A stretch of DNA of 34,509 nt. Origin: Planctomycetota bacterium. GTDB taxonomy: Bacteria; Planctomycetota; Phycisphaerae; Tepidisphaerales; Tepidisphaeraceae. Shown here piece after piece: positions 1 to 34,509 of this stretch; within the stretch, counting starts at the first letter, position 1, and every line of letters starts with the position of its first letter. Location: the NCBI GenBank assembly GCA_039182125.1, contig JBCDCH010000042.1, positions 1 to 34,509 on the forward strand, written 5' to 3'. The notes beneath the pieces were generated by a model, which was not told where the DNA came from, searched no databases, and was given only the letters and a program-made list of their open reading frames with translations. Made by a program: the position numbers and the translations under genes.

Positions 1-2
1 CG

Positions 3-1898
3 GTCTTCTTCCGCAGCGGCACCCACCTCACCGGATACGTTGACCTGCGGGCCAAGGTCGGCGGGCAAGTCGCCTTCGACAACGCCACCGTCCTTGCCAA
101 GCCAGGCTCGATGGCCGTCGATATGGACGCCGCCGACATAGGCGGTGTGGTCTTGATTCGGGATCGAACATTGCTCATCGGTAAAGTTCTTGCAACGTCA
201 GCGAAGCTGCGGGACGGACTCTGGTGCAACTCGACAAGCAAGCGGACTGTTTGGGGTCGGCCGGGATCGGCCGAGCCACCCGTGGCGGTCAAGCCATGTG
301 ACCTGCATGTCGGCGGGATCGACCTTTCGTTCGCCGAGGTTTTCGGACCGCTGTACATCCACGCGGCCAGCGTCACCGGGCCGATCGTCGCCCGCCACCT
401 GAAGGTGCATGGCGAGATGGACGTTTGCGGCAGCGTCGTTGGACCGCGATCGCCGTCGGACAACGAGAAAAAACTCGCCAGACGGTCGACCGACGGCTCG
501 AAACCGGCGTTCGACGATTGGGATGAAGCGGCCAAGGCCGAACCGCTTTCGGATGGTCAGCGGGCGATTGATCTTGACATGGCGCGGATCGAGGGGCGGC
601 TTTGGATCAAGGGGTCGCGGGTGCTGGGGGATGTTTATGCGGAAGACGTGGAGGTCACCGGGGAGGTGAATCTCGATCAGGCACATGTGCTCGGCGACGT
701 GACGCTGCGGTCGGCGAAGGTGCATGGGCGGGTGTTCAACGACGCGTCGACCGAGCAGCCATACCCGCAGGTGCGGGGGAAGGTGGACCTGTCGTATGCG
801 GAAGTCGAGCAGGTCGACTTGAAGTTCGGGCGGGGCGATGGCGTGCTGATGCCGAGCTACGTCGACCTCTCCGCCGCGAAGTGCGGCTCGCTGCAACTAC
901 GCGGCGAACTCGACTGCGGCAACGGTTCCGAGACTGCGGCCCGGACGCAGATCGGCGTCGACGGGTTGACGTTTGAAACGCTCGACTGCGCGGAACTCAG
1001 CGGCAAGAAGCGGCCGGCACTCACGCAGCGGGACGTGGCGCGGGTCCTGCTTGGGGCCTTCGTCGTCACACTCGCCGGCATGCTGTTCGGGCTGTCCGCG
1101 GCCGGCTGGGTGTTGCTTGCCGTACTGGTCGGACACGCCGGTCTGCTGCTTTGGATCGTCAAGCAGCCGTTGCCCGGCGTGAACTCAAACCGTGACGACG
1201 ACGGACTGTTCACGCTGCTCGACCGCTCGTTTCCGTTCAGTGCCGGGTTCTACCAACGGGTCGAGGGCTGGCTGCGGGAGACGAGCAACGACCCGGTGGC
1301 CGACGAGGTGTTTCTTTCACGGCGGAAGCGCGAGGCTTCGGAGCCAAGGCCGGGTGGGGAGTTGCCGGACGGGATCCGGCCGGAGGCCGATCAGCGTGGC
1401 GGGCCGTTGCGGCGGTTGTGGATGTTCGCGCTCGATTTCTTCGTCGGCTACGGCGTTCGGCCGCAGCGGCTGGTGACGGCGTACCTGTTGCTCTGGCTGC
1501 TGAGCACGGCGGTGTTTTCGAGCCGCAAGTCGGTCGAGCGGCCGCTGGTGTTCGTGCAGCCGGCGGAAGCGGAAGCCGGCCCGACCCATTCGGTTGGACC
1601 GGCACGCAGCAGACTTGAGAAGCCCAACCCCTGGCCAACGGACGGCGGCTATCCGAACCGCGAGGACTGGGGATTGAGCAACGCATTCTTCATGGCGCTG
1701 CGGGTGCAGGTACCGTTTCTGAGCGTGCTGACCGAAAGCGAGGTCGAGCCATCGAGTCGCAACCTGACGTCGGCCGGTTGGCCGGGCGGGCTGACGTTCG
1801 AGAACTACGCTGCGACCGCCGCGGCGGCGAACCTGGTGCTCATCCCGCTGATGATCGCAGGGGCGACGGGCCTGCTGAAGCGCGACAAGCTTGGATGA
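3..1898 (+). CDS. Beta-helix repeat membrane protein with C-terminal pore-like transmembrane segments (5' end outside window)
   Basis: The frame is open from base 3 with no stop before the first ATG at 111, and the residues before that ATG already show the repeat pattern, so the gene starts upstream of the window. About 631 residues are visible. The first 330 or so are imperfect repeats of the form hydrophobic-x-G-x-hydrophobic-x-L-x-x-A-x-V-x-G (for example GEVNLDQAHVLGDVTLRSA), which suggests a bactofilin- or pentapeptide-like beta-helix. Two close hydrophobic segments follow at about 345-388, then a charged segment, a GYGVRP motif near 482, another hydrophobic stretch at about 490-507 and a last one at 607-626. 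This order resembles the family often annotated as membrane-associated oxidoreductase in actinobacteria, which has pentapeptide-like repeats followed by an ion-channel-like tail. Function is unknown; a channel or scaffold role is inference. It converges on rny with only 32 bp between them. Confidence 0.72.
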   Translation, partial: VFFRSGTHLTGYVDLRAKVGGQVAFDNATVLAKPGSMAVDMDAADIGGVVLIRDRTLLIGKVLATSAKLRDGLWCNSTSKRTVWGRPGSAEPPVAVKPCDLHVGGIDLSFAEVFGPLYIHAASVTGPIVARHLKVHGEMDVCGSVVGPRSPSDNEKKLARRSTDGSKPAFDDWDEAAKAEPLSDGQRAIDLDMARIEGRLWIKGSRVLGDVYAEDVEVTGEVNLDQAHVLGDVTLRSAKVHGRVFNDASTEQPYPQVRGKVDLSYAEVEQVDLKFGRGDGVLMPSYVDLSAAKCGSLQLRGELDCGNGSETAARTQIGVDGLTFETLDCAELSGKKRPALTQRDVARVLLGAFVVTLAGMLFGLSAAGWVLLAVLVGHAGLLLWIVKQPLPGVNSNRDDDGLFTLLDRSFPFSAGFYQRVEGWLRETSNDPVADEVFLSRRKREASEPRPGGELPDGIRPEADQRGGPLRRLWMFALDFFVGYGVRPQRLVTAYLLLWLLSTAVFSSRKSVERPLVFVQPAEAEAGPTHSVGPARSRLEKPNPWPTDGGYPNREDWGLSNAFFMALRVQVPFLSVLTESEVEPSSRNLTSAGWPGGLTFENYAATAAAANLVLIPLMIAGATGLLKRDKLG

Positions 1899-1930
1899 CA
1901 GAGGCGCGACGCCGTGCGTTGCTCGGCCGC

Positions 1931-3517
1931 CTACCGCGCATACTCCGTCGTGCGGACTTCGCGTAAGACTGTCAGCTTGACCTCGCCGGGGTAGCGGAGT
2001 TCTTCCTCGACGCTCTTGGCCATGTCGCGCGCGAGCTTGGCCATCGTGCGGTCATCGACCTTGCGGGCGTCGACGATCACGCGGACCTCGCGGCCGGCGT
2101 GGATGGCGTAGGCCTGACGGACGCCGTCGAACTTCATGCACACGTCCTCCAGCTCCGTGAGCCGGGCGATGTAGCGGTCGAGGCTCTCGCGGCGGGCACC
2201 GGGTCTTGACGCACTGACCGCGTCGGCGGCCATGATCAGCGGCGTGTACGGCGTGGTCGCCGGGACATCGCCGTGGTGGCCCAGCGCGGCGTTGAGGACT
2301 TCCTCGGCTTCGCCGTGGCGTTTGAGCACGTCGTGGCCGATCTGCGGGTGACCACCCTCGATCTCGTGGTCGAGCGCTTTGCCCAGGTCGTGGAGCAGGC
2401 CGGCGCGGCGGGCGACGGTGCCGTCGAGGCCGAGCTGGTCGGCCATCATCTGGGAGATGTACGCGACTTCGATGGAGTGCTTGAGCACGTTCTGGCCGTA
2501 GGACGTGCGGTAGTGCAGCCGGCCGAGCATGGGCAGGACCACCCGCGGCAGGTTCGGCACATGGGCCTCGGCGGCGGCCTTGGAGCCCATCTCGACGAGA
2601 TTTTCTTCCATCTCCTTCTCGACTTCGTCGACGACTTCCTCGATGCGGCCGGGCTGGATGCGGCCGTCGGAGACCAACCGTTGCATCGACTCCCGTGCTA
2701 CCTCGCGGCGGACCGGATCGAAGCAGCTGACCACCACGATGCCGGGGGTGTCGTCGATGATCACGTCCACGCCGGTGCGCTTCTCGAAAGTGCGGATGTT
2801 GCGGCCTTCCTTGCCGATGACCCGGCCCTTCATCGCGTCGTCGGTGATTTCCACCGTGCTGACCGTGTGCTCGGCGGTCTGGGCACTCGCGTACCGCTGG
2901 ATGGCGTTGAGCAGGATGTCGCGGCTGCGGCTCTTCGCCTCGTCCTCGGCCTTCTCGACGGCCTTGCGCACCAAATCACCCGCCTCGGCGGCGTACTGCT
3001 TTTCGAGCCGCTCGAAGAGCACCTGCTTGGCGTGCTCCTCGTTGAGCCCGCTGATCCGCATGAGCTCCGAATGCTGCTGCTCTTCGACCTGGGTGAGCTT
3101 CTTGTTCCGCTGTCCGAGTTCGATCTCGAGCGCGTGAACTTCTTGGAGGCGGGCTTCGAGTTTGTGTTCCTTGTTGTCGAGCTTGCGCTCCTTCACGGAG
3201 AGCGTTTCGAGCTTGAGATCGAGCGTGTCCTCACGCTTGGCCAGGCGGGCTTCGATCTCGTCGAGCTTTTTGCGTTCCTGTTCGACCTCGACGTCGACCT
3301 CCTCACGCAGGTCGATGGCGTCCTTGCGGGCGAGCACCTCGATCTCCTTGGCCCGCGTTTCGGCATTGGCCAGGAGCGTGTTGCACCGCTCCATGTTCTC
3401 GGCCTGCTTGCGGGCCAAGGCATGGTCGTTGGACTTGTTCAGATAAAAATAGACAGCGGCGGCACCGATGATCAGGCCACCGAGCAGGCCGGTAATGGCG
3501 GTTAAAATTTCGAGCAT
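1931..3517 (-). CDS. rny: Ribonuclease Y
   Basis: This is a membrane-anchored endoribonuclease that starts mRNA decay. The protein has 528 residues, the usual length. In order it has an N-terminal transmembrane helix (about 2-26), a long charged coiled coil (about 30-200), a KH domain with [15 protein letters not shown], and an HD domain with HSIEVAYIS and [12 protein letters not shown] supplying the metal-binding His-Asp pair, followed by a C-terminal RNase Y domain. Two starts are adjacent, GTG at 3520 and ATG at 3517. A GGAAGG ribosome site lies 7 nt before the ATG, so I chose 3517. The gene stands alone and converges on the gene at 3-1898. All expected motifs are present, so the enzyme should be active. 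This is one of the few starts here with a clear Shine-Dalgarno site. Confidence 0.96.
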
Positions 3518-4142
3518 CACGGATCCTTCCGCACCAGCGCATGGACAAACTCAACGTCCGGGCGGTTGGCGTTGGTGCGGAGAAGACGGCGATGTCGATC
3601 CGTGGTAACTGTGTTTTTGCCCAGCGGCTTACGTCACGTCGCCGGGCATGCACCGATTCAGCGAACCACTTTGGCTCCCGTCGGTACGAATGTTGATCAT
3701 CGTGCGGGGAGGCATGTGTGGAGGTACATGAACGCGCATGAGGCAACGGGGTTCGGGTCGTGGCGACGGTGCAGCAGGGTTTCAGGGCCGCAGCATCGGT
3801 CGGGTCCCAAGTTGTCAATCGGCGGTGGTCATACTCGGCGGCATACGGGCCGCCCCGCCGTGGGGGATACAGTTTTGAAGCCCACCGTTGCCCATGTGTT
3901 AGCGGGTTCCGGCGGGGTCGACACGTCTCGAACATCACACGAACCGGCCGTCCGCATTCGGGACCGATCCGCACGCTTCCGCGAGCCGCACCTAAGCTCA
4001 GGCGACCCGTGTCGGCGTCTGGGTGACTAGGTGGATGTTAGCGACCGACCACATCGGCGGACAACCGCTTTCCTTTCTTTCTTCTTTTTCGTCCTCCCAC
4101 GACATCAAGGGGTTGTTCCCGTGTCACCGCTAGACTCGCGAC
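3518..4142. other. Long region without a convincing gene between rny and the 4143 gene
   Basis: These 625 bases hold no ORF with protein-like composition; the longer open frames are Arg/His/Pro-rich and match nothing I recognise. The part near 3518-3560 must carry the promoter and ribosome site of rny. An uninterrupted pyrimidine run lies at 4068-4090. I looked for tmRNA, RNase P RNA, SRP RNA and 6S RNA signatures on both strands and found no convincing consensus. Base composition is slightly less GC-rich than the flanking genes. A non-coding RNA or a long leader of rny is possible but not shown. Confidence 0.6.
4131..4136 (+). promoter_or_regulatory. TANNNT -10 hexamer, leaderless type, for the 4143 gene
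   Basis: TAGACT ends 6 nt before the ATG at 4143. There is no ribosome-binding sequence in between and no clear -35. Transcription starting at or next to the A of the ATG would give a leaderless mRNA. Confidence 0.45.
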
Positions 4143-4346
4143 ATGGTCTGGCTGCTTCTTGGACCGCTGGCATTTGGGACCGCGGTGATCTTCTGGCTCC
4201 GCTACCGCCAGCCCGCCGACGCGGATGAACCCTGGCGCGAGTCGCTCGAGGAAGACGACGATGCCTACGACCCCGAGTACGACGATGTCGAGGGAGACGA
4301 CGAGATCGACGACGACTACGACACCGATGTCCGCCCATGGTCGTAA
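4143..4346 (+). CDS. Small single-pass membrane protein with very acidic tail
   Basis: This is a 67-residue protein. Residues 1-19 form one hydrophobic helix, followed by RYR. Residues 24-67 are dominated by Asp and Glu with regular Tyr and no hydrophobic core. It is not from a family I recognise. The Asp/Glu bias could partly arise from GAC/GAG-rich DNA, so coding status is not certain. The -10-like TAGACT placed exactly 6 nt before the ATG, and the position directly upstream of hisN (18 bp between its stop and the hisN ATG at 4364), support a real gene. Similar small helix-plus-acidic-tail proteins are sometimes membrane adaptors, but no function can be assigned. Confidence 0.5.
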   Translation: MVWLLLGPLAFGTAVIFWLRYRQPADADEPWRESLEEDDDAYDPEYDDVEGDDEIDDDYDTDVRPWS

Positions 4347-4351
4347 TCGCC

Positions 4352-4357
4352 TACCGT
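4352..4357 (+). promoter_or_regulatory. TANNNT -10 hexamer, leaderless type, for hisN
   Basis: TACCGT lies 6 nt before the ATG at 4364. It favours that start over the ATG at 4337, which would place the hexamer inside the coding sequence. Confidence 0.45.
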
Positions 4358-4363
4358 GGCGGC

Positions 4364-5158
4364 ATGGCCGACCTTGACCTCCGTCTCGCCCAGTCCGTCG
4401 CCGTCGAAGCCGCCCACAAGGCGGGCAAGCGGACATTGGCGTACTTCAACGCCGGAGTCGAGGTCGATGAGAAATCGGACGACACGCCGGTAACGATCGC
4501 CGACCGCGAGGCCGAGCATGTCGTCCGGGACTATCTCGCCAAACACTTCCCGACCCACACCATCGTCGGCGAGGAACACCCCGATGCCCCGGGCGATCCG
4601 AACTTCAAGTGGATCATCGACCCGATCGACGGCACCAAGTCGTTCATCCACGGCGTCCCGCTCTACGGCGTGCTCATCGGCCTGGAAGTCCGCGGCCGGA
4701 TCGACGTCGGCGTCATCCACATGCCGGCCCTGGGCGAAACGATCTGCGCCGCCCGCGGCGAAGGGGCATACTTCAACGGCGGGCGGTGTAAATGCAGCGA
4801 CGTAACGCGGATCGAGGACGCGACGATCCTCGCCGGCAGCATCACCCGCGTGATCGACCGCTCCGACGCGTATCGCAGCCTCGCCGACCGCGCCAAACTC
4901 AACCGCGGCTGGGGCGACGCCTTCGGTTACGCCCTCGTCGCCACCGGCCGCGCCGACCTGATGCTCGACCCGAAGATCGCCCCCTGGGACTGCGCCCCCA
5001 TGCCGGTCATCCTCGAAGAATCCGACGGCTGGGCCGGCAACTGGGACGGCCAGCAAGACATCTACGGCCCCAACTGGCTCGCGGTGACGGGTGGGCTCAA
5101 GGGCGCGGTGCTTGCGGAGTTGGGGCAGCACCCGAAGCGCGAGACGTGGGCATACTGA
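4364..5158 (+). CDS. hisN: Histidinol-phosphatase, inositol-monophosphatase family
   Basis: This enzyme removes phosphate from histidinol phosphate, the penultimate part of histidine synthesis, in the cytoplasm. The protein has 264 residues. The Mg-dependent phosphatase signature is complete: GEE at 69-71, DPIDGT at 86-91 and the late WDCAP motif with Asp209. The sequence after DPIDGT (KSFIHGVPLYGVLIG) looks like the HisN branch rather than SuhB or CysQ, and hisI lies about 1 kb away, which supports the histidine role. An ATG at 4337 is in frame, but the conserved N-terminus starts at 4364 and a TANNNT element precedes it. The last 42 codons have a diverged second copy at 5938-6063, beyond the lipoprotein gene. 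A general inositol-phosphatase activity remains possible. Confidence 0.85.
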   Translation: MADLDLRLAQSVAVEAAHKAGKRTLAYFNAGVEVDEKSDDTPVTIADREAEHVVRDYLAKHFPTHTIVGEEHPDAPGDPNFKWIIDPIDGTKSFIHGVPLYGVLIGLEVRGRIDVGVIHMPALGETICAARGEGAYFNGGRCKCSDVTRIEDATILAGSITRVIDRSDAYRSLADRAKLNRGWGDAFGYALVATGRADLMLDPKIAPWDCAPMPVILEESDGWAGNWDGQQDIYGPNWLAVTGGLKGAVLAELGQHPKRETWAY

Positions 5159-5175
5159 TTCCGCAAGTTGTCGGC

Positions 5176-5919
5176 ATGCGTTTTCTGCCGTTGCTGCTAT
5201 TGCTCGCCGCGGTGTCGTGTCAGTCCAAACCTGAGCCGGCACCGTCTCGCGGCAGCGGTTGGGGACCACTCGCCCTGATGACCTTGGTCCCGGAGGTCGG
5301 CAAGGGTGGCGACCTGCGCCCGTACACCGAAACGGTCATGAACGAGGGGGATCAAATCAACGCCACCAACGCCTATGGCACGATCAAGATCACCGCTGGC
5401 GCAGGCACACGGCGAACCTACGAGTGGGATAACGAACGCCAGTCGGGTCGGCTCAAGCCGCGCAGCACTCGTTGGTACGGCTCGCTCGGAATCTACGGCG
5501 ACACGACGAAATTCATGGCCACCCCACGCGGTCGCCCATTTGCCCAAGGCGAGGAGGGTCGCCAATTCTTCAATTCTGTCGACGAGTTTCTCCGCTGGCT
5601 GAGAACAAAGAGCTCACGATACAAGCCGGTGTGGACCTCGGACGGCCTGGTCGTCCTGTTCGATGTGCGCGGCGACGGCCGGCGTCGATACCGCGCTTCG
5701 GTCGGTGTCTGGCAAATCTACATCAACGGTCGAAAACCGCATGATTTGCCCGGAGCACGTCCGGATTTGATCAGCATCACCGGCACTCTCACTCCGGACC
5801 ACGTTGACCCCCACGATGTCGAGGTCGGTTACGAAAGGCGCCTCGCAAGCACACGGTTGGTGATCGACGATGCATACGACCCACTCGAAGACAACGAGTT
5901 CACGAATCAAGACCGATAG
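5176..5919 (+). CDS. Predicted lipoprotein of unknown function
   Basis: The 247-residue protein begins with MRFLPLLLLLAAVSC, a short signal peptide ending in a lipobox-like AVSC, so export and lipidation are likely. The mature part has no domain I recognise. It is rich in Arg, Asp and Tyr, contains several DGR/GDGRRRY-like stretches and has no further membrane segment. The frame is open far upstream (from 4792), but that extension is out of frame with hisN and is not real. The gene lies 17 bp after hisN and is followed directly by a degenerate copy of the 3' end of hisN, so it may have arrived through a duplication or insertion event at this locus. Confidence 0.7.
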   Translation: MRFLPLLLLLAAVSCQSKPEPAPSRGSGWGPLALMTLVPEVGKGGDLRPYTETVMNEGDQINATNAYGTIKITAGAGTRRTYEWDNERQSGRLKPRSTRWYGSLGIYGDTTKFMATPRGRPFAQGEEGRQFFNSVDEFLRWLRTKSSRYKPVWTSDGLVVLFDVRGDGRRRYRASVGVWQIYINGRKPHDLPGARPDLISITGTLTPDHVDPHDVEVGYERRLASTRLVIDDAYDPLEDNEFTNQDR

Positions 5920-5928
5920 CGCATCGGC

Positions 5929-6063
5929 GAGTCAAGCGCCGGCAACTGGGACGGCCAGCAAAACATCTACGGCCCCGACTGGCTCGCCGTCACCGGCGGG
6001 CGCAAGGACGCAGTGCTTGGGGAGTTGGCGCAGCACCCGAAGCGCGAGACGTGGAAGTTTTGA
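5929..6063 (+). pseudogene. Degenerate duplicate of the 3' end of hisN
   Basis: Bases 5938-6063 align without gaps to the last 42 codons of hisN (5033-5158). By my count about 110 of 126 bases and 33 of 41 residues match, and the reading frame and stop are preserved. The shared protein core includes AGNWDGQQ and QHPKRETW. Upstream the match fades quickly: GAGTCA at 5929 may match the GAATCC of hisN if two codons were lost. No start codon, catalytic motif or ribosome site remains, so this is a fragment and not a gene. Several differences are third-position changes, so the copy may once have been translated or may have come from a related genome. Confidence 0.8.
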
Positions 6064-6150
6064 GCCGCGTTGCTCCGCAACGCTGGTGGTTCGAACGTGC
6101 GAACGCCACCGCAGGTGCGATACTCCAGCGTTGCGTAGCAACGCGGCTCA
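6061..6150. repeat. Large near-perfect inverted repeat between the hisN fragment and hisI
   Basis: The arms at 6061-6086 and 6125-6150 are 26 nt each and match at 25 positions. Each arm holds a smaller palindrome of the form GTTGC-N3-GCAAC. The 38-nt centre is unrelated to the arms. The outermost bases give TGA on both strands, supplying the stop codon of the hisN fragment (+) and of hisI (-). It could act as a two-way terminator or be a REP/MITE-like element. Only one copy is visible here. Confidence 0.8.
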
Positions 6151-6576
6151 CTTCATCCCGTCCACAAATACCAACGACACGCCTTCACTCTCTGCGCCAA
6201 CCTTCCGGTAATAGCACGTCGAGCGTGTGTTGCCGTCGGCACCTTTGGTGTGGCACACACCGGGGGTGGCGGGTTTGACGCGGTAGAGCAATGAGTTCTG
6301 CTCGCAGTTGACCCGGACATCGACCAGGTGCAGGACGTCGCCGCTGGTGGCACCTTTGCGCCACAGGACATTTCGGCTGGTGCTCCAGAGGACGGCTTGC
6401 TTGGTGCTGAGCGTCTCATGCAGGGCCGCTTCGTTGGCGTAACCGACGAACAGCACGTCGCCGCTTTCGGCGTTTTGCAGGACCACCGGCACCACCTGGC
6501 AACCGGCCGCGGCGATCTTGGTCAGCTTGCCGAAATCGATCGCCGCGATCGTGGACTCTTCAAGCTCCTTGGACAT
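6148..6576 (-). CDS. hisI: Phosphoribosyl-AMP cyclohydrolase
   Basis: This enzyme opens the adenine ring of phosphoribosyl-AMP, the third step of histidine synthesis. The protein has 142 residues and lacks the HisE domain found in bifunctional forms. Conserved blocks are VGYANEAAL (44-52), SRNVLWRKGATSGD (67-80), the Cys91 block, CHT at 108-110 and CYYR at 121-124. These give the three Zn-binding cysteines (91, 108, 121). The usual Asp-Cys-Asp-x-Asp metal motif is here Asn-Cys-Glu-Gln-Asn (90-94), an unusual set of Mg ligands. A GTG at 6591 is possible, but the ATG at 6576 has a TANNNT box 5 nt upstream. The gene lies 16 bp downstream of the ACT-domain gene, and its stop codon is part of the inverted repeat. 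Confidence 0.9.
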   Translation of the reverse strand: MSKELEESTIAAIDFGKLTKIAAAGCQVVPVVLQNAESGDVLFVGYANEAALHETLSTKQAVLWSTSRNVLWRKGATSGDVLHLVDVRVNCEQNSLLYRVKPATPGVCHTKGADGNTRSTCYYRKVGAESEGVSLVFVDGMK

Positions 6577-6581
6577 CCCGC

Positions 6582-6587
6582 ACGGTA
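6582..6587 (-). promoter_or_regulatory. TANNNT -10 hexamer, leaderless type, for hisI
   Basis: On the minus strand TACCGT ends 5 nt before the ATG at 6576. The spacing is one shorter than at most other starts here, so this is the weaker end of the series. Confidence 0.3.
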
Positions 6588-6592
6588 GCACG

Positions 6593-7120
6593 TCACATGC
6601 TCACCAGTTCCCAGCTCGCGCCGTGATGGTCGAGGAGTTGGCCGAGCAACTCGTGAAACTTCTCGGGAGCGACATCGCCGGGCAGGTCGATGGTGAGGTC
6701 GACGCGTTGCCGGCCCGGCGTGCTGATCTCGGCGCTGGCCTCGGTGATGTTCACGTTGAGCACGCGGGTCAGGTTGCTCACCTCCTTAAGCAAATGCACC
6801 TCCCGGGGCCCGTCGGCGACGAGCCGCATCGTGCGTGTCGCATGCGATGCGTCGCCGGCCTTGCGGAGGGTGATGTCCATCTCCGTCCGCTCGGACAGGT
6901 ACGGCAAACCGCCACGGATACGTTCGAGTGCGTCGGCGTCGGCGGTAAACAACAACACCAAGGCGACGATCCCACGCAGCCGGGTGACTTTCATCTCCTC
7001 CACCTGCCCGCCTTGGGCCGAGAGGTGCTCGGTGATCGCGTCGAGAATGCCCGGACAATCTTGTCCGGCGGCGAGCAGGAGCGTTTGCGTGGGCGCAGCT
7101 TGGTCGTGCGGCTCGGCCAT
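6593..7120 (-). CDS. Tandem ACT-domain regulatory protein, GcvR-like
   Basis: The 175-residue protein consists of two ACT domains. The first (about 10-85) begins QTLLLAAGQDCPGILDAITEHL, with the DxPGIL turn that binds small ligands such as amino acids. The second (about 97-175) contains EVSNLTRVLNVNI. Length and double-ACT layout match the glycine-cleavage repressor GcvR and PurU-like regulators; it has no catalytic domain. The ATG at 7120 was chosen because it starts just before the first ACT strand and has TACACT 6 nt upstream. It is followed 16 bp later by hisI, so an amino-acid sensing role near histidine genes is attractive but only inferred. It is divergent from the symporter at 7243. 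Confidence 0.75.
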   Translation of the reverse strand: MAEPHDQAAPTQTLLLAAGQDCPGILDAITEHLSAQGGQVEEMKVTRLRGIVALVLLFTADADALERIRGGLPYLSERTEMDITLRKAGDASHATRTMRLVADGPREVHLLKEVSNLTRVLNVNITEASAEISTPGRQRVDLTIDLPGDVAPEKFHELLGQLLDHHGASWELVSM

Positions 7121-7126
7121 GCCGGG

Positions 7127-7132
7127 AGTGTA
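7127..7132 (-). promoter_or_regulatory. TANNNT -10 hexamer, leaderless type, for the ACT-domain gene
   Basis: TACACT on the minus strand is separated from the ATG at 7120 by 6 nt (CCCGGC). No purine-rich ribosome site lies between them. Confidence 0.45.
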
Positions 7133-7229
7133 TCCGACGAGCCGCCGAGGGCGTAACCGTCCGCCGACCGTGGCTCCACCAACCCTGCCGCGGAAAACGA
7201 TGCCGCCGAACATTCGAAGCGCGTTGGCG

Positions 7230-7235
7230 TAGCAT
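7230..7235 (+). promoter_or_regulatory. TANNNT -10 hexamer, leaderless type, for the symporter gene
   Basis: TAGCAT lies 7 nt before the ATG at 7243. The 97 bp between this and the divergent hexamer at 7127-7132 are available for operators of both genes. Confidence 0.45.
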
Positions 7236-7242
7236 CGGTCAG

Positions 7243-8835
7243 ATGTTCGGTCTCCGCATGCACTGGTGGGTATTTATCGGCATCGCCTTGGGCGTGCTGC
7301 TCGGCGCGCTGTTGCACGGGCACTACTACGAACGCATCGCGGCCCAGGCGTTGATCGACGCGGCCGAGGTCGAACTCGACGAAAGCCGGCTGCGTGCCGT
7401 GACCGAGGAGCTACGCGCCGAAGGGTTGTCGGAATCGGCCGCGGCGGAGGAGGCACGCCTCCGCGTTCGCGAGAAAACCGCCGAAGCCGTCGCGGCCCAA
7501 ACCGTCATCAACCGCGACGACGGCATGCGCGAGGAACTCGCCCGGCTCGGCGCGCTCAACGACGTCACCGGCGCGGGGCTCACCGAGCAGAAACAAGCGG
7601 TACTCGCCAAGGACATCCAGTCCGCGCGGGCCGACATCTTCGCCGACACGACCCTCGGCGGCTTCGTCGGCTTCCTCGCCGACGCATTCCTCAAGCTACT
7701 GCGGTTCATCGTGGTGCCGCTGGTGTTCGTGTCACTCGTGACCGGCGTGCTGGGCCTGGGTGATCCGTCGCGTCTTGGACGGCTGGGGCTGCGGACGCTT
7801 GGCTGGTACATGATGACATCGCTGGTCGCGATCCTGACCGGGCTCGTCCTGGTCAATGCGTTGCAGCCGGGCAAGTGGACCGATGGGCTCGCGTTGCCGC
7901 TGGGCGAGTCGCCGACGCTCAAGGAGCCCGAAGGCTTGTGGCAGACGCTGTTGAACATGCTCCCGAGCAACCCGGTCGGCGTCGCGGCCGACAGCGATCT
8001 GTTCGGCGTCATCTTTACCGCCATCGCGCTGGGCATCGCGACACTTTTCATCGCCGCCAATCACCGCGAGCTGATCGCCAACTTCTTCCACGCCCTCATG
8101 GCGGCGATCATGAAGATCACCATCGCGATCCTCTGGCTCGCGCCGATCGGCATCCTCGCACTGGTCGCCGAGCTCGTCGCGCTCTCGGGCATCGGCGTCT
8201 TCCTCGATCTCATCGGCTACGTCGTCACCGTCGCACTCGCCCTCTCGGTCCATGGGTTCGTCACGCTGCCGCTCATCTTCTGGCTCTTCACGAAACGCAA
8301 CCCGTACAAGATGATGGGCGCGATGGTGCCGGCACTGCTCACCGGCTTCTCGACTGCATCGTCCTCGGGCACGCTGCCGCTGACGATGGAACGGCTGCGT
8401 GACAACGTCGGCGTGAAAAACGAAGTCGGCTCGTTCGTCCTCCCGCTCGGGGCGACGATCAACATGGACGGCACCGCGCTCTACGAAATCGTCGCGGTCC
8501 TCTTTGTCGCACAGCTTTACGCGGCGCTACCGGGGACCGACTTCACGATCACGATCTTCGATCAACTCATCATCGTCGCCTTGGCGTTGATGGTCAGCAT
8601 TGGCGCGGCCGGTATTCCGTCGGCGGGGCTGGTGATGATGGTGATCATCTTCCAAGCGGTCGGGCTGCCGTTGGAGCTGACCGCCCTGCTCTGGAGCGTG
8701 GATCGTCTGCTCGACATGGGCCGCACGACGGTAAACATCTGGTCCGACAGCGTCGGCGCGACGACGGTCGCCCACTTCGAGGGGGCGATCGAGGAAGACA
8801 AGCTGTTCGATCAGCCGCAGATGGCGACCGCCTGA
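7243..8835 (+). CDS. Sodium/proton-dicarboxylate (glutamate) symporter with a long insertion
   Basis: This is a member of the DAACS/GltP-DctA family, importing C4-dicarboxylates or acidic amino acids with Na+ or H+. The family core is complete: STASSSGTLPLTMERL (serine-rich hairpin), then LGATINMDGTALYE with the NMDGT cation site, then GIPSAGLVMMVII (second hairpin) and the DRLLDMGRTTVNIWSD substrate segment. At 530 residues it is about 100 longer than usual. The excess is a hydrophilic, Ala/Glu/Arg-rich helical stretch at about 30-125, between the first and second transmembrane helices. The 3' end overlaps the convergent SGNH gene by 25 bp. The substrate cannot be decided from sequence. Confidence 0.92.
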   Translation: MFGLRMHWWVFIGIALGVLLGALLHGHYYERIAAQALIDAAEVELDESRLRAVTEELRAEGLSESAAAEEARLRVREKTAEAVAAQTVINRDDGMREELARLGALNDVTGAGLTEQKQAVLAKDIQSARADIFADTTLGGFVGFLADAFLKLLRFIVVPLVFVSLVTGVLGLGDPSRLGRLGLRTLGWYMMTSLVAILTGLVLVNALQPGKWTDGLALPLGESPTLKEPEGLWQTLLNMLPSNPVGVAADSDLFGVIFTAIALGIATLFIAANHRELIANFFHALMAAIMKITIAILWLAPIGILALVAELVALSGIGVFLDLIGYVVTVALALSVHGFVTLPLIFWLFTKRNPYKMMGAMVPALLTGFSTASSSGTLPLTMERLRDNVGVKNEVGSFVLPLGATINMDGTALYEIVAVLFVAQLYAALPGTDFTITIFDQLIIVALALMVSIGAAGIPSAGLVMMVIIFQAVGLPLELTALLWSVDRLLDMGRTTVNIWSDSVGATTVAHFEGAIEEDKLFDQPQMATA

Positions 8836-10151
8836 TCCCCGGCGTCCTGCAGCGTTGCCACGGCGGCTTCGATCTCGAGCCGCACCGCATCGAGGGACAA
8901 CCCCGCGGCGTTCGTCTCCGAGCCCCCCTCGGGCAACACCACCTCGATCGGCACGGCCTGCTTCTCGCGGATCAGCTCGATGAACCCGATCACCGCGGGC
9001 CGCAAGGTGCGCACGTCAAACCCCGCCGTCTCCCAGACTTCGCGGCCGATGGGCAACGTGATCTTCTCGGTCGGCGTATCGCGCAGGTGCCGGGCCGCGG
9101 CCGGATCGAGTAAGCCGACCTCTCCGACGCGTTGCGTGCCCTTGGTCGACAACCACGGCGTTCGCATCGGCGCCAGCACCTTCGCCGCGAAACGCTCGGC
9201 CAGCAGCGCGTTGCCGCCGTCGTTCGGGTGCAACAAGTCCGGCATCCCGGCCATGTCCCCCGGCCCGATCAGCTCCCGTCCATCCACGTACCGCTCGCCC
9301 AGCAACGCCGCGGTTTCGCGGACGTGATCACGCAACTGATTCAGCGTCATCCCGCACCCGCCGACCTCGTCCTCGCGCGGCGGTGAACTGATCGGGCCGA
9401 CGAGCGTGAGCGGCGTGTCGGTGTGTTTTTCGCGAATGATCTCGACCAAGCCGGCAACGGCCGCGGGGAAGGTTGTTCGGTTGAGCCGGGGGTCGCCGTA
9501 GACGTTGATGCCCAGGCACAGCGTGATGAAGTCGGCCGGTGTGTCACGAATGAGCCGGGCCATGTTGATCTCGAGATAGCAGTTGCCGCTCATGCCGAGA
9601 TTGATCAGGTGCAGGTCGTTCTCCCGCGCGACCACGGTCGGCCACGCGGTCAGCGGGCTGGACGCGTCGGTGCCATGCGTGATCGACGAGCCATAGGTGA
9701 GCCAGCGCGGCCGATCGTCGGTGCGTGCTTCGACGGTCGCGCCGTCGTCGATGTCGATGCCGCGGAGTTTCAAATCCGAGAGTTGGCCGAGCCAAAGCTC
9801 GACCGTTTTCATCGCCGGGTCGAGCCCGTCGAACTCGAAGCCGTCACCGACATGCCGTCCGTCAACGACCAGTTGCGACAGGGGCGTCATTGGATCGATG
9901 GCGCGGAACCGCAGCGTCGTGCTGTCCGTGCGAAACGTCAGGCGAATCCCCGCACCGGCACTGGCCAGGTGGCTCGGTTTCATCGGCATCTCGCCGACCG
10001 CCAGCGGCTCGGTCGCGAGGTTCGGAAACATCATCCAACGCTCGAACGACACCCGCCACGGTCGGACGAAACCGCCGTGCTCGTCGTCACCGATCTCCAC
10101 ACCGAGCACGCCGTCGAAGTGCAACGCGGGATGTTCCAGGGCCAATCGCAT
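8811..10151 (-). CDS. SGNH/GDSL-type esterase with partial internal duplication
   Basis: This is a predicted ester hydrolase of 446 residues with no signal peptide. Residues 1-140 form a beta-rich N-terminal domain. The SGNH core follows with YGSSITHG (Ser156 as nucleophile), LGMSGN, GIN (Asn216) and DLLHPN (Asp305 and His308), so all catalytic blocks are present. The C-terminal 90 residues are extra. Part of them (385-436, PAVIGFIELIREK and GLSLDAVRLEI) resembles residues 230-283 of the core (AAVAGLVEIIREK and GMTLNQLRDHV), as if a piece of the hydrolase had been duplicated. A TTG at 10175 is possible, but the ATG at 10151 has a TATCCT box 6 nt upstream. It is divergent from the tricorn homologue with only 23 bp between starts. 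The natural ester is unknown. Confidence 0.82.
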   Translation of the reverse strand: MRLALEHPALHFDGVLGVEIGDDEHGGFVRPWRVSFERWMMFPNLATEPLAVGEMPMKPSHLASAGAGIRLTFRTDSTTLRFRAIDPMTPLSQLVVDGRHVGDGFEFDGLDPAMKTVELWLGQLSDLKLRGIDIDDGATVEARTDDRPRWLTYGSSITHGTDASSPLTAWPTVVARENDLHLINLGMSGNCYLEINMARLIRDTPADFITLCLGINVYGDPRLNRTTFPAAVAGLVEIIREKHTDTPLTLVGPISSPPREDEVGGCGMTLNQLRDHVRETAALLGERYVDGRELIGPGDMAGMPDLLHPNDGGNALLAERFAAKVLAPMRTPWLSTKGTQRVGEVGLLDPAAARHLRDTPTEKITLPIGREVWETAGFDVRTLRPAVIGFIELIREKQAVPIEVVLPEGGSETNAAGLSLDAVRLEIEAAVATLQDAGDQAVAICG

Positions 10152-10157
10152 TCGGGC

Positions 10158-10163
10158 AGGATA
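10158..10163 (-). promoter_or_regulatory. TANNNT -10 hexamer, leaderless type, for the SGNH esterase gene
   Basis: On the minus strand TATCCT lies 6 nt before the ATG at 10151. It shares two base pairs with the plus-strand hexamer at 10162-10167. Confidence 0.45.
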
Positions 10164-10167
10164 ACCT
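10162..10167 (+). promoter_or_regulatory. TANNNT -10 hexamer, leaderless type, for the tricorn homologue gene
   Basis: TAACCT lies 7 nt before the ATG at 10175. Together with the opposing hexamer it forms the ten bases AGGATAACCT, so the two promoters should exclude each other. Confidence 0.45.
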
Positions 10168-10174
10168 TGCGGCA

Positions 10175-13100
10175 ATGCTTTCGCTCATCCTCGCTGCCGT
10201 ACTCGCCCAGCCCGCCGTGCCCGTTGCTGATGAGGGGGTCGACCTGGGCAATGTCGATCTCGCCCGCAAGCCCGCCGTCTCGCCGGACGGGCAGACGGTG
10301 ACGTTCACCTGGCGTGGCGATCTTTGGAAAGCACCGGTCGCCGGCGGCGAGGCCGTCCGCCTCACCGCACACCCCGCCGCCGACCTCGGCAGCGCGTGGA
10401 CCGACGACGACACGATCGTCTTCGAGTCCGACCGTGCCGGCGGACGCAATCTCTTCGCGCTCGACGCCGACGGCGGCGTACCAACGCAACTGACTTTCGA
10501 CGACCGATTCCTGCACCTCGCCGACGTCGCGGGGGGTAAGGCGCTCGTCAGCAGCTACGCCGAGCCGGACGTGTACCGCGCTCGCCGCATGTACCAGATC
10601 GATCTCGACGGCCCGGGCGACCTCGAGCGTCTCACCGGCGCGTTCGGCGAACACCCGCAGATGTCGCCCGACGGAAAGCGCATCCTCTTCACCCGCGGCA
10701 ACGACGGCTGGGACCGACGCGGCAACACCGGGCCCGACACCCGCGACGTTTGGCTCTACGACGTTGAAGCCGAAACGTTCCACCAGCTCACCACGCAACG
10801 CGGCAATGACGGCCGCGCGATTTGGGTCGACGACGACAGTTTCGTCCTGCTATCCGAACGCACCGGCACGACACAACTGCACCTTGCCACGCTCGACGCG
10901 GCAGGCACCGCCATTGTGGAACTTCGGCAACTGACCGACGGCGCGATGGATGTCGAGGACGTTGCGGTCGGCGGTGGGACGGTCGTGTTCAGCCGGTTCG
11001 GACGGTTGTTCACCGCAAGCCTCGACGGCGGCTCGCAGCCGATTGCGATCAACGCCGCGGCCGATGTCGGCGCCGACGTGCGGGTGGTGAACGTCTCCCG
11101 CGAAGCGAGCGAAGCCGCTCTCTCGCCCGACGGCAACGCATTGGCCGTCGTCGCCTACGGGCAGGTCTTCATCCGTGGCACTGCGGAGCGTGCGCCGACC
11201 CGCCGGGTCACCACGGACATGGGCGTGTACGGCGATCTCGCGTGGAGCCCCGACGGTGGGCGGCTGTACTTCACCGGCCACGACGGCGGCGTCGACACGA
11301 TCTTTGCCGCGACGCCGGGGCTCACGATCGACGACGTGCGGGCGTCACTGGACGACGAGCCGGTCGAGGAGGAGCCGATCGAAGAAGAAGCTATCGAGGA
11401 AGAACCGACCACCCGGCCGACGACCGCTCTGGCGACTCAGCCCGCCACGCAACCAACGACAGAGCCGGCCGAAGATGACGCCAACGTCGAAGCCGAAGAA
11501 GAGCCCGACGCCGAGCCAGCCCCCGACTTCTCCGCAGCCCTACGGTTCGACATCGAAACCGTCGTCATCGACGACGCCGGCGCACGGGCCCCGGTCCCCT
11601 CGCCCGACGGCACGCAACTGCTCTGGCACCGCGGTGTCGGCGACCTGGTCGTGCGCGACCTGATCACCGGCGAAGACACCGTCCTGCTCGACGGTTGGAG
11701 CGACACCCTCTCGTACCGGTGGATGCCCGACGGCGGCGCGGTGCTGTACGTGACCGAGGACAAAAATTACAACGCCGACATCTGGCACCTCGACCTCGAG
11801 GACGGGGCCGATGCGGTCAACCTCACGCGTCACCCCGACGACGAGTACGTCCCGCAAATCAGTGCCGACGGGAAGATCCTCGCGTTCCTTTCGTCGCGCA
11901 CCGCCGACCAGTACGACGTTTGGCAAGTCTGGCTCGACGAGGACATGGAAGCGCTCTCGCCGGTCGAGCTCGACGCGTACTTCGACGACGCGGCCAAAGC
12001 GGTCGGATCGGCCAAGACCCCGCCGGTCCCGGACCTCACGCCGACGACCCAACCCGCCACGCAGCCGGCAACCCAACCGGCAACCGCGCCGGCTGAGGAA
12101 TCCGTCGAAGAAGACGCGCCCGACCTCGAACTCGACGACGCCTACCTCCGCCTCGCCCGCATCACGCGCAGCACCGACGACGAACGCGATGTCGCCCTCA
12201 CCCCGGACGGCAGCCGCATCCTCTACCGCGTCGGCCGTGATCTCATGCTGCTCGAGCGTGGTGACGATCCCCGACGCATCGCTGGCAACGTCAGCATGCA
12301 ACACCTCACCGCCGACGGCGGCGCGGTGATCGTCATCGACAACGGCCGGGCGGTGGAGCTGGGCCTGCCGCGCGGCGATGCCACGCCGATGCCGCTGGAC
12401 CACACGCTGCGGCTCGACCCCGCCGAGTTCAACGCGTTGAAGTTCGACGTCGCCATCAAGGAACTCGGCGGTATGTTCTACGACGGTGACCGCATCGACG
12501 CCGGCTGGCACCAGCGCGCCGAGCAGTACCGCAAGCTCGCCGCCGCCGCGGTCACCGATGGCGAGTTCGATCATGTCGCCAACCGGTTCATCGGACACCT
12601 CAACGCCTCGCACCTGGGCATCTTCTCACCCCGGCCCAGCGACGACGCGTTCGTCCGCTACGGCCGGCTCGGCATCACGACGGAGCGCGACGGCGACGCC
12701 GCCGTCGTGACCGAGATCCTTGATGGCGGCCCGGCGGACGTCGGCAGCTTCGCACTGGAAGTCGGCGACCGCATCACCGCCGTCAACGGCGTCCCGCTCA
12801 CCCCCGACACCACCCTCCGCAAGCTGCTGGCCAACACCGTCGGCGAAGAGACGCTCATCGACGTCACCCGTGGCGAGAAGTCCGGCCAGGTCATCCTCAC
12901 GCCCACGAGCTTCGACCGATTGCGCGTCCTCGCTTACCAGGCATGGGAGCGGGCCAACCGTGCCTACGTCGAAGAGAAGTCCGAAGGCAAGCTCGGCTAC
13001 ATCCACATCCGCGGCATGGATCAGAACTCCCTCGATGAGTTCGAGCGCGACCTCTACGCCGCCGCGAACGGCAAAGCCGGCCTGCTCATCGACGTCCGCA

Positions 13101-13579
13101 ACAACGGCGGCGGCTGGACCACCGACCGACTCCTCGCGTCGATCATGTACCCGTCGCACGCCTACACCATTCCGCGCGGCATGGAAGGTCGCCCCACCGA
13201 CGGCTACCCCCACGACCGCCTGTTCATTCAGCGGTACGACCTGCCGATCAACATGCTCGCCAACGAGAAGTCCTTCTCCAATGCCGAGATCGTCAGCCAT
13301 GCGTTCAAGACGCTCGGCCGAGGCACGCTCGTCGGCAACGAAACCGCCGGCGGCGTCATCTCCACCGGCGGCACCTCGCTGCTCGACGGCACACGCGTCC
13401 GCCTGCCCTTCCGCGGCTGGTACCTGCCCGACGGGACCGACATGGAACTCAACGGCGCGGTGCCCGACATCCAGATCGTGCAAAGCCCCGACGACGAGGT
13501 GAACGACAACGACCGCCAGCTCGACGCGGCCATCGCTGACCTGCTCGAACGCCTCGATCAGCCGGACGCCGGCAACTGA
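10175..13579 (+). CDS. Tricorn protease homologue, S41 family, exported
   Basis: This is a large processive peptidase of 1134 residues, expected to act outside the cytoplasm because residues 1-17 look like a signal peptide. Beta-propeller blades of WD40/DPP type follow (about 20-390 and 455-820), with repeated LSPDG, WSPDGGRLYFT and SADGKILAF strands. The blades are interrupted by two low-complexity linkers: one Glu/Thr/Pro-rich (about 394-449) and one of Thr-Gln-Pro-Ala repeats (about 622-649). A PDZ domain lies at about 828-908. The S41 core is at about 938-1105, with IDVRNNGGG and SFSNAEIVSHAFK, whose Ser before Asn is the likely nucleophile. The long open frame upstream (from 9725) lies antisense to the esterase and is not part of the gene. 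The 3' end overlaps the convergent glycosyltransferase by 22 bp. Confidence 0.92.
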   Translation: MLSLILAAVLAQPAVPVADEGVDLGNVDLARKPAVSPDGQTVTFTWRGDLWKAPVAGGEAVRLTAHPAADLGSAWTDDDTIVFESDRAGGRNLFALDADGGVPTQLTFDDRFLHLADVAGGKALVSSYAEPDVYRARRMYQIDLDGPGDLERLTGAFGEHPQMSPDGKRILFTRGNDGWDRRGNTGPDTRDVWLYDVEAETFHQLTTQRGNDGRAIWVDDDSFVLLSERTGTTQLHLATLDAAGTAIVELRQLTDGAMDVEDVAVGGGTVVFSRFGRLFTASLDGGSQPIAINAAADVGADVRVVNVSREASEAALSPDGNALAVVAYGQVFIRGTAERAPTRRVTTDMGVYGDLAWSPDGGRLYFTGHDGGVDTIFAATPGLTIDDVRASLDDEPVEEEPIEEEAIEEEPTTRPTTALATQPATQPTTEPAEDDANVEAEEEPDAEPAPDFSAALRFDIETVVIDDAGARAPVPSPDGTQLLWHRGVGDLVVRDLITGEDTVLLDGWSDTLSYRWMPDGGAVLYVTEDKNYNADIWHLDLEDGADAVNLTRHPDDEYVPQISADGKILAFLSSRTADQYDVWQVWLDEDMEALSPVELDAYFDDAAKAVGSAKTPPVPDLTPTTQPATQPATQPATAPAEESVEEDAPDLELDDAYLRLARITRSTDDERDVALTPDGSRILYRVGRDLMLLERGDDPRRIAGNVSMQHLTADGGAVIVIDNGRAVELGLPRGDATPMPLDHTLRLDPAEFNALKFDVAIKELGGMFYDGDRIDAGWHQRAEQYRKLAAAAVTDGEFDHVANRFIGHLNASHLGIFSPRPSDDAFVRYGRLGITTERDGDAAVVTEILDGGPADVGSFALEVGDRITAVNGVPLTPDTTLRKLLANTVGEETLIDVTRGEKSGQVILTPTSFDRLRVLAYQAWERANRAYVEEKSEGKLGYIHIRGMDQNSLDEFERDLYAAANGKAGLLIDVRNNGGGWTTDRLLASIMYPSHAYTIPRGMEGRPTDGYPHDRLFIQRYDLPINMLANEKSFSNAEIVSHAFKTLGRGTLVGNETAGGVISTGGTSLLDGTRVRLPFRGWYLPDGTDMELNGAVPDIQIVQSPDDEVNDNDRQLDAAIADLLERLDQPDAGN

Positions 13580-14781
13580 TCGGCCAGCGCAACGAGCCGG
13601 TCGTAGAGCGGGTCGAACGTTGTTTCCGAGTCGAGGCGCTGCTCGGCGGCGTCGCGGGACTTCATGCCCAGCGTCGTGCGCTCTTCGGCGTTATCGATCA
13701 GGTTCCGCATCGCCGTGACGAACGCCGACTCGTCGTCGAACGGGCAGGTGATCCCGTGCGGCAGCATCTCAGGAACGCCGGCCATGTGGCTGCTGATCGC
13801 CGGCACGCCCGCCGCCCCTGCCTCGCCGAGCACGACCAGGCAGGTGTCGTGAAACGTCGGGATCACCATGAGGTCCGAGCCGGGCACGAGCTCGCCGACG
13901 ACTTTGTCATTGGGCACCGAGCCGTGCATGACGAGGTTCTTGCCGGTAATCGGTGGTGCCCAGCCGCTGATGATGTGCAGCTCGGCCCGATCGGCGAAGT
14001 GTTCCTGGTGCCAGCGGACCAACCGCTCGCCGCCCTTGCGCTTGAAGTCCTGGCCGACGAAGATGATCTTGACCAAGTCGCCTTCGGCGATCGCCTTGGC
14101 ACGCTCGGCCCGTTGCTGCTCGATGAGTTCGCGCGGCGGGATCACCACCGGCGGCGGGAGCACCATCATCTGCTCCGCCGTCGCCGGCGTGTCACGCACG
14201 ATCGCATCGGAAAGCCATTGGCTCCACGCCACCGCCAAGCCCAGCCCCTCCCAGTTCGGCGCGTCATAAGCGATGAGCTTGCGGTTGGCCCAGTTGAGCG
14301 GCCGGGCGGGCTGGTCGGTCGGCTCGGTCAGGCGATGATGCACGGTCGAGATGATGTCGGTCATGATCGACCGCACGATCGGATGGTCCGGACGCTGCCG
14401 GGCCCAGCGGGTCTGGGCGTTGGCAAACGTGCTCGTGTCGCTGAGCACGACATCGAACCGGCGCAGGTCCAGCGGACCGTTGAACCACTTCCACAAGACC
14501 GACTCCCAAACACGCCGGCGCCGAACGGGCGCAAGGTCCAGTCCCTTGAGCGCGCGGATCGGCTTGCTGGCAACCTTCATCGGGAACGAGTTCTGCAGGT
14601 AGAGCGTCACGGCATCGACGTCGTCCCGCTTGGCGGCATGGCGCTGACGGTGCTCGGCGACGGTCTTGGTGCCGAAGGTGTTGGCCGTGAGGAAGAGGAT
14701 GCGGGCCGGCCCCGACCGCCGCATTGGCGGCAGTCGATCTTCTCCGATGTTCTCAAGATTGCGTGAAGAGGACCAGTCCAT
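13558..14781 (-). CDS. Glycosyltransferase family 4 (GT-B fold)
   Basis: This is a predicted retaining glycosyltransferase that uses a nucleotide sugar at the cytoplasmic face of the membrane. It has 407 residues. The N-terminal Rossmann domain starts ARILFLTANTFG. The C-terminal domain has IIFVGQDFKRKGGERLV and the donor-binding EAGAAGVPAISSHMAGVPEM, with the E-x7-E spacing typical of GT4. Start choice is uncertain: the ATG at 14781 gives a polar 25-residue leader, while the ATG at 14724 starts just before the first strand. Neither has a good ribosome site or a TANNNT box. No other polysaccharide gene is adjacent, so the product cannot be inferred; the PilZ pair is divergent from it. Confidence 0.85.
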   Translation of the reverse strand: MDWSSSRNLENIGEDRLPPMRRSGPARILFLTANTFGTKTVAEHRQRHAAKRDDVDAVTLYLQNSFPMKVASKPIRALKGLDLAPVRRRRVWESVLWKWFNGPLDLRRFDVVLSDTSTFANAQTRWARQRPDHPIVRSIMTDIISTVHHRLTEPTDQPARPLNWANRKLIAYDAPNWEGLGLAVAWSQWLSDAIVRDTPATAEQMMVLPPPVVIPPRELIEQQRAERAKAIAEGDLVKIIFVGQDFKRKGGERLVRWHQEHFADRAELHIISGWAPPITGKNLVMHGSVPNDKVVGELVPGSDLMVIPTFHDTCLVVLGEAGAAGVPAISSHMAGVPEMLPHGITCPFDDESAFVTAMRNLIDNAEERTTLGMKSRDAAEQRLDSETTFDPLYDRLVALADQLPASG

Positions 14782-14963
14782 AATCGACGACTATCGCGGA
14801 AGTCAGGAGAGGATCAACGATAAACAACTAACGCCAAAACAGGTAGATTTATCGATTCATCGCAAACGGACGCAATCCGTCAACGTCCGAAAGCCGATGC
14901 TCCACATGTGCCGCTCGACGGCTTGGGGATACAAACTGAAGTTCGCTTGTACCGGGGATGCCC
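14782..14963. other. Intergenic region upstream of the glycosyltransferase and first PilZ gene
   Basis: This 182-bp divergent spacer is locally AT-richer (about 14815-14870) than its surroundings and should hold both promoters. An inverted repeat CGGACG/CGTCCG at 14867-14872 and 14884-14889 overlaps a smaller hairpin (ACGGA/TCCGT), so two alternative foldings are possible. No known riboswitch consensus, including the c-di-GMP classes, was recognised. Confidence 0.45.
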
Positions 14964-15449
14964 ATGCGTTTAACCGCCGAAGTTTTTCAGCAAATCAGTC
15001 AGCAGCTCAGCGGCTATGGCGCGTCCAAGCGGGATATCGCCGACCGGACCGAGCCAAGGGTCGGGCTCCGCGCCTGGGCGCATGTTCTGCCCGAACTCTG
15101 CGACGACACCGGTCAAGGCAAGCCGATCAAGGTCACGATTACCGACATCGCCTGGGGCGGGGTGGGCCTGGTGCTGCCGGTCAAACTCCCTCACGGTGGG
15201 ACGTTCGTGCTCTTTCTCCCGCGCGACGGCACCGGTGTCGATACACCCCTGCTCATCCGCTACAGCGTGATGCATTGTCTTCCGCTAGCGAGCAGCACCC
15301 TTTATCGCGTCGGAGCCAAAGTGATCGAGGTGTTCGACGCCCCGCCGATCCGCTCGGCCCCAGCGCCCCACGCCGCGGCCGAGATGCCACGCCTCAGTGA
15401 CACGCTCCGCCAGTTCGCTCTTCACGGGATCAGCTCCGAGGCCGCATAG
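14964..15449 (+). CDS. PilZ-domain protein A (altered c-di-GMP motif)
   Basis: The 161-residue protein is a stand-alone PilZ-like domain. The c-di-GMP-binding RxxxR motif is present as R28-TEP-R32. The second motif, normally DxSxxG, is D61-I-A63-W-G-G66 with Ala instead of Ser. It is about as long as, and clearly related to, the next gene; both begin with a short helix of matching pattern (MRLTAEVFQQI against MQLNALLYRSI), which decides the start at 14964 rather than the ATG at 14958. GGGG lies 6 nt before it. The C-terminal 30 residues are variable and may be a protein-binding tail. Role in motility or exopolysaccharide control is inferred from the family only. Confidence 0.75.
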   Translation: MRLTAEVFQQISQQLSGYGASKRDIADRTEPRVGLRAWAHVLPELCDDTGQGKPIKVTITDIAWGGVGLVLPVKLPHGGTFVLFLPRDGTGVDTPLLIRYSVMHCLPLASSTLYRVGAKVIEVFDAPPIRSAPAPHAAAEMPRLSDTLRQFALHGISSEAA

Positions 15450-15562
15450 GCCAAAAGACCGATGGTCAGAACTCGGCCAAGACGTATTGATTCTCGGAAC
15501 CACTTGATCCGGTGTGGCATTCACAATGCACCCGTCGCAACTGGTCGATACGCAAATTGTCG

Positions 15563-15587
15563 CATGTCCAAAATGTGTTCGGACATG
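15563..15587. repeat. Short inverted repeat, possible operator, between the two PilZ genes
   Basis: CATGTCC at 15563-15569 and GGACATG at 15581-15587 form 7-bp arms around an 11-nt AT-richer centre. It lies about 50 nt before the GTG of the second PilZ gene, in a 188-bp spacer that is otherwise featureless. The size suits a dimeric repressor site or a small hairpin. Confidence 0.4.
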
Positions 15588-15637
15588 GCCGCAGTTTTCG
15601 GGGACCAACGGCCGACTCAGGGCCCAAACGAAGTGTC

Positions 15638-16135
15638 GTGCAACTGAACGCCCTCCTTTATCGCTCGATCGTGTCGCAGCTCAACGGCGACACCACAGGG
15701 GACAAAACTTCCCTGCGACGTACCGAACCGCGCGTCGGCCTGCGGGCGTGGGCCAACCTCATCCGCGTCCACTGCGATGACGAGGGCTACCGCTACGAAC
15801 GCCTGCGTGCCAACGTCACTGACCTGAGCTGGGGCGGGGTGCGCTTGGTGATGACCGAACACCTGCGGCGCGGAGATTCGTTCCTGCTGCACCTGCCCAG
15901 CGAAACCACCGGGCCGCTGTTCGTGAAGTACGTCGTCATGCACGTTGTCCAGGTCGATCAGAACCGGCTGCGCGCCGTGGGTGCGAAGGCCATCGGCGTC
16001 TACGAGGTCGGCCACGGCGAGTTGAGCCTGCGCTGTGACGAGCTTGCCGCGAACGACGACGACATCCACGCCCCGCGTGTGAGCGACCAGATGCGCAAAC
16101 TCCTCACCGCACACGAACCGGCCAAGGTCGCCTGA
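15638..16135 (+). CDS. PilZ-domain protein B
   Basis: This is a 165-residue paralogue of the preceding gene. It keeps the full c-di-GMP signature: R28-TEP-R32 and D62-L-S64-W-G-G67. The core strands (RTEPRVGLRAWA, LRRGDSFLLHLP, FVKYVVMHV, RAVGAKAIGVYE) align block by block with protein A. I chose the GTG at 15638 because it reproduces the N-terminus of the paralogue; the open frame extends upstream to 15512 but that part has no similarity. No strong ribosome site is visible. The pair probably arose by tandem duplication, and the second copy looks like the better ligand binder. The gene ends 4 bp before the convergent transporter gene. Confidence 0.75.
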   Translation: MQLNALLYRSIVSQLNGDTTGDKTSLRRTEPRVGLRAWANLIRVHCDDEGYRYERLRANVTDLSWGGVRLVMTEHLRRGDSFLLHLPSETTGPLFVKYVVMHVVQVDQNRLRAVGAKAIGVYEVGHGELSLRCDELAANDDDIHAPRVSDQMRKLLTAHEPAKVA

Positions 16136-16139
16136 CCGC

Positions 16140-17627
16140 TCACCGCTGCAACCCGCGCGGGACGATCAACCGCTCGAGCACGCGAAACAGCCCACTGACC
16201 AGCAGCGCCAAGACCGCCGACGCGATCGCGCCTTCGAGCATCAACGCGGTGTTGTCGGTCCGCAGTCCGCGAAAGATCGGCTCGCCGTATCCGCCAGCCC
16301 CGACGAACGCGCCCAGCACCGCGAAGCCGACCGTGATCACCGCGCTCGTCTTGATCCCCGCGAGGATGCTCGGCAACGCCAGCGGCAGTTCCACACGCAG
16401 CAACCGATCGCCCGGCGACAGACCCAACGCCCGCGCCGACTCGACTAGGTCCGGCGCGATGCCAGCGATCCCCGCTTGCGTGTTTCGTACGATCGGCAGC
16501 AAGGCGTAGAGCATCAGCGCCAACGCCGCTGGCCAGAAGCCCAAACCCAGCAGGGGAATGAACAGGATCAAAAGCGCCAGCGACGGGATCGTTTGGATGA
16601 CCCCGACCCCGCCCGGGACGACCGCGCCCAGCGTCGGGTTCTTCGCCGCGGCGATACCCAACGGAATCGCGATCACGATCGCACCGGCCATCGGCACGAG
16701 CGTGAGCAGCAAGTGCCAACCCGTCCAGCCGAGGATCTCACGCACCTGAATCGCTGTCGTCCGCTCCAGCGGCTGTGCGTCGCGGTCGAGGTTCAGGAGT
16801 TCGGCGATCACCTCGGCGCCAACCGCCGCTTCACGCTGCTTGTCGATCACAACCCGCTTGTTCGCGGCGGACATGGTCGTCGCGTCGATCAACCCGTCCA
16901 TGCGTCGCCACTGAGCGACGACACCGGGATGACGTTGGTCCATGTCGAGCCGGTAGAGCACCACGGCGTCGTAGACCGGAAAGTGCCGGCGATCGTCCTC
17001 GAGCACGACCAAGTCGTACGCGGCGATTTCCGCATCCGTCGCGTACACGTCGATCGCGTCGGCACCGCCGTTGTTGAGCGCGGCGTAGCCGAGGGCGTGG
17101 TCGAGCCCGCGGACGTCCGTCTGTGACAGTCCGTATGTCGCCGACAAACCGGGCCAACCGTCGGGCCGATCGAGGAACGCCGTCGACACCACGAAGCGAA
17201 GATCGGGGTGATCGCGCAGGTCGGAAATGGTCCGTAACCCGCGTGCTTGGGCGACATCGCGCCGAACGCCGATGGCATAGGTGTTGTTGAACCCGACGCG
17301 TGCCGCGATGCCAAGACCGCGCTCGGCAAGAACGGCTTCGAGGTTCGCTTCGGTCACGTCCTCCCCCGCAAGCAGTTCGGCGATGAGCGTGCCGGTGTAC
17401 TCGGGATACGCGTCGATCTCGCCGCGTTCAAGGGCCTTGAAGCAGATGATGCTGTCGCCGAGGCCGCTGCGTAGTTCGGCATCGACGTCCGCCTCGTCGG
17501 CCAGTTCGTCAAGCATCGACGCGAGGATCGCCGACTCGGCGAACGTCTTGCTCCCGACCGCGACCGGATCATCGGCGGCATCGCAACCGATCACGAACAC
17601 GATCAACAAAAGCCAAAGTCGTCGCAT
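16140..17627 (-). CDS. Osmoprotectant-type ABC transporter, fused substrate-binding lipoprotein and permease
   Basis: This 495-residue fusion probably takes up betaine, choline or a related compound. Residues 1-15 form a signal with lipobox VIGC. Residues 20-285 form an OpuAC/QAT-type binding domain (VGSKTFAESAILASML, RGEIDAYPEYTGT, NNTYAIGVRRD). Residues 300-490 hold about six membrane helices of the OpuB/YehW permease type, including SARALGLSPGDRLLRVELPLALPSILAG, which matches the EAA loop that contacts the ATPase. In the fusions I know (BusAB, EgtU) the permease comes first, so this order is reversed. The ATG at 17627 overlaps the TGA of the ATPase gene by one base (TGATG), which indicates translational coupling and decides the start. 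Confidence 0.88.
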   Translation of the reverse strand: MRRLWLLLIVFVIGCDAADDPVAVGSKTFAESAILASMLDELADEADVDAELRSGLGDSIICFKALERGEIDAYPEYTGTLIAELLAGEDVTEANLEAVLAERGLGIAARVGFNNTYAIGVRRDVAQARGLRTISDLRDHPDLRFVVSTAFLDRPDGWPGLSATYGLSQTDVRGLDHALGYAALNNGGADAIDVYATDAEIAAYDLVVLEDDRRHFPVYDAVVLYRLDMDQRHPGVVAQWRRMDGLIDATTMSAANKRVVIDKQREAAVGAEVIAELLNLDRDAQPLERTTAIQVREILGWTGWHLLLTLVPMAGAIVIAIPLGIAAAKNPTLGAVVPGGVGVIQTIPSLALLILFIPLLGLGFWPAALALMLYALLPIVRNTQAGIAGIAPDLVESARALGLSPGDRLLRVELPLALPSILAGIKTSAVITVGFAVLGAFVGAGGYGEPIFRGLRTDNTALMLEGAIASAVLALLVSGLFRVLERLIVPRGLQR

Positions 17628-18355
17628 CACGCCGCCTCCGTTTCGTGGGTGAGGCGTTGGGCGTTGATGAACGCTTTGACGTAGTCGTCGGCGGGCCGCT
17701 CACGGAGGTCGGCCGGCGTGCCGCGTTGCACGATGGAACCGTCGCGCATCAACACGACCTCGTCGGCAAAATACGCCGCCTCGGCCAGATCGTGCGTCAC
17801 CATCACGACCGTCTTGCCGAGCGAACGGAAGATCTCCCGCAGATCACGTTGCAAGTCGGCCCGGATGATCGGGTCGAGCGCGCCCAAGGGTTCGTCGAGC
17901 AGCAACGCGTCCGGGTCTGTCATCAACGCCCGCATCAGCGCGACGCGTTGTCGCTGACCGCCGGAGAGTTCGCCGGGGTAGCGATCGAGCAATTCACCGG
18001 GCAGATGAACGAGCTCGGCCAGCTCCCGCGTGCGCGGCCCGATCGCCTTGTGACCGATCCGACGGGCCAGGAGCGTGACGTTGTCGGCGGCGGTCAGGTG
18101 CGGGAACAACCCGCCGGATTGAATCACATAGCCGACGCGACGCCGGACCGACTCGACGTTATTCGGCGTCACCGGCTTCTCGTCGAACAACACCTCGCCG
18201 CCGTCCGGCTCTACGAGACGCAGCATCATCCGCAACAGCGTCGATTTCCCGCAACCGCTCTGGCCGAGCAGCGCGAGCGTCTTACCCACCGACACTTCGA
18301 GATCGAGACCATGGATGTTGGCGTACGACTTGGAAACGCCACGCAGTTCGAGCAT
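17627..18355 (-). CDS. Osmoprotectant-type ABC transporter ATPase
   Basis: This is the ATP-hydrolysing subunit that powers the fused transporter encoded next to it. It has 242 residues with all motifs: Walker A GQSGCGKST (31-39), Q-loop VIQSGGLFPHLT, signature LSGGQRQRVALMRAL, Walker B ALLLDEPLGALD and switch VTHD. The CBS domains found at the C-terminus of many OpuAA/OsmV ATPases are missing, so ionic-strength gating by CBS is not expected. A GTG at 18364 is in frame, but the ATG at 18355 has TACGGT 7 nt upstream and begins at the first beta strand (MLELRGVSKSY). Confidence 0.92.
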   Translation of the reverse strand: MLELRGVSKSYANIHGLDLEVSVGKTLALLGQSGCGKSTLLRMMLRLVEPDGGEVLFDEKPVTPNNVESVRRRVGYVIQSGGLFPHLTAADNVTLLARRIGHKAIGPRTRELAELVHLPGELLDRYPGELSGGQRQRVALMRALMTDPDALLLDEPLGALDPIIRADLQRDLREIFRSLGKTVVMVTHDLAEAAYFADEVVLMRDGSIVQRGTPADLRERPADDYVKAFINAQRLTHETEAA

Positions 18356-18362
18356 GCGACGC

Positions 18363-18368
18363 ACCGTA
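18363..18368 (-). promoter_or_regulatory. TANNNT -10 hexamer, leaderless type, for the ABC transporter operon
   Basis: TACGGT on the minus strand is 7 nt from the ATG at 18355. It overlaps the alternative GTG at 18364, which makes that start unlikely. Confidence 0.45.
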
Positions 18369-18400
18369 GCACAGATCGCCGATCGCTTCAGATGAGCGGA

Positions 18401-19402
18401 TTACTCTGACGCATCATCGACAACCTCTTCGACCGCTTCTTCAGCGGCGTCGGTCGCTTCTTCGGCTACGTTCGCGGGGGTGATCGTCGGCTCGCCGAGC
18501 GTGATGACCTGCTCGAGCGTGGCGGCACTCCCGGGAGCGACGACCTGCAACGGGCCGACATGCTCGAGTTCGGTGTAGTGCCAGTCCGGATCGGTCGGCG
18601 ACCAGTTGCGGTAAAACGTGACGTTGAACCCGCCTTCGGGATACACGCCTTCCCTGCTCGGACCGACGCTCGTGAGAACGGTGCCATCGGTGCCGCGGTA
18701 CTCGACCGTGCCGTCGGGGCTGAAGAGAAAGACCTTGGAGCTGCCCTCCTGCGGGACGTCGGTGTGGATCGTGAACTGTTTGTCGCCGTACTCGTAGCTG
18801 CCGTGACGCGGGTCCGCATTCATGAAGTAACCGATGCGGCGGAGCAGACGCGGCTGGCCGTTCTCCTCGCCGATCTGCAACGTGTAGTCGGTGGTCATCG
18901 TGCCGCCGTTGGGGATCGACGCGATGGACCACGCGGCCATCTCACGCGCGTCGGTGCCGGTGTTGATCAGGCGGTGCAGGATGGTCAGTTGCGGCAGGCC
19001 GTCCTCGCTCTCGCCGAGTTGGACATCGAGCGCGTTCTGCAACTGCGATTTCTCATCCGGCTCGGCGATGATGCGCACGCTATCGCCCGTCGCGCCGGCA
19101 ACCTGTGCCGGCTGAAGGTTCGCGAGGTTCCAGTTCTCGGTCTGCACCGGGTCGAGCACGCAGGTGCGGATGCCGGCATACGGGTGTTCGGCGGTGAGGA
19201 TCGCGTTCTCGCCGTTGAGCGCGCGGAAAACCAACACCCGCGGGTACGGCTCGTGGGCCACGAACGCCACCGCCTTGTCCGAACGCAACCACGTCCCGGC
19301 GTACTCGGTGATCTCAAACGTCGGCGGAGGGGCGATCGTCGGCTTCTTCTCACAGCCAACCACCAGCGACATCAACACGGTTGCAAGCAGGGTCCAGCGC
19401 AT
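18401..19402 (-). CDS. Predicted lipoprotein, possibly DUF4380-like
   Basis: The 333-residue protein begins MRWTLLATVLMSLVVGC, a clear signal peptide with lipobox VVGC, so it should sit in an envelope membrane. The mature part is beta-rich, with blocks such as AFVAHEPYPRVLVFRALNGENAIL and a middle section reminiscent of galactose-mutarotase-like or DUF4380 proteins. The C-terminus (last 30 residues) is a Glu/Ala/Asp tail. No catalytic motif was found. The start at 19402 is preferred to TTG 19420 because it begins the signal peptide and has TATCCT 7 nt upstream. It ends 45 bp before the start of the transporter ATPase on the same strand; co-transcription is possible but that gene has its own promoter-like element. 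Confidence 0.72.
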   Translation of the reverse strand: MRWTLLATVLMSLVVGCEKKPTIAPPPTFEITEYAGTWLRSDKAVAFVAHEPYPRVLVFRALNGENAILTAEHPYAGIRTCVLDPVQTENWNLANLQPAQVAGATGDSVRIIAEPDEKSQLQNALDVQLGESEDGLPQLTILHRLINTGTDAREMAAWSIASIPNGGTMTTDYTLQIGEENGQPRLLRRIGYFMNADPRHGSYEYGDKQFTIHTDVPQEGSSKVFLFSPDGTVEYRGTDGTVLTSVGPSREGVYPEGGFNVTFYRNWSPTDPDWHYTELEHVGPLQVVAPGSAATLEQVITLGEPTITPANVAEEATDAAEEAVEEVVDDASE

Positions 19403-19409
19403 GAGCGCG

Positions 19410-19415
19410 AGGATA
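19410..19415 (-). promoter_or_regulatory. TANNNT -10 hexamer, leaderless type, for the 19402 lipoprotein gene
   Basis: TATCCT lies 7 nt before the ATG at 19402 on the minus strand. It is the same hexamer as the one before the SGNH gene. Confidence 0.45.
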
Positions 19416-19450
19416 ACCAAACGCTAGCAAATGTGAATGCGAGCGACACC

Positions 19451-20551
19451 TCACCATCCGAACGACATCTGCCCACCCGGCCGACGGAAGGCCGCGTTGC
19501 TCAGCGGCGCGTGGGCGTTGTCCAAGCGGTAGCGTCGCTTGAACACCGCGAAGTTCCGCGCGATTTGCTCGGCGATCGGACCCCGGCCACGACCGCGTTT
19601 GCTGGCGGCATGGTAAAGCTTGCCGAAGTGCGCTTGTCGAAGGAGTGACTCGACATGCTTCGCGCGGTCGGGATGCACATGGGTCTGCAGCCAGTCGAGA
19701 AACAACGCCTTGATCTGATAAGGCAAGCGCAGCAACACCCACGCCACGCCCGTCGCGCCGGCGTCGGCGATCGCTTCCAGAATCCGTGGCACCTCCACGT
19801 CGGTCAGCCCGGGGATCACCGGCGCGATGTTCACCGTCACCGGAATCCCCGCGTCGGCGAGCTTGCGGATCACGCGTAACCGCTGGGCCGGTGCGGCCGC
19901 GCGGGGTTCGAGGTTCTTCGCGAGCTGCGCGTCGAGCGTCACGATCGTCACCGTCACCCGACCGGCGTCGTGCCGTGCGAGTTCCTGCCAAAGATCAATG
20001 TCGCGGAGCACGAGCGCGCCCTTGGTCATCGTGCTCACCGGCTGGCGCGCTTCGGCCATGATCTCCAGGCAACGCCGTGTGAGTTGCAGGTTCGCCTCGA
20101 TCGGCTGGTAGACGTCGGTGATCGCCGACATGACGATGTGCTCGGCCTTCCAGCGCGGCTTGCCGAGCTCGCGCTTGAGCAGGTCGGGGGCATCGTGCTT
20201 GGCCACGAGCTTCGTCTCGAAATCGAGCCCGCTGCTGAAGCCGAGGTACTCGTGATACGGCCGGGCGAAGCAGTAGATGCAGCCGTGCTCGCAGCCGCGG
20301 TAGGGGTTGACGGTCCAGTCGAACGGGATGTCGGAGGTCTTCTGGACGCGGTTGATGATGGTCTGGGTCGCGTCGGGATAGACGGTGAGCGAGATGCGTT
20401 TGGGGTCGGCACGTTCGCCGTCGGTGTGCTGGCGGTCGAGTTCGTCGCCGTCGAGGAAGAACCGGGCGGACTCGAAGCGATTGGCCGGGTTGAGCCCGGC
20501 CCCGCGGCGGTGGCCGGGCGCGTGCGGGAGGGCGTCGGGGAGTTCGGGCAT
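19451..20551 (-). CDS. PA0069/Rv2578c-type radical SAM protein
   Basis: This 366-residue protein is a radical S-adenosylmethionine enzyme. The cluster motif is C87-EHG-C91-IY-C94, in the characteristic context NPYRGCEHGCIYCFARPYHEY. The SplB-like TIM-barrel continues with SAITDVYQPIEANLQLTRRCLE and VNIAPVIPGLTD. Reaction and substrate of the PA0069 family are not known to me; relation to spore photoproduct lyase is by fold only. The N-terminal 30 residues are typical of the family (GRGAGLNPANRFE-like). The start at 20551 has TATGTT 6 nt upstream. It is divergent from sua5 with a 45-bp AT-rich spacer. Confidence 0.9.
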   Translation of the reverse strand: MPELPDALPHAPGHRRGAGLNPANRFESARFFLDGDELDRQHTDGERADPKRISLTVYPDATQTIINRVQKTSDIPFDWTVNPYRGCEHGCIYCFARPYHEYLGFSSGLDFETKLVAKHDAPDLLKRELGKPRWKAEHIVMSAITDVYQPIEANLQLTRRCLEIMAEARQPVSTMTKGALVLRDIDLWQELARHDAGRVTVTIVTLDAQLAKNLEPRAAAPAQRLRVIRKLADAGIPVTVNIAPVIPGLTDVEVPRILEAIADAGATGVAWVLLRLPYQIKALFLDWLQTHVHPDRAKHVESLLRQAHFGKLYHAASKRGRGRGPIAEQIARNFAVFKRRYRLDNAHAPLSNAAFRRPGGQMSFGW

Positions 20552-20557
20552 GACACA

Positions 20558-20563
20558 AACATA
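20558..20563 (-). promoter_or_regulatory. TANNNT -10 hexamer, leaderless type, for the radical SAM gene
   Basis: TATGTT on the minus strand lies 6 nt before the ATG at 20551. It sits in an AT-rich spacer of 45 bp, back to back with TACATT on the other strand. Confidence 0.5.
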
Positions 20564-20568
20564 TACCG

Positions 20569-20574
20569 TACATT
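20569..20574 (+). promoter_or_regulatory. TANNNT -10 hexamer upstream of sua5
   Basis: TACATT is 6 nt before an ATG at 20581, but that ATG is not in the sua5 frame. The likely sua5 start (GTG 20597) would then have a leader of about 16 nt. Confidence 0.4.
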
Positions 20575-20596
20575 TACACGATGGCTACCCTTGTTC

Positions 20597-21559
20597 GTGA
20601 GCGAAATCGAGACAGCGGTGGCGGCGTTGCGGCGCGGCGAACTAGTCGCCTTCCCGACCGAGACGGTGTTCGGGCTGGGCGCGGATGCGACCCGCGACGC
20701 GGCGGTGCAACGGATCTTCGACGCCAAGGGGCGGCCGGCGACCAACCCGCTGATCGTCCACGTCGAGTCGGTCGCCGGGGCCGAGCGTGCCGCCGCATCG
20801 TGGCCCGACGCCGCCACGAAGCTCGCCGACGCGTTCTGGCCCGGCCCGCTCACGATCGTCGTTCCCAAGGCCGACACCATCAGCGACCTCGCCACCGCCA
20901 GCGGCCCCACGGTTGGCCTGCGCGTCCCCGACCACCCCGTCGCTCTCGACCTGCTCCGCGCCTTCGCCGGCCCGATCGCCGCCCCGTCGGCCAACCGCTC
21001 CGAGCACATCTCGCCGACCCTCGCCAGGCACGTTGCCGCCGATCTTGGCGACGCGGTTTCGGTCATCCTCGATGGCCGGTGCGGTGTCGGCATCGAGTCG
21101 ACCATCATCGATTGCAGCGGCGAAACGCCCGCCATCCTTCGCCCCGGCACCATCACCGCCGAACAAATCGCCAACGTCGTCGGCCCGCTCGGCGAATCGG
21201 CCACGCCCTCGCCCGGCACGGCCGCCCGTCACTACGCCCCCGCCACGCCGACCTACCGGTTCACTGACCGTGCCGCCGTCGTCGATTGGCTGGCAGCGCG
21301 GGAGGGTCAAAAGATCGAGGTGCTGCTCACGCGTCCAAGCCGGGAGTTCGAGCCGATCCGCAAGGCCGCCAAGCGCACGCACAAGGTCCACCAAATGCCG
21401 GCGGACCCCGGCAAGTTCGGGCAGTACCTGTACGCGACGCTCCGCAAGCTCGACGTGCCGGCTTGCAGCGCGATTTTGATCGAGGCCGTCCCGGACGGCC
21501 CCGCGTGGGATGCGGTGCGTGACCGGATCGGGCGGGCTTCGACGGTGCTCGAAATGTGA
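20597..21559 (+). CDS. Threonylcarbamoyl-AMP synthase, Sua5 form
   Basis: This enzyme makes threonylcarbamoyl-AMP from Thr, bicarbonate and ATP, the first step of the t6A37 modification of tRNAs reading ANN codons. The protein has 320 residues: an N-terminal YrdC domain with FPTETVFGLGADA, the KGRPATNPLIVHV ATP/Thr site and APSANRSEHISPT; then a linker with PGTAARHYAP; then the C-terminal Sua5 domain (about 210-320), so it is the long Sua5 form rather than short TsaC. The frame is open far upstream (from 19970), but similarity starts at the GTG codon 20597 (SEIETAVAALRRGELVAFPTE). TTG 20591 is an alternative start. The gene lies 50 bp before lpxI. Confidence 0.92.
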   Translation: MSEIETAVAALRRGELVAFPTETVFGLGADATRDAAVQRIFDAKGRPATNPLIVHVESVAGAERAAASWPDAATKLADAFWPGPLTIVVPKADTISDLATASGPTVGLRVPDHPVALDLLRAFAGPIAAPSANRSEHISPTLARHVAADLGDAVSVILDGRCGVGIESTIIDCSGETPAILRPGTITAEQIANVVGPLGESATPSPGTAARHYAPATPTYRFTDRAAVVDWLAAREGQKIEVLLTRPSREFEPIRKAAKRTHKVHQMPADPGKFGQYLYATLRKLDVPACSAILIEAVPDGPAWDAVRDRIGRASTVLEM

Positions 21560-21597
21560 CCGTTGGCCGACACCGTGCCCGCGGGCATGAGTTTCCG

Positions 21598-21603
21598 TAC
21601 ACT
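21598..21603 (+). promoter_or_regulatory. TANNNT -10 hexamer, leaderless type, for lpxI
   Basis: TACACT is 6 nt before the GTG at 21610. The bases before it (GAGTTTCCG) resemble those before the moaE hexamer (GAGTTCCG). Confidence 0.5.
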
Positions 21604-21609
21604 GGTGCC

Positions 21610-22437
21610 GTGCAACCGCTCGGACTTATTGCGGGAGAAGGCGTGTTTCCACACCTTGTCGCGTCCGGGGCGAAGGCGGCCGGGCGGCCGGTGATTTGTG
21701 CCGGGCTCGGCCGACATGCCGACGAATCCCTCGCCGAAAAAGTCGACGTCTTCCAACGGGTCGGCGTGCTGCGGCTCGGTGCGTGGGCGTCGCTGCTCCG
21801 CCGACACGGATGCGAGGAGGCGATCATGGTCGGCCGCGTGGCCAAGAACCAGGTCCACTCCCGCTGGCGGTACTTTCAGTACGTGCCCGACCTCGCGGCG
21901 ATCAAGCTGCTCGCCGGTACACTCCGCACGGACAAACGTGACTTCGCCATCCTCGGCGCGGTCGCCGACACCCTGGCCGAAAAGGGCATCACGTTGATCG
22001 ACACCACCACCTACAGCACCGAGCACCTGACCACCGAGGGGCTGCTCACCACGCGCGGGCCCAGCGAGGCCCAGCTTGCGGACATCGAGTTCGGCTGGCC
22101 GTTGGCAAAGATGCTCTCGACCAACGACGTCGGGCAGGCACTGGCCGTGCGGGAGCTGGACGTGCTGGCGGTGGAAGCGGTCGAGGGCACCAACGCGATG
22201 ATCGCCCGTGCCGGGGAACTCTGCCGGGGCAGCGGCTGGACGCTGGTCAAAGTCGCCAACGCGACGCTGGACCCGCGGTTCGACGTGCCTTGCGTCGGGA
22301 CCGACACGATCGCGAACCTGGCGGCCGCGCGGTGCAGTTGTCTCGTGCTCGAAGCGGGCCGGACGATGATGCTCGAAAAGCCGGCCGTGATCGCCGCCGC
22401 GGAGAAGGCCGGCATCGCCATCGTGGGGCGAACGTGA
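21610..22437 (+). CDS. lpxI: UDP-2,3-diacylglucosamine diphosphatase LpxI
   Basis: This enzyme cleaves UDP-2,3-diacylglucosamine to lipid X and UMP in lipid A synthesis, replacing LpxH. The protein has 275 residues, a normal LpxI length. It starts with LGLIAGEGVFPHLVA, then has HGCEEAIMVGRVAK, LLTTRGPSEAQLADIEFG, and the C-terminal catalytic domain with VLAVEAVEGTNAMIARAG and DPRFDVPCVGTDTI. The family usually has EGTD where this protein has EGTN (192-195). The start is GTG 21610, since the codons before it show no similarity and TACACT lies 6 nt upstream. Its stop overlaps the moaD start (GTGA). It shows that the organism makes a lipid A-type outer membrane. Confidence 0.9.
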   Translation: MQPLGLIAGEGVFPHLVASGAKAAGRPVICAGLGRHADESLAEKVDVFQRVGVLRLGAWASLLRRHGCEEAIMVGRVAKNQVHSRWRYFQYVPDLAAIKLLAGTLRTDKRDFAILGAVADTLAEKGITLIDTTTYSTEHLTTEGLLTTRGPSEAQLADIEFGWPLAKMLSTNDVGQALAVRELDVLAVEAVEGTNAMIARAGELCRGSGWTLVKVANATLDPRFDVPCVGTDTIANLAAARCSCLVLEAGRTMMLEKPAVIAAAEKAGIAIVGRT

Positions 22438-22640
22438 CGCTGCGGGTGCGGTGCTTCGGGCCACTGTGCGACGAGCACGGGGCGTGGGTCGAACTCCACG
22501 ACATCACGACTGTCGCCGACATCAAGCGGGCGCTGCCCGGGACGTACGCCGTGGCGGTGAATCTCGAGTACGCGGACGACGATACGGTGATCGCCGAGGG
22601 CGACGAGGTCGCGCTAATCCCGCCGGTGAGCGGCGGATGA
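22434..22640 (+). CDS. moaD: Molybdopterin synthase small subunit MoaD
   Basis: This is the sulfur carrier of molybdopterin synthase; its C-terminal Gly is thiocarboxylated and donates sulfur to precursor Z (cPMP). The protein has 68 residues, short for the family, with the ubiquitin-like start LRVRCFGPL, the core VADIKRALPG and AVNLEYADDDTVIAEGDEVALIPPVSGG. The terminal Gly-Gly is exactly in place. The GTG at 22434 overlaps the lpxI stop by 4 nt, so translation is coupled to lpxI; the open frame further upstream lies inside lpxI and is not used. It is followed by moaE after 40 bp. Confidence 0.9.
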   Translation: MTLRVRCFGPLCDEHGAWVELHDITTVADIKRALPGTYAVAVNLEYADDDTVIAEGDEVALIPPVSGG

Positions 22641-22668
22641 TCGAAAGCCACGGCTTGGTGGAGTTCCG

Positions 22669-22674
22669 TACCAT
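22669..22674 (+). promoter_or_regulatory. TANNNT -10 hexamer, leaderless type, for moaE
   Basis: TACCAT is 6 nt before the GTG at 22681. It lies in the 40-bp spacer between moaD and moaE, so moaE may have its own transcript. Confidence 0.45.
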
Positions 22675-22680
22675 TGACCC

Positions 22681-23115
22681 GTGCGGCACATCGCGCTCAG
22701 CCACGAACCGATCGACACCGCGTCCCTCGCGGCCGATCTCCACGCACCCACCGCCGGGGGCGTGTGCATGTTCATCGGCGTCACGCGGGCCGAAGGCGAC
22801 ATCATCGCGCTCGACTACGAAGCCCACGCCGACATGGCTGTCAAACAACTCCACGACCTCGCCGACACCGCCGCGGATCGCTGGCCGATCGAGCGGCTCG
22901 CGTTGGTCCATCGCCTGGGCAACGTCCCGTCCGGCGAGGCGTCGGTTTTCGTCGGCGTCGCCACGCCCCACCGGGCCGAAGCGTTCGACGCATGTCGCTG
23001 GCTCATCGACACGCTCAAGGCCGACCTCGCCGTGTGGAAGCGCGACATCCACGCCGACGGTCGCACCGATTGGACCCGGCCCAACGCCGAATGGTCGCGG
23101 TCGCCACTACTGTGA
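22681..23115 (+). CDS. moaE: Molybdopterin synthase large subunit MoaE
   Basis: This is the catalytic subunit that, with MoaD, converts cPMP to molybdopterin. The protein has 144 residues. Conserved blocks are FIGVTRAEGD, LDYEAHADMA, VHRLGNVPSGEASVFVGVATPHRAEAF and LKADLAVWKRD. Lys113 and Lys120, seven apart, correspond to the two active-site lysines of E. coli MoaE (119 and 126). The start is GTG 22681. The other cofactor genes (moaA, moaC, moeA) are not in the window. The lpxI-moaD-moaE order suggests a shared transcript with little functional link. Confidence 0.92.
   Translation: MRHIALSHEPIDTASLAADLHAPTAGGVCMFIGVTRAEGDIIALDYEAHADMAVKQLHDLADTAADRWPIERLALVHRLGNVPSGEASVFVGVATPHRAEAFDACRWLIDTLKADLAVWKRDIHADGRTDWTRPNAEWSRSPLL
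23108..23113 (+). promoter_or_regulatory. TANNNT hexamer upstream of the 23122 membrane protein gene
   Basis: TACTGT is 8 nt before the ATG at 23122 and overlaps the end of moaE. The spacing is at the edge of the leaderless range, so confidence is low. Confidence 0.25.
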
Positions 23116-23121
23116 AGCCGC

Positions 23122-23664
23122 ATGCCCGAACAGCTCGTGCAAATCGTCTACTGGATCGGGCTCACCGCATGGGGCGGGGCAACGCTCGTGTTCGTCGTCG
23201 CGCTGCCGGCGCTCTTCGCCGAGGTCAACCGTCACGACCCGACCATGCCGCGACTGCTCAGTGCGGAACTTGCCGGCGAACATGCCGGCGTACTCAACGG
23301 CGTGCTCGTCGACACCCTCGCGCATGTCGTGCTGCGGATCGGCGGGTTCGCGGCGTTGTTGTTGGGGTTCGCCGTGCTCGGACGGTGGGGACTCGCGCTG
23401 CGGACCGGGGCCGACAGCGGCGCGTACATCCGACTCGGCGTCGCGACGGCTCTGTTGTTGGGCGCGGCGGCCGTGTTGATCTATGGCCTGTTGCGGGTCC
23501 GCCCAAGAGCCGCAGGCGCGACCGACGCCCTGCTCACCGCCAACGACGATCCCGAGCATGTCGAAACCCTCCGCAACAACTTCGCCGCCACGCACCGTGA
23601 GCTGACCACGATCGTGCAGATCCAGTTGCTCGTGCTGCTGGGCATGGTGCTTTTCGGCGGATGA
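23122..23664 (+). CDS. Four-helix membrane protein, DUF4149-like
   Basis: The 180-residue protein has about four hydrophobic helices (roughly 8-31, 69-86, 99-119 and 162-178). The first carries YWIGLTAWGGATLVFVVALPALF, which resembles the start of DUF4149/COG5615 proteins, and the third helix contains GAAAVLIYGLL. No catalytic motif was found. It starts 6 bp after the moaE stop, so it is probably in the same transcript. Function is unknown; family assignment is from memory of the first helix pattern and is uncertain. Confidence 0.65.
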   Translation: MPEQLVQIVYWIGLTAWGGATLVFVVALPALFAEVNRHDPTMPRLLSAELAGEHAGVLNGVLVDTLAHVVLRIGGFAALLLGFAVLGRWGLALRTGADSGAYIRLGVATALLLGAAAVLIYGLLRVRPRAAGATDALLTANDDPEHVETLRNNFAATHRELTTIVQIQLLVLLGMVLFGG

Positions 23665-23735
23665 ACCCTTTCTTGGCCCCATTCGGTGCCAGCCGACGCG
23701 TGTGTGGTTGACACGCAAAATATCGAACCGATGCT

Positions 23736-23752
23736 CACCGGCGTCGCCGGTG
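23736..23752 (+). repeat. Perfect hairpin in the leader of the glycine-zipper gene
   Basis: CACCGGC and GCCGGTG surround a 3-nt loop, giving a very stable 7-bp stem 40 nt before the ATG at 23793. A TTGACA at 23708-23713 precedes it, though no good -10 is visible at the right distance. It could be a 5' mRNA stabiliser or terminator of the upstream transcript. Confidence 0.45.
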
Positions 23753-23792
23753 CGTGTCGAACCCGGACAGGGAACACTTCAAGGGAAACTCT

Positions 23793-24344
23793 ATGAGCCA
23801 ATCTCAACTGATCCAACGGGCCGCGGTCTGCGGCATTCTTTTGACCGGCGTGACTCTCGGCGGCTGCACGAAGGAAGGCGGCGCGATCGGCGGCGCCATC
23901 GGCGGTGCGGTGCTCGGTGGTGTCATCGGCCACCAGATCGACGACGACAACGGCGCACTCGTGGGCGCGTTACTCGGCGCGGCCATCGGCGGCGGTGCGG
24001 GCTATTTCATCGGCAAGGAAATCGAAGAACGCCGCGAGGCCGATGAGTACGAAAAACGGCAGGCCGAGGAACGTTATCGGGACTTCCGTGACACCCTGCC
24101 CGAAGAACAGCTCGAGCAACTCGAAGAGTCCGGCGGCGACAACAACACCCGTGTCGCCCAGAAGGTCGAGGAAAACACCTACATCCTCGTCGACCCCGCC
24201 ACCGGCGAGGCGGAAGACACCGCCTACGTCTTCTCCGACGAAGGTCTGGCCGACATCCAATCCGCCCAGCGTCAAGGGCAGGTTCCCAAGCTCGACGAGT
24301 ATCAGGTCGTCTTCGCCCCCGACGACACGCTGCCGACAAGTTGA
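23793..24344 (+). CDS. Glycine-zipper lipoprotein
   Basis: This 183-residue envelope lipoprotein has signal peptide residues 1-30 with lipobox LGGC. Residues 35-80 form two glycine-zipper helices (GGAIGGAIGGAVLGGVIG and ALVGALLGAAIGGGAGYFIG) of the type that packs or inserts in membranes, as in SlyB/OmpA-like glycine-zipper proteins. A charged helix (EERREADEYEKRQAEERYRD) and a soluble acidic domain follow. GTG 23754 is in frame, but the ATG at 23793 has AAGGG 7 nt upstream and starts the signal peptide. It is followed by the hairpin at 24369-24421, then the kinase gene. Function is unknown; a role in envelope integrity is likely for the family. Confidence 0.8.
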   Translation: MSQSQLIQRAAVCGILLTGVTLGGCTKEGGAIGGAIGGAVLGGVIGHQIDDDNGALVGALLGAAIGGGAGYFIGKEIEERREADEYEKRQAEERYRDFRDTLPEEQLEQLEESGGDNNTRVAQKVEENTYILVDPATGEAEDTAYVFSDEGLADIQSAQRQGQVPKLDEYQVVFAPDDTLPTS

Positions 24345-24368
24345 GCCGCCGAGCCGAGGATCGAGAAC

Positions 24369-24421
24369 GAAGATTCAGGAGATGAGAAGCACATCGTCGT
24401 GTATTCTCCTCCTGAATCTTC
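24369..24421 (+). terminator. 13-bp inverted repeat between the glycine-zipper and kinase genes
   Basis: GAAGATTCAGGAG at 24369-24381 and its perfect complement at 24409-24421 flank a 27-nt loop. No T-run follows (TGTTTC only), so a classical terminator is uncertain; an mRNA structure in the kinase leader or a protein-binding site are alternatives. The repeat is less GC-rich than its surroundings. Confidence 0.5.
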
Positions 24422-24457
24422 TGTTTCGGCCCCGACGTACACCCTTCACGCACATTC

Positions 24458-27334
24458 ATGCCTCGCACCGATGCCCACCTCGACGACCCCGTGCTCGCGG
24501 GGTTTCCGCTGCAGTCGGGGTTTCGGATCGTGCCGCCGACGATCATCATCGAACGGCTCGGCGAAGGTGCCGCGGCGGTCGTCTATCGCGCCCGGCACTA
24601 CAACCTCGACACCGACGTCGCGATCAAGGTGCTCCGCAAGGATGTCGCCGCGAACAACCCCGACCTCGTCGCCCGCTTCCAGCGTGAGGCGAAGCTCGCC
24701 GCCCAGATCCGCAGCGAGAACCTCCTCGCCGTTCTCGACACCACGGACTACAACGGCACGCACTACACGGTGATGGAGTTGGTCGACGGCGAGAGCGTCG
24801 AGGGCCGGGTCCAGCGCCGCGGGCCGCCGACCGTCGCCGAGGCGTTGACGGTGACCCTGCACACCGCCAAGGGCCTGGCCGCGCTGCACCGCAAGAAGGT
24901 CGTCCATCGCGACATCAAGCCGAGCAACATCATCCTCTCCCGCGCCGGCTCGACCAAGCTCGCCGACCTGGGCATCGCCAAGCAGCACGAACAGTTCGAC
25001 ACGCTCGCCACCCACGCCAACGCCATCCTCGGCACGCCGCAATACATGGCCCCGGAGTTGTTCGAAAACGCGAGCAACGCAGGCGAACGTTCCGACGTTT
25101 ACGCGCTGGGTCTGACGCTGGCGTTCATGCTCACCGGCGAGCACCAGCACATGGGCAAGAGCCTGCCCGAAATCATCCGCGCGGTCTGCGACGGCGAGGC
25201 GTTCGACTTGTCCAAGCTCGATGTCGCGGTCAGCGACGACTTGTGCGTGCTGGTCAACCGCATGACCGCCCAGCGGGTCGACGAACGCCCGTCAACGCAA
25301 GAGGTGTTGCAGCTGCTCTCGCCGGTGCTGCTCGAGGTCGGCGGACAGGCCGAACTTGCCGACCCGCAGGCCAACAGCGCCTTCGGCACCAACGACATCC
25401 CCAGCCGCCTCGACCGCGACCGCATCTCCGAAATCCGTGCGGCGATGTCCACCGGCTTCGGCCCGCAGTACCCCGCGACCGTCGCCGAGAGCGGCGGCTA
25501 CACCCCCACCGTCGCCGAGTCCGGGCCCCAACCCGGGGCCGTCCGCATCCCCGCCGACCTGCAAGCCGACAACCGCCCGCCCGCGCCGCCGACCATGACC
25601 ACCGGCAGTGGCGGACGCGGCAAGTGGCTCGTGCTCGCCGTCGTGCTGCTGTTCTTCCTGTTGATCGCGAGCATCGGCGGAGTGCTGGGGGCGGGGCAGA
25701 TCGTGCACGGCGACTACCTTGCCTACACCGGGCTGGGTTCCGAAAAGGTCACGCCGACAGCCGGTGACGATCCGGCCGATGATGCCGCGCGGGCAGCCGA
25801 CCAAGCCGCCGCCGATGCCGCGAACGCCGCGGATACCGCCGGCGAAGGTGACGGTGATGATCCTGACCAGCCCGATGATCGGTCCGACCCGCCGGTGGCG
25901 AACCAGCCACCGGTCATCAGCGCGATCGGGCCACAGACCGTCGTGGCCGGCCAGACGCTCGGGCCGATCCAGTTCCGCGTCACCGACGACCGCACGCCCA
26001 CCGACAAGCTCGTGCTGCGGTTCAAGACCGACAAAGTCAACGTGCTGCCGAGCTCTCTGATCAAGGAGTTCGGCCAGATCGGCGGCGGTGAAGACCGGGC
26101 GATCATCATCGAGACGATCCCGAACACCGCCGGCCAAACCACCGTGACCGTCTCCGCCAAGGACCTCGACGGCGCGACGGGCCAGACGACGTTCGAGTTG
26201 GAGATCACACCGGTGGCCCCGACCCGTAACACACCTCCGACGCTCGCCGGCCTGCCCGAAGCCGCTCAAGGCAAGTTCGACACCATGGTGCTCCAGTTCG
26301 AGTTCACCCTGACGGATCAGGAGTCGCCCGACGACATCGCGGTGCGAGCGACCTCGTCGAACACGTCGCTCATTCCCAGCGCTTCGGCCAGACGTGACGA
26401 CGCGAATCGCACCAAGTGGTGGTTGACGCTCGTGGCCAACCCCGCGGCGTCGGGTGAATCCCAAATCGACATCGTCGCCACCGACAAGGACGGCGAACGC
26501 GCCACACACCGGATGCGGGTCACGATCAACCGCGAGCCACCGATGAGCCAGCACTTGGCCGATGCCCAGGCGCTGGCCAAGGAGCGACGGTTCGAACCGA
26601 TGCTCGACAAGCTGTTGAGCGCCGCCCGCCAAGCCAAAACCTTCGCCGAGATCCGTGAACTCCGCGACGTTTCGGAGCCTTTGCTGCGTGAACTGCGTGC
26701 CGAACTTTCGGACCCCGACCAACGCGAACGGCTTATCCCCGGGCTGCGGTCGGAGCTGCTCACCCTCGCCGAGGTCACCGACGGCCCGACCGCGCGCTTG
26801 TTGATCGTCGAGACGATTCTGCGCTACAAAGATCCGCCATATGGCGTGCAGTTGGTAGGGGTTCGAGACGTCACCAGGATCCAGGATTTCGGGCTCGCAC
26901 TGTCGAACGCGGTCGAAGCGGCCGAGGGCGGCGAGGTCGAAGCCATGGTGTACGCCGGCGACATTCTCACGCAGCACCAAGCGGGCGGCCCGAACCGGCG
27001 TTTGGCCGACGTGAAACTCGGCGCGACGTACCTGCAGCGTGGGGCCGATCAGAATCACGTCCCGGCCATGGCGCGCCTGGGCATTTATCTCCGACAGGCC
27101 GCGGTACAACGCCCCGAGGGTGATCGACAACGTGCCATCCTGCTCAACGATGCGACAAGCTTACTGCAGCGCGCGGCCAACGCCGGCCACGCCGCCGCCG
27201 CCCACGAGTACGCGATTTACCTGCTCAACTACGCTAACGATCAGAACGCTGGCCTGCGCTACCTCCGCCAGGCCGCCCGTGCCGGCTATCCCCCCGCCGT
27301 CGCCGGTGCCAAGCAGCTCGGCATTTCATACTGA
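24458..27334 (+). CDS. Transmembrane Ser/Thr protein kinase with Ig-like and Sel1-like repeats
   Basis: This is a 958-residue receptor-like kinase. The cytoplasmic kinase domain (about 28-290) has LGEGAAAVVY, Lys57 in VAIKVL, Glu77, HRDIKPSN (150-157, Asp152), DLG at 170-172 (in place of DFG) and APE at 198-200, so it should be active. After a Pro/Thr-rich linker, one transmembrane helix lies at about 388-412. An Asp/Ala-rich segment follows, then two Ig/cadherin-like domains (about 482-590, starting NQPPVISAIGPQTVVAGQ, and 591-690, starting NTPPTLAGLP). A helical stretch leads to a C-terminal Sel1-type repeat block (about 815-957: LQRAANAGHAAAAHEYAIYLL). No strong ribosome site precedes the ATG. 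It is convergent, 17 bp apart, with the MotB-like operon. The ligand and substrate are unknown; the neighbouring FHA proteins suggest phosphothreonine readers. Confidence 0.9.
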   Translation: MPRTDAHLDDPVLAGFPLQSGFRIVPPTIIIERLGEGAAAVVYRARHYNLDTDVAIKVLRKDVAANNPDLVARFQREAKLAAQIRSENLLAVLDTTDYNGTHYTVMELVDGESVEGRVQRRGPPTVAEALTVTLHTAKGLAALHRKKVVHRDIKPSNIILSRAGSTKLADLGIAKQHEQFDTLATHANAILGTPQYMAPELFENASNAGERSDVYALGLTLAFMLTGEHQHMGKSLPEIIRAVCDGEAFDLSKLDVAVSDDLCVLVNRMTAQRVDERPSTQEVLQLLSPVLLEVGGQAELADPQANSAFGTNDIPSRLDRDRISEIRAAMSTGFGPQYPATVAESGGYTPTVAESGPQPGAVRIPADLQADNRPPAPPTMTTGSGGRGKWLVLAVVLLFFLLIASIGGVLGAGQIVHGDYLAYTGLGSEKVTPTAGDDPADDAARAADQAAADAANAADTAGEGDGDDPDQPDDRSDPPVANQPPVISAIGPQTVVAGQTLGPIQFRVTDDRTPTDKLVLRFKTDKVNVLPSSLIKEFGQIGGGEDRAIIIETIPNTAGQTTVTVSAKDLDGATGQTTFELEITPVAPTRNTPPTLAGLPEAAQGKFDTMVLQFEFTLTDQESPDDIAVRATSSNTSLIPSASARRDDANRTKWWLTLVANPAASGESQIDIVATDKDGERATHRMRVTINREPPMSQHLADAQALAKERRFEPMLDKLLSAARQAKTFAEIRELRDVSEPLLRELRAELSDPDQRERLIPGLRSELLTLAEVTDGPTARLLIVETILRYKDPPYGVQLVGVRDVTRIQDFGLALSNAVEAAEGGEVEAMVYAGDILTQHQAGGPNRRLADVKLGATYLQRGADQNHVPAMARLGIYLRQAAVQRPEGDRQRAILLNDATSLLQRAANAGHAAAAHEYAIYLLNYANDQNAGLRYLRQAARAGYPPAVAGAKQLGISY

Positions 27335-27351
27335 CCCGCGCGGCCGCGTGC

Positions 27352-28542
27352 CTAGCGCAGCGCATCCTCGTTCACGATCCGGGCGTTCATGCCGGCGGGA
27401 ATCAGCACCTGTTCCATCACCCACAATGGCGGGTCCGCCGGGTCGCCGTTGGCGTCGACATACTCGACATAGAACCCGCCCCCCGGGTCGTAGCTGCGCA
27501 GGATGTTTTTGAGTTGCTTGGCCGTCATCGAGAGTCGGCCGACACGGACACGCCCGACGCCGTTGGCGGTGAAACGGACCCAGTTGCCGTTGGTGTTGGC
27601 GCGCGGGTGAACGGCGCGGAAACGTTCGTCGATCAGGTCGTGGTGGTAGGTCGGGTCGGTGCGGGTCGGCCCGTAAGAAAAGTTGAGTTGTTCTCGGTAC
27701 GCGTTGAGCACATCGGCCCGCATGCGCTTGGTGTTGGCCTCGTGATCGTCGTACCACGTGGTGCTGCCGAAGTCTCGACCGCCGATCAGATCACGCAGAC
27801 GCCGCGCGGCGCCGGGTCCAGCGCCGACTTCATTCTGAAACCGCCACGCCAAGTACACCGCCGACGCGACCGCGCCGTTGACGACCATGTGCTCGTCGTA
27901 ATCGACAAAGCCCAGGTCGGGCGCCATGAGCAGAAACTGCTCCAACGGCATCATCGTGATCTGGTCATCGAGAACGGCACGGCAAAGCTCGCGCACCGGG
28001 TCCGGGCCGTCTGTCGTGCGCGTCCCGCTGCGGTTGAGGTACCAGCGTGCGTTGATGTCAGCGTCGGTCCACGCGACCCAAACGTCGCCCTCGATCGGCA
28101 GTGCGATCAAATTGAAATACGTCTGCCCGGTCGAACCCTGAAAGCGGTTGGGAAAGACCAACTCGTTGGTCGCGTCCGCCGCCGCGGCAGCGGCGTCGGC
28201 CAGGGCACGCTCGGCGTCGGCCTTGGCTTTGGCGGCGAGTCGGGCGAACTCGGCGGCGGCGCGACGGAGTTCATCCTCGGCGGCGGCTTTGTCGGCTTGG
28301 GCTTGTGCGGCAAGCCTCGCCGCGTCGGCCAGTTCGGCACGCAGCTGCTTGGCGTCGGCGAGGGCTTGGTCGAGTTGTTCCGTCGGCACCAACGCCGCGC
28401 CGCCCGCGCCACCGCCGCCGGCTTGTCCGAGCTTGAGCACCAGTGCCATCACGATCACGATGAACAGCACCAGCGTGCAGAAGATCAAGTCACTGAACGA
28501 CTCGTAGAACGAACCCTCGGACCGTCGCGGGACGAGCTTCAT
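27352..28542 (-). CDS. MotB/ExbD-like channel subunit without a recognisable OmpA domain
   Basis: This is a 396-residue inner-membrane protein. Residues 1-17 are cytoplasmic and 19-42 are the single transmembrane helix. The motif SFSDLIFCTLVLF carries Asp18 in the position of the proton-binding Asp of MotB, ExbD and ZorB. A Gly-rich hinge (39-49) and an Ala/Glu/Lys/Arg coiled coil (about 52-125) follow, then a periplasmic domain of about 270 residues that I do not recognise. The MotB/OmpA peptidoglycan-binding signature is absent; the last 60 residues (TAKQLKNILRS, VEYVDANGDP, MEQVLIPAGMNARIV) faintly resemble the ExbD fold. The ATG overlaps the stop of the MotA-like gene (ATGA), so the two are made together. 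Confidence 0.78.
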   Translation of the reverse strand: MKLVPRRSEGSFYESFSDLIFCTLVLFIVIVMALVLKLGQAGGGGAGGAALVPTEQLDQALADAKQLRAELADAARLAAQAQADKAAAEDELRRAAAEFARLAAKAKADAERALADAAAAAADATNELVFPNRFQGSTGQTYFNLIALPIEGDVWVAWTDADINARWYLNRSGTRTTDGPDPVRELCRAVLDDQITMMPLEQFLLMAPDLGFVDYDEHMVVNGAVASAVYLAWRFQNEVGAGPGAARRLRDLIGGRDFGSTTWYDDHEANTKRMRADVLNAYREQLNFSYGPTRTDPTYHHDLIDERFRAVHPRANTNGNWVRFTANGVGRVRVGRLSMTAKQLKNILRSYDPGGGFYVEYVDANGDPADPPLWVMEQVLIPAGMNARIVNEDALR

Positions 28543-29327
28543 CCCGCACCGTCCATGCGTCGGTAGTACCCCTCGCCCTCGAGCCGCGCCGCCGTTCGGC
28601 GCATCGCCGGCAGGACGTACACCTCGGTCAGTTCCGAGAGGTGGGCCATGAACCGGAGGATGTTGGCATCGATCACGTTAGTGAGAATGCGCAGCACCAC
28701 GCCGCCGAAGATCGCGCCGAAGAGCGTGGTGTAGAACGCGGTGGAGAGGCCGCTCACCGTGATCTGCATCTGGGTCTGCAACGCGTCCATGTCCGACGCG
28801 TCGGTGCCGAGGACGCCGCTGAGCCCGCCGATGGAAATGAGCAGGCCGATGATCGTACCGATGAGACCGAGCGTGATGAGGATGCTGCCGAGCAGTTCGA
28901 CGACCTTGTTGCGTGCGACGAGCCGGGCGTGGGTGATCTCGATCAGCGAGTCCTGCTGGATGTTGGTGTCGGAGAGGAAGATCGTGTGCAGCGACCGGAT
29001 GTGCGAACGAAACACGCTCGGCTCGCTGTGCTTGAGAAAGTTGGCCACGTCGTTGAGTTCGACGAGCTGCTTGACCTGCTTGCTCGCCAGCTTCGCCTCA
29101 CGGTCGAGGCTGCGAATGTCGTTGAAGCTCTTGATCAACGCGCCGAGGAACAGCGCGACGATGACGATCACCATGTAGTCGAGCCACGGCACGATCCGCC
29201 CGAACCAGTACGCTCCGGCCAAAACGCATCCGCCGATCAGGCATACGAAAAACCACAGTAGCCACTGCCACTTGCCGGTGATGCCCGAGAGCTGGTTGGG
29301 GTAGGGCGACTCCATGGCGCGGGTCAC
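28539..29327 (-). CDS. MotA/TolQ/ExbB-like proton channel subunit
   Basis: This 262-residue protein has four transmembrane helices (about 20-42, 46-66, 144-170 and 186-213). Between the second and third is a charged cytoplasmic loop. The third and fourth hold the family signature: LGSILITLGLIGTIIGLLISI and VSGLSTAFYTTLFGAIFGGVV, with small residues and Thr lining the ion path. It should form the pentameric ring around a dimer of the MotB-like protein and use the proton gradient to drive motion. GTG 29327 overlaps the TGA of the FHA-protease gene (GTGA); ATG 29315 is an alternative. Its stop overlaps the motB-like start. No flagellar or TonB gene is near. Confidence 0.85.
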   Translation of the reverse strand: MTRAMESPYPNQLSGITGKWQWLLWFFVCLIGGCVLAGAYWFGRIVPWLDYMVIVIVALFLGALIKSFNDIRSLDREAKLASKQVKQLVELNDVANFLKHSEPSVFRSHIRSLHTIFLSDTNIQQDSLIEITHARLVARNKVVELLGSILITLGLIGTIIGLLISIGGLSGVLGTDASDMDALQTQMQITVSGLSTAFYTTLFGAIFGGVVLRILTNVIDANILRFMAHLSELTEVYVLPAMRRTAARLEGEGYYRRMDGAG

Positions 29328-31288
29328 TTCTTCCGTGCCTGCACGACGATGTAATGCACCTTCGTCGGCATGAGGCTCGACACCTTCACGGGGATGGTCA
29401 GCTCGGTGATGTTCGGCTCGGCGACGTGGAAGAAGCTGCCGTAGTAGGCGTTGACGAACTCCTCGGGGCCGACCGGGACGCGATTGATGCCTTCGGTGTC
29501 GTTGCCGATGATGAACTGCATGCCATGGCCGCCGCGCTCACTGCAGACGACCATGACGACCGGGCCCTGGCCCTTGACGATGATCTCCTCCTGGATCGGT
29601 GCCCGGCCCAGATCGAACGAGCCTTCGTTGACGACCACCAACTCCCGCCCGGCCATGACCGCCGGCATGTTCGCACGCAGCGCATCGAACTCGCTGCTTG
29701 CCAGGACTTTCATGAACCGCTGCGGGTCTTCGATGCCGCGCTCGAAGAGCGACTTGAACCGCGCTTCCCAGGCTTCGTTCCGCTTGGCCTGAGCTTCGGT
29801 GGCTTCGCCGTCGCGTAGCTCGGTGAGATAGCGGACCGGGGCCGCATAGCCGAAGCCCGACACCGAGAGCCGCGACCCGTCGGCGGAGATGCCCTGCATG
29901 TCGTTACCGAAGTTGAGCGCGACGACCTTGCCTTCGCCGTTGACGATCGGACTACCGCTGGCACCGCCGAGGCTTGGCAGGTCGTGACGGATGAACACTT
30001 CGCTGCCGCTGGTCGAGTCGTCGAGCGCGAGGCCGGAGAAGCCGGTAAGCGCGCCCTTCTTGGTCACCGGCGTCGGCGCGTCGTAGTTGACGCTCACACC
30101 TTCGGCGGGGAAGCCGGCGTAAGCGACCGACTGCCCGGGCCGGAGGGACACTTCGTCGGCCAGTTCCAACGGCGGTACCTGCTTCGCGATGTCGTCCTCG
30201 TGGACCATCATCAACGCAACGTCCGCCCCGCCGACCATCGGCATGAACGATCCGTCGGCCGGGAAGTACGGCCGGTACGCACGGTACAGCTTCGTGAAAC
30301 TCTCGTACCCCGGATGCAACTTGTAGTCGACCATCCGCAGGTCGTTGTCGGTACTGCCGCGACGGGCGACGACGAACTCGTCGTCGGTCAGGTCCTTCAT
30401 CATCTCGGCAACGTGGGCGTTGGTCGCGAGCTTGCCGGGCTCGAGACTCCACGCGGTACCGCTTCCGAGCCGGACGGGTTTGCCGTCGACGTTGCGGTAC
30501 TTGATGACCATGTAAACGCTGCCGCGGGTATCGGCGATGACTTGCTCCCAGCGCTCCTCGCTGGTCGGGCCCGATGTCTTGAGCGCGAACCAGCCGGCAA
30601 CGCCAGCGATGAGAATGAGCGAGAGCACGCCGACACAACCGAGCGCGGTGAGGGTCCGCTTGCGTTCCTTGCGAGTGGTTTCGTGGACCACACCCATGAG
30701 CGTGTTGAGGCCGACGGTCTGCTTGCCTTGCGGCAGGCCGGCGATCGCGCCCGGGGCGCCGGGCTTGTGGGCCGGCCGACTGGCGGCGGGCTTGGGCGGG
30801 CCACCGAACGGACGGACCGAGGGCGTGTCGGCGGCCATCGCGTCCTCGAACGCCTGCCCCTGCGGCACCGGCCCGCCACCCACCATCGTCGCCGGCCCGG
30901 CGGCATCGACCTGATCGGCGAATTTCACCAACAACGCCGGACCGCCCTGCCCGAGCGTGAGGCGGTCGTTGACGCCGAGTGGCGTGGGCCGCTCGACCTT
31001 GACACCGTTGATGTACGTCCCGTTGCGACTGCCGCAGTCGTTGACGACGATCGCCCGGCTTGAGGCCGTGTCACCGTCGGAGGATTTGACCTGGATCTCG
31101 GCGTGCTTGCCGCTCACGAGCGTGTCGACGTTGACGTCGAAGACGATGTCGTTGTCCTCGCGTCGGCCGAGCGTGATCACGTCCTTGTCGAACGTGTCTT
31201 CCCGACCGGCGAGGGAACTGTTCGCGTGACGAATGATGATCTTGTTGTCGTCGGTCATTGGATCGTCGGGCATGTGGTCGTCGGGCAT
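29324..31288 (-). CDS. FHA-domain, transmembrane, trypsin-like protease
   Basis: The 654-residue protein joins three modules. A cytoplasmic FHA domain (about 15-125) has GRREDND at 41-47, SGKH at 59-62 and the phosphothreonine-contacting SRNGT at 87-91. A Pro/Gly linker and a transmembrane helix (about 213-236) follow. Next is a periplasmic trypsin-like S1 domain with GSGTAW, His292 in TNAHV, Asp356 in GGADVAL and Ser444 in GASGSPIV, a complete triad. The last 110 residues are beta-rich and unrecognised. The start is decided by GGGAGG 5 nt before ATG 31288 (the long open frame to 31717 is an artefact). Its 3' end overlaps the MotA-like gene. FHA recognition of a phosphorylated partner that controls the protease or motor is inference. 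Confidence 0.87.
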   Translation of the reverse strand: MPDDHMPDDPMTDDNKIIIRHANSSLAGREDTFDKDVITLGRREDNDIVFDVNVDTLVSGKHAEIQVKSSDGDTASSRAIVVNDCGSRNGTYINGVKVERPTPLGVNDRLTLGQGGPALLVKFADQVDAAGPATMVGGGPVPQGQAFEDAMAADTPSVRPFGGPPKPAASRPAHKPGAPGAIAGLPQGKQTVGLNTLMGVVHETTRKERKRTLTALGCVGVLSLILIAGVAGWFALKTSGPTSEERWEQVIADTRGSVYMVIKYRNVDGKPVRLGSGTAWSLEPGKLATNAHVAEMMKDLTDDEFVVARRGSTDNDLRMVDYKLHPGYESFTKLYRAYRPYFPADGSFMPMVGGADVALMMVHEDDIAKQVPPLELADEVSLRPGQSVAYAGFPAEGVSVNYDAPTPVTKKGALTGFSGLALDDSTSGSEVFIRHDLPSLGGASGSPIVNGEGKVVALNFGNDMQGISADGSRLSVSGFGYAAPVRYLTELRDGEATEAQAKRNEAWEARFKSLFERGIEDPQRFMKVLASSEFDALRANMPAVMAGRELVVVNEGSFDLGRAPIQEEIIVKGQGPVVMVVCSERGGHGMQFIIGNDTEGINRVPVGPEEFVNAYYGSFFHVAEPNITELTIPVKVSSLMPTKVHYIVVQARKK

Positions 31289-31420
31289 GGCGGCCTCCCA
31301 TGCGATGTTAAAGCCGGTGCGGGGCCACGCAATCGAAACCCAGACCCCGTCGGCCACGAACCGGCCATCCCGGTCCGGCACTTTTGTCCCCCCGTCTGTC
31401 GGTTGCACGCATGGGCCGGC

Positions 31421-32920
31421 ATGACGACCATGCCCAAAGCCATGCCCGAAGAAGACACTCCGCAATCGCCGACGCCAGAAACCCAGGCCGAAGTTCCGGC
31501 GCAAGCGTCGGCGCAACCACCGGCCGATCCGGTTCCGACCGTCGTCGAATCGGCCACGCCCTCGGCCGGCAGCGATGGCCTTCGGCTCACGTTCGTCACC
31601 GGGTCCAAGGCCGACACCGAGTTCGTCTTCAACGGTCACGCCCTGCCGTTCGGCCGGTCCATCGACGAGGGATTGCGGTTCGACGCCAACATCGACGGCA
31701 AGGTCTCGGGCCGACACGGGCAGTTCCGCCGGGACGATCGCGGCACGACCTGGCTCGTCGAAGATTACGGCTCAACCAACGGCACCTTCGTCAACGGCGA
31801 ACGTGTCGTGAAACCGCTGCCGCTCAAGCACGGCGACGCCGTCATCCTCGGCGACGCCAACGATCACGGCGTCGTCATCCGCGTCGCGATCGGCGACGCA
31901 CCGCTGCCACCGGAGACCGTCGCCGAGCCGCCGGCACCCGCCACGCAGTCGACCCCGCCAGCCCCCGCAGCCGCGCGGGAAGACGGCGGCTTTTTCTCCG
32001 GCATCAAGGGCGCGTTCAGCCGCTACACCGAACGCCGGCAGCTCAACAAAGACCTCGCCCGCGTGCATGGGGAGTTGACCAGCGCCAAGGCGGCCGCCGG
32101 CTCGGCGCTGCAAACGCTCGGCGTCGCGCTGGCCACGCGGGCCGTGCTGGGGCGGATGGAGTTCGCGGGCCTGCCGGCAACGGTCGCACTCAATGACGCC
32201 GCCGACGAGTCGGCCGGTCTGGACGCGGAACTGGACGAACTGGCCGGTGAGCGCGAGACCGCCGAAGCCGCTCACGACGTAGCCCTACGTGAAGCCGACG
32301 CCGCGATCACCGAAGCCGAGCAGGTCGTTTCCAACGCCGAGTCCGCCAAGACGGCCGCCGACCAAGCCAGGACCGACGCGGACACCGCCCTGCGTGAAGC
32401 GCTCGCGCCTTGGAAGTCGGCGGCGACCGGCGCGAAGGACAGCACCGCGGCGTTTTTGACGCAACTCCAAAGTGCCCCGATCGAATGCGACGCGTCCGAG
32501 ACGGCGGCAGCACTGCGAGCGGCGGCCGAGTTGCTCGATGTCTCGCCGGACAATCTCGACGGCATCCGAGATACCGCCCGCCGCGCGGCCGACGAGGCGA
32601 CCGCCGCCGAGGATGCCCTGGACGCCGCCCGCGGCGACCTCAAGTCCAAGCAGGATGCCCGCAGCGACGCAGACCAAACCCACCGCGCGGCCTTGGCCGA
32701 ACTCGAACGCCAGCGCACCGAGATCGTCGGCCGACAGTCGGCGTTGAACGCCCGCCTCGCCGAGCATCACATCGCGCTCGGCGAGGTGGCGGTCGAAAAG
32801 CTGCCGGCCGATTTCCGCGACGACGACGCCTGGCGGGCCGCCACCACCGCCGTCGCCAACCGCACCGCCAAACAGGACGAGCAGGCCGACCTCGAACGCC
32901 GTCTGGCCGAGTTGGGATAA
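31421..32920 (+). CDS. FHA-domain protein with long coiled coil
   Basis: The 499-residue protein begins with an acidic Pro/Gln/Ala-rich leader (1-50). An FHA domain follows at about 52-155 with FGRS (77-80), SGRHGQF (96-102) and DYGSTNGTFVNG (115-126), the complete phosphothreonine-binding set. After a Pro/Ala linker comes a short amphipathic segment (FFSGIKGAFSRYTERRQL), then an Ala/Glu/Asp-rich helical region with coiled-coil character from about 250 to 490. There is no transmembrane helix. The start could be ATG 31421 or 31430; no ribosome site is seen. It is divergent from the FHA protease with 132 bp between starts, and ends at a hairpin. It may be a cytoplasmic adaptor for the kinase and motor proteins. 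Confidence 0.82.
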   Translation: MTTMPKAMPEEDTPQSPTPETQAEVPAQASAQPPADPVPTVVESATPSAGSDGLRLTFVTGSKADTEFVFNGHALPFGRSIDEGLRFDANIDGKVSGRHGQFRRDDRGTTWLVEDYGSTNGTFVNGERVVKPLPLKHGDAVILGDANDHGVVIRVAIGDAPLPPETVAEPPAPATQSTPPAPAAAREDGGFFSGIKGAFSRYTERRQLNKDLARVHGELTSAKAAAGSALQTLGVALATRAVLGRMEFAGLPATVALNDAADESAGLDAELDELAGERETAEAAHDVALREADAAITEAEQVVSNAESAKTAADQARTDADTALREALAPWKSAATGAKDSTAAFLTQLQSAPIECDASETAAALRAAAELLDVSPDNLDGIRDTARRAADEATAAEDALDAARGDLKSKQDARSDADQTHRAALAELERQRTEIVGRQSALNARLAEHHIALGEVAVEKLPADFRDDDAWRAATTAVANRTAKQDEQADLERRLAELG

Positions 32921-32937
32921 ACCCGCCTTGATCCGGA

Positions 32938-32959
32938 AAGTCCGGTCTGAACCGGATTT
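32938..32959 (+). terminator. Hairpin after the FHA/coiled-coil gene
   Basis: A 9-bp stem (AAGTCCGGT/ACCGGATTT, with one G-T pair) encloses the loop CTGA, 17 bp after the stop codon. Only three T follow within the stem itself, so termination is likely but may be incomplete. Confidence 0.55.
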
Positions 32960-33149
32960 GCAGGCTTCCCTCCCGTGTTTCCGCGTGTTTCATCCGGTTA
33001 GTCCGATATGAAGATTCTTGCGTGATAGAGTTGGCGGAGGTATCTTCGAGGACGTCGGCCGGTCGGTCGGCGTGACGTAACCAACCTGAAACCCATCGAT
33101 CGGCGCCTCGCGTTCGCTGGTCGGTCACGTCCAAGGGAGAGATTTCCAG

Positions 33150-33959
33150 ATGCAACGCTCACTCATCGCCGGCCCGTTCGCGGCCGCGCTCCTGCTGGCC
33201 GCTGCCAGCTCGGCACACGCCCAGGCACCCATCAGTTCCACCTTCGACACTGACCTCGACGGCTGGTCGGCTCTCGGCTTCGATGTCGATGTGTCGGTCA
33301 TTCCGCTCGGCGTCGACTTCACCGAAGTGGACAACACCACCGACATGGTCCACAGCGCCACCGGGGGCAATCCCGGCGGCTACGCCGAACTCACCGACGC
33401 CATTGAAGAACCTTCTTCTTTCGCTTCGGCCCCGGCTAAGTTCCGCGGCGACCTCTCGGCCTACGTCGGGGGAACCCTCAGCTTCGACTACGCACTATTC
33501 GACGCTGGCACGCCCAACTCCGGTATCTCCCCGCTGACCGTCGCGGTCTTCTCCGGCGACGTCGACGACCTCAACGCACTGATCTGGATCGGCGACGCCC
33601 CCACGCCCGGACCGGACTGGAACTCGTTCGAACTTGCCTTCGACACCGCCGACAACGGCGGCGACTTCGTCCCGGTGCAAGAGTTGCAGGTCTCCGAACT
33701 CGGCACGCTCTTCGGCTTCGACGTTCCGATCGGCGGCACGGTCGGCGACCTGCTCGGCCCGGCCACGCTCACCCCCACCGAGATCCTCGCCAGCGTCGAC
33801 CGCATGATCCTGCCCTTCGAGGTCGTCGACAACGACGGCACCCAAAACCAGGAAGACGCCGGCCTCGACAACGTCCTGCTCACCGCCGCCGCCATCCCCG
33901 AACCGACAAGCCTCGGCATGCTAGCCCTCGGCGGCCTGATGCTGCGTCGGCGGCGGTAA
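33150..33959 (+). CDS. Secreted PEP-CTERM protein, laminin-B-like
   Basis: This 269-residue exported protein has signal peptide 1-24 (cut after AHA). The mature domain starts SSTFDTDLDGWSALGFDVD and has GGNPGGYAEL, a pattern of the laminin-B/CBM-like jelly-roll domains common in planctomycete surface proteins. The C-terminus is a PEP-CTERM sorting signal: IPEPTSLGM, a hydrophobic helix, then RRRR. This should be processed by an exosortase and the protein anchored or released. An AAGGGAGA ribosome site lies 9 nt before the ATG. The gene stands alone after a hairpin. Confidence 0.9.
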   Translation: MQRSLIAGPFAAALLLAAASSAHAQAPISSTFDTDLDGWSALGFDVDVSVIPLGVDFTEVDNTTDMVHSATGGNPGGYAELTDAIEEPSSFASAPAKFRGDLSAYVGGTLSFDYALFDAGTPNSGISPLTVAVFSGDVDDLNALIWIGDAPTPGPDWNSFELAFDTADNGGDFVPVQELQVSELGTLFGFDVPIGGTVGDLLGPATLTPTEILASVDRMILPFEVVDNDGTQNQEDAGLDNVLLTAAAIPEPTSLGMLALGGLMLRRRR

Positions 33960-34084
33960 GGTTCGGCAACCAACGACACGCGGATTTACAGCCGCATCAC
34001 ACGCCCGACGGTCCCGTCACCGGCGTGCGGTGCGGCTGGTCCGCAGTGTGGACGAAGAGTCCCGGCATGCCACGTTGGACAGCA

Positions 34085-34112
34085 TTGCGTGTTCAAAGCA
34101 CGGATGTATGAT
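34085..34112 (+). promoter_or_regulatory. Candidate sigma-70-type promoter upstream of the last gene
   Basis: TTGCGT at 34085-34090 and TATGAT at 34107-34112 are separated by 16 bp. The -10 is close to consensus and the -35 is partial. It would give a leader of about 43 nt before the ATG at 34162. Confidence 0.35.
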
Positions 34113-34161
34113 CGGGCCCTCGTTCGCAACCCGTTCGAAACATCTCTGCCTGAACTTCGCC

Positions 34162-34509
34162 ATGACAATCGGAAGCATCGGCCGTCGTCTTGGGCAGTGG
34201 TTCTTACAAGACCGGCGTTCACATCCGTCCGTCGCGGCCGCGGCGTGCGAGGTGCTCGAACAACGCCGGCTGTTGGTGTCGGTCACCGGCGTCACGCTTG
34301 AAGTCGATGCGCCCCGGCAGGAGTTCACGATCGCGTACGACGGGCCGGTGCCCGGCGTCTCACAGGGCGAGATCGAAGGGCGGAACCTGACCCAACTCGG
34401 CCTGTTCTACCCGGAGGCCATCCGCTGGGACGCGACCACCAAGACCTATGTGTCCAAGTTCCACGACCCGTACCTGCCCAACGCCAACTTCGAGATCCTG
34501 ATCGAGCAG
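34162..34509 (+). CDS. Large secreted planctomycete protein with LEQRRLL motif (3' end outside window)
   Basis: The frame is open from the ATG at 34162 to the last base of the window, giving the first 116 residues. The N-terminus is polar and basic (MTIGSIGRRLGQWF), followed by CEVLEQRRLLVSVTG. This matches the planctomycete N-terminal motif (LExRxLLS-like) found on large extracellular proteins with repeats, dockerins or cadherin domains. The following sequence (VTLEVDAPRQEFTIAYDGPV and later) is beta-rich and suggests the first of several extracellular domains. No ribosome site is clear before the ATG. The rest of the gene, and so its function, cannot be seen. Confidence 0.75.
   Translation, partial: MTIGSIGRRLGQWFLQDRRSHPSVAAAACEVLEQRRLLVSVTGVTLEVDAPRQEFTIAYDGPVPGVSQGEIEGRNLTQLGLFYPEAIRWDATTKTYVSKFHDPYLPNANFEILIEQ

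Follow-up and report, generated by a model that had tools for sequence, protein, structure and literature searches.

Does a receptor kinase that lies beside two FHA genes, a membrane-anchored protease and an ion-motor pair belong with them to one envelope machine, or have these genes merely come to lie together? This question is raised by a locus in the window, by which we mean the whole stretch of 34,509 nucleotides of planctomycete DNA analysed here. Members of the MotA/TolQ/ExbB superfamily are known as the motors behind flagellar rotation, gliding, transport at the outer membrane and defence against phage. The original prediction placed such a motor pair among five neighbouring genes, and an ORF check confirmed that all five are open, intact and arranged as first described.

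The receptor-like Ser/Thr kinase gene, identified by ORF call and Pfam, occupies positions 24458-27334 on the forward strand. It is followed on the reverse strand by the genes for a MotB/TolR-like motor subunit (27352-28542), a MotA/TolQ/ExbB-like motor subunit (28539-29327) and an FHA-TM-trypsin protein (29324-31288), and then on the forward strand by a second FHA gene (31421-32920), encoding a soluble FHA protein with a long coiled coil. Since the likeliest start of the FHA-trypsin gene is ATG 31288 (654 aa) and that of the second FHA gene is ATG 31421, the two are divergent and 132 bp apart. The three reverse-strand genes form an operon in the order FHA-trypsin, MotA, MotB. The 4-nt overlaps proposed between them were found by script to be exact: the start codon of MotA shares GTGA with the stop codon of FHA-trypsin, and that of MotB shares ATGA with the stop codon of MotA. 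As had also been proposed, the kinase and the second FHA gene flank this operon, the former on the opposite strand and convergent with MotB, the latter divergent from the operon. The neighbouring genes in the window are metabolic. Recent transfer was considered on the basis of base composition, of which no clear sign was found (the GC content of MotA, 0.627, is below that of its neighbours, but its GC3 is 0.90).

Upstream of the kinase, a gene at 23754-24344 on the forward strand encodes a glycine-zipper lipoprotein with a C-terminal tail (Pfam Gly-zipper_Omp, 1e-9), possibly a sixth member of the cluster. Directly after the second FHA gene, a secreted protein (33150-33959) carries a tail that looks PEP-CTERM-like by eye; Pfam gave no match for it. 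Outside the window, contig C2 of the same genome carries further kinase and FHA domains about 5 kb apart, at 38482 and 43388.

One product of the operon combines an FHA domain (Pfam, 5.9e-17) and a trypsin-like domain (Trypsin_2, 2.4e-14) in one protein. Its predicted layout is a cytoplasmic FHA domain, one transmembrane helix (222-240), a periplasmic HtrA/V8-like protease and a C-terminal extension. The catalytic triad, His301/Asp365/Ser453 as counted in the 663-residue translation that begins at 31315, and the core residues of the FHA domain are intact, and the triad is invariant in 12 relatives. Pfam, transmembrane prediction and the triad thus agree with the claim that one of two FHA proteins is joined through a membrane helix to an intact trypsin-like domain. 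Structure comparison assigned the protease part an HtrA/V8, HtrA/DegS-like fold. The protein resembles HtrA/Deg proteases in fold and triad but differs from them in that Pfam found no PDZ domain and in that the FHA domain lies on the predicted cytoplasmic side. Fusions of this kind were catalogued in 2008, at the level of architecture only (PMC2605481); FHA-FHA-Tryp of Bacteroides thetaiotaomicron (NP_811686.1) likewise has FHA N-terminal to a trypsin-like protease, whereas the window protein is encoded together with motor genes.

The first motor subunit, of 262 aa, belongs to the MotA_ExbB family (PF01618, 6.8e-8, 32.8 bits against a cut-off of 22.9). It has four predicted transmembrane helices and ends about 40 residues past the last of them. 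Alignment showed that a Thr in TM3 and another in TM4 are conserved across the subfamily. The second subunit has one predicted transmembrane helix (18-36), followed by a coiled coil and a C-terminal domain (about 313-388). Asp18 in this helix is invariant among 10 aligned members, within a motif, ESFxDLxF, common to the MotB proteins of the subfamily. Pfam gave no match for the window MotB, neither to a flagellar/OmpA-type domain nor, at the sequence level, to ExbD, and about 180 residues between its coiled coil and C-terminus have no family match.

Residues 313-388 gave VIA Z scores of 5.7 (2jwk; 65 residues, 2.8 Å) and 5.5 against TolR, and of 3.7-4.1 against ExbD, where the best unrelated globular fold reached 4.2. 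The top-ranked row (Z 6.2) is a long-helix match with an rmsd of 28.6 Å, and Foldseek gave E values above 1. The model of the window MotB is of low confidence overall, with a mean pLDDT of 52 and residues 126-319 poorly modelled. With moderate confidence, the structural comparison suggests that the C-terminus is a TolR/ExbD-type periplasmic domain. A single transmembrane helix with an Asp, a coiled coil and a TolR/ExbD-like fold would together make the pair a Ton/Tol-type motor. The prediction of an ion-motor pair therefore holds, while its type appears to be Ton/Tol and not MotB; the OmpA-like peptidoglycan-binding domain of flagellar MotAB was not detected by Pfam in the window MotB, residues 126-319 of which are modelled at low confidence. 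The window pair shares with ExbB-ExbD and TolQ-TolR the MotA_ExbB-family A subunit and a B subunit with a transmembrane Asp and the putative TolR/ExbD-like domain. It is unlike them in the four predicted helices of its A subunit, in the long coiled coil and the roughly 180 unassigned residues of its B subunit and in having an FHA-protease instead of TonB or TolA.

Relatives of the motor were sought in 392 genomes of the phylum; all prevalences given here are figures for this sample, with mechanical gene calls for the relatives. A search with the MotB C-terminus led to genome G378, where the neighbouring gene is a MotA with 43% identity to that of the window over 244 residues. With a two-row MotA profile, strong members were also picked up in G335, G421 and G401; a five-row profile brought in G555. 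In a scan of genome contigs, the sole match was the G378 record JAUHZU010000001.1 (Phycisphaerae). Searches of viral contigs with the MotB C-terminus and with MotA, and of plasmids, found no relatives. At E 1e-10 the subfamily was present in 7 of the 392 genomes, 5 of them with strong matches. The motor pair is therefore a member of a small, patchy planctomycete subfamily. A tree built from 22 MotA-like rows proved too shaky to give an order within the subfamily.

In a distant genus, g56, each of the five species sampled has the gene order short FHA gene (divergent), MotA, MotB-PDZ (MotA 65-89% and MotB 50-90% identical). The motor pair has no FHA neighbour in three other genera, g111 and g288 of f41 and g58 (genomes G335, G421, G401 and G555). 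Of the five genera with the motor, two thus have FHA beside it. The MotB proteins of the g56 and f41 members (seen at loci L012, L067-L070 and L021-L023) have a Deg-like PDZ domain between the coiled coil and the C-terminal domain. The window MotB has no PDZ domain and shares its operon with a trypsin-like protease; the two together resemble a split HtrA. In G555 (L046, 5260-10493), a VWA-like domain takes the corresponding position in MotB, and the motor genes are followed by genes for lipoprotein-like, coiled-coil and repeat proteins. More distant MotA-like genes at L060, L061 and L024, whose partner bears a VWA domain in L060 while other coiled-coil proteins fill this role elsewhere, suggest further uncharacterised motor types in Planctomycetota.

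Some of these observations bear on the idea that the cluster is a Zorya-related anti-phage system with the protease and kinase as effector or regulator. The best PADLOC matches, which concern the membrane core, are ZorA1 for MotA (1.2e-6) and ZorB1 for MotB (4e-5, N-terminal residues 7-75 only). The best solved relative of the MotA profile (E 0.002) is 8vvn, a 696-aa MotA/TolQ/ExbB-domain protein, which to judge by its length is ZorA. The distribution of the motor is patchy; in G401 the pair adjoins an integrase, and in G555 it adjoins a type IIG restriction enzyme, an SMC-like ATPase and an integrase fragment, so that the latter locus is possibly a defence island. The g56 cluster, however, lies in conserved, partly housekeeping surroundings, and the window genes nearby are, as noted, metabolic. 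Zorya is characterised by a long cytoplasmic tail on ZorA, a peptidoglycan-binding domain on ZorB, and ZorC/ZorD or ZorE (PMC11890865). The 262-aa window MotA has no such tail (the matched PADLOC ZorA models span 461-1063 positions), the window MotB appears TolR-like and not OmpA-like at its C-terminus, and no ZorC, ZorD or ZorE was found among the five proteins. Since both the tail and the accessory genes are missing, membership in Zorya fails, and a defence role for the window cluster is weakly supported; we regard it as improbable.

The nearest precedent is instead the Agl-Glt gliding machinery (AglRQS plus GltG) of Myxococcus xanthus, in which GltG, a bitopic protein with a cytosolic FHA domain, interacts with AglR (PMC3169522). 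Like the window locus, it pairs a TolQ/TolR-type motor with a bitopic FHA protein, and it is on this precedent that the FHA-trypsin protein is proposed here as the partner of the motor. It is a separate matter whether the window encodes a surface-motility or surface-transport machine of the same kind. In favour of this are the shared arrangement, a motor together with a bitopic FHA protein, and a weak similarity to the FHA domain of GltG (NF033760, 7e-5). GltG ends in a TonB-like domain, whereas the window protein has none and ends in a trypsin-like protease; there is one TolR-like gene, not two; no other Glt-type component was recognised among the window genes examined; and a receptor kinase lies adjacent. 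A machine of this kind is therefore very improbable.

As a check, the original prediction proposed a search of planctomycete genomes for the MotB-like C-terminal domain together with the FHA-trypsin gene; no second case of the two side by side turned up in the sample. The protease part has relatives in 13 of the 392 genomes, that of the window counted in, and those of G078, G147, G044, G377, G384 and G013 also have the FHA domain, but no FHA-trypsin relative elsewhere in the sample adjoins a motor of the window subfamily. What recurs is proximity to kinases: in G078 the FHA-trypsin gene sits between kinase genes, and in G147 its divergent neighbour is a kinase gene encoding eight Sel1 repeats. 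It would be possible that the protein is a regulated signalling protease like DegS, whose fold it resembles, with the kinase tuning proteolysis through the FHA domain alone and the motor as an incidental neighbour. The pairs without a motor in G078 and G147 favour such an arrangement, but in the window the protease and motor genes overlap translationally, which argues against it, and we consider it quite improbable.

The kinase itself has a Pkinase domain (1e-46) with intact HRD and VAIK motifs. Its predicted layout is a cytoplasmic kinase domain, a transmembrane helix (391-409), a periplasmic Ig-like region and Sel1/TPR-like repeats. It had been described as carrying Ig and Sel1 repeats; the kinase assignment stood, but the Ig-like match remains under the Pfam cut-off (Big_9, 17.5 against 23.6 bits), and Pfam reported no Sel1 family, although Sel1-like repeats are visible by eye and the kinase of G147, a relative, has eight of them. 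The second FHA protein has an FHA domain that passes the Pfam cut-off (1.1e-13). With kinase motifs and FHA residues intact, the proteins may belong to a Hanks-type kinase/FHA pathway.

The closed genome G013, from the window's own family, is informative in this respect. It encodes a relative of FHA-trypsin along its full length (33% over 580 residues). At a distance of about 2.75 Mb lies an FHA-coiled-coil gene whose direct neighbour, downstream across a gap of about 110 bp, encodes a kinase. This kinase is 39% identical to that of the window over 333 residues, an alignment that also takes in flanks of the kinase domain. The MotA profile matched nothing in G013. The simplest reading is that the kinase and the second FHA gene are an old pair, between which the window has the FHA-trypsin/motor operon. 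Lipoprotein-like genes adjoin the G013 pair and also occur in the G555 motor operon; the likeness between the window lipoprotein and the G013 neighbour was not significant by BLASTP. Two genes from the G013 pair (L077, 1857-5576) lies a gene for a large DUF4159 protein with a zinc-ribbon start.

These results could also mean that the locus consists of two independent units: a Ton/Tol-type motor operon for ordinary outer-membrane energisation, which gained a gene for an FHA-protease, and a kinase/FHA pair that flanks this operon but has nothing to do with it. Motor pairs without FHA in G335, G421, G401 and G555, the lack of this motor beside FHA-trypsin in every other genome where that gene was found, and the distance of about 2.75 Mb in G013 are consistent with this. 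The conserved FHA and motor genes in five g56 species and the recurring pairing of kinase and FHA-trypsin are not, and two FHA genes and a kinase would fall within 8.5 kb somewhere in the window's genome by random placement with p of about 0.005, an estimate for a genome of 4.13 Mb that holds 14 kinase domains and 9 FHA domains. Independent units therefore seem unlikely, though they deserve serious weight.

Chance neighbourhood of all the parts, as a sole explanation, was rejected, because three pairwise associations recur: FHA with the motor (g56, 5/5), kinase with FHA-trypsin (G078, G147) and kinase with the second FHA gene (G013). The neighbourhood thus exceeds pure chance as regards the pairings, but the five genes are not a conserved cassette, since the full set was found in no other sampled genome. 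The locus is unlikely to be a product of pure chance and seems to be a modular assembly of recurring, partly known modules, not a conserved fixed system. In agreement with the original statement that no named system is known with this gene set, the open literature searched (closed papers lay outside it) holds no description of the combination of motor, FHA-protease and kinase; as far as could be searched, it is the combination itself that is undescribed.

The explanation we prefer, to which we give somewhat less than an even chance, is an envelope machine under kinase and FHA control, built on a Ton/Tol-type motor that has the bitopic FHA-protease where others have TonB, TolA or GltG. The motor, which would be proton-driven, seated in the inner membrane and of the ExbB/TolQ-ExbD/TolR type, would be co-translated and form a complex with the FHA-TM-serine protease, which would fill the slot of TonB/TolA in Ton/Tol and of the FHA-bearing GltG in Agl-Glt. 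The receptor kinase, with its sensor outside and its kinase domain inside, would phosphorylate threonines near the FHA domain and in juxtamembrane regions. Two motifs between the FHA domain and the membrane, GP(A/S)T(M/I) and G(L/M)NTLM, are common to the FHA-trypsin proteins of the window and of G013, and their threonines are candidate sites. Phosphothreonine binding by the FHA domain might then couple or uncouple protease and motor, so that proton flow would drive or position proteolysis of putative periplasmic substrates, perhaps in envelope maintenance or a stress response. Several facts count against this explanation: the full set was seen in one genome only, three other motor genera have no FHA neighbour, the kinase lies off the operon, FHA-trypsin relatives have no neighbouring motor gene of this family, and the MotB model is of low confidence.

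It is possible, though doubtful, that the locus stands for a class of protease machine not described before, driven by protons and gated by phosphothreonine, in the envelopes of planctomycetes. The FHA-TM-protease would then be the output subunit of an ExbB/TolR-type motor, in the role otherwise played by TonB/TolA. The presence of FHA domains on or beside such motors, as in GltG, suggests a recurring route to kinase control. If such a machine exists, it would tie proton force, kinase signalling and proteolysis together across the envelope, in a phylum for which little is understood about that structure.
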